This document shows positions 1 to 55,940 of a DNA stretch of 55,940 bases, one piece after another. The notes below the pieces were generated by a model that had not been told where the DNA came from, made no database searches, and saw only the letters and a program-made list of their open reading frames with translations. Location: positions 1 to 55,940 of the forward strand of contig JAVJQK010000132.1 in NCBI GenBank assembly GCA_040218145.1. Reading direction: 5' to 3'. Every line of letters begins with the position of its first letter. Positions within the stretch are counted from its first letter, which is position 1. Both the position numbers and the translations under genes were made by a program. This DNA is from Sandaracinaceae bacterium (GTDB lineage Bacteria > Myxococcota_A > Polyangia > Polyangiales > Sandaracinaceae).

Positions 1-654
1 GCCCTTCCGCTTCGCCTCCGCGCGCGCCTCCTCGACCAGGACCTCCACCCGCGTACCGATCCGCTCCCGCGCGCCCTCCACGTCGTCGGCCAAGCACTCC
101 GGCCACGTCAGCCGGATCGACGCCCGCGCCGGCCAGTACGCCGGCGAGCGTCTCGGAGGCCGGCTCCCCGCCAGCTCCTTCTCTCCCAGCTCCTCCACCG
201 ACGCCGTCACCCCCGGCCAGTCTTCGGGCCTCCACACCAGCCCAGACGCCACCGGATTCGCGATCGCGTAGGCGATCGCCTTCTCCACCGCCTTCTCGCC
301 GTGCAGATGGATGATCGACAGCCCGCCCGGCTCCCACGTCACCCCGATCGCGCGCGTGCGCAGCCGCTTCACGTCGATCGACAGCAGCAGATCCAGGTCG
401 TGCATGAACTCGCTCACGTTCTCGTCCGGCACCGACGCGACCATGTGGAAGTGCGTCGACATCACCACCATCACGTGGATCATCACCCCGTGCCGCTGCG
501 CGAAGAGCGCGAGGTAGTAGCGAACCAGGTCGTTCAGCGCGCCGTCCGGCCGGAGCAAGAACCGCCGCCCCTCCACGCGCCGCGTGATCGCGTAGACGGC
601 GTTCGGCTCGATGTAGCGCGGCGGGGTCACGCCCGAGCCCACCGCACCCGTCAT
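1..654 (-). CDS. RAYT-like (REP-associated tyrosine, Y1/IS200-type) transposase, cut by the left edge
   Basis: The frame is open from an ATG at 652-654 to base 1, giving 218 residues with no stop, so the C-terminus lies outside the window. Single-strand transposases of the Y1 family use a His-hydrophobic-His metal site and one tyrosine. Here the HUH site reads STHFHMV (H68, H70). A helix reading YAIANPVASGLV (Y129) matches the Y-x-x-x-NPV-x-x-GLV signature of RAYT proteins. These are usually single-copy, domesticated-looking transposases linked to palindromic REP repeats. I see no IS ends or target duplication beside it. Palindromic repeat arrays do occur elsewhere in this window. The family call is fairly firm; activity and substrate are inference. 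Confidence 0.8.
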   Translation of the reverse strand, partial: MTGAVGSGVTPPRYIEPNAVYAITRRVEGRRFLLRPDGALNDLVRYYLALFAQRHGVMIHVMVVMSTHFHMVASVPDENVSEFMHDLDLLLSIDVKRLRTRAIGVTWEPGGLSIIHLHGEKAVEKAIAYAIANPVASGLVWRPEDWPGVTASVEELGEKELAGSRPPRRSPAYWPARASIRLTWPECLADDVEGARERIGTRVEVLVEEARAEAKRKG

Positions 655-765
655 GCCGCGACTCCATCAAGCAATTCCGAGCACTTACGAGCGCGGATCG
701 GCGGGGGTGGCGGGCACGGGGGTGGCGGACGCCGGCCGCGAGGGGGGTCCAGGCCTACTCGACCC

Positions 766-3450
<2,685 letters not shown>

Positions 3451-3522
3451 GGGGCGTCGAGGATAGAGCCGACAGCGGGCGCTCACACCCGGAATCAGGG
3501 GCGAATTGCCATCTGCGCCGTC

Positions 3523-3552
3523 TTGCACGCCCTTCGGGGCGCATGCTAAGGC
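3523..3552 (+). promoter_or_regulatory. Candidate sigma70-type promoter for ffh
   Basis: TTGCAC at 3523-3528 and TAAGGC at 3547-3552 are separated by 18 bp, in the divergent 211-bp gap between polA and ffh. It lies about 110 bp upstream of the ffh start. The -10 box is a weak match, so this is tentative. No clear promoter for polA was seen on the other strand. Confidence 0.3.
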
Positions 3553-3661
3553 GCGGTGCTCGACGCTGCCCCGAAAGGCGGGTGCGCGAGAGCGAGAGTT
3601 CGGGCGCGCCCGCTCGGCCATTGCTGGGGGGCGGGCCCTCTTCGGAAGGCTTCCTCACCCC

Positions 3662-5239
3662 ATGTTCGAGACCCTCACCAAGGGCTTCCGTGCCGCGCGC
3701 AACCGGCTGGCCGGCGTCGCCGAGCTGTCCGAGGACAACATCGATCAGGCGCTCCGTGACGTGCGCCTGTCGCTCCTCGAGGCCGACGTCGAGCTCGGCG
3801 TGGTCAAGCGCTTCCTCGCCACGGTCAAGGAGCAGGCGCTCGGCACCGAGATCCAGACCCGCGCCTCGGTCGGCGGCAAGAAGGTCAAGATCGGCCCCGC
3901 CGAGGCCTTCGTCAAGATCTGCCAGGACGAGCTGAAGGCGATGATGGAGGCGGAGGGCGAGCCCCTCACCTTCAAGAAGAACCCCGCCATCACCGGCATC
4001 ATGATGGTCGGCCTCCAGGGCTCGGGTAAGACCACGTCGAGCGCCAAGCTGGCCAACCTGCTGCTCAGGCAGGACCGCAAGCCGCTCCTCGTGGCGGCCG
4101 ACGTCCAGCGCCCGGGCGCCATCGAGCAGCTCCAGGTCCTCGGCGAGCAGATCGACGTGCCCGTCTTCGCCATCCCCGGCGGCCGGCCGGTGGACATCTG
4201 CGCCAAGGCGATGGGCGAGGCGCGAAAGCTCAAGCGCGACACGATCATCTACGACACCGCCGGCCGCCTCGCGGTCGACGAGCCGCTGATGGCCGAGCTC
4301 GCCGAGATCAAGAGCGAGACCAAGGCCGACAACATCTTCCTCGTCGTCGACGCGATGATCGGTCAGGACGCGGTGAAGACCGCGAAGTCCTTCAACGATC
4401 GGCTCGATCTGAGCGGCGTGGTGCTCACCAAGCTCGACGGCGACGCCCGCGGCGGCGCCGCGCTCAGCGTCAAGGAGGTCACCGGCGCGCCGGTGCGCTT
4501 CGTCGGCATGGGCGAGACGCTCGACAAGCTCGAGGAGTTCCGACCCGAGGGCATGGCGAGCCGCATCCTCGGGATGGGCGACATCGTCGGCCTGATGAAG
4601 GACTTCGAGGAGGTCGTCGACGAGCAGAAGGCGGAAGAAGACGCCAAGCGCATGCTCCAGGGGCGCTTCACGCTCCACGACTTCCTCGAGCAGATCCGCA
4701 CGCTCCAGCAGATGGGTCCCCTCCAGGACCTCTTCGAGAAGCTCCCCTTCTTCGCCGACAGCGTGCCCGAGGGCTTCGAGGTCGACGAGGGCGAGCTGAA
4801 GCGGGCCGAGGCCATCGTCAGCTCGATGACCAAGCGCGAGCGGCTCGAGCCCGAGATCTTCGCCAAGGAGAAGGGCCGCGTCACGCGCGTCGCCAAGGGC
4901 TCCGGCCGAGAGGACAAGGAGGTCGTCGACCTCCTCAACCGCTTCTCGTTCATGCGCAAGATGATGGGCAACATCGGCCAGCAGGCCGGCATGCTCCAGA
5001 AGATCCCGGGCATGAAGCAGATGGCGATGGCCCGCCGGATGAACGAGATGGTCAAGACGGGCGGCCTCGAGGGCAACCCGATGATGGCCGGGCTCGCCGA
5101 CCAGCTGCTCGAGGCGGCGGTGGCGGGCGAGGGTCAAGCAGGCCAGGGAGGCCCCGCGGGCCGCAAGCCAGGCAGCAAGGCCAAGCGGAAGCGCAAGCGC
5201 AAGCAGCAGCGCCGTGCGCGGAAGAAGGGTCGGAAATAG
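3662..5239 (+). CDS. ffh: Signal recognition particle GTPase Ffh/SRP54
   Basis: Protein subunit of the signal recognition particle (525 residues). It binds signal sequences and 4.5S RNA and delivers ribosomes to FtsY at the membrane. The order is N domain, G domain and M domain. The P-loop GLQGSGKTT lies near residue 117, DTAGRL near 197 and TKLDGDARGGAAL near 255. The Met-rich M domain carries LKRAEAIVSSMTKRERLEPE and an SGR RNA-binding box. The tail after about residue 490 is extended, Gly-rich and then strongly basic (KAKRKRKRKQQRRARKKGRK), probably aiding RNA or ribosome contact. The ATG at 3662 was chosen because the N domain begins there (MFETLTKGFRAARNRL). The gene for the next lipoprotein follows 13 bp downstream. 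Confidence 0.97.
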   Translation: MFETLTKGFRAARNRLAGVAELSEDNIDQALRDVRLSLLEADVELGVVKRFLATVKEQALGTEIQTRASVGGKKVKIGPAEAFVKICQDELKAMMEAEGEPLTFKKNPAITGIMMVGLQGSGKTTSSAKLANLLLRQDRKPLLVAADVQRPGAIEQLQVLGEQIDVPVFAIPGGRPVDICAKAMGEARKLKRDTIIYDTAGRLAVDEPLMAELAEIKSETKADNIFLVVDAMIGQDAVKTAKSFNDRLDLSGVVLTKLDGDARGGAALSVKEVTGAPVRFVGMGETLDKLEEFRPEGMASRILGMGDIVGLMKDFEEVVDEQKAEEDAKRMLQGRFTLHDFLEQIRTLQQMGPLQDLFEKLPFFADSVPEGFEVDEGELKRAEAIVSSMTKRERLEPEIFAKEKGRVTRVAKGSGREDKEVVDLLNRFSFMRKMMGNIGQQAGMLQKIPGMKQMAMARRMNEMVKTGGLEGNPMMAGLADQLLEAAVAGEGQAGQGGPAGRKPGSKAKRKRKRKQQRRARKKGRK

Positions 5240-5252
5240 CGTGGAGATTCAG

Positions 5253-6662
5253 ATGCGAAATGCGATTGTCCTGATGCTGACCCTGGCGCTCGCGGGATGC
5301 GTCGAGCGGGCGCCCGAGCTCTCGCCCGCCGACCGAGAGCGGCTCAGCGAGTTCGTGACCACCGAGCGCCCGACGCCGGAGCACCGCCTGGACGTGCAGT
5401 TCGAGCGCGGCGTGCGGCTGATCGGCTACGACGCCCCCGACAGCCTCACCCCCGGCGAGTCGGTCCAGATCACCTGGTACTGGCACGTCGGACAGACGCT
5501 GGGTGAGGGCTGGAACCTCTTCACCCACGTGGCCAACGCGGACGGCGAGGACGTGCTCAACCAGGACGGCGTCGGCGTGGTGCGCGAGCTGTACCAGCCG
5601 AGCCGCTGGGAGGCCGGCAAGTTCATTCGCGACGTGCAGCCCCTCACGCTGCCCGAGGACTGGGGCTCCAGCCGCGCCATCTTCTATGTCGGCCTCTGGA
5701 ACGGCGCCAACCGCCTCGGCGTGCGTCGCGGACCGAACGACGGCGAGGACCGCGTGCGCGCCTTCGCGCTGCCCGTCACGGGGGGCCGCGCGGCGCAGGC
5801 GGACCCGGCCGAGGCGCCCGCCGCGCCCACGCGCAGGCCTCCCCCCGGCGCGCGCGCGGCGCACGTCGAGGGGATCGAGATCGACGGCGAGCTCGACGAG
5901 CCGGCCTGGCAGGACGCGCGCGCGACCTCCGCCTTCGTCAACACGGTGGACGGCTCGAACACCGAGCTGCGCGCGACGGCCAAGCTCGCGTGGGACGACG
6001 ACCACCTCTACGTCGCCTTCGACGTGCGCGACGACTTCGTCAAGAACACGCTCGAGGGTCGCGACGCGCACCTCTGGGAGCAGGACGCGGTCGAGATCAT
6101 GGTCGACCCCGACGGCGACGGCCGGAACTACTTCGAGCTGCAGGTCTCGCCCACGGGGCAGGTCTTCGACACCCGCTACGACACGCGCCGTCAGCCGCAG
6201 CCCTTCGGCCACATGGACTGGAACGCCGAGGTGCGCGCCGCCGTCCACGTCGAGGGCACGGCGAACGACGATGAGGCCGACGAGGGCTACACGGCGGAGG
6301 TCGCCATCCCGTGGGCGGCCTTCGCGGCCGGCGAGCCTCCGGCGACCCGCCCCGAGCCCAACGCCAACTGGCGCGTCGCGCTCTACGTGATGGACACGCG
6401 CCCCGGCAACGGCGGGCAGCGCAGCGCGGGCTGGTCTCCCACCTACGCCCGCGACTTCCACGTCCCGGACCGCTTCGGGCGCGTGAGCTTCGCGCCTCCG
6501 CCCGCCCCCCAGGAGGAGGCCCAGGCCGCGGCCCCGACCCCGGGCAACCTGCGTCCCACCGTGCAGCTGAACCCCCAGGCCGTCCAGGCGCTCCGCGAGC
6601 ACCTCGCCAACACGCCCCGCGACCCCCGCGGCCGCCCGATGGCGCCGCAGGGCATGCAGTAG
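5253..6662 (+). CDS. CBM9-like domain lipoprotein
   Basis: Predicted exported lipoprotein of 469 residues. It starts MRNAIVLMLTLALAGC with an LAGC lipobox, so Cys16 should be lipidated. A GGAG ribosome site at 5243-5246 fixes the ATG at 5253. Residues of about 20-175 form a beta-rich domain I do not recognise. After a Pro/Ala linker, residues of about 205-420 match the family 9 carbohydrate-binding-like fold: IDGELDEPAWQDA, LAWDDDHLYVAFDVRD, WEQDAVEIMVDPDGDGRNYF and YTAEVAIPW are typical. Such domains bind sugars or simply serve as surface modules. No catalytic domain is visible. It directly follows ffh and may be co-transcribed with it. The ligand is unknown. Confidence 0.8.
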   Translation: MRNAIVLMLTLALAGCVERAPELSPADRERLSEFVTTERPTPEHRLDVQFERGVRLIGYDAPDSLTPGESVQITWYWHVGQTLGEGWNLFTHVANADGEDVLNQDGVGVVRELYQPSRWEAGKFIRDVQPLTLPEDWGSSRAIFYVGLWNGANRLGVRRGPNDGEDRVRAFALPVTGGRAAQADPAEAPAAPTRRPPPGARAAHVEGIEIDGELDEPAWQDARATSAFVNTVDGSNTELRATAKLAWDDDHLYVAFDVRDDFVKNTLEGRDAHLWEQDAVEIMVDPDGDGRNYFELQVSPTGQVFDTRYDTRRQPQPFGHMDWNAEVRAAVHVEGTANDDEADEGYTAEVAIPWAAFAAGEPPATRPEPNANWRVALYVMDTRPGNGGQRSAGWSPTYARDFHVPDRFGRVSFAPPPAPQEEAQAAAPTPGNLRPTVQLNPQAVQALREHLANTPRDPRGRPMAPQGMQ

Positions 6663-6666
6663 CGCC

Positions 6667-7239
6667 TCAGGCGCTGAAGCCGCCGCCGCCGCTCATGCGG
6701 GCCGGATCGATCCCGGCGCTCGTCAACGCGGCGTACCAGCGGTCCTCCGCCGGCGTCTCGAAGAGGATCTCGTCGTCCAGGTCGACCGGGATCCAGACCC
6801 CACGGCTGAACTCGCCGTCGAGCTGACCTGCCGCCCAGCCGGCGTAGCCGAGCGCGAGCAGGCGTCGCTCCGGGCCTTCGCCGCCCGCGATGCTGTCGAG
6901 CAGCCTCCGTGACGCGCTGACGGCCACGCGATCGCTGATCTGGACCGCGTCCTCGAGCACGTCGGGATCGACCGCCTCCGGGTCGAACAGGATCCACCCC
7001 GACTGGGGGGCGACGGGCCCGCCGGTGTAGACGGGCGTCCTGTCCGCGATGTCGTCGTCCATGTCCAGGCCGAGCAGCTCGCTCACCTGCTCGAACGAGA
7101 CCGGCGCCGGGCGGTTGACCACGAAGCCCAGCGAGCCGTCGTCACCGTGCTCGACGATGACGACCACCGAGCGGACGAAGTTCGGGTCGCGGAGCGCCGG
7201 AGCCGCGACGAGAAAGCCGGGGGCGATCGAATCCGCCAC
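6667..7239 (-). CDS. algH: YqgE/AlgH family protein (UPF0301)
   Basis: A 190-residue cytoplasmic protein of the AlgH/YqgE family, named for an alginate regulator in Pseudomonas; the biochemical role is still unclear. The family signature is plain: [20 protein letters not shown] at the N-terminus, then [10 protein letters not shown], the YTGGPV motif followed by GWILFD, and a C-terminal [15 protein letters not shown]. Length and domain coverage are normal for the family (about 185-190 residues). The gene is convergent with the CBM9 lipoprotein (4 bp apart). On its own strand it lies 15 bp downstream of the large membrane protein gene, so the two may be co-transcribed. Confidence 0.93.
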
Positions 7240-7254
7240 GCCGGGAGAGTGCCA

Positions 7255-9117
7255 TCATCGGCCGTGACGCGCGAGAACGACGTACGTGGTCGAGCTCGAA
7301 TAGGGCACGACCCGGACCACGCGGTAGCGCGCTCGGAACCACGCCGTGGACGCCACGCGGTGCTCCACCGGGTGACCGGCGAACGCCAGGAGCCGCCCCG
7401 CCTCGTCGACCCGGGGCGGGGCGCGGCTGCTGAGCACGATCGTGTCGGGGTCGCGCGCGGCCAACCACCCGACGTCGAGCTCCTTGGCGGCGTGTCCGCC
7501 CGGCAGGTAGGCGACGTCCGGATCGGTGATCCCGCCCAGGTCCACGACCTCGACCCCCGACCGATAGGCGAGGAAGCCGACGTCGACGAGCGCGACGCGG
7601 CGCGAGTGGCGCTCGAGCCAGGTCGCGAGCCCTTCCCCCGCGGTCTCTCTCGCCTGCCCCGCGTCGCGCGCGAGCGGGAGCACGACGAGGTAGCTGGCCA
7701 GGGGCAGGAGCGCGGAGCCCGCGAGCAGGGCCCAGCCACGCCACGAAGGCAACCGCCGGGCGATGGGGCCCGCCGCGAGGTAGGCGTACAGCGGGATCAC
7801 GGGCACGAAGAGCCGGAAGCCCGGCATCCAGTCGCCCCCGGCGAGCGCCACCGCGCCAGCGTGGCCGAGCAGCGCCAGGACGAGGGGGCGCGCGGCGCCA
7901 TCGTCGCGCGCCGCGAGGCCCAGGGGGAGCAGACCGCCCACACCGAAGACGACCACCAGCGCGCGCGCGAGGTAGCCGAAGCCGTTCGCGAGGTCCGCGG
8001 GCTTGGCCGCCGCCGCGAGGGGCAGCGCGTGGTCGAAGAGCGCCAGGCGGAAGGCGACCACGCCCGCGGCGCCACAGAAGGCGAGGCCCCAGGCGAGGAG
8101 ACGGTGGCGGCGGAGCGAGAGGAGCAAGACGCAGGAGAACACGGCGAGCTCCGGGCGCAGCCAGGCGAGCGAGGCGACGGAGAGGCCGAGCGCGGCCGCG
8201 GGTCGCCAGCTCGCTCGTCGGGGGGCGGGGGACGGCACGAAGTCCCTGGGGCCGGGGAGCGCCCGGTCCGCTGCCGCGTCGGCGACCGCTGCGCCGTCCG
8301 CCGTCTTTGCCGCTCCCGCTACCGCCTCCGCTCCCGTTGCCGCCTCCGCTTCCGCACCCGAGTCCGCTGCCGCCTCCGCGACCGCCCCCGAGTCCGCTGC
8401 CGCCTCCGCGACCGCTCCCGCGTCCGCTGCCGCCTCCGCTGCCGCTCCCGATTCCGCCGCCGCCTCCGCGACCGCTCCCGCGTCCGCTCCCGAGTCCGCT
8501 GCCGCCTCCGCTACCGCTACCGCTCCCGATACCGCTTCCGCTTCCGCTTCCGCTTCCGAGTCCGAGTCCGCTCCCGAGTCCGCTCCCGCGTCCGGTGCCG
8601 CCTCCGCTCCCGACGTTTCCCCCGCTCGTTCAGTGCTGGCCTGGGCCGCTGGATCCACCTCCGCGTCCCATGCCGGCTCCCGCCCGGCGTCTCGCGCGGC
8701 GAGGCCGGCGATCGTGGCGGCCAGGGTGGCGAGGCCGGTCTCGAGGCCCGCGATGGCCCACACGGCGAGCAGGGGGGACGAGAGCAAGAGCGCCGCCGCC
8801 ACGGGGCCGCGGCGACGCGCCACGAGGCCGGCCGCGAGCGCGGCGGCGAGCAGGCCGACGAGCTTGGCCGCGGCGACCGGATCGGCGCCGAGCCACGCGG
8901 CGAGCGCGCCGGGCACCAGCCCCAGGGGGCCCGTCACGCCATCCGTCGGGGGGCCGTCGTTCATCGTCCAGCCGGCTCCCGCGGCGAGCCGGGCCGCGTA
9001 GCGAGCCAGCACGAAGGCGTCGTCGACGGTGTACGGCCAGGCCAGCGCCCCCACCCCGAGCGTGCCCGCGACGGCCAGCCCGGCCCACGCGAACGTCCTC
9101 GGTCGGGGAGCCGTCAC
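7255..9117 (-). CDS. Polytopic membrane protein, GT-C glycosyltransferase-like, with an Ala/Glu/Asp-rich insertion
   Basis: A 620-residue multi-spanning membrane protein. After a first hydrophobic helix it has [19 protein letters not shown] with an Asp-Asp at residues 32-33. This is the first-loop pattern of GT-C enzymes (AftB-like arabinofuranosyltransferases and related lipid-phosphate-sugar-dependent transferases), followed by a [10 protein letters not shown] segment. Several hydrophobic helices follow, then a soluble C-terminal part ([20 protein letters not shown]). Residues of about 158-285 are a low-complexity stretch of Ala, Glu, Asp, Ser and Gly encoded by hexamer and 30-bp tandem repeats, inserted between hydrophobic segments. 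Sugar donor and acceptor are unknown. GT-C is an inference from the loop motif and topology, not proof. Confidence 0.6.
8281..8635. repeat. Low-complexity hexamer and 30-bp tandem repeat inside the GT-C-like gene
   Basis: The plus strand is built from CCGCTN and CTCCGC-type hexamers (…TCCGCTGCCGCCTCCG…). A regular 30-bp unit starts at 8371, 8401, 8431 and 8461 with small differences between copies. Because the periods are multiples of three, the frame of the host gene is kept and gives an Ala/Glu/Asp/Ser run. Such arrays are prone to slipped-strand copy-number change. All six frames look repetitive here, so the open plus-strand frames across it are artefacts. Confidence 0.85.
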
Positions 9118-9128
9118 TGCGCCCGTCC

Positions 9129-9158
9129 TTGAATTGAACGGCTCCGCCGGGCTACACC
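9129..9158 (+). promoter_or_regulatory. Candidate sigma70-type promoter for the 7TM-HD gene
   Basis: TTGAAT at 9129-9134 and TACACC at 9153-9158 with an 18-bp spacer, in the 77-bp divergent gap before the 7TM-HD gene. The -10 box ends 36 bp before the ATG. Moderate match only. Confidence 0.35.
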
Positions 9159-9194
9159 CGGGGCTCGGCGGCGTCCCCGCCTGCTGGCGCGCCC

Positions 9195-10979
9195 ATGCTT
9201 CGCACCCGGATCATCGCGACCACGGCGACCGTACTGGTCGTCAGCGCCGTGTTCGCCACCCTGATGGTCTTCGTCAACCGCGCGGAGACCTTCGTGGAGC
9301 CGTTCCGCGTCGAGGCCGGCGAGGCCGCGCCGGTCACGCTTCGGATCCCCTGGACGCGGCTGATGCGCACCGGGGACGACACCTCGTCGATCCACCTCGA
9401 GGCGCGCGCGCCGATCGTGGCCCGCGGTGAGGTCGTCTCGGAGCCCGAGCTGGGGAGCCTGGTCCGGGCCTACGAAGACGGACGGCGCCCGCCCGACAGC
9501 GCGGATCTGCTCGGGCTGTGGTTCGTCTACTTCCTCATCTCGATGATGCTCACCGCGTACCTGCGCGGGCTGAGCCCCGGGCGCGGCGCGCTGCTGCGGA
9601 CGCAGCTCGGGCTGATGGCGCTGACCCTCGCGCTCCTGCTGGTGGCGAAGGTCTTCCTCCTGCTGACGCCCTTCCCCGCCCACGTCGTGCCCGTCGCGGC
9701 GATGAGCCTGTGGGCCGCGCTCTTCCTCGATCGACGGACCGCGCTGATGGTGGGGCTCGCCATGGCGTTCCTCGCCGCGTCCCTGGTCGCCTTCCGGCTC
9801 GCCGTGGCCGCCGTCTATCTCGCCACGAGCATCACGTCGGTGCTCGTCCTGGGGGACAAGAAGAACAACGCACGCATCGTGCAGTCCGGGGTCGCCGCCG
9901 CCCTGGCCGGCGCGGGGGTCTACGTGGCCGCGCGGGTGATCTTCGACGGCGGGTTCGACCTCGGCGCGGAGCTCCGCTCCCCCTGGGAGTCGGCGCTCCT
10001 CGCGTCGATCGTCGGCGGGCTGGTGAGCGGCGTCGTCGCGTGGGCCGCCTCGGGGCTCGCCGTCATGGTGCTGGGCTCGGTCAGCCGGGCGAAGCTGGTG
10101 GAGCTGTCGGATCTCGATCAACCGCTGCTCAAGAAGATCGCGAAGGAGGCGCCCGGCTCGTGGGAGCACTCGCGCGCGATGGCCAACCTCGCGGAGGCGG
10201 CCGCGAACGCGATCGGCGCCGACGCGCTCCTCACCCGCGTGGGCGCCTACTATCACGACCTCGGCAAGAGCTGTCAGGCCAAGTACTTCGTGGAGAACCT
10301 GCAGCCCGGGGAGCCGACCCCGCACCGCGAGATCCCGCCCGACCTGAGCGCCGACGCGATCATGGCCCACGTGGTGGAAGGCGTGAACATCCTGCGGCGC
10401 GGCAACATCCCCGAGCCGGTCGTGGAGTTCGCCTACACCCATCACGGCACCAGCGTCATCGAGTACTTCTGGCACAAGACCATCGAGCAAGGGAACCCGC
10501 GCGAGCGCGACGAGAGCTTCTTCCGCTACCCCGGCATGCGCCCGCGCACGAAGGAGACGGCCATCCTGATGCTCGTGGACTCCATCGAGGCGGCGTCGCG
10601 CACCATCGACCCGCCCGAGCGGGACAAGTTCGAGGAGATGGTCCAGCGCATCATCTTCGTGAAGCTGCGCCAAGGGCAGCTCGACGAGTCCGGGCTCACG
10701 CTGCAAGAGCTTCGCACCATCGCAAACCAGGTAGTCGACTCGCTCTGCAGCATCTACCACAGCCGGATCAAGTACCCCTGGCAGGAGAAGAAGAAGGACG
10801 GCTCGGAGGGCGGCCTGCCGCTCCCCGGCTCCGCCACGGAGGAGGAGGTGGCCAAGGCGCGCGCCGAGGCCGCCGCTCGTGAGAAGGCCGCCGCCCGAGA
10901 AGAGGCCGACGAGTCGGCCGAGCCGGAGCCGTCCACCACCGACAGCCAGCCCCCCGAACCCCGACCGGAGGCCCCATGA
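9195..10979 (+). CDS. 7TM-HD family phosphodiesterase (PgpH/YqfF-like)
   Basis: A 594-residue membrane protein with a 7TMR-HD layout. There is an N-terminal anchor (about 8-27), a short extracytoplasmic part (about 30-105), then a run of hydrophobic helices to about 300. A cytoplasmic HD phosphohydrolase domain follows. Metal ligands are visible: EHSRAM near 325, YYHDLGK near 354, AHVVEGV near 394, THHGTS near 415 and LVDSIEA near 461. In Firmicutes, PgpH of this family cleaves cyclic di-AMP to pApA; the substrate here is inferred. The extracellular domain is much shorter than in PgpH. A charged Ala/Glu/Lys tail follows residue 535. The stop overlaps the next start by 4 bp (ATGA), so translation is probably coupled to the acyl-CoA dehydrogenase. 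Confidence 0.85.
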   Translation: MLRTRIIATTATVLVVSAVFATLMVFVNRAETFVEPFRVEAGEAAPVTLRIPWTRLMRTGDDTSSIHLEARAPIVARGEVVSEPELGSLVRAYEDGRRPPDSADLLGLWFVYFLISMMLTAYLRGLSPGRGALLRTQLGLMALTLALLLVAKVFLLLTPFPAHVVPVAAMSLWAALFLDRRTALMVGLAMAFLAASLVAFRLAVAAVYLATSITSVLVLGDKKNNARIVQSGVAAALAGAGVYVAARVIFDGGFDLGAELRSPWESALLASIVGGLVSGVVAWAASGLAVMVLGSVSRAKLVELSDLDQPLLKKIAKEAPGSWEHSRAMANLAEAAANAIGADALLTRVGAYYHDLGKSCQAKYFVENLQPGEPTPHREIPPDLSADAIMAHVVEGVNILRRGNIPEPVVEFAYTHHGTSVIEYFWHKTIEQGNPRERDESFFRYPGMRPRTKETAILMLVDSIEAASRTIDPPERDKFEEMVQRIIFVKLRQGQLDESGLTLQELRTIANQVVDSLCSIYHSRIKYPWQEKKKDGSEGGLPLPGSATEEEVAKARAEAAAREKAAAREEADESAEPEPSTTDSQPPEPRPEAP

Positions 10980-12700
10980 GCGCCGAAGACCGCAGCTTCA
11001 TGAAGTCCCTGTTCCATGGGCTCATCGAGGAGAACCTCGTGTTCCCCTATCCCGAGATGCAGCCCGAGGAGAAGGAGAACGTCACCCTCATCCTGGACAA
11101 CATCCGGAAGTTCGCCGACAGCGAGGTGGACGCGGCCAAGATCGACCGCGAGCACCACATTCCGGACGAGCTGCTGTCGAAGATGAAGGAGCTGGGGCTC
11201 TTCGGCCTGACCATCGCCGAGGAGCACGGCGGCTTCGGGCTGAGCGCGACCGCGTACGCGCGCGTGATGCAGGAGATGGGCGCCATCGACGCCTCCCTCG
11301 CCGTCACGATGGGCGCGCACCAGTCCATCGGCCTCAAGGGCATCCTGCTCTTCGGCACGGACGCGCAGAAGGCGCAGTACCTCCCGTCGCTCGCCACGGG
11401 CGAGAAGGTGGCGGCGTTCGCGCTCACCGAGCCCGGCGCGGGCAGCGACGCGGCGTCGATCACCACCCGCGCGGAGCTGTCCGACGACGGCACGCACTAC
11501 CTCCTGAACGGCTCGAAGATCTGGATCACCAACGGGGCGTACGCGGACGTCTTCACCGTCTTCGCGCGCACCAGCGCCCCCGACCCCGGCGTGAAGCCGC
11601 GCATCACCGCGCTCATCGTCGATCGCACCGAGGGGCTCACGCACGGCCCCGCCGAGGACAAGCTCGGCATCCGCGGCTCGAGCACGACCGAGATCTTCTT
11701 CGACAACGTGAAGGTCCCCGTCGAGAACGTGCTCGGGGAGCCGGGGCGCGGCTTCAAGGTCGCGATGCAGGTGCTCAACAGCGGCCGGCTCGGGCTCGCG
11801 TCCGGCTGCGTGGGCGCCTCGAAGAAGCTCATCCAGATGAGCACCGAGCGCGTGCAGGAGCGAAAGGCCTTCGGCCGACCCATCGGCGAGTTCGGGATGA
11901 TCAAGGAGAAGATCGCCCGCATGACGGCCGAGACCTACGCGCTCGAGTCGATGACCTACCTGACCACGGGGCTCATCGACGAGGGCGTGCACGACTACTC
12001 GCTCGAGAGCGCGATCTGCAAGGTCTACGGCTCCGAGACGCTCTGGTACGTGGTCAACCAGACCCTCCAGATCGCGGCCGGCATCGGCTACATGGCCGAG
12101 TACCCGTACGAGCGCATGCTCCGCGACGCGCGCATCAACCTGATCTTCGAGGGCACCAACGAGATCCTGCGCGCGTTCATCGCGCTCAGCGGGATGCAGA
12201 GCCCGGGCAAGCAGCTCGCCGAGGTCGCCAAGGCGATGCGCGAGCCGATCAAGGGCTTCGGCATCCTGCAGGACTTCGCCATCCACAAGGCGCGGAGCCT
12301 CGTCCGCCGCGAGCGCCTCGAGCGCGTGCACCCCGCGCTCCGCGCCGAGGCGGTCTTCTTCGAGGAGGCGGCGGCCGAGCTGGCCCAGCGCTCCGAGCAG
12401 GTCCTGCGCAAGCACGGCCGCGACATCGCGGAGATGCAGTTCGTGCAGAAGCGCATCGCCGACGTCGCCATCGACCTCTACGCGCTGGCCTCGGTCCTGA
12501 GCCGGACCACGCGCGCCATCGAGCAGAAGGGAGAGTCGGGCGCCCAGCGGGAGCTCAACCTGACCAACGCCTTCGCGATCCTCGCCAAGGGCCGGCTCGA
12601 CGACCGCCTCGGCAACATGGAGCGCGACAGCGACGAGCTGCTCAAGGCGATCGCGGGGCAGACCTACGAAGACGGCGGCTATCCGTTCGACATCGTGTGA
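10976..12700 (+). CDS. Acyl-CoA dehydrogenase, VLCAD/ACAD9-like
   Basis: FAD-dependent acyl-CoA dehydrogenase of 574 residues, catalysing the first step of fatty-acid beta-oxidation. The N-terminal helical domain runs to about 150. The FAD-binding beta domain follows, with FALTEPGAGSDAASI and NGSKIWITNGAYADVF. The C-terminal helical domain contains RKAFGRPIGEFGMIKEKIA, and the catalytic base is expected in FEGTNEILR (Glu near 391). It is longer than short-chain enzymes (about 380 residues): an extra domain of about 160 residues follows, as in very-long-chain dehydrogenases. The start overlaps the upstream 7TM-HD gene by 4 bp. Long-chain specificity is inferred from length. Confidence 0.92.
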   Translation: MSAEDRSFMKSLFHGLIEENLVFPYPEMQPEEKENVTLILDNIRKFADSEVDAAKIDREHHIPDELLSKMKELGLFGLTIAEEHGGFGLSATAYARVMQEMGAIDASLAVTMGAHQSIGLKGILLFGTDAQKAQYLPSLATGEKVAAFALTEPGAGSDAASITTRAELSDDGTHYLLNGSKIWITNGAYADVFTVFARTSAPDPGVKPRITALIVDRTEGLTHGPAEDKLGIRGSSTTEIFFDNVKVPVENVLGEPGRGFKVAMQVLNSGRLGLASGCVGASKKLIQMSTERVQERKAFGRPIGEFGMIKEKIARMTAETYALESMTYLTTGLIDEGVHDYSLESAICKVYGSETLWYVVNQTLQIAAGIGYMAEYPYERMLRDARINLIFEGTNEILRAFIALSGMQSPGKQLAEVAKAMREPIKGFGILQDFAIHKARSLVRRERLERVHPALRAEAVFFEEAAAELAQRSEQVLRKHGRDIAEMQFVQKRIADVAIDLYALASVLSRTTRAIEQKGESGAQRELNLTNAFAILAKGRLDDRLGNMERDSDELLKAIAGQTYEDGGYPFDIV

Positions 12701-12701
12701 G

Positions 12702-12719
12702 GGCGCTCCGCTGAGCGCC
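12702..12719 (+). terminator. Perfect 7-bp hairpin after the acyl-CoA dehydrogenase gene
   Basis: GGCGCTC at 12702-12708 pairs with GAGCGCC at 12713-12719 around a CGCT loop, immediately after the stop codon. There is no U-tract, so it would be a 3'-end stabiliser or a weak terminator rather than a classical intrinsic one. Confidence 0.4.
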
Positions 12720-12758
12720 GGCCTTGCTCCGACGGGAGAGCGCGGCGAGACTCACGGG

Positions 12759-13685
12759 ATGCTTCGCTTCGCTCTGCTCCTCTGTGCGTGCCTCCTCGCT
12801 GCCTGTGCCGAAGGGGGCACCAACGGCGACGGTGGCGTCGACGCGAGCACGCCCCCGCCCGGTGACAGCGGCGTGCGCCGGGACTCCGGCCCCACCGGGT
12901 GCCCGAGCGGCCAGCACGACTGCGGCGGCGGCTGCATCGACGACCTCGACAACGAGCCGGCGAACGGCTGCCGCCTGGGCTGCGGCGAGGCTTGCCCGAC
13001 CCCGCCCGATGGCGAGGCCGCGTGCGCCGAAGACGGGACCTGCACCGTCGGCTGCACGCCGCCCTTCCGCCTCGTCGACGGCGAGTGCGTCTGCGAGGCG
13101 CGGACCTGCGAGGACATGGGGGTCATGTGCGGCGCGCCCGAGGACGGCTGCGGCATGACGCTCGACTGCGGCACCTGCATGGGCGAGGGGTCGTGCATCG
13201 ACGGCCTCTGCGCGTGTGCGCCCGACGCGGAGGAGACGAACGACTCGTCCACCACGGCCCCGATGATCGACAGCGCGCCCGACGAGAACACGTGGGAGCG
13301 GACCTACGACATGTGGAACCTCGACGAGGCCGACGACGAGGACTGGGTGCGCTTCGCGGTGGAGGACACCGGGCTCGACAACCCGAGCATCACCGTCACG
13401 CTCGACCAGATCCCGATGGGCTCCAACTATGACCTCGCGGCCTACTACGTCTGCGACAGCGGCGGCGAGAACAGCTCCTGCGGCGCCGGCATGCCCGACA
13501 ACATGATCGGCAACGGCTGCGCCTCGGCCAGCAGCGGCACCACCAGCGAGACGGTGCGCATCGACGCGGACTGCGACAGCGCCTTCAGCTCGAACGACAG
13601 CGGCTCGCTCTTCATCCGGGTCACGTCGTCCACGTGGGGCGGGAGCTGCGCCCCCTACCGGATCCGGATCCGGATCGAGTCCTGA
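12759..13685 (+). CDS. Cys-rich lipoprotein with a PPC-like C-terminal domain
   Basis: Predicted exported lipoprotein of 308 residues (MLRFALLLCACLLAAC, lipobox LAAC). A Gly/Asp/Ser/Pro linker leads to a Cys-rich region (about 45-155) with spaced pairs such as CGGGCIDD, CRLGCGEAC and CVCEARTCEDMGVMC. These suggest disulfide-bonded EGF-like or metal-binding repeats common in myxobacterial surface proteins. From about 180 a beta domain resembles bacterial pre-peptidase C-terminal domains (DEADDEDWVRFAVEDT, MGSNYDLAAYYVC). No catalytic motif is seen. It is convergent with the HD-GYP gene (3 bp apart). The function is unknown; surface localisation is inferred. Confidence 0.75.
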   Translation: MLRFALLLCACLLAACAEGGTNGDGGVDASTPPPGDSGVRRDSGPTGCPSGQHDCGGGCIDDLDNEPANGCRLGCGEACPTPPDGEAACAEDGTCTVGCTPPFRLVDGECVCEARTCEDMGVMCGAPEDGCGMTLDCGTCMGEGSCIDGLCACAPDAEETNDSSTTAPMIDSAPDENTWERTYDMWNLDEADDEDWVRFAVEDTGLDNPSITVTLDQIPMGSNYDLAAYYVCDSGGENSSCGAGMPDNMIGNGCASASSGTTSETVRIDADCDSAFSSNDSGSLFIRVTSSTWGGSCAPYRIRIRIES

Positions 13686-13688
13686 CGG

Positions 13689-15182
13689 CTACTCGGGGAT
13701 CGACTCGCCCCGCTCGGTGCGCTCTTCCCGGACGGCCTCGATGGCCTCGTGGAAGGGGTGCGCGCAGTCGGGATCGAACTGGGAGCCGCTGCAGCGGAGG
13801 ATCTCGTTGACCGCGACCTCGTGCGGCAGGGCCTTGCGGTAGGCGCGGTCGCTGGTCATCGCGTCGTAGGTGTCCGCGACGCTGATGATGCGCGCGATCA
13901 GCGGGATCTCCTGGGCCTTCATGCCGAGCGGGTAGCCGCGGCCGTCGAAGCGCTCGTGGTGAAGGTGCACCCCCGGGATCAGCGGGTGGAGGAAGGTGAT
14001 CGGCTCGAGGATGTCCTTGCCGTAGCCGGGGTGCTTCTTGAAGATCTCGTACTCTTCCTGGCTGAGCTTCCCCGGCTTGTTCAGGTTCATCACGCAGCCG
14101 ATCTTGCCGATGTCGTGCATCAGCGCCGCCTGGCGCACGATCTCGACCTCCTCCTCGCCGAGCCCGAGCTTGATGGCGAGGATCTGCGCGTAGGCCGCGA
14201 CGCGCTCGCTGTGGCCCGCCGTGTAGCGGTCCATCTTGTCGATGGCGCTCGCGAGCCCCTTGATCGTCTGCTGGAACGTCGCCTTGAGGTCCTCGTAGAG
14301 GCGCGCGTTCTCGATCGCCGCCGCGGCGCGGTTGCCGACCATGCGGAGCATCTTGCGCTGCCCCTCGTCGAACTTCTTGCCGCGCGTGTAGCTGACCACC
14401 GCGAGATAGCCGAGGGTGCGCTGGCGCATGCTCAGCGGCGTGGCGATCAGCGAGTGCGGGGTCAGGTCGTCCGGCACGTCCGCGAGGTACTTCTTGGTCT
14501 CCGTGCCGTGCACCCGCAGGGGGCGGTCCTGCACGAAGTACTCGCCCAGGGCGATGACGTCGAGCTGCCCCACGCCGGTGCGGGGGCGGAAGTCCGGGTG
14601 GAGCTCGCAGGCGCGCTCGTAGAAGCCGCCCTCCCCGTCCGCCAGGAGCACCATGACCTGGTCCGCGTCCACCTCGTGGATGGCGGAGTCGGTCACGGTG
14701 CGCATCACCTCGTCGAGCGAGAGGCTCGCCGCGATGGCCTCGCTCACCTTGTAGAGCGAGAGCGCCTCCTTGAGGCGGAGGTTCTCCGCCTGGAGCTTCC
14801 GCTTCTCGAGCCCGCGGCGGATGGTGTGCACGACCTCCTCCACCTTGAAGGGCTTGAGGATGTAGTCGTACGCGCCGCGCTTCATGGCGTCGATCGCGGT
14901 CTCGACCGTGCCGAAGCCGGTCATGATCACGGTCACGACGTTGGGCGCGTGCTTGCTGATCGCCGCGAGCAGCTCGAGCCCGCCCATGTTGGGCATCTTC
15001 AGATCGCTGAGGACGAGGTCGTAGTGGTGGCGCGACAGCTCCACCAGGGCCGCGCTCCCGTCCTCCGCGGTCCGGACGAAGAACCCCTCCATGGAGAGAA
15101 AGTCGGCGAGGATCTCGCGGATCACCTTCTCGTCGTCCACGACGAGGACCCGCGGCGCGTCTTCCTGGCTGTGGTATTCCAT
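13689..15182 (-). CDS. Response regulator with receiver, GAF and HD-GYP domains
   Basis: A 497-residue cytoplasmic protein. The receiver domain (about 10-125) has the acidic pair VVDDE and a phospho-acceptor D60 in LVLSDLKMP. A GAF domain occupies about 155-315. An HD-GYP domain follows, with HDIGKIG, HPGYGKDIL, HHERFDGRGYP and SVADTYDAMTSDR. HD-GYP proteins hydrolyse cyclic di-GMP. All expected metal-binding residues appear present, so activity is likely. I preferred the ATG at 15182 over a GTG at 15224 because receiver homology begins just after it; neither has a clear ribosome site. No cognate kinase is adjacent. It is divergent from the CPBP protease gene. Confidence 0.93.
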   Translation of the reverse strand: MEYHSQEDAPRVLVVDDEKVIREILADFLSMEGFFVRTAEDGSAALVELSRHHYDLVLSDLKMPNMGGLELLAAISKHAPNVVTVIMTGFGTVETAIDAMKRGAYDYILKPFKVEEVVHTIRRGLEKRKLQAENLRLKEALSLYKVSEAIAASLSLDEVMRTVTDSAIHEVDADQVMVLLADGEGGFYERACELHPDFRPRTGVGQLDVIALGEYFVQDRPLRVHGTETKKYLADVPDDLTPHSLIATPLSMRQRTLGYLAVVSYTRGKKFDEGQRKMLRMVGNRAAAAIENARLYEDLKATFQQTIKGLASAIDKMDRYTAGHSERVAAYAQILAIKLGLGEEEVEIVRQAALMHDIGKIGCVMNLNKPGKLSQEEYEIFKKHPGYGKDILEPITFLHPLIPGVHLHHERFDGRGYPLGMKAQEIPLIARIISVADTYDAMTSDRAYRKALPHEVAVNEILRCSGSQFDPDCAHPFHEAIEAVREERTERGESIPE

Positions 15183-15298
15183 CGGCGGGTTTCGACGGCG
15201 ACCGGTCGTGGGCTCCCCTGGCACGAAGCCGGGGTACGGTGCCGTTGGAGGGACGGCCGTTGAGGGCGACCTTGGCGCGTTTGTAACATCAAATCCCC

Positions 15299-15919
15299 GT
15301 GAGTCGACGACGTATCCTTCTCAGCACGGTCGCGGTCTACGCCACCCTGACCGTGATCGGCGTCGGGTGGGCGGCGTTCCGCGGCCGCCCGCAGGTCCTC
15401 CTCTACCCGGAGCCCTGGATCGCGCTCGATGCCCCGTGGCGACATCTGGCCTCGCTCGCGGGCGGCGCGCTGGTCGCGGGGATCACGCTCGGCCTGACCC
15501 GGCTGTGGGTGCGGCGCTTCCGCTGGGCGCGCCGCCTCCACGTGTCCTTCCGGGAGGTGCTCGGCGCGCTCGACCGGCGGACGGTCCTGGGGGTCGCCCT
15601 GGCGAGCGGGATCGGCGAGGAGGTCTTCTTCCGCGGCGCCCTGCAGCCCAGCCTCGGCTACGTGCTGACGGCGATCCTCTTCGGCGTGGTGCACGTGGCG
15701 CCTCGCAAAGATCTGTGGCCGTGGACGCTCTGGGCGCTGGTCATGGGCTTCGTGCTCGGGGGGCTGCACGCGGCGACCGGCTCGCTGCTCGGCCCCATCG
15801 TCGCGCACGTGTGGATCAACTACGCCAACCTCGGCTTCATCGTCGATCACGATCCCCGCGCCCCGCGCCCCGATCCGAGCGCCGCGCCGCGCCTGGTGCA
15901 CCGCCGCGAGCGGCGCTGA
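15299..15919 (+). CDS. CPBP (Abi/CAAX-like) intramembrane protease
   Basis: A 206-residue polytopic membrane protein of the CPBP family, glutamate-type intramembrane endopeptidases related to Rce1. Catalytic motifs are complete. GEEVFFRG has E107, E108 and R112 (EExxxR). FGVVH supplies H132. HVWIN supplies H170 and N174. Hydrophobic helices cover about 8-27, 50-70, 95-115 and 120-175. It has a GTG start. In bacteria these proteins often process peptides or protect against them; nothing here shows the substrate. It is convergent with the zincin lipoprotein gene (5 bp gap). Confidence 0.9.
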   Translation: MSRRRILLSTVAVYATLTVIGVGWAAFRGRPQVLLYPEPWIALDAPWRHLASLAGGALVAGITLGLTRLWVRRFRWARRLHVSFREVLGALDRRTVLGVALASGIGEEVFFRGALQPSLGYVLTAILFGVVHVAPRKDLWPWTLWALVMGFVLGGLHAATGSLLGPIVAHVWINYANLGFIVDHDPRAPRPDPSAAPRLVHRRERR

Positions 15920-15924
15920 TCGGA

Positions 15925-17529
15925 TCAGGGTCGAATCGGCGGCCCGCCCAGGGTCTCGAAGAGGACCTCGAGGCGATAGCGCGCCCGGTTGCCGCGCCCG
16001 CCCCCGTCCCGGACCCGCAGCACGTAGGCCCCCGGCTGGACCAGATGCGCGAGGGACTCGCGGGGCTGGGTCTGGCTGGACTCGGCCAGGCTCTCGGCGT
16101 CGCGATCCAGCAGCTGCATGTCGACGTCGGTGCGATCGCTGGGTCCGCCGCTGCCCTCGATGGTGAGGCGCGCGACGATCATGCCCGGCTCCTCGACCGT
16201 CACGAGGTAGCTGTGGACGGCGTCGAAGCCGGTCAGGCCGATGTTTCGCCCGCCCGATGGCGCGGGCTGCGAGAGGCCGTCGATGGTGTCCTCGACGGGC
16301 GCGCCGAGCGCGATCGGCCGCGGCCACGGCAGGGGGCCTTCCGGGAGGAGCTCGTCCACCGGCTCGTTCGTGCGGGACAGCATGGCTGCCAGCGCCTCGC
16401 GCTCGACGAGGCCCGCCTCGCGCACGAGGTGGCGCAGGAAGCTCGGCAGCGACGGGAAGACCCCCGGCTCGCGCGCGTGCGCCATCATCGCGCGGAGGAT
16501 CGCGGCGGGACCGAGCGCGATGCCGTCCTGGTCCGTGTCGGGCAGCGCGTCCGGCGAGGCGCCCTCGCCGTCCGAGAGATCCCAGAGGATCTTCGCCACG
16601 CTCATCTCCGAGCCGTAGCCGGCCACCGGGTCCTCGTCCGACTCCATCTCCTCGTCGACGCGCAGCCGGCCCCACGGCTCGACGCCGATGGTGTCCTGAT
16701 AGAGCGGCGCCCCCAGGACGGCGAGCGCGAACCACGTCGCCCGGCCCTCCTCCCAGGCGAGCCCGGGATCGATCCGGAACCCGCGCGGGTGCGTGCCCCC
16801 CGTGGACGAGTCGCTGGTGAGGCGGTCCATCACGAAGTGCCCCAGCTCGTGCAGGATGATCGCCTCGTCGTGCTCGTCGGTGTCCGAGATCGACGCCTGC
16901 CCCGGATCCCCGCCCAGCAGCTCCAGCGCGTAGCGCCCGGACCCCGCGGGGCGCTCGCCCCGGTAGAAGCTCCACTCCCGCGTGCCGCCGCGGACCCAGT
17001 AGGCGTAGACCGGAGGGAGGGTGACGTCGGTCCATCGCTTCACCGCGTCGAGGCCGCGCACCAGCGTGTCGACGACGTGGAACGCGCCCGCCTCTCCGTC
17101 GCGGTCCCGCGCGTGGATCGCCAGCTGGCCGTCCTCCCTCGGAGCCGCGTCGAGCGCGGTGTCGAGCGCGTGGGTCTCCCCCCCGTTCGGGTCCCGCGCG
17201 ATGGCCGCGTCGTGTCCGCGCACCCTCACCCGCGCGAAGACCCGCAGCGTGTGGGCGCTCGGCGGCGCTCCCAGGTCGAACCGTCCGTCCTCGTCGGTCC
17301 GCCCCTCCGCGAGCGTCGCGCCGGATCGATCCAGGATGGCCACGTCGACGTGACGGGCCGGGCGCACCTCGATCGCCTCGGAGGCGCCGCGCGGGGTCGG
17401 GTGGCGCGCGTCGTAGGTGACCCGGCCCGCGTACCGACCTCCCGGCCCGCCCTCCTCTGCCCCGCGCGGGGGCCCACCGCAGGCCAGGAGCAGCGAGAGG
17501 CAGACCGGAGCGAGGAGGAGCGCGCGCAT
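15925..17529 (-). CDS. Zinc metalloprotease-like (HExxH) lipoprotein
   Basis: Predicted exported lipoprotein of 534 residues (MRALLLAPVCLSLLLAC, lipobox with Cys17). Residues of about 35-150 look like a carboxypeptidase-regulatory-like beta domain (RTDEDGRFDLGAPPSAHTL). The central domain has a zinc site HELGHFV near 226 and a downstream AWEEGRATWF near 260, a HExxH plus distant Glu arrangement of gluzincin type. The C-terminal part (about 420-534) is beta-rich, with TGFDAVHSYLVTVEEPGMIV and PGAYVLRVRDGGG, like a pre-peptidase C-terminal domain. No propeptide is evident. The gene lies 3 bp after the deoxynucleoside kinase gene on the same strand. Substrate unknown. Confidence 0.75.
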   Translation of the reverse strand: MRALLLAPVCLSLLLACGGPPRGAEEGGPGGRYAGRVTYDARHPTPRGASEAIEVRPARHVDVAILDRSGATLAEGRTDEDGRFDLGAPPSAHTLRVFARVRVRGHDAAIARDPNGGETHALDTALDAAPREDGQLAIHARDRDGEAGAFHVVDTLVRGLDAVKRWTDVTLPPVYAYWVRGGTREWSFYRGERPAGSGRYALELLGGDPGQASISDTDEHDEAIILHELGHFVMDRLTSDSSTGGTHPRGFRIDPGLAWEEGRATWFALAVLGAPLYQDTIGVEPWGRLRVDEEMESDEDPVAGYGSEMSVAKILWDLSDGEGASPDALPDTDQDGIALGPAAILRAMMAHAREPGVFPSLPSFLRHLVREAGLVEREALAAMLSRTNEPVDELLPEGPLPWPRPIALGAPVEDTIDGLSQPAPSGGRNIGLTGFDAVHSYLVTVEEPGMIVARLTIEGSGGPSDRTDVDMQLLDRDAESLAESSQTQPRESLAHLVQPGAYVLRVRDGGGRGNRARYRLEVLFETLGGPPIRP

Positions 17530-17532
17530 CGT

Positions 17533-18171
17533 TCAGCCGAAGGGTAGCGGCCGCTGGGGCAGCGCCTCCACGATCCGCCCGACCAGCGTCTCGAGGTCCG
17601 CCTCGCTGTTGAGGAAGTCGTGCTCCTCGGCGCGCACGAGGAGCTTGGGGCCCCGGGCGTACGCCTCGAACCACGCGTCGTAGCGCGCGCCCAGATCGGC
17701 CAGATAGTCGGCCGGGATGGTCGCCTCGTAGTCCCGCCCGCGCCGCGCGATCAACCGGCGACAGCTCTCCGGCGACCGACGCAGGTAGACGAGCAGATCC
17801 GGCGCGTCGAGGCCCCCCAGGAGCTGCTCCGCGATCAGCGCATAGGTCTCCCAGTCGCGCGCATCCATGTCGCCCCGCTGGTGCAGGTTCTTCGCGAAGA
17901 TCTCCGCGTCCTCGTAGCAGGTGCGATCCTGGATCGTGCTGACCCCGCGCTCGACGTGATCGCGCGTCTGCGCCACGCGCACGCCCAGGAAGCGCAGCTG
18001 CAGCGCCATCGCCCAGCGCCGCATGTCGCCGTAGAAGTCGGCGAGGTAGGGGTTGTCCGCGGTGTCCTCGTACAAGCCGCTCATCTCGAGCCGCTCGACG
18101 AGCCGTCGGGTGAGAGTGGTCTTGCCCGAGCCGATGTTGCCCGCGACCGCCAGGAACACGCGTCCCGTCAC
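17533..18171 (-). CDS. Deoxynucleoside kinase (deoxyadenosine/deoxyguanosine kinase-like)
   Basis: Salvage kinase of about 212 residues that phosphorylates deoxynucleosides to monophosphates. The P-loop is VAGNIGSGKTTL near residues 9-20. The catalytic/substrate box is QDRTCYEDAEIFAKNLH, matching the (D/E)R(S/T) motif of the bacterial dAK/dGK group. The lid is RRSPESCRRLIARRGRDYE. Two GTG starts are possible, 18171 or 18222. I chose 18171 because family members begin a few residues before the P-loop; the upstream 17 codons have no family resemblance. Base specificity cannot be read from the sequence. Confidence 0.87.
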   Translation of the reverse strand: MTGRVFLAVAGNIGSGKTTLTRRLVERLEMSGLYEDTADNPYLADFYGDMRRWAMALQLRFLGVRVAQTRDHVERGVSTIQDRTCYEDAEIFAKNLHQRGDMDARDWETYALIAEQLLGGLDAPDLLVYLRRSPESCRRLIARRGRDYEATIPADYLADLGARYDAWFEAYARGPKLLVRAEEHDFLNSEADLETLVGRIVEALPQRPLPFG

Positions 18172-18307
18172 GATCGCGGACCGTAACACGGAGGGGTGCA
18201 CGAGACCTGCACAACCCGACACGACTCAAAGATGCGAGATCACGCCGGATTTCGGAAAACTTCGTCTAGCCACTCGTAATTTCGCGCGTTTGCGGGTCAA
18301 CTGAGCG

Positions 18308-18336
18308 TTGACGGATCGGGCGTCACTTTCTAGCCT
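18308..18336 (+). promoter_or_regulatory. Sigma70-type promoter for the FHA-GGDEF gene
   Basis: TTGACG at 18308-18313, a 17-bp spacer and TAGCCT at 18331-18336, ending 26 bp before the GTG start. It is the best promoter match in the 191-bp gap between the divergent kinase and cyclase genes; the gap is visibly less GC-rich than the flanking genes. Confidence 0.55.
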
Positions 18337-18362
18337 CTAGGTGCGACCGGGGTACAGCCCAC

Positions 18363-19247
18363 GTGCAAGACTCCGACATCAAAACGCGCGTAACCCCTCT
18401 GGAAGAGCTTCGGCCCCAGAGGAGCGGACAGGATTGCCTGGTCGTCATCTACTCGAACGACCAGCGGCAGTTCGGCAAGCGCTACGTGCTCGGAGACGAG
18501 CCCCTGACGGTCGGGCGCGGCCAGGAGAACCGCCTCGTGCTCGACAACGACAGCGTGTCGCGCCGTCACTGCCGGGTCGAGAAGCGCAACTCCGCCTGGT
18601 ACGTCGTCGACCTCGACTCGACGAACGGCACCTACGTCAACGACGAGCAGGTGACCGAGTACCCCCTGCGCCGGGCCGACCAGGTCAAGATCGGCGACAC
18701 GATCGTGAAGTTCCTCTCCGGTACGGACCTCGAGGCCCAGTACCACGAGACGATCTACAACATGACGATCGTCGACGGGCTCACGCAGATCCACAACAAG
18801 CGGTATCTGATGGAGACGCTCGAGCGCGAGATCCCGCGCGCCCGCCGCCACCAGCGCCCGCTCTCGGTGGTCATGTTCGACATCGACCACTTCAAGCACA
18901 TCAACGACAACTACGGCCACCTGGCCGGTGACTACGTGCTCAAGGAGCTGGCGAGCCTGGTGAAGAGCCGCCTGCGCCCGGACGACGTGCTCGGTCGCTA
19001 CGGCGGCGAGGAGTTCGCGGCCGCGTTGCCCGAGACCTCGCTCGCGGGCGGCGCCTCGATCGCCGAGGACCTCCGCCGCCGGATCGAGGAGCGCGCGTTC
19101 GTGTTCGAGGGTGAGACCATCCCCGTGACCGTCAGCCTCGGCTGCGCGGAGCTGACGGGCGAGATGGACGTGCTCGGCCTCATCAAGGCCGCCGACGAGA
19201 AGCTCTACGAAGCGAAGCGCGGCGGCCGCAACCGCGTCGCCTGCTGA
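18363..19247 (+). CDS. FHA-GGDEF diguanylate cyclase
   Basis: A 294-residue cytoplasmic protein that should make cyclic di-GMP from two GTP. An N-terminal forkhead-associated domain (about 35-115) has GRGQENRLVLDNDSVSRRHC and DLDSTNGTYVND, the phosphothreonine-binding core. The GGDEF domain (about 135-294) has MFDIDHFKHINDNYGHLAGD and an intact active site GGEEF near 213-217. The inhibitory I-site RxxD (RPDD) lies five residues upstream, so product inhibition is expected. The start is GTG. The FHA domain suggests control by a Ser/Thr kinase; a PP2C phosphatase gene lies next, on the same strand. Confidence 0.93.
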   Translation: MQDSDIKTRVTPLEELRPQRSGQDCLVVIYSNDQRQFGKRYVLGDEPLTVGRGQENRLVLDNDSVSRRHCRVEKRNSAWYVVDLDSTNGTYVNDEQVTEYPLRRADQVKIGDTIVKFLSGTDLEAQYHETIYNMTIVDGLTQIHNKRYLMETLEREIPRARRHQRPLSVVMFDIDHFKHINDNYGHLAGDYVLKELASLVKSRLRPDDVLGRYGGEEFAAALPETSLAGGASIAEDLRRRIEERAFVFEGETIPVTVSLGCAELTGEMDVLGLIKAADEKLYEAKRGGRNRVAC

Positions 19248-19262
19248 GCGCTCCCGGACGAA

Positions 19263-19296
19263 CGAGACAGGGTGGCTCACGAGACAGAGTGGCTCG
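19263..19296. repeat. 17-bp tandem direct repeat downstream of the cyclase gene
   Basis: CGAGACAGGGTGGCTCA at 19263-19279 is followed directly by a copy at 19280-19296 differing at two positions. It sits in the 271-bp gap before the PP2C gene. Role unknown. Confidence 0.6.
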
Positions 19297-19422
19297 CGAC
19301 CGGCTGCCGCGGGGTGGCTCCTTGCCCCGCCGGAGGTGAAAGGTCGGGTTTGCACTCCTGAAACCTCGCCTGCCCCCTCGACACCGGGCGAGATCGAGGG
19401 GATCTTCGTCATGATCTCGAAG

Positions 19423-19437
19423 GTTTGCGACGCAAAC
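19423..19437. promoter_or_regulatory. Operator-like perfect palindrome upstream of the PP2C gene
   Basis: GTTTGCG (19423-19429), one central A, and CGCAAAC (19431-19437) form a perfect inverted repeat 82 bp before the chosen ATG. The dyad size suits a dimeric repressor. I see no confident -35/-10 pair near it. Confidence 0.35.
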
Positions 19438-19518
19438 GGAGACTTCGCGACGACTCTCGCACCCTCCGCTTCGCAGGCCCCGGAATGTGGCACGCGGATC
19501 GCAGACGATGCGGGAGAC

Positions 19519-20253
19519 ATGCGCATCGAGCATCACGGTCGCACCGACACGGGGCGGCGGGACAACAACGAAGACGGCCTCCTCGCCCTGTCGGAGCACG
19601 GCCTCTACGCCGTCGCGGACGGGATGGGCGGCTACGAGGGCGGAGAGGTCGCCAGCCGGCTCGCGCTCGCCAGCCTGCAGGCCTACTTCGAGCTCCTCGG
19701 GCAGGGCGGCCTCGGCCTCGACGAGTCGGAGGACGTCGCGCTCGAGCGCATGGGGCTCGCCGTGCGCATCGCCGACCGCGAAGTCACGCGCCGCGCCACC
19801 GGGCGCCTCTCCAAGATGGGCACCACCCTCGCCTGCGTCGTCGTGCAGGGCACCCGGGCGCTCATCGCCCACGTCGGCGACAGCCGCGTCTATCGGCTCC
19901 GCGACGGGGAGGTCGAGCGCCTCACCCGTGATCACTCGCTGGTGGCCGAGATGGAGGCCGCCGGCCTGACCGGCGCCTCGCAGCGCGGCATGCCCTTCTC
20001 CAACATCATCACGCAGGCCCTCGGCCAGGGCCCCGACGCGCGCCCCGACCTGCGGGTGGAGGAGCTGATGCCTGGCGACCGGTTCCTGCTCTGCTCCGAC
20101 GGCGTGACCGACGCGCTCGACGACGAAGCGATCGCCTGGGCGCTGACCTCGAACGAGGATCCGGCCGACGCCGTCGTGGACGCCTCGTATATGGCGGGCA
20201 GCGCGGACAACATCACCGCCCTCGTGCTCACCGTGCCGTACGCGCGCGACTGA
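19519..20253 (+). CDS. PP2C-family protein serine/threonine phosphatase
   Basis: Metal-dependent phosphatase of 244 residues that removes phosphate from Ser/Thr. All family motifs are present in order: RRDNNEDG, VADGMGGYEGGEVAS, GTTLACVVV, HVGDSRVYRLRDG, LTRDHSLV, LLCSDGVTDALDD and SADNITALVL, supplying the metal-binding Asp residues. No membrane segment is seen. The ATG at 19519 has a GGGAG only 2 bp upstream; an upstream in-frame ATG at 19411 would add 36 residues not typical of the family. Its position after an FHA-domain cyclase suggests it reverses phosphorylation read by FHA domains; that link is inference. Confidence 0.93.
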   Translation: MRIEHHGRTDTGRRDNNEDGLLALSEHGLYAVADGMGGYEGGEVASRLALASLQAYFELLGQGGLGLDESEDVALERMGLAVRIADREVTRRATGRLSKMGTTLACVVVQGTRALIAHVGDSRVYRLRDGEVERLTRDHSLVAEMEAAGLTGASQRGMPFSNIITQALGQGPDARPDLRVEELMPGDRFLLCSDGVTDALDDEAIAWALTSNEDPADAVVDASYMAGSADNITALVLTVPYARD

Positions 20254-20270
20254 CGCACCCTCAGGGTGCG
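20254..20270. terminator. Hairpin between the convergent PP2C and LysM transglycosylase genes
   Basis: CGCACCC (20254-20260) and GGGTGCG (20264-20270) form a perfect 7-bp stem with a 3-base loop directly after the PP2C stop. There is no T-run. The remaining bases to 20429 hold no convincing gene; a short minus-strand frame there is discussed under rejected items. Confidence 0.45.
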
Positions 20271-20429
20271 ACGAGAGCGCTGACCATGAACCCCGGACCG
20301 AGCATGACGGAGCGCCGCGGGTCCAGGCAGTGGCTGAGGACGACGAGGAAATGCTGGGGCATTTTCGAGGAGGCATCGGCCGCTGCATGGGCTCGCGCCG
20401 CCCGTCAGGCGACGGGAGCGGGTTCATGA

Positions 20430-22349
20430 TCAGCGCGTCAGCTCGCTCGGATCGTCGGGCGGCACGGGCGCCGTGTCGGGAGCCGGCGCGCCGATCTCCG
20501 GTCCCGTGCGCTCGACGGTCGCCTCTCCGCCGGGCTCGAGCGCGTCCCCGCGGAGGGCGTCCTCACGGTACTCGCGCGGCACGCGACCGGGCTCCGCGTA
20601 CACGATCAGCTCGTCGCCCGGGTGGAGCGTGCTGCTCTGCGCGATCTGGTTGATGCGCGCGAGCGACGCCACGCGGATGCCGAAGCGCTGCCCGATGTGG
20701 CTGAGCGTGTCCCCTGGCTGCACCCGGTAGCGGAAGCGGAGCCGGCCGTTCTGATCCTCGTGGTGGGCGAAGAACTCCTCGCTCCCGATGACGAGCACGC
20801 GGGCCTCGTCCGGGGTGATCACCACCGCGCGAGACAGGTCGACCTCGCGCGGCACGAAGAGCTGGAGGAACATCCCGCTCTGCAGCGACGCGTCGGGGTC
20901 GATCGCGTTCCACTGCCGCACGGCGTCGGGGCGCACGCGGAAGAAGCGCGCGATCTCGGCCAGGTCGTCGCCGCGCGTGACGCGGTAGAACACGCGGACG
21001 CGCCCCTCGATCGCGCGCGGCCCGTCCGGCACCGCGATGACGGGCGGCTCGCTCGGCGCCTCGCGGCCGCGGCGACGCCCCTCCGGGACCAGCAGCGCCG
21101 TGCCCGCGCCGACGCGCTCGTCGTCCTCGACGCCGTTCAGCTCCCGGATCGTGTCCTCGGTCGTCCCGTGATCGCGGGCGAGATCTGCGAGGCTCTCCCC
21201 GAAGCGCAGCACGCGCGTGCGCTCGACCGGGTGGCTCGGCCGCACGCGCGCCCAGCGCCGCGCGAAGCGCTCTCCGCTCCCGGCGGGGATCCGCACCGCG
21301 AAGCGCTCGCTCCCCGGAGGCGTGCGGCCGCGCCGGAGCGCCGGGTTGAGCGCGCGCAGGGTCTGGGCGTCCGAGCCCGCCGCGCGCGCGACCACCCCGA
21401 GCGACACCCCGCCCGGCACCTGCACCGTCTCCCAGCGGATCGGCGCCTCGAGCTCCAGCTCGCCGAGGCCGAAGCGCGCCCGGTTGTGGGCGACGATCGC
21501 GCACGCGAGGATCTTGGAGACGTAGAGGTTGGTCTCGAACGGCAGCCCCGACTCGAGGTGCGCGAGCTCCCAGTAGTCGTTGCTGTTGTACTTGCGGATC
21601 GACCGCAGCAGCGCGCCGTAGCCCATGTTGTAGGCGGCGAACGCGAGCTCCCAGGTGCCGAAGCGGTCGTGCAGCATGGTCAGGTAGCGCCCGGCCGCGA
21701 CCGTCGAGCGCTCGGGGTCGAGCCGCAGGTCCACCCAGTGATCGATCTCGAGGCCGAGCTCCTCGCCCGTGCCCGGCACGAACTGCCACATGCCCGCGGC
21801 CCCGGCGTGCGAGCGCGCGGTCGGGTCGAAGCCGCTCTCCACCATCGCGACGAAGATCAGATCCTGCGGCAGGCCCTGCTCGCGCAGCACCCGTCGGATC
21901 ATCGGGCCGTAGCGATCGACCCGGCGCAGCCAGCCGCGGATGAAGTCGCGTCCGCGCGGGTCGTTGCGGAAGTACTCCAGGTACCGGATGACGCGCTCGT
22001 CCCAGCGCACCGGGATGTCGGGCAGGGTCAGCCCTCGGAGCCAGCTGAGGTCTCGGCTCGACTGCGGCGTCTCCGCGGCGCGGCGCGGGGTGTCGCTCGT
22101 GACCGCGGCCGGCCCGTCGGAGACGCGCACCGCCCCGGCCGCGTCGGGCACGGGCGCGAGCGGCTGGCCGCCGAAGATCTCCTGCTCCGCGAGGCGCAGC
22201 GCGCGCAGCTCGGGCGACTCGTCCCCGTCGACCAGCCCCTCGAGGCCCGGGTCGGCCGCGCCCGGGTCGGCTCGGTCCTGCGCGTGTGCGGTCGCGCCGG
22301 CGGACGCCAGCGCGCCGAGCACGGCCGCCGCAGAGAGAGCTCGGAGCAT
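20430..22349 (-). CDS. LysM-containing lytic murein transglycosylase (MltD-like)
   Basis: A 639-residue exported enzyme that cleaves the glycan strand of peptidoglycan to 1,6-anhydro products. The signal peptide is MLRALSAAAVLGALASAG ending ATAHA. A soluting transglycosylase domain (about 155-330) has the catalytic Glu in VAMVESGFDPTARSHAGAAG, then MWQFVPGTGEELGL and LAFAAYNMGYGAL. At least three LysM peptidoglycan-binding repeats follow: RVLRFGESLADLARDHGTTE, YRVTRGDDLAEIARFFRV and YRVQPGDTLSHIGQRFGI; a weaker one may precede them. The tail is Pro/acidic. The start at 22349 is set by the signal peptide. Divergent from the SUKH gene, 76 bp apart. Confidence 0.92.
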   Translation of the reverse strand: MLRALSAAAVLGALASAGATAHAQDRADPGAADPGLEGLVDGDESPELRALRLAEQEIFGGQPLAPVPDAAGAVRVSDGPAAVTSDTPRRAAETPQSSRDLSWLRGLTLPDIPVRWDERVIRYLEYFRNDPRGRDFIRGWLRRVDRYGPMIRRVLREQGLPQDLIFVAMVESGFDPTARSHAGAAGMWQFVPGTGEELGLEIDHWVDLRLDPERSTVAAGRYLTMLHDRFGTWELAFAAYNMGYGALLRSIRKYNSNDYWELAHLESGLPFETNLYVSKILACAIVAHNRARFGLGELELEAPIRWETVQVPGGVSLGVVARAAGSDAQTLRALNPALRRGRTPPGSERFAVRIPAGSGERFARRWARVRPSHPVERTRVLRFGESLADLARDHGTTEDTIRELNGVEDDERVGAGTALLVPEGRRRGREAPSEPPVIAVPDGPRAIEGRVRVFYRVTRGDDLAEIARFFRVRPDAVRQWNAIDPDASLQSGMFLQLFVPREVDLSRAVVITPDEARVLVIGSEEFFAHHEDQNGRLRFRYRVQPGDTLSHIGQRFGIRVASLARINQIAQSSTLHPGDELIVYAEPGRVPREYREDALRGDALEPGGEATVERTGPEIGAPAPDTAPVPPDDPSELTR

Positions 22350-22425
22350 GACGGCGAAGCTATCCCGAGGCCTCGCGTCTCGCCAGAAACCCGGAGAAAG
22401 CCAAAACATTGTACAGTCGCGAGCC

Positions 22426-23544
22426 ATGCACCGCGGCGTTCGCGAGCTCATCCAGTGGGTCGAGAAGCACGACGGCTCCGACACCGTCAAAGTCCACCGC
22501 CCCGCGTTGGCCAAGGAGGTCACGGCCCTCGAGCACCAGCTCGGCACGCCGCTGCCCGCCGACCTCAAGCTGGTCCTCGGCGTCTTCGACGGCGGCAGCC
22601 TGCCCAACGGCACGCTGCTGTCGGCCACGCCGGGCCCGGGCGACACCATCGAGGCGGCCCTCAAGGCGCTCGCCGAGGACGAGGAGGTCAGCTTCCTCGA
22701 TCCGGAGCTGCTGTTGCCGTTTCACCGCACCGAGGCCGGCAGCTACCTGGCGTTCGATCGCAGCGCCGCGCCCGTGAGCGACACCTGGCCCATCGTCGAC
22801 TACGACCTCGAGACAGGCGAGCGGCGCCTCATCCACCGCACCTTCGACGGCTGGTGCCGGCTCTGCGTCGCGGAGTGGACGGCCGACGACTACACGGCGC
22901 CGTTCACGATCGAGAAGTACCTCCAGCAGGGCAAGCGACACGCGGAGATCGAGACCGACGTCTCCATCGCGCACGTGACGGTCGCCCACGCGCTGCGCCG
23001 CTGCGGCGAGCCGGAGCTGTCCCTCGAGAGCTACCTGCGCGCCGGCCGCTGCGTGCCCGCGGTGCCGTGGACCGACTGGGAGGCGCTGAAGCTCGCCGCC
23101 CTGCTGCGCTACCCCGCCGACGCGCTCGAGGCGGGCGCGCGCCTCGCCAAGCGCGCCCCGCAGTCGATGTGGGATCTCCGCGAGACCACGCCCTCGCGCG
23201 TGGCGTACGCGCTCGCCAAGGTCGCGCCGCCCCCCGGCGAGGCCCAGGAGCCGTGGCTGCGTCTGTTCGAGCAGCTCGTCGCGCAGGCGCTCGACGACGA
23301 CGACCGAGCCGCCGCCGAGGCCATCCGAGACGCGGTCGTCGGAGGCGCCGACGCGCCCGAGCCGGATCCTCCGCAGGAAGCCGAGCTCGAGGTGGGCGAG
23401 GTGGAGGCGACCTGGGCCGCGATGGCGCAGGCGTACAAGGACGGTCTCCTCCGGGAGGACGACCTCCTGCTCGACCCGCGCTTCGGCGCCGTCGCGGAGA
23501 CGCACGACCTCGCCGACGTGCTGCGCATCCGGCGCGATTTCTGA
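22426..23544 (+). CDS. SMI1/KNR4 (SUKH) domain protein
   Basis: A 372-residue cytoplasmic protein. Residues of about 8-150 fit the SMI1/KNR4 fold: ALEHQLGTPLPADLKLVLGV and DGGSLPNGTLL are typical, and a later part gives SYLAFDRSAAPVSDTWPIVDYD. SUKH proteins often serve as immunity proteins for nuclease toxins or as adaptors, but no toxin gene is adjacent. The C-terminal half is helical, TPR-like in look (RCGEPELSLESYLRAGRC), ending in an acidic segment and a short conserved-looking tail. The stop shares one base with the moeA start (TGATG), so the two are translationally coupled. Function is unknown. Confidence 0.65.
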   Translation: MHRGVRELIQWVEKHDGSDTVKVHRPALAKEVTALEHQLGTPLPADLKLVLGVFDGGSLPNGTLLSATPGPGDTIEAALKALAEDEEVSFLDPELLLPFHRTEAGSYLAFDRSAAPVSDTWPIVDYDLETGERRLIHRTFDGWCRLCVAEWTADDYTAPFTIEKYLQQGKRHAEIETDVSIAHVTVAHALRRCGEPELSLESYLRAGRCVPAVPWTDWEALKLAALLRYPADALEAGARLAKRAPQSMWDLRETTPSRVAYALAKVAPPPGEAQEPWLRLFEQLVAQALDDDDRAAAEAIRDAVVGGADAPEPDPPQEAELEVGEVEATWAAMAQAYKDGLLREDDLLLDPRFGAVAETHDLADVLRIRRDF

Positions 23545-24761
23545 TGATCTCCATCCGCGAAGCGATCGAGGCGATCCAGGGCCGCGTGCGCCCCACGGGG
23601 ATCGAGCGCGTGGCCCTCCAGGACGCCGTGGGGCGCGTGCTGGCTTCAGCGCTCCGGGCGCGCGAGGACGTGCCCGGCTTCGACAACAGCGCGATGGACG
23701 GGTACGCGGTGCGCGCGGCCGACGTCGCCGCCGTGCCGGTCACGCTCCCCGTCGAGGGCGAGTCGCGCGCGGGCGGCCCCCCGGCCGGCGCGCTCGTGCC
23801 CGGCGCGGCGATGCGCATCTTCACGGGCGCGCCCATGCCCGAAGGCGCCGACGCGATCGTGATCCAGGAAGATACGGATCGCGAAGGAGACACCGTCGTC
23901 GTGAAGGCGGCGAGCGAGGTCGGTCGGCACGTCCGACGTCGCGCGGAGGTGATGGCCTGCGACTCGGTCCTGCTCGAGCCCGGCGCGCGGATCGGGGTCG
24001 GCGAGATCGGCGTGCTCGCGAGCCAGGGCTTCGCCGTCGTGCCCGTCGCCCGGCGTCCGCGCGTCGCCATCCTCTCCACCGGCGACGAGCTACGGGAGCT
24101 CGGCGAGCCTCCGAGACCCGGAAGCCTCGTGGACAGCAACGCGCACGCGCTCGCGGCCGCGGTGCGCGAGGCCGGGGGCGTGCCCGAGCTGCTCCCGCTC
24201 GGGGCGGACGACGCCGAGGCGCTGACGGCTCGAGTGCGGGAGGTGGCGCGCCGCGCCGACGTGCTGCTCTCGACCGGCGGCGTGAGCGTCGGGGAGTACG
24301 ACTTCGTGCACGAGGCCTTCCGCGCGGCGGGGGTCGAAGACGTCTTCTGGAAGATCCGCGTGAAGCCGGGCAAGCCGGTGCGCTTCGGCGTGCTCGAGCA
24401 GACCCTCGTGCTCGGCCTCCCCGGCAATCCGGTCAGCGCCGTCGTCACCTTCGAGCTCTTCGTGCGCCCCGCGCTGCGCGCCATGCAAGGCGATCCTCGC
24501 CCCTTCCGCCCGCGCGCGCGCTTCGAGCTCGCCGCCCCGGCCCGCGCCCCGAGAGGCCGCACGGAGCTGGCCCGCGCCCGGATCGACGCCGACGGCCGCG
24601 CGCACCCGCATCGCACCCAGGGCTCCGCCGACCTGACCTCGCTCGTCGCGCTCGACGCCCTCCTCATCCTCCCGGAGGGCGCGCCGCCCTTCGACGAGGG
24701 TGACGTCGTGGACGGCCTGGACCTGCGTCGAGTCGACGGCGCCCCCGCCTCTCCGTTCTGA
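23544..24761 (+). CDS. moeA: Molybdopterin molybdenumtransferase MoeA
   Basis: A 405-residue enzyme that inserts molybdate into adenylylated molybdopterin in molybdenum cofactor synthesis. Motifs are normal: VPGFDNSAMDGYAV near the start, MRIFTGAPMPEGADAIV, STGDEL, STGGVSVGEYDFV and VLGLPGNPVSAVVTFELFV. The length matches the family (about 400). It starts on the stop codon of the SUKH gene. No other molybdenum cofactor gene is in the window. Confidence 0.96.
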   Translation: MISIREAIEAIQGRVRPTGIERVALQDAVGRVLASALRAREDVPGFDNSAMDGYAVRAADVAAVPVTLPVEGESRAGGPPAGALVPGAAMRIFTGAPMPEGADAIVIQEDTDREGDTVVVKAASEVGRHVRRRAEVMACDSVLLEPGARIGVGEIGVLASQGFAVVPVARRPRVAILSTGDELRELGEPPRPGSLVDSNAHALAAAVREAGGVPELLPLGADDAEALTARVREVARRADVLLSTGGVSVGEYDFVHEAFRAAGVEDVFWKIRVKPGKPVRFGVLEQTLVLGLPGNPVSAVVTFELFVRPALRAMQGDPRPFRPRARFELAAPARAPRGRTELARARIDADGRAHPHRTQGSADLTSLVALDALLILPEGAPPFDEGDVVDGLDLRRVDGAPASPF

Positions 24762-24775
24762 CTCCTTCTCCGTTC

Positions 24776-24803
24776 TCGACGGTGCCACGCACGGCGGTAC
24801 ACT
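24776..24803 (+). promoter_or_regulatory. Candidate promoter for the MoxR/vWA operon
   Basis: TCGACG at 24776-24781, a 16-bp spacer and TACACT at 24798-24803. The leader contains a CCCCGC/GCGGGG stem (about 24838-24861) just before the first start. The match is moderate and unproven. Confidence 0.35.
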
Positions 24804-24869
24804 GACCCCGGCTCCCGACTCTTCGGGAACCATTTTGCCCCGCCGAACGTCTGTGCGCGGGGACTCTGC

Positions 24870-26831
24870 ATGACGCTACCCGACGATCTGAGACGCCCTC
24901 TGCACGCGACGGCGCTACGGATCCGTCTGCAGCGCGCGCTCGACGTGGGGGCGCAGCTGTCGCTGGCGGGGCTCGGCCTCGCGGGGCTGGTGGTGGCGCT
25001 CCTCAAGACGGAGGCCCTGGCGGAGGCGAGCGCGACGCCGTGGCTCTGGGGGGCGGCGGCGCTGCCCGTGCTGGGGCTGCTCGTCGGCGCGCTCCGACCC
25101 GTCGGGCGTCTGCTCCCGGCGAAGCTCCTCGACCGCGCGCACGGGCTGCACGATCGCGTGTCGAACGCGGTGGCCTTCTCCGCGGAGTCGACGCGCACGC
25201 CGTTCATGGACGCGGCGATCGAGGACGCGAAGGCCCACGCGAAGGGGCTCTCGGCGCGCCGCGCGATGCCCCTCCGGTTGCCGCGCGACCTGCTCGCCAC
25301 CCTCGGCCTCGGCGCGGGCGTCGCGCTCCTCGCGCTGGTGGAGGTGCCGCGCGTGGTGGAGGAGCGCCTCGTCCTGAGCGGCATCGACCCGGTGCAGCTC
25401 CACGCGGACGAGCTGGACGCGTACGAGTCCGAGCTGCGCGACCTGCTCGACTCCCCCGAGACCCCCGAGGAGGTCCGCGACGCGGCGCGGGAGTTCAACC
25501 GGCTGGTCGAAGACCTCGCCGACGAGCGGCTGGACCGCGCGGAGGCGCTGCGTCGGATCACCGAGCTCGAGGAGCGGCTCGACCAGACCCGGCCCGCGGA
25601 CGCGGAGCTGATGCGGGAGTCGCTCGAGCAGCTGGGCGACGACATGCGGCGCGCGCCGGTGGCGGAGGAGCTGAGCCAGGCGCTGCGGGACGGAGACGCG
25701 GAGCGGGCCGAGGCGGAGATGCGCCGGCTCGCGGAGCGCCTGCGGAACGAGGAGCTGAGCCGCGCCGAGATCGAGCGGCTCCGCCGAGCGCTCCAGCGCG
25801 CGGCCGACAACCGCCCGGAGGACCGCTCCGAGCAGCTCGCGCAGCAGGAAGAGGAGATGCGGCGCCTGCTCCAGCGGCAGCGCGAGCAGCAAGAGCAGAC
25901 CCCTCGGGAGCGGCGGCTGCTGCAGCGTCGGCAGCGCGAGCTGGACCGCCTTCGGCGTGAGCACCAGGAGGCGATGGAGCGGCGCCGGCAGCTCGACCGG
26001 CTGCAGCGCGAGCTGTCGCAGAGCGCCGAGTCGCTGAACCAGCGCGAGCAGCAGCAACAGAGCGCCGAGGATCTGGAGCGCGCCGCCGAGCAGCTCAACC
26101 GCATGGCGCGCGAGCAGATGTCCGACGAGGAGATGCGGCGCATGCAGCAGCAGCTCGCCCAGCTCCGCGAGATGATCCGCCGAGCCCGCGAGCAGCAGGC
26201 GCAGAACGGCCAGGGCCAGCAGCAACAGCAGCAGCGCGGCGGCCAGGGACAGGGCCGCATGGATCGATTCGTCTTGCGCGCGAACGGCCAGGGCGAGGGG
26301 ATGCGCATCGTGGGTCCCGGACAGCAGGGCCAGCAGGGCCAAGAGGGTCAGCAAGGCCAGCAAGGACAACAGGGCCAGCAAGGCAGCGGTCAGGGACAGG
26401 ACGGCCAAGGTCAGAACGGCCAGGGTGAGAACCAGGAGCGCGTCCTCCAGATCGGCGGCAGCGGTGAGCCGACCGCCATGCTCGAGATCCCCGGCATGGG
26501 TCAGTCGCAGCAGGGCCAGGGTCAGGGGAGCGGTCAGGCCCGGACGGGCGACGGCGCCGGCGTCGGTCACGACCCCACCCTCGCCGACGATCCCACCCGC
26601 ATGCGCGGCAGCCATCAGACCGTGCGCGTCGAGGGCGAGCACGGCGAGGGGCCCAGCCGCAGCCAGGTCATCATGGGCTCCGCCCAGCGCGGCTTCGCGA
26701 GCCGCGGCTACCGCGACGTCTACACCGACTACTCGGGGCACGCCGAGGAGGTGCTCGAGCGGGACGAGGTCCCGCCCGGCTACCGCTTCTACGTGCGCCG
26801 CTACTTCCAACTGATCCGGCCGCGCGACTGA
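24870..26831 (+). CDS. DUF4175-like membrane coiled-coil protein, first gene of the MoxR operon
   Basis: A 653-residue membrane protein. Hydrophobic helices lie at about 30-50, 53-75 and 137-158. A long Arg/Glu/Gln coiled coil covers about 185-450 (RMQQQLAQLREMIRRAREQQ and similar). A Gly/Gln-rich low-complexity stretch covers about 450-560. The end is conserved-looking: YRDVYTDYSGHAEEVLERD, then VPPGYRFYVRRYF, as in DUF4175-type proteins found before MoxR genes. The MoxR gene starts 27 bp later, then DUF58 and vWA genes, so it is probably the scaffold of a MoxR-vWA envelope complex. That role is inferred from context. Confidence 0.65.
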   Translation: MTLPDDLRRPLHATALRIRLQRALDVGAQLSLAGLGLAGLVVALLKTEALAEASATPWLWGAAALPVLGLLVGALRPVGRLLPAKLLDRAHGLHDRVSNAVAFSAESTRTPFMDAAIEDAKAHAKGLSARRAMPLRLPRDLLATLGLGAGVALLALVEVPRVVEERLVLSGIDPVQLHADELDAYESELRDLLDSPETPEEVRDAAREFNRLVEDLADERLDRAEALRRITELEERLDQTRPADAELMRESLEQLGDDMRRAPVAEELSQALRDGDAERAEAEMRRLAERLRNEELSRAEIERLRRALQRAADNRPEDRSEQLAQQEEEMRRLLQRQREQQEQTPRERRLLQRRQRELDRLRREHQEAMERRRQLDRLQRELSQSAESLNQREQQQQSAEDLERAAEQLNRMAREQMSDEEMRRMQQQLAQLREMIRRAREQQAQNGQGQQQQQQRGGQGQGRMDRFVLRANGQGEGMRIVGPGQQGQQGQEGQQGQQGQQGQQGSGQGQDGQGQNGQGENQERVLQIGGSGEPTAMLEIPGMGQSQQGQGQGSGQARTGDGAGVGHDPTLADDPTRMRGSHQTVRVEGEHGEGPSRSQVIMGSAQRGFASRGYRDVYTDYSGHAEEVLERDEVPPGYRFYVRRYFQLIRPRD

Positions 26832-26858
26832 CGAGGTCGCGGAGGCCGCCGGAGCGCG

Positions 26859-27862
<1,004 letters not shown>

Positions 27863-27863
<1 letters not shown>

Positions 27864-28795
27864 TGCTCGACTGGCTCCGTCGCCGGGGCGAGCCCTCGGC
27901 GAGGAAGGCGTCGTCCTCCGGAGACCTCTTCGACGAGGAGTTCCAGCGGCGCCTGGAGGTGCTCGCCATCGTCTCGCGGCGGCTGGTGGCGGGCCGCACG
28001 CGCGCGGAGCGGCGCTCCAAGAAGACGGGCAGCGGCATCGAGTTCGCCGATCACCGCCAGTACACCGCGGGCGACGACTTCCGCCACCTCGACTGGAATC
28101 TCTACGCGCGCACCGGGCGGCTGCTCTTGCGGCTCTACGAGGAGGAGGAGGACCTCTCGGTCTACGTGCTGCTCGACGTCTCGCGCTCGATGGCCGTCGG
28201 CGCCCCGTCCAAGCTCGACTACGCCAAGCGCCTCGCGGCCGCCCTCGGCTACATCGCGCTCGCCAACCTCGACCGCGTCAGCGTGGTCACGTTCGACAGC
28301 GGCATCTCGGGCCGGCTCGCGCCCACGCGCGGCAAGAACCGCATCTTCAAGCTCTTCGAGTTCCTGCGCCCCATCGAGCCCGACGGCCGCACGGGCACCG
28401 CCGACGCGATGAAGACCTTCGTCGCGCAGAACAAGCGCCGCGGCGTCGCCATCCTCATCAGCGATCTCTACGACCCCGAGGGCTTCGAGGGCGGCATCAA
28501 CACGCTGCGCTTCCACAAGTTCGAGCCCTACGTGATCCAGGTCTTCGACCCGGGCGAGGTCCGGCCTCCGCTCCACGGCGACGTGCGCCTCGTGGACAAC
28601 GAGACCGGCGAGGTGCGCGAGGTCACGATCACGCCGCGCGTCCTCGAGCGCTACGCGCAGGCCCACGCGAAGTACCGCAAGCGCATCGCCGACTTCTGCA
28701 CCCAGAAGCAGGTGCCCTACTACCCGCTCGAGACTTCGGTGCCCTTCGACGAAGCGGTGCTCGACATCCTGCGCCGCGGGGGGCTGGTGGGCTGA
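27863..28795 (+). CDS. DUF58 domain protein
   Basis: A 310-residue protein of the DUF58 family, a von Willebrand A-like fold usually paired with MoxR. Family motifs are RRSKKTGSGIEFADHRQY, GDDFRHLDWNLYARTGRLLL, RLYEEEEDLSVYVLLDVSRS and a vWA-type LLDVSRSMAVG. No membrane segment is evident, unlike many DUF58 proteins. Start and stop touch both neighbours (1-bp overlap upstream, 3 bp downstream), so it is inside the operon. Confidence 0.93.
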
Positions 28796-28798
28796 GCG

Positions 28799-30679
28799 AT
28801 GGAGCTGGTCGGCCTCTCCCTCACCCAGGTGCTCACCGTGCTCGGCGGCTTCGCGGCCGCGGTGACGGCGCTCTATCTGCTCAAGCTCCGGCGGCGGCAG
28901 GTGGAGGTGCCGTTCGTGCACCTCTGGCAGGAGGTGCTGGCCGAGAAGCAGACCACGCGGCTGTTCAGCTTCCTCAAGCGCATCCTCTCGTGGCTCCTCG
29001 CGCTCGCGGTGGTCGCCGCGCTCGCCTTCGCGATGGGCGACCCGCGCTACGCCGGCGCGAGCGACGAGGGGCAGACGACGGTCGTGTTGATCGACGCGAG
29101 CGCCTCGATGCGCGCGACGGACGTCTCGCCGAGCCGCCTCGAGGCGGGGCGCGCCGAGGTCGAGCGGCTCATCGAGGGGCTCGGGCCCGACGACCGCATG
29201 ATCGTCGCGCAGATGGACGCGAGCACGGTGCCGCTCACCCCGCTCACGGGCGACCCGCTGCTCCTGAGCGAAGGGCTCGATCGGCTGGCGCCCACCGACG
29301 TCGCCGCGAGCCTCTCGCTCGGGCTGCGCTTCGCGCTCGACGTGCTCCGCGATCAGCCGCGGCCGCGCCTCGTGATCGTCTCGGACGGGCGGCTGGGGGA
29401 CGGTGGAGAGGCGGCCCAGCGCGCGGCCGCGGCGGGCGTGGAGCTGGCCTGGACGAAGATCGGCGAGGGCGGCCCCAACGTCGCCATCACCGCCTTCAGC
29501 GTGCGGCGCTACCCGCTCGACAAGAGCCGCTCGCAGGTCCTCGTCGAGCTCTGGAACCCGGGCGAGGAGGACCAGGGCGTGGAGCTGTCGCTGCTGGGCG
29601 ACGGCGAGCCGATCGACGTGCAGCGCCTCGTGGTCGCGGGCGGGGAGCGGCTGCGCCGCTTCTTCGAGAACGTCTCCGGCGCCGACCGCACGCTGGAGGC
29701 GAGATTGACGCTGGCCGATCGCAGCCGCGACGTGCAGCCCGCCGACGATCGCGCCTACGCGCGGCTCCCCGAGCGACGCCGCGCGCGCGTGCAGGCCGTC
29801 ACGCCGGGCAACCTCTACCTCTCGGCCGCGCTCCTGCTCGACGAGTACCTGGACGTGGTGGAGGTCGCGCCGGCGGACTACCCGGCCGAGGGGCGCTTCG
29901 ACGTGACCATCTTCGACGGCTGGGTGCCGCCCTCCCCGCCCGACACGCACGCCGTCTATCTCTACCCGGTGCCCGAGGAGGGCGTGCAGGGCCCGTTCGA
30001 GATCACCGGCACCGTCGAGCGCCCCTACTTCGACCGCATCGAGCACGATCACCCGCTGGTGCAGTTCACCGCGCTCCGCGACGTGAACGTGGCCGAGGGG
30101 CTCGAGGTGGAGCTGCAGCCGGGTGACCGCGCGGTGGCGGGCGACGAGCGGGTCCCGCTGATCGTCACGGGCACGCGCAACGATCACCGCGTGGTCGGCG
30201 TGCTCTTCGATCTCCGGCGCAGCGACCTGCCCCTGCGCGTCGCGTGGCCGCTCCTGCTGCTCAACAGCATCGACCACTTCGTGCAGGAGGACGCGGGCTA
30301 CCTGAGCAGCTACGAGACCGGCGACACCTGGCACGTGCCCGCGCCCGCGGGCGCCGAGAGCGCGACCCTGATCACGCCGCAAGGCGATGAGCGCACGGTG
30401 CCGATCGTCGACGGGCGCGCGGTCTGCACGGGGACGCGCGCCGGCTTCTACACGCTGCGCGCAGGCGAGCAAGAGGAGGTCTTCGCGGCGAACCTCGGCC
30501 CGAGCGACGAGGCCATCGTGGAGCCGGCGGAGACGCTGTCGATCGGCGGGACGGAGGCCGCGCCGCCGACCATCGGGCGCGCGGGCGTGCGCACGGAGAT
30601 CTGGACGATGCTCGTGCTCGCCGTGCTCGGCGCGCTGCTGGTGGAGTGGTTCACCTACCACCGGAGGATGACGGTCTGA
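28799..30679 (+). CDS. BatA-type von Willebrand A membrane protein
   Basis: A 626-residue protein with a BatA N-terminal domain: a first hydrophobic helix (about 10-27), then LYLLKLRRRQVEVPFVHLW, a second helix (about 61-80) and a periplasmic vWA domain with VVLIDASASMRATD (MIDAS DxSxS) near 95-110. Residues 200-590 are beta-rich and unrecognised (CARDB-like in look). A C-terminal helix (WTMLVLAVLGALLVEWF) ends the protein, so both ends are anchored. It lies between DUF58 and a larger vWA protein and probably interacts with them. Bat proteins are linked to oxygen tolerance in Bacteroides; the function here is unknown. Confidence 0.85.
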   Translation: MELVGLSLTQVLTVLGGFAAAVTALYLLKLRRRQVEVPFVHLWQEVLAEKQTTRLFSFLKRILSWLLALAVVAALAFAMGDPRYAGASDEGQTTVVLIDASASMRATDVSPSRLEAGRAEVERLIEGLGPDDRMIVAQMDASTVPLTPLTGDPLLLSEGLDRLAPTDVAASLSLGLRFALDVLRDQPRPRLVIVSDGRLGDGGEAAQRAAAAGVELAWTKIGEGGPNVAITAFSVRRYPLDKSRSQVLVELWNPGEEDQGVELSLLGDGEPIDVQRLVVAGGERLRRFFENVSGADRTLEARLTLADRSRDVQPADDRAYARLPERRRARVQAVTPGNLYLSAALLLDEYLDVVEVAPADYPAEGRFDVTIFDGWVPPSPPDTHAVYLYPVPEEGVQGPFEITGTVERPYFDRIEHDHPLVQFTALRDVNVAEGLEVELQPGDRAVAGDERVPLIVTGTRNDHRVVGVLFDLRRSDLPLRVAWPLLLLNSIDHFVQEDAGYLSSYETGDTWHVPAPAGAESATLITPQGDERTVPIVDGRAVCTGTRAGFYTLRAGEQEEVFAANLGPSDEAIVEPAETLSIGGTEAAPPTIGRAGVRTEIWTMLVLAVLGALLVEWFTYHRRMTV

Positions 30680-33393
30680 TGAAGGGCCGGACCCGCGTCT
30701 TCGTCTCGCTCGGTGTGGCCCTCGCGGTCGGCGCCGCCGTCGCCGCGTGGATCCTCTCCGCGGTCGGCGCCGAGCCGCTGAGCGTGCCCTTCGGGGGCGA
30801 GCGCTACGAGCTGCTCGCGCCGCGCTGGCTCGCGCTCGTCGGCGTCACGCCCATCCTCGCCTGGGGTCTCGGCCTCTCGCTCGCCGACCTGCCGCGGCTG
30901 CAGCGCTGGACCGGCGTGCTCGTGCGCGGGCTCGTGATCGGCGCCCTCGCGCTGGCGCTCGCGCGCCCCGCCCGCACCACCGACGCGACGCTGGTGAGCA
31001 CCGTCTTCCTCGTCGACGTGAGCGAGTCGGTCACGCGCGCCAGCCTCGTTCGCGCGCGCGAGCAGGTGCAGGCGGCCGTCGACGCCCGGGGCGACAACGA
31101 CGTGCGCTTGGTCACCTTCGGCCGCGGCGCGCGCGTCGTGCCTCTCGCTGACGACACGGTCCCCGAGCTCGCCCGGCACGAGGGCGAGGAGGCGGGATCC
31201 AACCTGCAAGCCGCCCTGCAGCTCGCCTACGGGCTCTTCCCGCCCGGGCACCTGCGGCGCGCCGTCGTCCTGAGCGACGGTGGGCAGACCGAGGGCGACG
31301 TCCTGGCCGAGGCGAGCCGGGCCTCCGAGCTCGGCGTGCGCCTCTACGCGCACCCCTACACCGAGGGCGCGCCGAACGAGGTCGCGGTCACGGACCTCGC
31401 GATCCCCGAGCGCCTGAAGGTGGGCGAGCCCTTCCCGATCCGGGCGCACGTCTTCTCGACCGTCGAGACCGACGCCCGCGTCCGGCTCTATCAGGGAGAG
31501 ACCCTCAACGGCCTCGACGGCGTCCGCGACGTCTCGCTCACCCCGGGCGAGAACGTGATCGAGCTGCGCTCGGTCGTCCGCGTCGCGGGCCCCGTGACCT
31601 ACTCGCTCACCGTCGAGCCGGAGGGCGACGACCGCTTCGCGGCGAACAACCGCTTCGCGACCACAGTGGTCGTGCCCGGTCGACCCACCGTCCTCTACGT
31701 CGAGGGCTCACCCGGCCGCGCCACCTACCTGGCCCGGGCGCTGACGGCCGCCGAGTACGAGGTCGACGTGCGCAGCCCGCGCGCCATCCCGACCTCGCTG
31801 CGAGAGCTCGAGCGCTTCGACTTCTTCATCCTGAGCGACGTCTCCGCCGACGAGGTCTCGCTGACCCAGCAGGACGCCATCGAGCGCTACGTGCGCGACC
31901 TCGGCGGCGGCTTCCTCATGGCCGGCGGCGAGAACGGCTTCGGCCTCGGCGGCTGGCAGGGCACGCGGATCGAGCGGCTCCTGCCCGTGCGCATGGACGC
32001 GGAGCGGCGGCGCGACCAGCCGTCCCTCGCCCTCGCCCTCGTGATCGACAAGAGCGGCTCGATGAACGGCCAGAAGATGCAGCTCGCGCGCGAGGCGGCC
32101 ATCGCCACCGCGGAGATGCTCGGACCCGACGACTACATCTCGGTCGTCGGCTTCGACTCGCAGCCCACGCGCATCGTGCGCATGCAGAGCGCCCGGAACC
32201 GCATGCGCATCGTGCGCGACATCGGCCGGCTCCAGGCGCGCGGCGGCACCGCGATCTTCCCCGCGCTGGACATGGCCTACCAGGACCTCGTGGTCACGCG
32301 CGCGCGCATCAAGCACGTCATCCTGCTCACGGACGGCAACACCCAGGAGCAAGGCATCCCCGATCTCGCGCAGGTGATGCGCTCGGAGGGGATCACCGTG
32401 AGCACGGTCGGTCTGGGCGGTGACGTGCACCGCGCGCTCCTGCAGCAGGTGGCGACCCTCGGCGGCGGCCGCTCCTACTTCACGGCCGACCCCCACAACA
32501 TCCCGCGCATCTTCATGCGGGAGACCAGCACGGTCGCGCGCAGCAACATCGTCGAGGAGTACTTCCAGCCCTCGGTGAGCGAGCCGGCGGACTTCCTGCG
32601 CGGCGTCGACGTGGGCAGCGCTCCGTATCTGCACGGCTACGTCGCGACGCGCGCCAAGCCGAGCCCCGCGCAGGTCATCCTCACGAGCGACCTCGGCGAG
32701 CCCATCCTCGCGCGCTGGCGCGTCGGCCTCGGGTGGTCGATGGCGTGGACCAGCGACGTCAAGAACCGTTGGTCGGTAGAGTGGCTGCGCTGGCCGGGGT
32801 ATTCGCGCTTCTGGGCACAGCTGGTGCGCGAGCACATGCGGCAGCGCCGCCGGCAGACGCTCGACATGACGGCCGACGTTCGCGACGGCGAGGTCCGCGT
32901 GGTGGTCGACGCCATCGGGGGAGACGACGACTTCCTCAACGGGCTCGACAGCACGGTGCACGTCGAGGGTCCGATGGGCGCCGCGCGGGCGGACAGGGTC
33001 GACGCCGACCACCCGCTCCGTCAGACGGCTCCCGGGCGCTACGAGGCGCGGTTCCCCCTCGAGAAGTTCGGCTCGTTCGTGTTGACCGCCGAGCACCGGC
33101 GCGACGAGCGACCGGTCGCGGAGAGCACGGCGCAGCTGACCAATCCCTATCCGCGTGAGTACATGACGCTGGAGCCCGACGTCGCGCTCCTCACGCGCGC
33201 CGCGGGGCTCACGGGCGGCACGATCGAGCCTACTGTGGCGGCACTTTTCGATCCGGACGGCGAGCACATCCGTCACCACGAGGAGCTCTGGCCGCGGGCC
33301 TTGTTCCTGGCGTTGATGCTCTTCGTCCTGGACCTATTGCTCCGACGCGTACGCCTGTTCGATCGAAAGTTTCGCGCGCCTCGCGCCGCGTGA
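30679..33393 (+). CDS. Large membrane protein with two vWA-like domains and a glutamine-amidotransferase-like domain
   Basis: A 904-residue protein. Helices near 10-27, 50-70 and 80-97 anchor the N-terminus. A first vWA-like domain has VFLVDVSESVTR (near 112-123). A middle CARDB-like beta region leads to a GATase1-like segment (VLYVEGSPGRATYLARAL, FFILSDVSADEVSL, GGGFLMAGGENGFGLGGW). A second vWA with a full MIDAS follows (LVIDKSGSMNGQKM, Asp near 457; ILLTDGNTQEQ). A C-terminal helix (LFLALMLFVLDLLLRRVRLF) completes it. It overlaps the preceding gene by one base and ends the operon. Large proteins of this layout commonly end MoxR operons in myxobacteria and Planctomycetes. Role inferred only. 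Confidence 0.85.
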   Translation: MKGRTRVFVSLGVALAVGAAVAAWILSAVGAEPLSVPFGGERYELLAPRWLALVGVTPILAWGLGLSLADLPRLQRWTGVLVRGLVIGALALALARPARTTDATLVSTVFLVDVSESVTRASLVRAREQVQAAVDARGDNDVRLVTFGRGARVVPLADDTVPELARHEGEEAGSNLQAALQLAYGLFPPGHLRRAVVLSDGGQTEGDVLAEASRASELGVRLYAHPYTEGAPNEVAVTDLAIPERLKVGEPFPIRAHVFSTVETDARVRLYQGETLNGLDGVRDVSLTPGENVIELRSVVRVAGPVTYSLTVEPEGDDRFAANNRFATTVVVPGRPTVLYVEGSPGRATYLARALTAAEYEVDVRSPRAIPTSLRELERFDFFILSDVSADEVSLTQQDAIERYVRDLGGGFLMAGGENGFGLGGWQGTRIERLLPVRMDAERRRDQPSLALALVIDKSGSMNGQKMQLAREAAIATAEMLGPDDYISVVGFDSQPTRIVRMQSARNRMRIVRDIGRLQARGGTAIFPALDMAYQDLVVTRARIKHVILLTDGNTQEQGIPDLAQVMRSEGITVSTVGLGGDVHRALLQQVATLGGGRSYFTADPHNIPRIFMRETSTVARSNIVEEYFQPSVSEPADFLRGVDVGSAPYLHGYVATRAKPSPAQVILTSDLGEPILARWRVGLGWSMAWTSDVKNRWSVEWLRWPGYSRFWAQLVREHMRQRRRQTLDMTADVRDGEVRVVVDAIGGDDDFLNGLDSTVHVEGPMGAARADRVDADHPLRQTAPGRYEARFPLEKFGSFVLTAEHRRDERPVAESTAQLTNPYPREYMTLEPDVALLTRAAGLTGGTIEPTVAALFDPDGEHIRHHEELWPRALFLALMLFVLDLLLRRVRLFDRKFRAPRAA

Positions 33394-33417
33394 CTTCGGG
33401 CGCCGCTCCGGCGTCGC

Positions 33418-33445
33418 TTGACTGCGAAGGGGCGCGCTCTAAATT
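33418..33445 (+). promoter_or_regulatory. Sigma70-type promoter for dksA
   Basis: TTGACT at 33418-33423, a 16-bp spacer and TAAATT at 33440-33445. This would leave a leader of about 185 bases before the dksA ATG. The leader (33446-33636) is C-rich and Pro/Ser-coding in one frame; I see no gene or clear riboswitch in it. Confidence 0.5.
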
Positions 33446-33636
33446 CGTCCGCCCCGCCGACGTTGGAACACGTCGCGGGACCGACCGCGCCCTCCCCGAA
33501 CGACACTCGACCGACCCCGCCGCGGAGCGCGACTCGACGATCGATTTCTCGTGCCCACCTACCCTCTAGATCCCTTACCCTGATCACCGCGCTCCCCCTC
33601 GCAGCCCTCTCACCCTCCTCGGCGAAACCGAAACCA

Positions 33637-34050
33637 ATGGCAGCAACTCCCGCAACCGCTCACCCCGACGAGCAAGACGAGAACCCGCTCAGCGCGACGG
33701 ATCTCGAGCACTTCAAGAAGGTCCTCGAGGACAAGCGCGTCGCGCTCGTGAAGAGCGCGCAGGAAAGCCTCGAACAGGACATGACGCTCGACACGAACGA
33801 GATGCCCGACGAGGTCGATCTCGCGTCGAGTGAGTACATCCAGTCGTTCGCGCTGCGCCTGCGCGGACGCGAGCGCAACTTCCTCGACAAGATCGAGACG
33901 GCGCTCCAGAAGATCGAAGACGGCGAGTTCGGCATCTGCGAGATGTGCGAGGAGCCCATCGGTCGCAAGCGCCTCGACGCGCGCCCCGAGACGACGCTCT
34001 GCATCCGCTGCAAGGAAGACCAGGAGCGCAACGAGCGCGACTTCAAGTAG
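33637..34050 (+). CDS. dksA: DksA/TraR family RNA polymerase-binding transcription factor
   Basis: A 137-residue protein that enters the RNA polymerase secondary channel and, with ppGpp, controls stringent-response promoters. A coiled coil occupies about 20-110. The functional tip motif DxxDxA is kept (DEVDLA, 58-63). The C4 zinc finger is complete: CEMC followed by CIRC, with 17 residues between the pairs (GRKRLDARPETTL inside). I set the start at the ATG at 33637, giving the family's usual N-terminus. The upstream in-frame 73 codons look like leader. Confidence 0.93.
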   Translation: MAATPATAHPDEQDENPLSATDLEHFKKVLEDKRVALVKSAQESLEQDMTLDTNEMPDEVDLASSEYIQSFALRLRGRERNFLDKIETALQKIEDGEFGICEMCEEPIGRKRLDARPETTLCIRCKEDQERNERDFK

Positions 34051-34110
34051 CCGCGAGCGATGGGCGGTGGCCAATCTCGCGGATGGCTCCAGACCTTCGT
34101 CCAGCGGGTG

Positions 34111-34150
34111 CGCCCACAGGAGACGACATGCGCCCAGAGGAGATGACATG
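34111..34150 (+). repeat. 20-bp tandem duplication of the ribosome site and start codon of the thioredoxin gene
   Basis: CGCCCACAGGAGACGACATG (34111-34130) is followed directly by CGCCCAGAGGAGATGACATG (34131-34150), identical at 18 of 20 positions. Each copy has a GGAG and an ATG. The first ATG (34128) opens a 12-codon frame ending at 34166, out of frame with and overlapping the thioredoxin start at 34148. Confidence 0.8.
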
Positions 34151-34471
34151 GCCGTCGAAGAGCTGACCGACGACACGTTCCAAGCGAAGCTGAAGGCCGC
34201 CGACCTGGCGGTCGTCGACTTCTACGCGGGCTGGTGTGGCCCCTGCATGATGTTCAAGCCGAAGTTCAAGCGGCTCGCGGACGAGTACACGCACGTCGCG
34301 TTCTTCATCTGCGACGGCGAGAAGGCGCCCGAGTCACGCAAGACGGTGAACATCGAGAACCTCCCCTACTTCGGTCTCTACCGAAACGGGGAGTTCGTGA
34401 GCGGCTTCACCACGACCAAAGAGGCCGGGTTCCGCGAGCTGCTCGAGGAGCAGTTCGGCAAGCCGGCTTGA
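34148..34471 (+). CDS. Thioredoxin-family protein
   Basis: A 107-residue cytoplasmic thioredoxin-fold protein. The redox site is WCGPC (Cys30, Cys33) in VVDFYAGWCGPCMMFKP. The cis-Pro loop is NIENLPYFGLY, followed by a FVSGF strand. The overall length fits thioredoxin (about 105), although the sequence around the site is not that of classical TrxA. The ATG at 34148 was chosen because it has an AGAGGAG ribosome site. A second, upstream ribosome site and start are present as a 20-bp duplication. The gene for a small 81-residue protein follows 10 bp later. Confidence 0.92.
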   Translation: MAVEELTDDTFQAKLKAADLAVVDFYAGWCGPCMMFKPKFKRLADEYTHVAFFICDGEKAPESRKTVNIENLPYFGLYRNGEFVSGFTTTKEAGFRELLEEQFGKPA

Positions 34472-34481
34472 GGGCCCGCGC

Positions 34482-34727
34482 GTGAAGCCCTCCGAAGCGC
34501 GCCGCCTCGCGGGCGAGCACGACGCCGACGCGCTGCAGGCCGCCGCAGAGGCGCTGGGCGACGAGCGCGCGCCCGCCATCGTCGTGCACGGCAAGGACGA
34601 GGGCGAGATGCTGACCCATGTCCTCCTGGCGATGCGCATCCGTGCCCGGGTGGACGCCGGTGAGGAGCCCAAGGACGCCTACCGCGCCGTGATGGGCGAG
34701 GTGCGCGGCGTCCTCTCGAACGACTGA
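34482..34727 (+). CDS. Small protein next to thioredoxin (DUF6952-like)
   Basis: An 81-residue acidic, helical protein starting at a GTG 10 bp after the thioredoxin stop. Its core DERAPAIVVHGKDEGEMLTH recalls small proteins coded beside thioredoxin genes in Bacteroidota (DUF6952, as I remember it). That match is from memory and should be treated as weak. There are no cysteines and no membrane segment. Co-transcription with the thioredoxin gene is likely; the function is unknown. Confidence 0.6.
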   Translation: MKPSEARRLAGEHDADALQAAAEALGDERAPAIVVHGKDEGEMLTHVLLAMRIRARVDAGEEPKDAYRAVMGEVRGVLSND

Positions 34728-34868
34728 CCGCGCTGGCGGGGGGGAGCTCGATCTCGCGGAACGCGCTGGCGAGCTCAGCCCGAGGGAGAAGGACCGCTTC
34801 TACCGGGCTCGAGATCACCGCGCCGCTACCACCGATTCGCGGGCACGGGCACGGGCAAGGGGCAGGCT

Positions 34869-34888
34869 GAAGAACGCTCGCGTTCTTC
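34869..34888. terminator. Bidirectional hairpin between converging transcripts
   Basis: GAAGAACG (34869-34876) pairs with CGTTCTTC (34881-34888) around CTCG. It is a perfect 8-bp stem between the small protein gene (+) and the histidine kinase gene (-). Neither side has a T-run. The rest of 34728-34894 holds no gene I can support. Confidence 0.5.
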
Positions 34889-34894
34889 GACCTG

Positions 34895-36715
34895 CTAGGC
34901 AACGGCGGGGTGGATGCCGCTCTCGCCGGCGACCTGGGGCAGGCGGATGCGGAACGTCGTCTTGCCCGGCTCGCTCTGCACCTCGATGGTGCCCTCGTGG
35001 TCGTCGACGATCTTGCGCACGATCGCGAGGCCGAGGCCGGTGCCGCCCTGCTTGCCGTGGGTGGTGAACGACTCGAAGACCGCGTGCCGGATCTCCTCCG
35101 GGATGCCGGGGCCGTCGTCCTCGAAGACGAGCAAGAGGGAGTTGTCGAGGTGGTCGCGGTCGACGGTGATGTCGAACCGGCCGCCCTCGGCGCCGAGCGC
35201 CTCGGCCGCGTTCCGCGCGAGGTTGTGCACGGCGCGCTGGATCTTGTGCTCGTCGAACCTGGCGATGCCCTTGTCGCGCAGCTCGAGCCCGATGCTCACG
35301 CCGCGCCCCTCGAGCTCGCGCTCGAGCTGATCCTTCAGCTCGGCGAAGAACTTGTGGAGGTAGACCTTGCGCACCCAGACCGAGCGGTCACCGCGCGCGA
35401 AGGCGATCGTCTCGCGCGTCATCGCGTTGATCAGCTCGACCTGTCGCAGCACCGACTCCGCGAGCCGGTCTCGCTCGTCCTCGTCGTCCTCCCGCACGAG
35501 GAGCTGCACGTAGCCGCTGATGATCGTCATCGGCGTCTTGAGGTCGTGGAGCACGCTCGACAGCAGCTGCCCGATGGTGCTCAGCCGCTCCTGCTTGCCG
35601 CGGCGGAGGCGCGCCGACGCGAGCCCGATGGCGGTCGAGATGTGGTTGGCGATCAGGCTGGCCGTGCGCACGTCCTCGTCGGTGAAGGGGGAGCTGCCAC
35701 CGTGCTTGTTGAGCAGCTCGAGCGCGCCGTTGCCGTCCTCCCAGGAGAGCGGCACCGCGAGCACCGAGCGCGGGTGGTAGCCCACGCGGTCGGCGATGTC
35801 CTTCGCGTGGCGCGCGTCCTCCTCGACGTCGTTGACCACCTGCGGCTTGCCGTGACGCGCGACCCACCCCGAGATGCCGCTGCCGCGCCGGATCACCTGC
35901 GCCTTGACCGCCTCGGGGTCTCCGCCGACCGCGGACCGGAAGCGGAGGTCGCCGTTGGGCTCCGCGAGCAGGATGGCGCCCGCCTCCGCGTCGATGGCGC
36001 GCACGGCCCGCGCGAGCACGCCCTCGAGCATGTCCTCCGGATCCGTCGCGCTCGCGCTGACGGTCGCGATCTCGAAGAGCACGTCCAGCTCGCGCACGCG
36101 CTTCTCGAGCTGCTCCTTGATCTCGAGCAGCTCCATGTTCTTGTTGATGACCGAGATGAAGAGCTTGCCGTTCTCGATCGACACCGCCGCCTGCGCGGCG
36201 AGCGCCGCGAGCAGCGCCTCGTCCTCGCCGGTGAAGGGCCCCAGCCGCTTGTTGAGCACCTGGACCACCCCGAGGATGCGCCCGTGGCGGTTCTTCATCG
36301 GCACGCACAACGTCGAGCGGGTCCGATAGCCGGTGCGGCGGTCCCACTCCGCGTCGAAGCGCACGTCCTGGTAGGCGTCCTTGATGTTGAGCTTCTCGCC
36401 GCTGCGCGCGACCCAGCCCGCGAGCCCCTCCCCCACCTTCAGCCGGATCTCGCTGCGCCCCTGCCCCTCGGCCACCCGGGACACGAGGTGCTCGCCGTCG
36501 TCGTCGAGGAGGTAGATGGTCGACCGATCGGCGTCGATGACCTCGGTGATCTTCGACGCCACCAGCGCGAGCAGCTCGTCCAGATCCAGCGTGGAGCCGA
36601 GCGCAGCGCTGATGTCCGCCAGCGCCCGCGTCTTCGCCTGCTCCCGCGCGAGCGCCCGCTCCAGGCGCGCGATCCGCACCTCCGCCGAGACATCGTCCTC
36701 GAGCCGCTCCGACAC
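34895..36715 (-). CDS. Two-GAF sensor histidine kinase
   Basis: A 606-residue soluble histidine kinase. A short coiled N-terminus is followed by two GAF domains (about 30-185 and 215-360, e.g. VGEGLAGWVARSGEKLNIKD and GSGISGWVARHGKPQVVNDV). The kinase core has the H-box SSVLHDLKTPMTIISGYVQL, N-box NLARNAAEAL, G1 DDGPGI and G2 GGTGLGLAIV, so phosphorylation activity is likely. No transmembrane segment is seen; a GAF ligand or redox signal is plausible. The start is GTG at 36715. No receiver gene is adjacent. A palindromic repeat array lies immediately upstream. Confidence 0.94.
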   Translation of the reverse strand: MSERLEDDVSAEVRIARLERALAREQAKTRALADISAALGSTLDLDELLALVASKITEVIDADRSTIYLLDDDGEHLVSRVAEGQGRSEIRLKVGEGLAGWVARSGEKLNIKDAYQDVRFDAEWDRRTGYRTRSTLCVPMKNRHGRILGVVQVLNKRLGPFTGEDEALLAALAAQAAVSIENGKLFISVINKNMELLEIKEQLEKRVRELDVLFEIATVSASATDPEDMLEGVLARAVRAIDAEAGAILLAEPNGDLRFRSAVGGDPEAVKAQVIRRGSGISGWVARHGKPQVVNDVEEDARHAKDIADRVGYHPRSVLAVPLSWEDGNGALELLNKHGGSSPFTDEDVRTASLIANHISTAIGLASARLRRGKQERLSTIGQLLSSVLHDLKTPMTIISGYVQLLVREDDEDERDRLAESVLRQVELINAMTRETIAFARGDRSVWVRKVYLHKFFAELKDQLERELEGRGVSIGLELRDKGIARFDEHKIQRAVHNLARNAAEALGAEGGRFDITVDRDHLDNSLLLVFEDDGPGIPEEIRHAVFESFTTHGKQGGTGLGLAIVRKIVDDHEGTIEVQSEPGKTTFRIRLPQVAGESGIHPAVA

Positions 36716-36818
36716 GCCGCGTAGATTCCCACGACTCCCCGCGCCTGTTCAATCGCTCCCGACGCACGCCCACGGCGAGCACGCCGAAGTCGCCTTCCCA
36801 AGCACGTCCCCCAGCAGC

Positions 36819-36974
36819 GGCGACGAGCGAAGCGAGGTCGCCCTTCCCAGGACCCGAGCAGCGGCGACGAGCCCAGCGAAGTCGCCTTCCCCAGGACGCG
36901 AGCAGCGGCGACGAGCGAAGCGAGGTCGCCCTCCCCAGGACCCGAGCAGCGGCGACGAGCGAAGCGAGGTCGCC
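36819..36974. repeat. 44-bp tandem repeat, four copies
   Basis: Units start at 36819, 36863, 36907 and 36951, exactly 44 bp apart. Each holds a 24-bp imperfect palindrome with GGCGAC and GTCGCC arms, followed by a near-identical 20-bp linker (containing CCCAGGAC and CGAGCAG). A related 26-bp palindrome recurs at 37067-37092. Linkers are not unique, so this is not a CRISPR. Confidence 0.85.
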
Positions 36975-37117
36975 TTCCCCCGAGCAGGTCCCCCGCGGCA
37001 GCGGGCGGCCAGCTTTCGCGAAGCGAAAGCGCGAGCCGCGTGGCTCACGCGCGGAGCGCGGGACCCGGGCGACGAGCGAAGCGAAGTCGCCCGACTCGGG
37101 AGGGGGGGCCCCATGGA

Positions 37118-37179
37118 GCCGGCGCAGCGATGTTCGCGCAGGGTGCGGAGCACCCGAAGTCGAACATCGTTGCGCCGGC
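37118..37179. repeat. 62-bp cruciform-like inverted repeat with an apical hairpin
   Basis: The left arm 37118-37136 and right arm 37161-37179 are 19 bp long and complementary except at one position. Inside them GGGTGC (37141-37146) and GCACCC (37150-37155) form a second 6-bp stem. This module takes the place of the short second hairpin seen in loci B and C. Confidence 0.85.
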
Positions 37180-37189
37180 GCAGTGGGGG

Positions 37190-37212
37190 GGAGGGGCTTG
37201 AAAAGCCCCTCC
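37190..37212 (-). repeat. GGAGGG hairpin (module H1) at locus A
   Basis: Ten-base arms GGAGGGGCTT (37190-37199) and AAGCCCCTCC (37203-37212), 3-base loop. On the minus strand it begins 9 bases after the LysM gene stop, and the stop plus next bases read TGAGTTTG, exactly as after rpoZ. Confidence 0.85.
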
Positions 37213-37221
37213 CAAACAAAC

Positions 37222-38337
37222 TCAGTATCCGCGCCGCATCTCGGCGCGGTCGCCGACCTGCACCTCGCGCGTCGAGCGCGTGATCATGACCGTCGAGGAG
37301 CTCGGCCGCGTGTGCACGACGATCGCCTCCGCGACGATCTCCGCCGGGTACTCCTCGGGCTCGTTCGGCGTCTGCACCGAGGGCCCGAGCGTGTCGGGGC
37401 TGGCGTTGAGGCTGTCGCGCCAACGGTCTCCCACGTCGATGATGAAGAAGCGGTTCCCGACCGCGACGCCCTCCTCGCGGCCCACGGGGAGGAAGACGAT
37501 CTGCTGCTCACCGAGCAACAGCCGCGGATGCAGCGTGGCCACCACGCGGCTCTCGATGTCACGGTCCGCGACGCGCGGCGGCACCATGTCGAAGCGCCGC
37601 GGCATCGCCGCCACGCGCATGCCGCGCTCCACCGGGTCGAGCGCCTCCACGATCGTGCCGCGCGCGGTGCGTCGGTCGCGATCGTAGCTCTCCACGCGCA
37701 CCGTGCCGAAGATGCGAACCAGCTCGCCCTCCTCGCCCTCGAAGCGCTCGTCGGCTTCGATCGGCCGGAAGATGGTCCACTCGCCGCTGGGCGTCTGATC
37801 GTAGTCGTCGTCGAACTCGATGTAGATCGGGTCGAAGGGCGCCAGCAGCATGTGGTCCTCGGGGGATCCCACCACGACCCCGGAGGAGTCGAGGGCGTCT
37901 CGATCGAGGAAACCCTCCTGCCGCAGAAACACCGTGCCGCTCTGCATCGTGCGCGCGGGCGACACCACGCGGGCGCCCGAGCCGTCGTCGATGACCACGC
38001 CCTCCCCCGGAGGCAAGAGCCGCAGCGTGTCGAGCGGGTAGATCCAGTGCGGGTTCGTGATCTCGGGGTTGTAGGACCACACGCGCGGCCACTCCCAGGG
38101 GTTCCCGTAGAAGCGCCCCGTGACGTCCCAGAGCGTGTCGCCCCGTCGCACGGTGTAGGTCTGCGGGATCATCCGGCTGCGCACGTTGCCGCTGATGCGC
38201 ACGCCCTCTCGGTTGCGCGCGGCCGCCTCGAGGCTCTGCGGCTGGTCCTCGTACACGCCCGTCTGGGCGTCGGCCACGGCGGGCGCGCTCCCGAGGGCGA
38301 AGGCGATCAGAAGGGTCCGAACGACGCGCTTGCTCAT
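37222..38337 (-). CDS. Exported LysM-domain protein
   Basis: A 371-residue exported protein with signal peptide MSKRVVRTLLIAFALGSAPA (cleavage after VADA likely). One LysM domain (about 58-110) reads YTVRRGDTLWDVTGRFYGNP followed by WEWPRVWSYNPEITNPHW, typical of peptidoglycan-binding LysM. The remaining 250 residues are beta-rich with no catalytic motif seen (RIFGTVRVESYDRD, VVATLHPRLLLGEQQIVFL). Similar LysM proteins with long C-termini occur in myxobacterial envelopes. Its start overlaps the TPR lipoprotein stop by 4 bp, so the two are coupled. A composite repeat element begins at its stop codon. Confidence 0.85.
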   Translation of the reverse strand: MSKRVVRTLLIAFALGSAPAVADAQTGVYEDQPQSLEAAARNREGVRISGNVRSRMIPQTYTVRRGDTLWDVTGRFYGNPWEWPRVWSYNPEITNPHWIYPLDTLRLLPPGEGVVIDDGSGARVVSPARTMQSGTVFLRQEGFLDRDALDSSGVVVGSPEDHMLLAPFDPIYIEFDDDYDQTPSGEWTIFRPIEADERFEGEEGELVRIFGTVRVESYDRDRRTARGTIVEALDPVERGMRVAAMPRRFDMVPPRVADRDIESRVVATLHPRLLLGEQQIVFLPVGREEGVAVGNRFFIIDVGDRWRDSLNASPDTLGPSVQTPNEPEEYPAEIVAEAIVVHTRPSSSTVMITRSTREVQVGDRAEMRRGY

Positions 38338-39323
38338 GCGTCCTCCCGCGACGCCATGCGCGCCGCCATGCTGTCGGGGTACTGCGCGCGGAGGCGCTCG
38401 AAGACGCGGCGCGCGCGATCGCGCTGCCCGAGCCGCTCGTAGCAGAGACCGATGCGCAGCAGCGCGTCGGGCACCTTGTTGCCATGAGGATAGCGCTCGA
38501 TCAGCGCGCTGAAGGCACGGAGCGCCCGCCGATGGTCGCGGCGCATGTAGTGGATCTCGGCGCGCCAGTACATCGCGTTGTCGGCGTACGGGTGCCGCGG
38601 GTGGTCGCGCAGGAACGCCTCGAACCCGGCCAGCGCCTCTGGCGCCTGACGCGCCGTCAGGTGCGCCAGCGCGGCTCGATAGGCCACCACGCCGGGATCG
38701 CTCAGCTCGGGCTGCACCCCTCGAGGGCTCGTGACCACGGCGGTCTGGGCCGACGCCGGCGCCGCGCTCTCGAGGGCGGGCGCCACGGTGACGGGCTGCA
38801 GCGGGATCGCGGGGACCGACTCGTCGACGGGGAGGCGAACGGCGGCGGCGGGCGGCGCCTCCACCATGATCGGCGCGTCGGGGCCCGGCAGCACGGCCAC
38901 GTCCGACGACGCGGCCGGGCGCGCGGTGCCATAGAGCCGGAGCACCGGGCGCGGCGCCTGGGCCTGGGACGCGGGCGGCTCCCACGCCTCCTGGTCCTCC
39001 GTGGGCCGGTCCTCCGTCGGCGCCTCTTCTTCGGCCGGAGCACAGCGCTCGGCGATCCGCACGCTGCGCGTCGCCTCGGCTTCCCGCATCGCTTCGACGT
39101 CGCCGCGCAGGCTCCGCGCCTCGGCGCGCGCGAGCCCGAGCTGCGCCTCGAGCTCCCGGACACGGCCCTGGGCCTGGGCGAGGGCCTCGGCGTCGCGCGA
39201 CTCCACCTCCGCCGACGCCTGCTCCGCCGCCCGCGTCGCCGACGGGGTTTGCGTCGCAGGACGAGCGGCGGGCGCGCAGCCGCCGAGGGCGAGGACGAGA
39301 GAAACGATCAAGCGGCGCTTCAC
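38334..39323 (-). CDS. CpoB/YbgF-like TPR lipoprotein
   Basis: A 329-residue predicted lipoprotein (MKRRLIVSLVLALGGC, lipobox LGGC). Residues of about 30-85 form a coiled coil (EALAQAQGRVRELEAQLGLA). A Pro/Ala-rich linker (about 95-205) follows, then tetratricopeptide repeats (about 210-329) with AYRAALAHLTARQAPEALAG, the YADNAMYWRAEIHY helix and ALLRIGLCYERLGQRDRARR. Coiled coil plus C-terminal TPR is the CpoB/YbgF layout, which couples peptidoglycan synthesis to the Tol-Pal system. No tol gene is in the window. It is coupled to the LysM gene. Confidence 0.8.
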   Translation of the reverse strand: MKRRLIVSLVLALGGCAPAARPATQTPSATRAAEQASAEVESRDAEALAQAQGRVRELEAQLGLARAEARSLRGDVEAMREAEATRSVRIAERCAPAEEEAPTEDRPTEDQEAWEPPASQAQAPRPVLRLYGTARPAASSDVAVLPGPDAPIMVEAPPAAAVRLPVDESVPAIPLQPVTVAPALESAAPASAQTAVVTSPRGVQPELSDPGVVAYRAALAHLTARQAPEALAGFEAFLRDHPRHPYADNAMYWRAEIHYMRRDHRRALRAFSALIERYPHGNKVPDALLRIGLCYERLGQRDRARRVFERLRAQYPDSMAARMASREDA

Positions 39324-39364
39324 GATGGGTCTCCGAGCGCGCGGACAGCCGCCGCGCAGAGACG

Positions 39365-39394
39365 ATCGTAGGGAGCGCGCCCGATCCCCGTCAA
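39365..39394 (-). promoter_or_regulatory. Sigma70-type promoter for the TPR-LysM gene pair
   Basis: On the minus strand TTGACG (39389-39394), an 18-bp spacer and TACGAT (39365-39370) lie 41 bp before the ATG at 39323. A run of six T directly precedes the -35 box. Confidence 0.55.
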
Positions 39395-39401
39395 AAAAGG
39401 G

Positions 39402-40232
39402 TCACGTCGCGCGGGACGGAACGGCGCGCGAGCGCTGCCACTCCACGCCGACGGGCTGACGGGCGGGCGTCCTAACCGCGTCTCGCACCGCGGTGCCGAG
39501 AGGCTGGATGGCCAGGAACCACGCGAGGCAGAGCCCGCCGCCGACCGTGCTCAGGGTGCCGAAGGGGGGCGGCACGAGCGCGATGGCCGTGACGAGCGCG
39601 AGGGAGAGCGCGCCCCCGACGAGGAAGAGCACCAGCAACCGCGCCCGGCCCGCGCACCACGCGATCGGATCGACCATGGAGACGAGCAGCGGACGGTCGT
39701 CCCACGGGCCCAGCGCGTCGTCGCGCCGCTTGCCGTGGACCCACACGCGGTCTCCGCGCCGCACCTCGACCTCCACCTCGCGGGTGTGGCCCTTGAAGCG
39801 GCTCGCGTCGGTCCACGCCGCGTCGAACTCGCCGTCGGAGCTGCAGCCGGCGGCCTCCCGGCTCCGCGCGTCGTCGGTCCAGACCTCGCTCGCGGCGATG
39901 GGCGCGGCGTCGACCGTCACCCGCCCGTCCCCGGTGTCGAGCGCGCCTCCGTGGACCTCGAAGGACTGCGGCCCGTCGGTGAAGAGAATGCGGCTCGGCC
40001 CGCGCGTGGTGACCGCCCTGCCCGTCTGGGCCACGTGCCGGCGCGCGAAGACGCCCGCGTCGGTCTCTGCGACCTCGCCCTCCACGAGCTCGCCGCGCGC
40101 CTTCGAGGCGGCGAACATCTTCCGGAGGGCGCCGATCGCGCGGAGCTGCTTCCAGGCGACCGCGAGCACGAGGGCACCGTTGAGCCAGAGGACGCCCAGG
40201 GCGAAGAGCCCCATGATCTCCTTGGTCAACAC
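39402..40232 (-). CDS. Membrane protein of unknown function
   Basis: A 276-residue protein not recognised with confidence. It has an N-terminal hydrophobic helix (about 8-27) and a soluble domain of about 160 residues (FARRHVAQTGRAVTTRGPS, EVEVEVRRGDRVWVHGKRRD). Two hydrophobic helices follow near 195-215 and 225-245. The layout, with a beta domain between helices, is reminiscent of GIDE-domain proteins, but I cannot confirm it. The start may be GTG at 40232 or ATG at 40214. It lies 6 bp after the desaturase gene on the same strand, so it probably belongs to that transcript. Confidence 0.6.
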   Translation of the reverse strand: MLTKEIMGLFALGVLWLNGALVLAVAWKQLRAIGALRKMFAASKARGELVEGEVAETDAGVFARRHVAQTGRAVTTRGPSRILFTDGPQSFEVHGGALDTGDGRVTVDAAPIAASEVWTDDARSREAAGCSSDGEFDAAWTDASRFKGHTREVEVEVRRGDRVWVHGKRRDDALGPWDDRPLLVSMVDPIAWCAGRARLLVLFLVGGALSLALVTAIALVPPPFGTLSTVGGGLCLAWFLAIQPLGTAVRDAVRTPARQPVGVEWQRSRAVPSRAT

Positions 40233-40238
40233 GGCCGT

Positions 40239-41222
40239 TCAGCTCGCGAGCGCTTCGGCTTCGGCCTCCGCGCGCCGCACCTCTCGCGCCTCGAGCCCGC
40301 TGGCTCGCTGCCCCCGCTCCGCCTGCGCCACGTCCCGCGTCCGGGGCCGCGAGTAGCGGAAGAAGAAGCTCCGCAGCAGGTACAGGACCATGCTCGGCTC
40401 GTTCAGGCTCGGGTCCGTGCGCGCCCCGCACTCGCGATCATGGACCTCGTCGAGCACCGACCAGTGCAGGCCCGCTCGGTTGTGATGGATGGTGTGGTAG
40501 CCGTTGTTGCACATCACCCAGTTGAAAGCGCGCCCGACGAAGTTGCGGGAGTGGTTCCACTCCGACGTGACGTCGCACCCGTCGTGCTGGATGAGGTTGA
40601 TGCGCAGGATGCCGCGCGCGCCCCACAGCTGTGGCAGCACGACGAAGAAGAGCGCCGTCCAGAAGTCGAAGACGAGGAGCGCGCCCGTCAGGCCGAAGGC
40701 GAAGGCCTGCTCGAGCCCGTACTGGCGTCGGAAATCGCGCTGCCGCGTGGTGCGGGCCCAGCGGGAGACGCCGTTGAAGGTGTTCGGCCCGACCACGTTG
40801 GGGAAGTGGACGAGGTTGAGGAGGTGCCAGCGGAAGTCGACGTTCTCGGGCGCCGCCCAGTCGGGCTGCCCGTCGTCGTCGAAGTGGTGGTGCACCAGGT
40901 TGTGCGAGGCGATGTTCGCCGACGCCGGGTAGAGGGCGCCGAAGCTCAGCACGCCCCGGAAGAGGCGGTTGAGGCGCTTGCTCTTGAAGATCCCCTTGTG
41001 CAGGTGGTTGTGGATCACCACCGCGTTGAGGAAGCTGAGCCAGCAGGCGAACAGAAAGAAAAACACATTGCGGCACGGCGGCACGAAGTACATGGCAGAG
41101 AGCACCGCCCAATACGTCGCGACGATCGCGATCTGACGGTAGTCAGCCACGTTGTGCAGCAACCGGTCGCCCCGCCCCCGCGGGAGGGTCCGTCGCCGGC
41201 CCGTCTGCGCGTCGCTCGCCAC
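40239..41222 (-). CDS. Fatty acid desaturase (first of two)
   Basis: A 327-residue integral membrane di-iron desaturase. Three histidine boxes are visible: HNHLHK near 72-77, HNLVHHHF near 107-114 and NNGYHTIHHN near 241-250; hydrophobic helices surround them. These enzymes introduce double bonds into acyl chains or hydroxylate lipids. The start is a GTG at 41222; the Arg-rich N-terminus is cytoplasmic. The gene is 27 bp after the second desaturase gene on the same strand, so they are probably one transcript. Position of desaturation is unknown. Confidence 0.9.
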   Translation of the reverse strand: MASDAQTGRRRTLPRGRGDRLLHNVADYRQIAIVATYWAVLSAMYFVPPCRNVFFFLFACWLSFLNAVVIHNHLHKGIFKSKRLNRLFRGVLSFGALYPASANIASHNLVHHHFDDDGQPDWAAPENVDFRWHLLNLVHFPNVVGPNTFNGVSRWARTTRQRDFRRQYGLEQAFAFGLTGALLVFDFWTALFFVVLPQLWGARGILRINLIQHDGCDVTSEWNHSRNFVGRAFNWVMCNNGYHTIHHNRAGLHWSVLDEVHDRECGARTDPSLNEPSMVLYLLRSFFFRYSRPRTRDVAQAERGQRASGLEAREVRRAEAEAEALAS

Positions 41223-41249
41223 GTTCCTTCTCCCCCCCGGCCGCGCTCG

Positions 41250-42104
41250 CTACGCCGCGGCCGCGACCTCGTCCTCCGGCTCCACCCGGCGGGGCTCGCC
41301 GACCCGCATGTGCTCCGGCGCCTTCATGGGGTTGAAGAGCATCGCCAGCTTGTGGTGGGTGCCGTGGTAGTAGATGCCGAAGAAGATCCGGTTGCCGATC
41401 CAGTACCAGCCGTAGTCCAGGTCGGCCGGCTCGATGGCGTACTCGCTCCGGTGCGCGTTGTGCCCCGCCCAGTTGAAGTGGATCACGAAGAGCGCCGCCC
41501 CGACGAACGCGGGCAGGTAGAGCAGGAAGAACCCGGCCGGCCCGAGGAGGGTGAACCACGCGACGAAGAGCAGGAGCCCGCTCGTGAAGCTCAGGCGCGA
41601 GCGCCAGATCTCGTAGCGGCGGGTCTCTTCGTTGTCGCCGTAGAGCTCGTAGTACTGCTGGCGCAGCTGGAGCTCGACGTTGATCAGCGTGCGGAACGCG
41701 TAGCGCCAGTAGCCGCGCGTCGCCGGATGCGGATCTTTCTCCGGGTCGTCGGTGTGGCGGTGGTGACGCCGGTGCACGATCTCCCAGGAGGCGAACTTGG
41801 TGCCCACGATGGCGCCGCAGATCTCTCCCACGATGCGGTTGATCGCCTTGGGGAAGTTCCCGTGGGAGGCGTTGTGAATGAACACGTGCGCCATGATCAC
41901 GGCGTAGAGCGCGACCGGGAACAGGCCGAGCTGCCACAACGCCGGCTCGGGCAGCAGGCCCTGCCAGCCCGTGGCCACCATGGCAAAGATGGCCGCGAGG
42001 CAGAGGCACGCCCAGACGGTGTCGTACCAAAAGTAGAATGTCGGATGCCGCTTGAACTGTGCAAACGGTGCCGAGATTAGAGACGCCTTGATCGCGCTCA
42101 CCAT
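41250..42104 (-). CDS. Fatty acid desaturase (second)
   Basis: A 284-residue membrane di-iron enzyme. Histidine boxes are HNASHGN, HRRHHRHTDDPEKD and HGTHHKLAML, plus FNWAGHNAHRSEYA between them. Hydrophobic helices flank them. An AAGGAG ribosome site 4 bp upstream supports the ATG at 42104 over earlier in-frame codons. The upstream region holds a palindrome and an AT-rich -10-like box, hinting at regulation, for example by temperature or fatty acids (inference). The substrate is unknown; the pair of unlike desaturases may act in sequence. Confidence 0.9.
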   Translation of the reverse strand: MVSAIKASLISAPFAQFKRHPTFYFWYDTVWACLCLAAIFAMVATGWQGLLPEPALWQLGLFPVALYAVIMAHVFIHNASHGNFPKAINRIVGEICGAIVGTKFASWEIVHRRHHRHTDDPEKDPHPATRGYWRYAFRTLINVELQLRQQYYELYGDNEETRRYEIWRSRLSFTSGLLLFVAWFTLLGPAGFFLLYLPAFVGAALFVIHFNWAGHNAHRSEYAIEPADLDYGWYWIGNRIFFGIYYHGTHHKLAMLFNPMKAPEHMRVGEPRRVEPEDEVAAAA

Positions 42105-42178
42105 CAACTCCTTCGCGAAGGCGGGACGACCCTGGCCGGTAACCGTCCGCGAATCAAGCTCCGGCCGTGTGGACCCTG

Positions 42179-42194
42179 CCGATAGCACTATCGG
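42179..42194. promoter_or_regulatory. Operator-like palindrome upstream of the desaturase genes
   Basis: CCGATA (42179-42184), a GCAC centre and TATCGG (42189-42194). It lies about 75 bp before the second desaturase start. A TAGAAT box (minus strand, 42222-42227) is 27 bp upstream of the palindrome and may be the -10 of the desaturase promoter; no good -35 box is seen, which fits activator dependence. Confidence 0.4.
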
Positions 42195-42291
42195 TACCAC
42201 CGTCGGGGCAGTGGGGGAGATATTCTATTTTGTCCCGCTTTTCCAGTGATCTGCGGACATTGGCTCATCCAGTCCGGGTGCCGGGTGCGGA

Positions 42292-42315
42292 ACCTCGGTT
42301 CACACCTCGGTGCAC
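42292..42315. repeat. 12-bp direct repeat upstream of the desaturase promoter
   Basis: ACCTCGGTTCAC (42292-42303) is repeated as ACCTCGGTGCAC (42304-42315), one difference, about 65-90 bp upstream of the -10-like box. It also lies directly 3' of the FKBP gene. The rest of 42105-42339 holds no gene. Confidence 0.5.
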
Positions 42316-42339
42316 ACCGTGCGGATCGGTCACAGCCGC

Positions 42340-43284
42340 TCATTCCCCGATACTCAGCAGCTCGATGTCGAACACGAGCATGCCCTGCGGGCCGCGGGGG
42401 CGGCCCTCGTACGCGAGCGCGGCCGGGATCCAGAAGCGACGCTTCTCTCCCTCGACCATCAGCTGCACGCCCTCCGTCCACCCGGCGATCACCCGGTCGA
42501 GCCGGAAGGAGGCCGGCTCACCGCGCGTCAGTGAGCTGTCGAAGAGCTCGCCGTCCTCCGCCCGCCAGCCCGCGTAGTGCACCTGCACGGTGTCGGAGGC
42601 GGCCGGGTGACGCGTGCCCTCCCCCGCCTCGAGCACGATCGACGCGAGCCCCGACTCGGTGCGCGCGGCGCCCCGCGGCGGCGCGCTGACGTTCGGCGGG
42701 GTATCGGGCGCGGAGTGCACCGCGAGGAGCTCCACGTCGAAGACGAGCATGCCCTGCGGACCGGGTCGCCCCTCGTAGGCGAGCTCCGCGGGCACCCAGA
42801 GCCGGCGCTTCTCCCCGACGACCATCAGCTGGAGGCCCTCCTGCCAGCCGGGGATCACGCGCTCGAGCGTGAAGCTCGCGGGGCGGCCGCGGCGGATGGA
42901 GCTGTCGAAGAGCTCGCCGTCCTCCGCGCGCCAACCGCTGTACTGGACCGTGACTCCGTCCTGCGGGCCCGGGTGCACGTCGCCGGTCCCCGCCTGCAGC
43001 ACGCGGGAGGCCAGGCCGCTCTCGGTGCGCTCGGCCGTCGCGGGGGGCGCCGCCACGTCGTCCGGGGCGGGGAGCGAGGGCGGGCGCGCGGCCTCCGGAG
43101 GGCGCCCGGGCTCGGCCGCCGCGTTGCGACGCGCGTCGGAGGGGGGCGCCCTCCGCTCCGGCGCCTCGGCCGCCGGGGCGTCACGGGACGGGAGGCGAGC
43201 CGGCGGCTCGTCTCGGTCGCAGCCCGCCAGCGCGAGGGCGAGCGAGAGCGACAGGAGCGTGGTTCGGGTGGTCGTTCGGGCCAT
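42340..43284 (-). CDS. Tandem FKBP-type peptidyl-prolyl isomerase lipoprotein
   Basis: A 314-residue predicted lipoprotein (MARTTTRTTLLSLSLALA then LAGC). After a Pro/Ala/Arg linker come two FKBP domains of about 100 residues each. Both repeat VQYSGWRAEDGELFDSS or VHYAGWRAEDGELFDSS, VIPGWQEGLQLMVVGEKRR and PGPQGMLVFDVELL, with the usual AYEGRPGPQG or AYEGRPRGPQ ligand-pocket loop. Each domain keeps the Trp of the active site (PGW, AGW) but Ile/Val positions vary. Two domains in one small lipoprotein suggest a periplasmic folding factor. Start chosen by the signal sequence. Confidence 0.92.
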   Translation of the reverse strand: MARTTTRTTLLSLSLALALAGCDRDEPPARLPSRDAPAAEAPERRAPPSDARRNAAAEPGRPPEAARPPSLPAPDDVAAPPATAERTESGLASRVLQAGTGDVHPGPQDGVTVQYSGWRAEDGELFDSSIRRGRPASFTLERVIPGWQEGLQLMVVGEKRRLWVPAELAYEGRPGPQGMLVFDVELLAVHSAPDTPPNVSAPPRGAARTESGLASIVLEAGEGTRHPAASDTVQVHYAGWRAEDGELFDSSLTRGEPASFRLDRVIAGWTEGVQLMVEGEKRRFWIPAALAYEGRPRGPQGMLVFDIELLSIGE

Positions 43285-43388
43285 CGGGGAGGCTGCGTAG
43301 CGGACCCTCACGACGCTGTCGAGCGACCTCGCTTCCTCTGGCATACTCGCCAGGTGGGGCCGAGGGGTCGTGGGGCGGAGGGCCGAAG

Positions 43389-44180
43389 GTGAAAGCAGAG
43401 GTGCAGCTGGTGCGCGAGGTGCTCGAGGGGGCGCTCGCGCCCGCCGTCGCCACCTCCGTGCTCTTCGAGGCGCTCGACCGCTGGGACCGCGGCATCCCCG
43501 CCGACGCGGGCGAGGTGCTCGAGCTCGTGCGCGGCCCGCTGGCCTTGGCTCTGGCGCGCAAGCTCGACGAAGACGGCGCGTCTCAGCTCGTGGCGATCCT
43601 CGAGGCGAGGCTGGTCCAGAGCGCCCCGCCCCCCTCGTCATCCGACGCGGCGTCGGACTCGGACTTCGAGGTGGACGTCGAGATCGACCTCGAGGAGGAC
43701 CTGGTCTCCCCGTTCGTCGACGCCGAGGACGAGCTGACCAGCACCACGCAGATGGCGGCCGTCTCGCACCCCGTCTCGGTCCTGGTGGTGAGCGGCGAGC
43801 CGCAGTTCGGCCTCCTGCTGAAGGCCACGCTGGGCGAGGACCGCGTGCACACCCTCACGGTGAAGGACGACGCCGCGCTCCGGCACGCCACGTTCTCGGC
43901 CAACCCTCAGCTCGTCGTGGTCGACGCGACGGCGCCGCCGAACATGCGCTCGGACGAGCTGGCCGCGGCGCTGACGCGTCTGCCGGACGCGACCCTGCCC
44001 GTGCTGTGGGCGCTCGACACGCCGTTCGGTCGCGAGACGCGGAGCCAGATCCAGGGAGGGCACCCTCAGAGCGGCGGCATGCGCACGCTCTTCCTCGAGC
44101 GGGAGGAGGGCATCGAGCCGCTCCTCGACCTGATCCTGAGCCGCTTCCGTCGGCGCAGCACCATCCCGCCGCCTTCCTGA
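43389..44180 (+). CDS. Protein with a degenerate receiver domain
   Basis: A 263-residue soluble protein. The N-terminal helical part (about 1-80) is unrecognised (VREVLEGALAPAVATSVLFE). An acidic linker precedes a receiver-like domain (about 128-255). The phospho-acceptor position is kept (LVVVDATAPPN), but the acidic pair is replaced (VLVVSGEPQF) and the usual Thr and Lys are absent. So phosphorylation by normal two-component transfer is doubtful; protein interaction is more likely. The start is GTG with a weak upstream GAAGG. Convergent with the SDR gene (2 bp apart). Confidence 0.7.
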   Translation: MKAEVQLVREVLEGALAPAVATSVLFEALDRWDRGIPADAGEVLELVRGPLALALARKLDEDGASQLVAILEARLVQSAPPPSSSDAASDSDFEVDVEIDLEEDLVSPFVDAEDELTSTTQMAAVSHPVSVLVVSGEPQFGLLLKATLGEDRVHTLTVKDDAALRHATFSANPQLVVVDATAPPNMRSDELAAALTRLPDATLPVLWALDTPFGRETRSQIQGGHPQSGGMRTLFLEREEGIEPLLDLILSRFRRRSTIPPPS

Positions 44181-44182
44181 GC

Positions 44183-47005
<2,823 letters not shown>

Positions 47006-47014
47006 CGCGCAGCC

Positions 47015-48205
47015 TCACGCCGGCGAGGCGCCCTGCGCGCGGAGCTCACGGATGCGGCGGCGCAGCGGGGCGATGAAGTCCATCGAGACGGTGCGCGTGC
47101 TCGTCTTGACCGCCCGGCCCGTGTGCCACTTGCTCAGCGCGAGGCGCGCGACCGCGCGCACGAACTCCACGCCCAGCTTGCCCTTGCGGAAGTAGGCCGT
47201 GAGCCCGCCGAACGCGCTCGCCACCAGCTCCAGCTCCGCCTTGGTGAGGTGGCCGAGCGCGACCTCGTCGAGCAGGTGACTGCGAATGATCTTGCCGCGG
47301 CGTCGGACGAGCACGATCACGATGGCGAGGAACGCCGCGACGAACAGGAGCCAGAGCGGGAGCATGATGAAGAGGAAGATCAGGCCTCCGACCTCGCTCG
47401 AGCCCAGCACGATGGCCGTGCCGTTCCACACCGCGTGCAGGAAGACGGCCGCCGCGTAGCCGAGGACGGGCGCGATCGGGCGGAGCCAGACCTTGTCGGT
47501 CTCGCGCGCGATCCCGATGCCGATCCCCGTCATCGACGTGTAGAGGGGGTGCCCCCACGGCGCGAGCACGCCGCGCACGACGAAGGTCCCGATCATGCCG
47601 CCCGCGCCCGCCTCGAGGCCCGCGTTGGCGTAGTAGATGACGTTCTCGACCGCCGCGAAGCCGATGGCGCAGAAGGTGGCGTAGATGATCCCGTCCACCA
47701 CCCCGTCGAACTCACGCCGGAGGAAGTAGAAGAAGCCGAGTACGAGCACGCCCTTGGTGGCCTCCTCGATGATCGGGGCGCTGACCACGGTGCTGATGAT
47801 CTCGCCCGCCTCGCCGCCGATGATGCCCCCGACGAGGGTGTTGACCACCGCGCTCACGCCGCAGGCCGCGATCGCGCCCCAGGCGAGCGCCATGAGCAAC
47901 GCGTAGGCGGGCTCGGGATCGTAGCGGTCGAGCAGGCGCGGCACCGTCAGGTAGACGAGCGCCGCGGGGAACGCGAGGCACGCCCCGACCGCCATCGCGA
48001 TCAGCGTGCCCACGCCCTGGGTCGCGAGGGGCAGGATGATGAAGAGCAGGAAGAGGAGCACGACGCCGCCGAGCATCGCGACGCCGTAGCAGCCGCAGCC
48101 GATCCGACGGCGCACCCGCTCCGGGTCCGGCATCGCGCTCGCGCCCGCGGGGCCTGCGCCGTAGGGCGGGCCAGCTGGTCCAGGTGGGCCCTGCGGCGGA
48201 TACAT
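47015..48205 (-). CDS. PrsW family intramembrane metalloprotease
   Basis: A 396-residue polytopic membrane protease. A Pro/Gly-rich N-terminus is followed by about eight hydrophobic helices. Motifs are APIIEEATKG (catalytic Glu-Glu), ENVIYYANAG, APWGHPLYTSMTG and FLHAVWNG, all typical of PrsW, which in Bacillus cleaves the anti-sigma factor RsiW. A soluble tail of about 90 residues after the last helix is not part of the core. It lies 19 bp after accA on the same strand. No anti-sigma factor gene is nearby. Confidence 0.9.
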   Translation of the reverse strand: MYPPQGPPGPAGPPYGAGPAGASAMPDPERVRRRIGCGCYGVAMLGGVVLLFLLFIILPLATQGVGTLIAMAVGACLAFPAALVYLTVPRLLDRYDPEPAYALLMALAWGAIAACGVSAVVNTLVGGIIGGEAGEIISTVVSAPIIEEATKGVLVLGFFYFLRREFDGVVDGIIYATFCAIGFAAVENVIYYANAGLEAGAGGMIGTFVVRGVLAPWGHPLYTSMTGIGIGIARETDKVWLRPIAPVLGYAAAVFLHAVWNGTAIVLGSSEVGGLIFLFIMLPLWLLFVAAFLAIVIVLVRRRGKIIRSHLLDEVALGHLTKAELELVASAFGGLTAYFRKGKLGVEFVRAVARLALSKWHTGRAVKTSTRTVSMDFIAPLRRRIRELRAQGASPA

Positions 48206-48224
48206 CGCCGCGACCTTACTCGCC

Positions 48225-49175
<951 letters not shown>

Positions 49176-49215
49176 GACGGATCGAGCGGGGTTCTTTCGC
49201 GGCCGGCGGCCCGCG

Positions 49216-51021
<1,806 letters not shown>

Positions 51022-51109
51022 GACAGCGCGAGGCTGCGTGGATGCTACCCACCCCTTCGTCGCACGTAAAGCCGTGATTCTGCCCTCTTCCACCTTTCCC
51101 AACCGTCGC

Positions 51110-51138
51110 TTGCCCGGCGGGGGCCTCGGCGCTATCTT
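51110..51138 (+). promoter_or_regulatory. Sigma70-type promoter for rpoZ
   Basis: TTGCCC at 51110-51115, 17-bp spacer, TATCTT at 51133-51138, ending 33 bp before the rpoZ ATG. A GGAG ribosome site follows at 51159-51162. Confidence 0.5.
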
Positions 51139-51171
51139 CCGCGGCCCTTTCCTGCACTGGAGCGACTGAGC

Positions 51172-51417
51172 ATGGCCCGCGTAACCGTCGAAGACTGCCT
51201 CGAGCACGAAGAGAACCGCTTCGCACTGGTCATCCTGGCCGCCAAGCGCTGCCGGCAGATCATGAAGGGCGCCCCCGCCCTCGTGCACAGCAAGAACCGC
51301 GCGGCCGTCACGGCGCTCCGCGAGATCGCGGACAAGAAGGTCTACTGGAACCGCCCCGTGCGCGAAGCGGTGGACGAGTTCATCGCCGAGCAGAAGAGCG
51401 TCGACGAGCTGCGCTGA
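51172..51417 (+). CDS. rpoZ: RNA polymerase omega subunit
   Basis: An 81-residue omega subunit that helps assemble RNA polymerase. The start [20 protein letters not shown] and the conserved middle [15 protein letters not shown] are family features, with VTALREIAD after them. Its length fits (about 70-90). The gene has its own promoter and ribosome site. Often the neighbour is gmk or spoT, but here a palindromic repeat array starts right after its stop. Confidence 0.95.
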
Positions 51418-51424
51418 GTTTGCT

Positions 51425-51448
51425 GGAGGGTCTGAACGCAGACCCTCC
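51425..51448 (+). repeat. GGAGGG hairpin (module H1), first copy at locus B
   Basis: Arms GGAGGGTCTG (51425-51434) and CAGACCCTCC (51439-51448) pair perfectly over 10 bp around AACG. It begins 7 bases after the rpoZ stop, which together with the following bases reads TGAGTTTG. Confidence 0.9.
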
Positions 51449-51710
51449 CCCCATTGGGCGAAGCGCCAATGGGGCCCCCCTCCCAACTACGGCGCGTCGC
51501 GCGCTCCGCGCGCTTGGGCGCCGACCCCAGCGGCGGGGCGCTGGGGCCCCCGCGACTCGCGCTTTCGCTGCGCGAAAGCTGGCCGCCCGCTGCCGCGGGG
51601 ACCCGCTCGGCGCGCGCTCCGCGCGCTTGGGCGCCGACCCCAGCGGCGGGGCGCTGGGGCCCCCGCGGCTCGCGCTTTCGCTGCGCGAAAGCTGGCCGCC
51701 GTTTCTTGTT

Positions 51711-51734
51711 GGAGGGTCTGAACGCAGACCCTCC
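51711..51734 (+). repeat. GGAGGG hairpin (module H1), second copy at locus B
   Basis: Same arms and loop as the first copy (51711-51720 and 51725-51734), preceded by the T-rich GTTTCTTGTT that joins the partial unit to the last unit. Confidence 0.9.
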
Positions 51735-51884
51735 CCCATTGGGCGAAGCGCCAATGGGGCCCCCCTCCCCACCTACGGCGGGTCGCGCGCTCCGCGCGCT
51801 TTGCCGCCGACCCCAGCGCGGGGCGCTGGGGCCCCCGCGGCTCGCGCTTTCGCTGCGCGAAAGCTGGCCGCCCGCTGCCGCGGG

Positions 51885-52135
51885 ATCACTCTCGTGACGG
51901 CTGCGCGACTGCGGCCGCTCCGCACGCTTGGGCGCCACCCCAGTCACGGCCTCAGGTCGTCAGCGCTGGCATCTCGCGCGCCCGGAAGCCTCGCCGCCCG
52001 CTGCCGTGGTGGAGGACCTGCGCTTGGGCTCTCGCGTCGCGAACTTCGCCGCCCGCTGCTGGGTGGCTCGCTGGCCGCCCGCTTCCGCGGAGGATCCGAG
52101 CATCCGTGCTGCGGCGGCACGGACGGCCGTCTGCT
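51885..52135. other. Degenerate continuation of the repeat array
   Basis: The stretch to the next gene keeps fragments of the element (GCCGCCCGCTGCCGTGG, GCCGCCCGCTGCTGGG, GGCCGCCCGCTTCCGCGG) but with decaying palindromes. No gene, promoter or tRNA is seen. It ends at the stop of the 214-residue unknown gene. Confidence 0.5.
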
Positions 52136-52780
52136 CTACGTTCTGCGGATCCAGCGGAGCTTGGCTTGGCCACCGAGACGGTAGAAGCGGCGGAGCTCGA
52201 CCTCGAGGTCGGCCAGGCGGCCGGTCTCCACGAAGCGCTCCTCGAGGCTGGCGGCGTAGGTGGCTGCGGCGCGGTGGGCGACGCGGTAGCGCTCGCCTTC
52301 GACGCTGTCGGCGTGGTCGAGGAACCGGGGGCGATCGTAGAGGCGCTCGCGCAGAGCACGGCTGCGCTCGCGGATCGCGCCGACGCCGTTGCCGGCCAGG
52401 AGGCCCGCGGCGTACTTGTCGACCTCGGCCTGGAGCTCGAGCTCGAGCTGGGTGACCTGCTCGTCGTGGTCGGCGCGGAAGCTCAGGTAGAGGAAGTGGC
52501 TGATGCCTTCGGTCGCGAGGCAGCGCGCGGAGAAGTCGCGGGACTCGACGCACCACTCGGGGTGGGCCTCCCGGAGCGCCTCGATGACCGCGGGATCGAG
52601 GTAGAGGGCGACGTGCACGCCGGCTTCGTCCTCGAGGACGAGGAGGACCTCGCCGCGCTCGACGGCGCCCTCTCCGACGGTGGCGTCCACGAGCTCGCGG
52701 TCGCAGATGAAGGCCTCGACGTCGGGCGCGGGCGCGAGGTCGTAGATCGCGCTGAGGAGATCCTGGATGCGCGCGAGCAT
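52136..52780 (-). CDS. Protein of unknown function (214 residues)
   Basis: Not recognised. It is a soluble acidic helical protein of 214 residues: a mixed N-terminal domain (EVLLVLEDEAGVHVALYLDP, EGISHFLYLSF) followed by helices (QVTQLELELQAEVDKYAAGL, ATYAASLEERFVETGRL) and a basic end. Its start overlaps the stop of the upstream gene by one base (TGATG), so the two are translationally coupled. No signal peptide or membrane segment. The function may relate to its partner only. Confidence 0.75.
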   Translation of the reverse strand: MLARIQDLLSAIYDLAPAPDVEAFICDRELVDATVGEGAVERGEVLLVLEDEAGVHVALYLDPAVIEALREAHPEWCVESRDFSARCLATEGISHFLYLSFRADHDEQVTQLELELQAEVDKYAAGLLAGNGVGAIRERSRALRERLYDRPRFLDHADSVEGERYRVAHRAAATYAASLEERFVETGRLADLEVELRRFYRLGGQAKLRWIRRT

Positions 52781-53364
52781 CAGTGGAGGGTCCGCTCGTC
52801 CATGAGCGCCGGGAAGACGCCCTCCGAGCGGAGCCGCTCCGCGAGCCGCGGCGACTTGGTGCGCTTCCACTTCTCGTAGAGCCGCACGATGTCCTGGGGG
52901 GTGCGGAGCACGGTGCTCTCGCGGACGTCGTCGAGCGCCTCGACGTATCCCTCGAAGCGCTCGGCGAGCTCCCCGTAGGCCTCCTGGCGGGGCGCCTCGC
53001 GGGGGCTGAACGCGGCGAGCTGACGGGCGGTGCCGTAGGCGCGACCGCCCATGGCCACGAAGTAGCTCCGGCTGAGGCCACGGCGCTCGAGGTGATCTTC
53101 GAAGAAGCCGAGGAGGTAGAGGGCGCTGTCTCCGAGATCGCGCAGCTTCCGGATCTTCTCCGGGCCGTCGGTCTCCATGGCCTCGGCGAGCTGGAACGCG
53201 AGCGGCCGGTCGAAGTCCGCTGCGTCGCCGTCCGCGAAGCTCGCGAGGAGCTCCACCAGGTAGAAGCGCGTCGTCTCCGACGCCGGCACCCCGTGGCGCT
53301 CGAGCGCGGCGTCCAGCCGCTCGAAGAACCAACCCCTCACGTCTCCCGACATCTCGATCGTCAT
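52780..53364 (-). CDS. Protein of unknown function (194 residues)
   Basis: Not recognised. The protein is soluble, helical and acidic (ETTRFYLVELLASFADGDAA, LLGFFEDHLERRGLSRSYFV, GGRAYGTARQLAAF), with a conserved-looking end LYEKWKRTKSPRLAERL. An AAGGAGG ribosome site 10 bp upstream supports the ATG at 53364 over in-frame codons up to 53547. It is the first gene of a coupled pair with the 214-residue gene. Divergent from groES across about 400 bp of regulatory DNA. Confidence 0.75.
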   Translation of the reverse strand: MTIEMSGDVRGWFFERLDAALERHGVPASETTRFYLVELLASFADGDAADFDRPLAFQLAEAMETDGPEKIRKLRDLGDSALYLLGFFEDHLERRGLSRSYFVAMGGRAYGTARQLAAFSPREAPRQEAYGELAERFEGYVEALDDVRESTVLRTPQDIVRLYEKWKRTKSPRLAERLRSEGVFPALMDERTLH

Positions 53365-53500
53365 CTCGCGAGCACCTCCTTCGCTCTTTGAATCGGCTGC
53401 CATGCCCATGAAATTAGGGCAAAGTTTGCGCTTCCCATAACTTGTCGCGTCCCCGGTCATGGCTAATCGCGCCGGAGGCCCGCTCGTCAGCAGCCGTGGG

Positions 53501-53520
53501 CGGCGAGTGCTGACTCGCCG
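53501..53520. promoter_or_regulatory. 8-bp perfect hairpin in the groESL upstream region
   Basis: CGGCGAGT (53501-53508) and ACTCGCCG (53513-53520) around GCTG. It contains the GAGTGCT half-motif seen in CIRCE. Function unknown. No gene is supported anywhere in 53365-53761. Confidence 0.4.
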
Positions 53521-53562
53521 ACAATCCCCACTTCGGTCCGCTGCCAAGCCCCCGAAATCGTT

Positions 53563-53592
53563 GGAAACAGGTGAGCCTACTCACAGGTTTCC
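53563..53592. promoter_or_regulatory. 30-bp imperfect palindrome upstream of the groES -35 box
   Basis: GGAAAC (53563-53568) pairs with GTTTCC (53587-53592); inside, GTGAG pairs with CTCAC, with a 2x2 mismatch and a CCTA centre. It ends 10 bp before the -35 box and could be a second regulator site. Confidence 0.4.
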
Positions 53593-53602
53593 ACGGGGCC
53601 GG

Positions 53603-53630
53603 TTGACTGGGAAATCGAGCAGCTTAGATT
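53603..53630 (+). promoter_or_regulatory. Sigma70-type groESL promoter
   Basis: TTGACT at 53603-53608, 16-bp spacer, TAGATT at 53625-53630. The expected start of transcription falls at the edge of the CIRCE operator. Confidence 0.65.
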
Positions 53631-53641
53631 CGCGTGCGCTA

Positions 53642-53668
53642 TCAGCACTCGACATCTGCGAGTGCTAA
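53642..53668. promoter_or_regulatory. CIRCE operator (HrcA-binding site)
   Basis: The inverted repeat TCAGCACTC (53642-53650), 9-base spacer, GAGTGCTAA (53660-53668) differs from the consensus TTAGCACTC-N9-GAGTGCTAA at one base. HrcA represses heat-shock genes through this site until heat titrates it. hrcA is not in the window. Confidence 0.93.
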
Positions 53669-53761
53669 CAAAGCGACCCACGCCCATCTGGGCAGGCCGG
53701 ATCTCACCCTGGGGGGAGGAGCTCCGGTGGAACGCAGAAACCCCTGCTCGAGGAGATCAGC

Positions 53762-55712
<1,951 letters not shown>

Positions 55713-55746
55713 TCCATCCCGCTCGACCCACCCGGTCGTGAGAAGG

Positions 55747-55785
55747 CACCGAGTCTCCGTGAGGAGGCTCGGTGTTTTCTTTTTT
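55747..55785 (+). terminator. Intrinsic terminator of groESL
   Basis: A 12-bp stem (55747-55758 with 55763-55774; one G-T pair), GTGA loop and a T-tract TTTTCTTTTTT. Clear Rho-independent terminator. Confidence 0.93.
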
Positions 55786-55809
55786 GGAGGGCCTGAACGC
55801 AGGCCCTCC
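55786..55809 (+). repeat. GGAGGG hairpin (module H1) at locus C
   Basis: Arms GGAGGGCCTG (55786-55795) and CAGGCCCTCC (55800-55809), loop AACG. Compared with locus B the T-A pair at arm position 7 is C-G, a paired change. It starts directly at the end of the groESL terminator T-tract. Confidence 0.9.
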
Positions 55810-55940
55810 CCCCAGTGGGAAAAGCGCCCATGGGGCCCCCCACCCGACTACGGCGATTCGCGCGCTCCGCGCGCTCTGTCGCCGACCCCAGCGGCGGGGC
55901 GCTGGGGCCCCCGCGGCTCGCGCTTTTTTTTGGGGAGGGC
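55786..55940 (+). repeat. Composite palindromic repeat, locus C (3' of groEL), cut by the right edge
   Basis: It repeats the locus B order: the GGAGGG hairpin, a degenerate second hairpin, GGGGCCCCCC, GCGCGCTCCGCGCGC, CCCCAGCG/CGCTGGGG, then CCGCGGCTCGCGC. There the unit is broken off into a T-run followed by GGGGAGGGC, the probable start of another unit. No gene is in it. Confidence 0.85.

Follow-up and report, generated by a model that had tools for sequence, protein, structure and literature searches.

Palindromic repeats placed at gene ends: a probable family of mobile elements in the class Polyangia

Three gaps in a contig of a Sandaracinaceae bacterium (36760-37221, 51418-51884 and 55786-55940, hereafter loci A, B and C) appear to be built from the same series of hairpins, which raises the question of what these sequences are. 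The window, by which we mean the whole stretch of 55,940 nucleotides that was analysed, is one complete contig (C132) of an 11.06-Mb genome in 148 contigs, which belongs to the same species as the MAG MED-G138. A preliminary description had proposed that the three loci share a fixed order of hairpin modules, all 3' of a gene and pointing the same way relative to it, and that they might represent an undescribed element of the REP/BIME type. Inspection of the sequence showed all three loci to be present, with locus C running off the contig end, and the neighbouring genes to be those for a LysM protein (last position 37222), for rpoZ (51417) and for groEL (55712), each with the element 3' and in one orientation. 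The features are as follows.

36760..36980 (approx.), minus strand: locus A, tandem type II HP3 modules (GGCGACGAGCGAAGCGAGGTCGCC); by sequence, with partial matches at 36819-36843 and 36907-36931
36980..37220, minus strand: locus A, type II unit, with HP1 at 37187-37212, 9 nt past the stop of the LysM gene; by sequence, BLAST and pattern
37222..38337, minus strand: LysM-domain protein gene, host of locus A; PF01476, E=2.8e-4
51172..51417, plus strand: rpoZ, RNA polymerase omega subunit, host of locus B; TIGR00690, E=2e-13, and PF01192, E=4e-15; TGA at 51415-51417
51418..51424, plus strand: locus B unit 1, 5' leader adjoining the rpoZ stop; by sequence, stop-to-HP1 distance 7 nt
51425..51448, plus strand: locus B unit 1, HP1 (GGAGGGTCTG-AACG-CAGACCCTCC); by sequence, helix covarying across genomes
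51449..51474, plus strand: locus B unit 1, HP2 (CCCCATTGG..CCAATGGGG), with one conserved bulge; by sequence and folding
51475..51484, plus strand: locus B unit 1, C-rich tail CCCCCCTCCC; by sequence, kept between genomes
51490..51523, plus strand: locus B unit 1, HP3, a CGGCGC/GCGCCG outer stem enclosing GCGCGC-TCC-GCGCGC; by sequence, unit 3 folding alike
51525..51546, plus strand: locus B unit 1, HP4 (CCCCAGCG..CGCTGGGG), then CCCC; by sequence and folding
51552..51599, plus strand: locus B unit 1, HP5 (GCTTTCGC..GCGAAAGC, GGC/GCC outer stem) and CCCGC/GCGGG end; by sequence and folding, boundaries approximate
51611..51700, plus strand: locus B partial unit, HP3-HP5 without HP1 and HP2; 97% identity to query 76-164
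51709..51884, plus strand: locus B unit 3, full, with HP1 at 51711-51734; by BLAST and folding
54081..55712, plus strand: groEL, host of locus C; TIGR02348, 862 bits
55747..55785, plus strand: groEL terminator-like hairpin CACCGAG..CTCGGTG with T-tract; by sequence, the consensus scan did not report this hairpin
55784..55926, plus strand: locus C unit, cut by the contig end, with HP1 at 55786-55809; by sequence and BLAST

Locus B, directly 3' of rpoZ, comprised two full units and one partial unit, as had been described, and the full units (HP1 at 51425-51448 and 51711-51734) were 95% identical across 175 nt by BLAST. The element at locus C begins where the T-tract of the groEL terminator-like hairpin ends, and its distal end carries a run of eight T and the beginning of a further GGGGAGGG at 55920-55940. 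The inclusion of locus A stood only in part: it retains the hairpin order and represents a sister subfamily, in which HP1 is GGAGGGGCTTTTCAAGCCCCTCC, HP2 is much longer and HP3 differs, but 36760-37221 is not one unit, as its distal portion (about 36760-36980) consists of the tandem type II HP3 modules.

The core shared by these units reads GGAGGG-x-loop-x'-CCCTCC, then CCCC-y-loop-y'-GGGG, then a C-rich tail. Full units are about 115-175 nt long and consist of a leader, HP1-HP2, the C-rich tail (CCCCCWCCC) and subfamily-specific hairpins. HP1 and HP2 are two adjacent strong hairpins in which GGAGGG:CCCTCC and CCCC:GGGG are constant and the variable arms are specific to the genome, the constancy of GGAGGG being in part a product of the search pattern. 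The 5' leader is short and often overlaps the stop codon; it is (GC)TGAGYTTGCG in Sandaracinus, TAG/TGA-GTTTGTTG in type II and T-rich in type I. Across genomes, GGGG is followed by CCCCC[A/T/G]CCC and a loosely common RANACG, and the hairpins 3' of the core vary by subfamily. Even so, ACE_MYX11 (Sandaracinaceae) kept the order HP3, CCCC-HP4-GGGG, HP5 despite a wholly different sequence. The full unit was predicted to fold into 5 or 6 hairpins at -108 kcal/mol (z = -4.1 relative to dinucleotide shuffles). No U-tract followed the hairpins of the element, which has a C-rich tail after HP2 and a T-rich stretch before HP1, and a scan of loci B and C found no more terminator-like sites than in shuffled sequence. 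Rfam covariance models gave no match at the gathering score in the window, nor any for eight loci when E values up to 1 were allowed; neither terminal inverted repeats nor a clear target duplication was seen in the elements, and no ORF was identified inside them.

When searched against the whole genome, the unit at 51709-51884 returned at least 99 BLAST matches (40 of 236 candidate stretches scored), so that copies extend beyond the window; they also occur in other Polyangia, and neither their position nor their orientation was random. The pattern GGAGGG-N3..20-CCCTCCCCC matched 79 times in this source genome, compared with 2 matches for the reversed control; the recurrence of the unit is not chance. 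Three subfamilies were distinguished: type I (51709-51884 as query), with at least about 46 loci by count of the listed places, type II (the locus A unit as query), with roughly 20 loci, and type III (GGAGGGGCTGTCCCAGCCCCTCC), with four. These copy counts are lower bounds because the assembly breaks inside these repeats, many matches lying at contig ends. The type III copies (L063, L083, L085 and L092, and L308 in G006) have an additional 5' part, which at L092 and L308 opens with CTAGTACT; at L308, in the second Sandaracinus, 175 nt have been inserted at a gene boundary that is otherwise conserved.

For comparison across genomes we used the core pattern GGAGGG-x-CCCTCCCCC-y-GGGGCCCCC. It occurred 58 times in the source genome and 20 times in MED-G138, and among other Sandaracinaceae in ACE_MYX11 (31), S. 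amylolyticus (12), the second Sandaracinus (17) and one more genome (6). There were a further 87 copies in the MAG IP29b_bin.34, 14 in one Polyangiaceae MAG, 30 in the Kofleriaceae MAG Gw_SlAct_bin_340 and 20 in its congener, and the reversed control pattern gave 0 in all core-carrying genomes counted. Close relatives of several carrier genomes had no copies, and the distribution within the Polyangia, a class with members in soil and in the sea, was scattered. Among the matches listed in a GTDB scan, the core was also present in Plesiocystis, Enhygromyxa and Paraliomyxa; matches in Roseiflexus, Thermus, Amycolatopsis, Rubrobacter and the Myxococcota MAG JASJCT had neither the tail nor the arm design and look like chance. 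Our literature search found no report of such an element in myxobacteria, and two REP surveys did not contain the myxobacterial names that we looked for, in agreement with the suggestion that the element was undescribed.

The arm sequences are peculiar to each genome, and they are compensated. When 26 different HP1 sequences that have the same length were compared, 98.5% of cells paired and double changes occurred at all four variable pairs; the covariation score was 0.264, whereas shuffling gave 0.070 (0/500) and sliding the partners gave 0.065 at most. In 57 HP1 variants the inner pairs were 93% Watson-Crick, compared with 56% after shuffling, and an apparent A.C excess in that analysis was partly due to the bulge in the Sandaracinus HP2. 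G.U pairs were rare, with 8 on the sense and 33 on the antisense strand, one genome contributing about half of the antisense pairs. A test of G.U pairs versus A.C mismatches gave no excess of G.U on the sense (mRNA) strand, such as would be expected if selection saw the mRNA fold; G.U pairs being rare and not enriched on that strand, selection on the mRNA fold is therefore not demonstrated. The same covariation would be expected if the hairpin were recognised as DNA or if replication errors corrected the palindrome. We did not use the antisense excess as a sign of antisense RNA, given its strong contribution from a single genome and the part that the HP2 bulge played in the A.C excess.

To evaluate placement, we called genes by codon usage, the caller having been trained on these same loci. 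Among elements with a called upstream neighbour, excluding IP29b, MED-G138 and chance hits, 107 of 126 lay 3' of a gene on the same strand, 76 of them within 16 nt of its stop codon. In the two Sandaracinus genomes, 24 of 30 element sites begin no more than 12 nt past a stop, a position for which 3.4% of intergenic strand-positions qualify (nominal binomial 3e-30). All 13 S. amylolyticus elements lie 3' of a gene, 11 of them at 2-7 nt and most beginning 6-7 nt past the stop, and gene ends likewise hosted 16 of 17 elements in the second Sandaracinus, 13/13 and 9/9 in two f15 genomes, and 9/9 in ACE_MYX11. In the source genome 20 of 47 elements were within 16 nt of a stop, compared with 4.1% expected, and 12 of the 47 lay 5' of a divergent gene according to the gene caller, which counts against a gene-end rule; IP29b, too, showed a weaker stop preference, with a sizeable share of its copies away from stops. 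Some copies of the source genome follow other kinds of gene end: those at L059 and L061 are 12-13 nt 3' of tRNA genes, and others follow the T-tracts of terminator-like hairpins (at 55785 in the window and, by eye, at L086). Stop-codon placement of these elements is much tighter than that of E. coli REPs, about 11% of which are within 15 nt of a stop (PMC12306157).

The preliminary description had inferred a mobile element from the order, orientation and near-identity of the units, and comparison of sister species bears this out. For 26 Sandaracinus sites, one concatenated C-terminal query led to the orthologous gene ends of the sister genome, whose flanks we then read: 19 sites were empty, 3 had an unrelated palindromic repeat, 3 a reduced or degenerate copy, and 1 an intact copy in both species. 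In the empty alleles of L312, L314, L319 and L321 a terminator-like hairpin comes shortly after the stop, and in the filled allele the element lies between stop and hairpin. For 4 of the 19 empty sites, the filled and the empty allele end the gene with different stop codons (for example TGA to TAG, L313 and L315), the native TGA at L311 and L314 is followed by a complete leader GCTGAGYTTKCG bearing its own TGA, and at the 6-7 nt sites the leader overlaps the stop. These observations suggest an insertion junction at CTGA, with no clear target duplication visible; the left end of the element is close to the stop and the right end is variable. Elements follow both rpoZ and a SulP-type gene in the genus of the source genome and in S. 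amylolyticus, and neither gene has one in the second Sandaracinus, suggesting recurrent use of some sites, or loss, and some empty sites could be deletions and not sites that were never occupied. The orthologs of L364, L368 and L355 lack the element and have other palindromic repeats at the same stop-codon position; several unrelated-looking hairpin families may be using gene ends in Sandaracinus.

Once in place, the units appear to grow and shrink locally. At least five genomes have a truncated copy (leader and HP1, or leader, HP1 and HP2) directly 5' of a full unit, with the break within the 3' arm of HP1 or just past HP2 (CC|G). The repeated piece at L330 of S. amylolyticus spans the gene's own stop codon and includes GCTGAGCTTCC, and two strains of one species differ by extra 5' pieces (L043/L303). 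Such 5' partial duplication fits template switching at hairpins, and decay proceeds by loss of whole palindromes (orthologs of L322, L331 and L332). Within HP1 itself, the loop and arm are duplicated at L213 and L233 of ACE_MYX11 (GCTGTTCCAGCGTTCCAGC), a further sign of slippage at the hairpin.

We conclude, with a probability of roughly 70%, that these sequences form a non-autonomous, REP/MITE-like family of mobile palindromic elements of the class Polyangia that is placed at gene ends. Copies spread to new loci, as the empty orthologous sites show, and are found at gene ends in the sense orientation, mostly within 16 nt past a stop or 12-13 nt past a tRNA gene; under this model, insertions would be made, or survive, there. 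The cassette lies upstream of the native terminator-like hairpin where one exists. Insertion may start at a CTGA or stop-like junction, and selection on coding regions and promoters, possibly together with target choice, would leave the survivors at stop codons. Units multiply locally on their 5' side as truncated copies and shrink by deleting internal palindromes. The enzyme that moves the element would presumably be supplied in trans and belong to none of the four classes tested: RAYT/Y1, RVT_1, IntI and Y2 were each missing from at least one element-rich genome, and none tracks the element. Mobilisation of the IS91/Y2 kind was rejected on the absence of the Y2 transposase (PF04986) from G000, G001, G034, G255 and others. 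More tentatively, we can imagine a Polyangia mobile system that recognises gene ends, be it a stop or the 3' end of a tRNA, by way of a CTGA-like site or by coupling to transcription or translation, and places sense-oriented structured cassettes without a known transposase class, the variable hairpin arms drifting as a lineage-specific, compensated identity tag; this extended version is possible, though we would not expect it to hold in full.

Could the likeness of the copies reflect function, not movement? A selected 3'-end element, acting as a terminator or mRNA stabiliser and homogenised by gene conversion, would explain the position and orientation fixed relative to stops, the strong folding, and the elements with different arms that rpoZ and the SulP-type gene bear in two genera. 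We consider it unlikely, since the 19 of 26 empty sites occur within one genus, four of them already have a terminator-like hairpin that stays downstream, the hairpins lack a U-tract, terminator-like sites in loci B and C are at the shuffled level, and IP29b has copies away from stops. Slightly less probable is a retroelement origin, in which the template for reverse transcription at gene ends would be an antisense RNA that has an A-rich end and whose 3' end lies at HP1, the partial 5'-side units being 5'-truncated copies. It could account for the T-rich or poly-T 5' border of variable length in the source genome, the retention of the HP1 end in all partial 5'-side units and the antisense-strand G.U excess, but the PF00078 reverse transcriptase is absent from ACE_MYX11 (31 copies) and IP29b (87 copies), and the leader next to the gene is repeated in partial units (GCTGAGCTTCC at L330), the pattern expected of local slippage.

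Movement of REP or REPIN elements by a RAYT (a Y1 tyrosine transposase) is an obvious candidate for high-copy extragenic palindromes with complementary mutations as in REPs (PMC2817692), and the source genome has a single RAYT-like gene. It is nonetheless very improbable here, and a RAYT-dependent REP is largely refuted, there being no correlation of RAYT with the element. PF01797 is absent in both Sandaracinus genomes (complete or near-complete), the Kofleriaceae genome, G002, G067, G042 and G181, all of which carry the element; the source genome's own RAYT locus lacks the GGAGGG family hairpin; of about 197 cores, 2 have GTAG, of the GT(A/G)G head, in the 6 nt 5' to HP1, and CTAC 3' of the core is found mainly in one genome; and tandem copies run head to tail, not as inverted pairs. 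Integron attC sites are species-specific hairpin sites directly behind ORFs. An attC-like recombination site would resemble these elements in lying behind ORFs and in keeping its structure while differing in sequence between species, but IntI (TIGR02249 over cut-off) was found only in the element-free G180, G182 and G175 and in none of the carriers, and the elements are scattered at single genes (rpoZ, groEL, an ATP synthase gene) and not in cassette arrays, which leaves this origin largely refuted and the least credible of all. The only strong RAYT-like Y1 transposase gene in the source genome (L122, G000:C113:223527-226889) has no GGAGGG hairpin nearby, and its flank holds CAACCTAGCGTCCCCATG (or a near-identical copy) twice, perhaps the RAYT's own REP-like sequence. 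G435, an element-free genome of the same class, has 34 Y1 transposase family matches, which looks like an expansion of the IS200/IS605 type.

How does a mobile family placed at gene ends compare with known repeats? ERIC and NEMIS/Correia are MITE-like elements that are non-autonomous, intergenic and able to form RNA hairpins; unlike these, our elements have neither terminal inverted repeats nor clear target duplication and are strictly oriented to genes. They resemble the REPs, BIMEs and REPINs of E. coli, Pseudomonas and Stenotrophomonas in being short extragenic palindromes in tens to hundreds of copies that form modular mosaics, and REPs in their complementary stem changes and in the presence of some REPs within 15 nt of stops (PMC2817692, PMC12306157). 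In contrast to REPs and REPINs, they occur without RAYT in several hosts, lack the GTAG head, are arranged head to tail, have 2-5 hairpins per unit over up to 175 nt, and in several hosts lie mostly at stops. The REP/BIME label therefore held in the loose sense of repetitive, extragenic and palindromic sequences, but not as regards RAYT, the GTAG head and inverted pairing. The mycobacterial MIRUs are likewise small mobile repeats, and they insert in a manner tied to a translation signal with little harm to the host gene (PMC12548453, citing Supply 1997), whereas MIRUs carry an ORF and couple to the start codon and our elements are hairpins behind the stop. What is new here, if the mobile reading is right, is a class-specific, RAYT-independent, stop-codon-placed family of mobile palindromic elements.

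In mRNA, the cassette should form a stack of very stable hairpins, beginning in Sandaracinus typically 6-7 nt past the stop. By analogy with E. coli REPs, the element probably provides the mRNA with a structured 3' end, most likely shielding it from exonucleases and/or slowing the release of ribosomes, and it does not take the place of the terminator. Translation is reported to fall and ribosomes to stall where an E. coli REP lies fewer than 16 nt from a stop (PMC12306157), and REPs have been proposed as mRNA stabilisers (PMC3733652). On the mobile reading, dispersed palindromic elements can spread and persist without RAYT, near-exclusively behind stops in some hosts, so that REP-like function at mRNA 3' ends would become separable from RAYT-driven movement, and the filled and empty orthologous sites of the two Sandaracinus genomes offer natural experiments in which mRNA stability and the termination of translation can be compared. 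In practice these elements break assemblies (many contigs of the source genome end in one) and can confuse the annotation of 3' regions in Myxococcota. At one further locus of the source genome, L090 (G000:C126:108200-114900), at least 16 tRNA genes are clustered, and elements occur there in both orientations; one of these elements lies about 12 nt after a probable tRNA-His that ARAGORN did not call.
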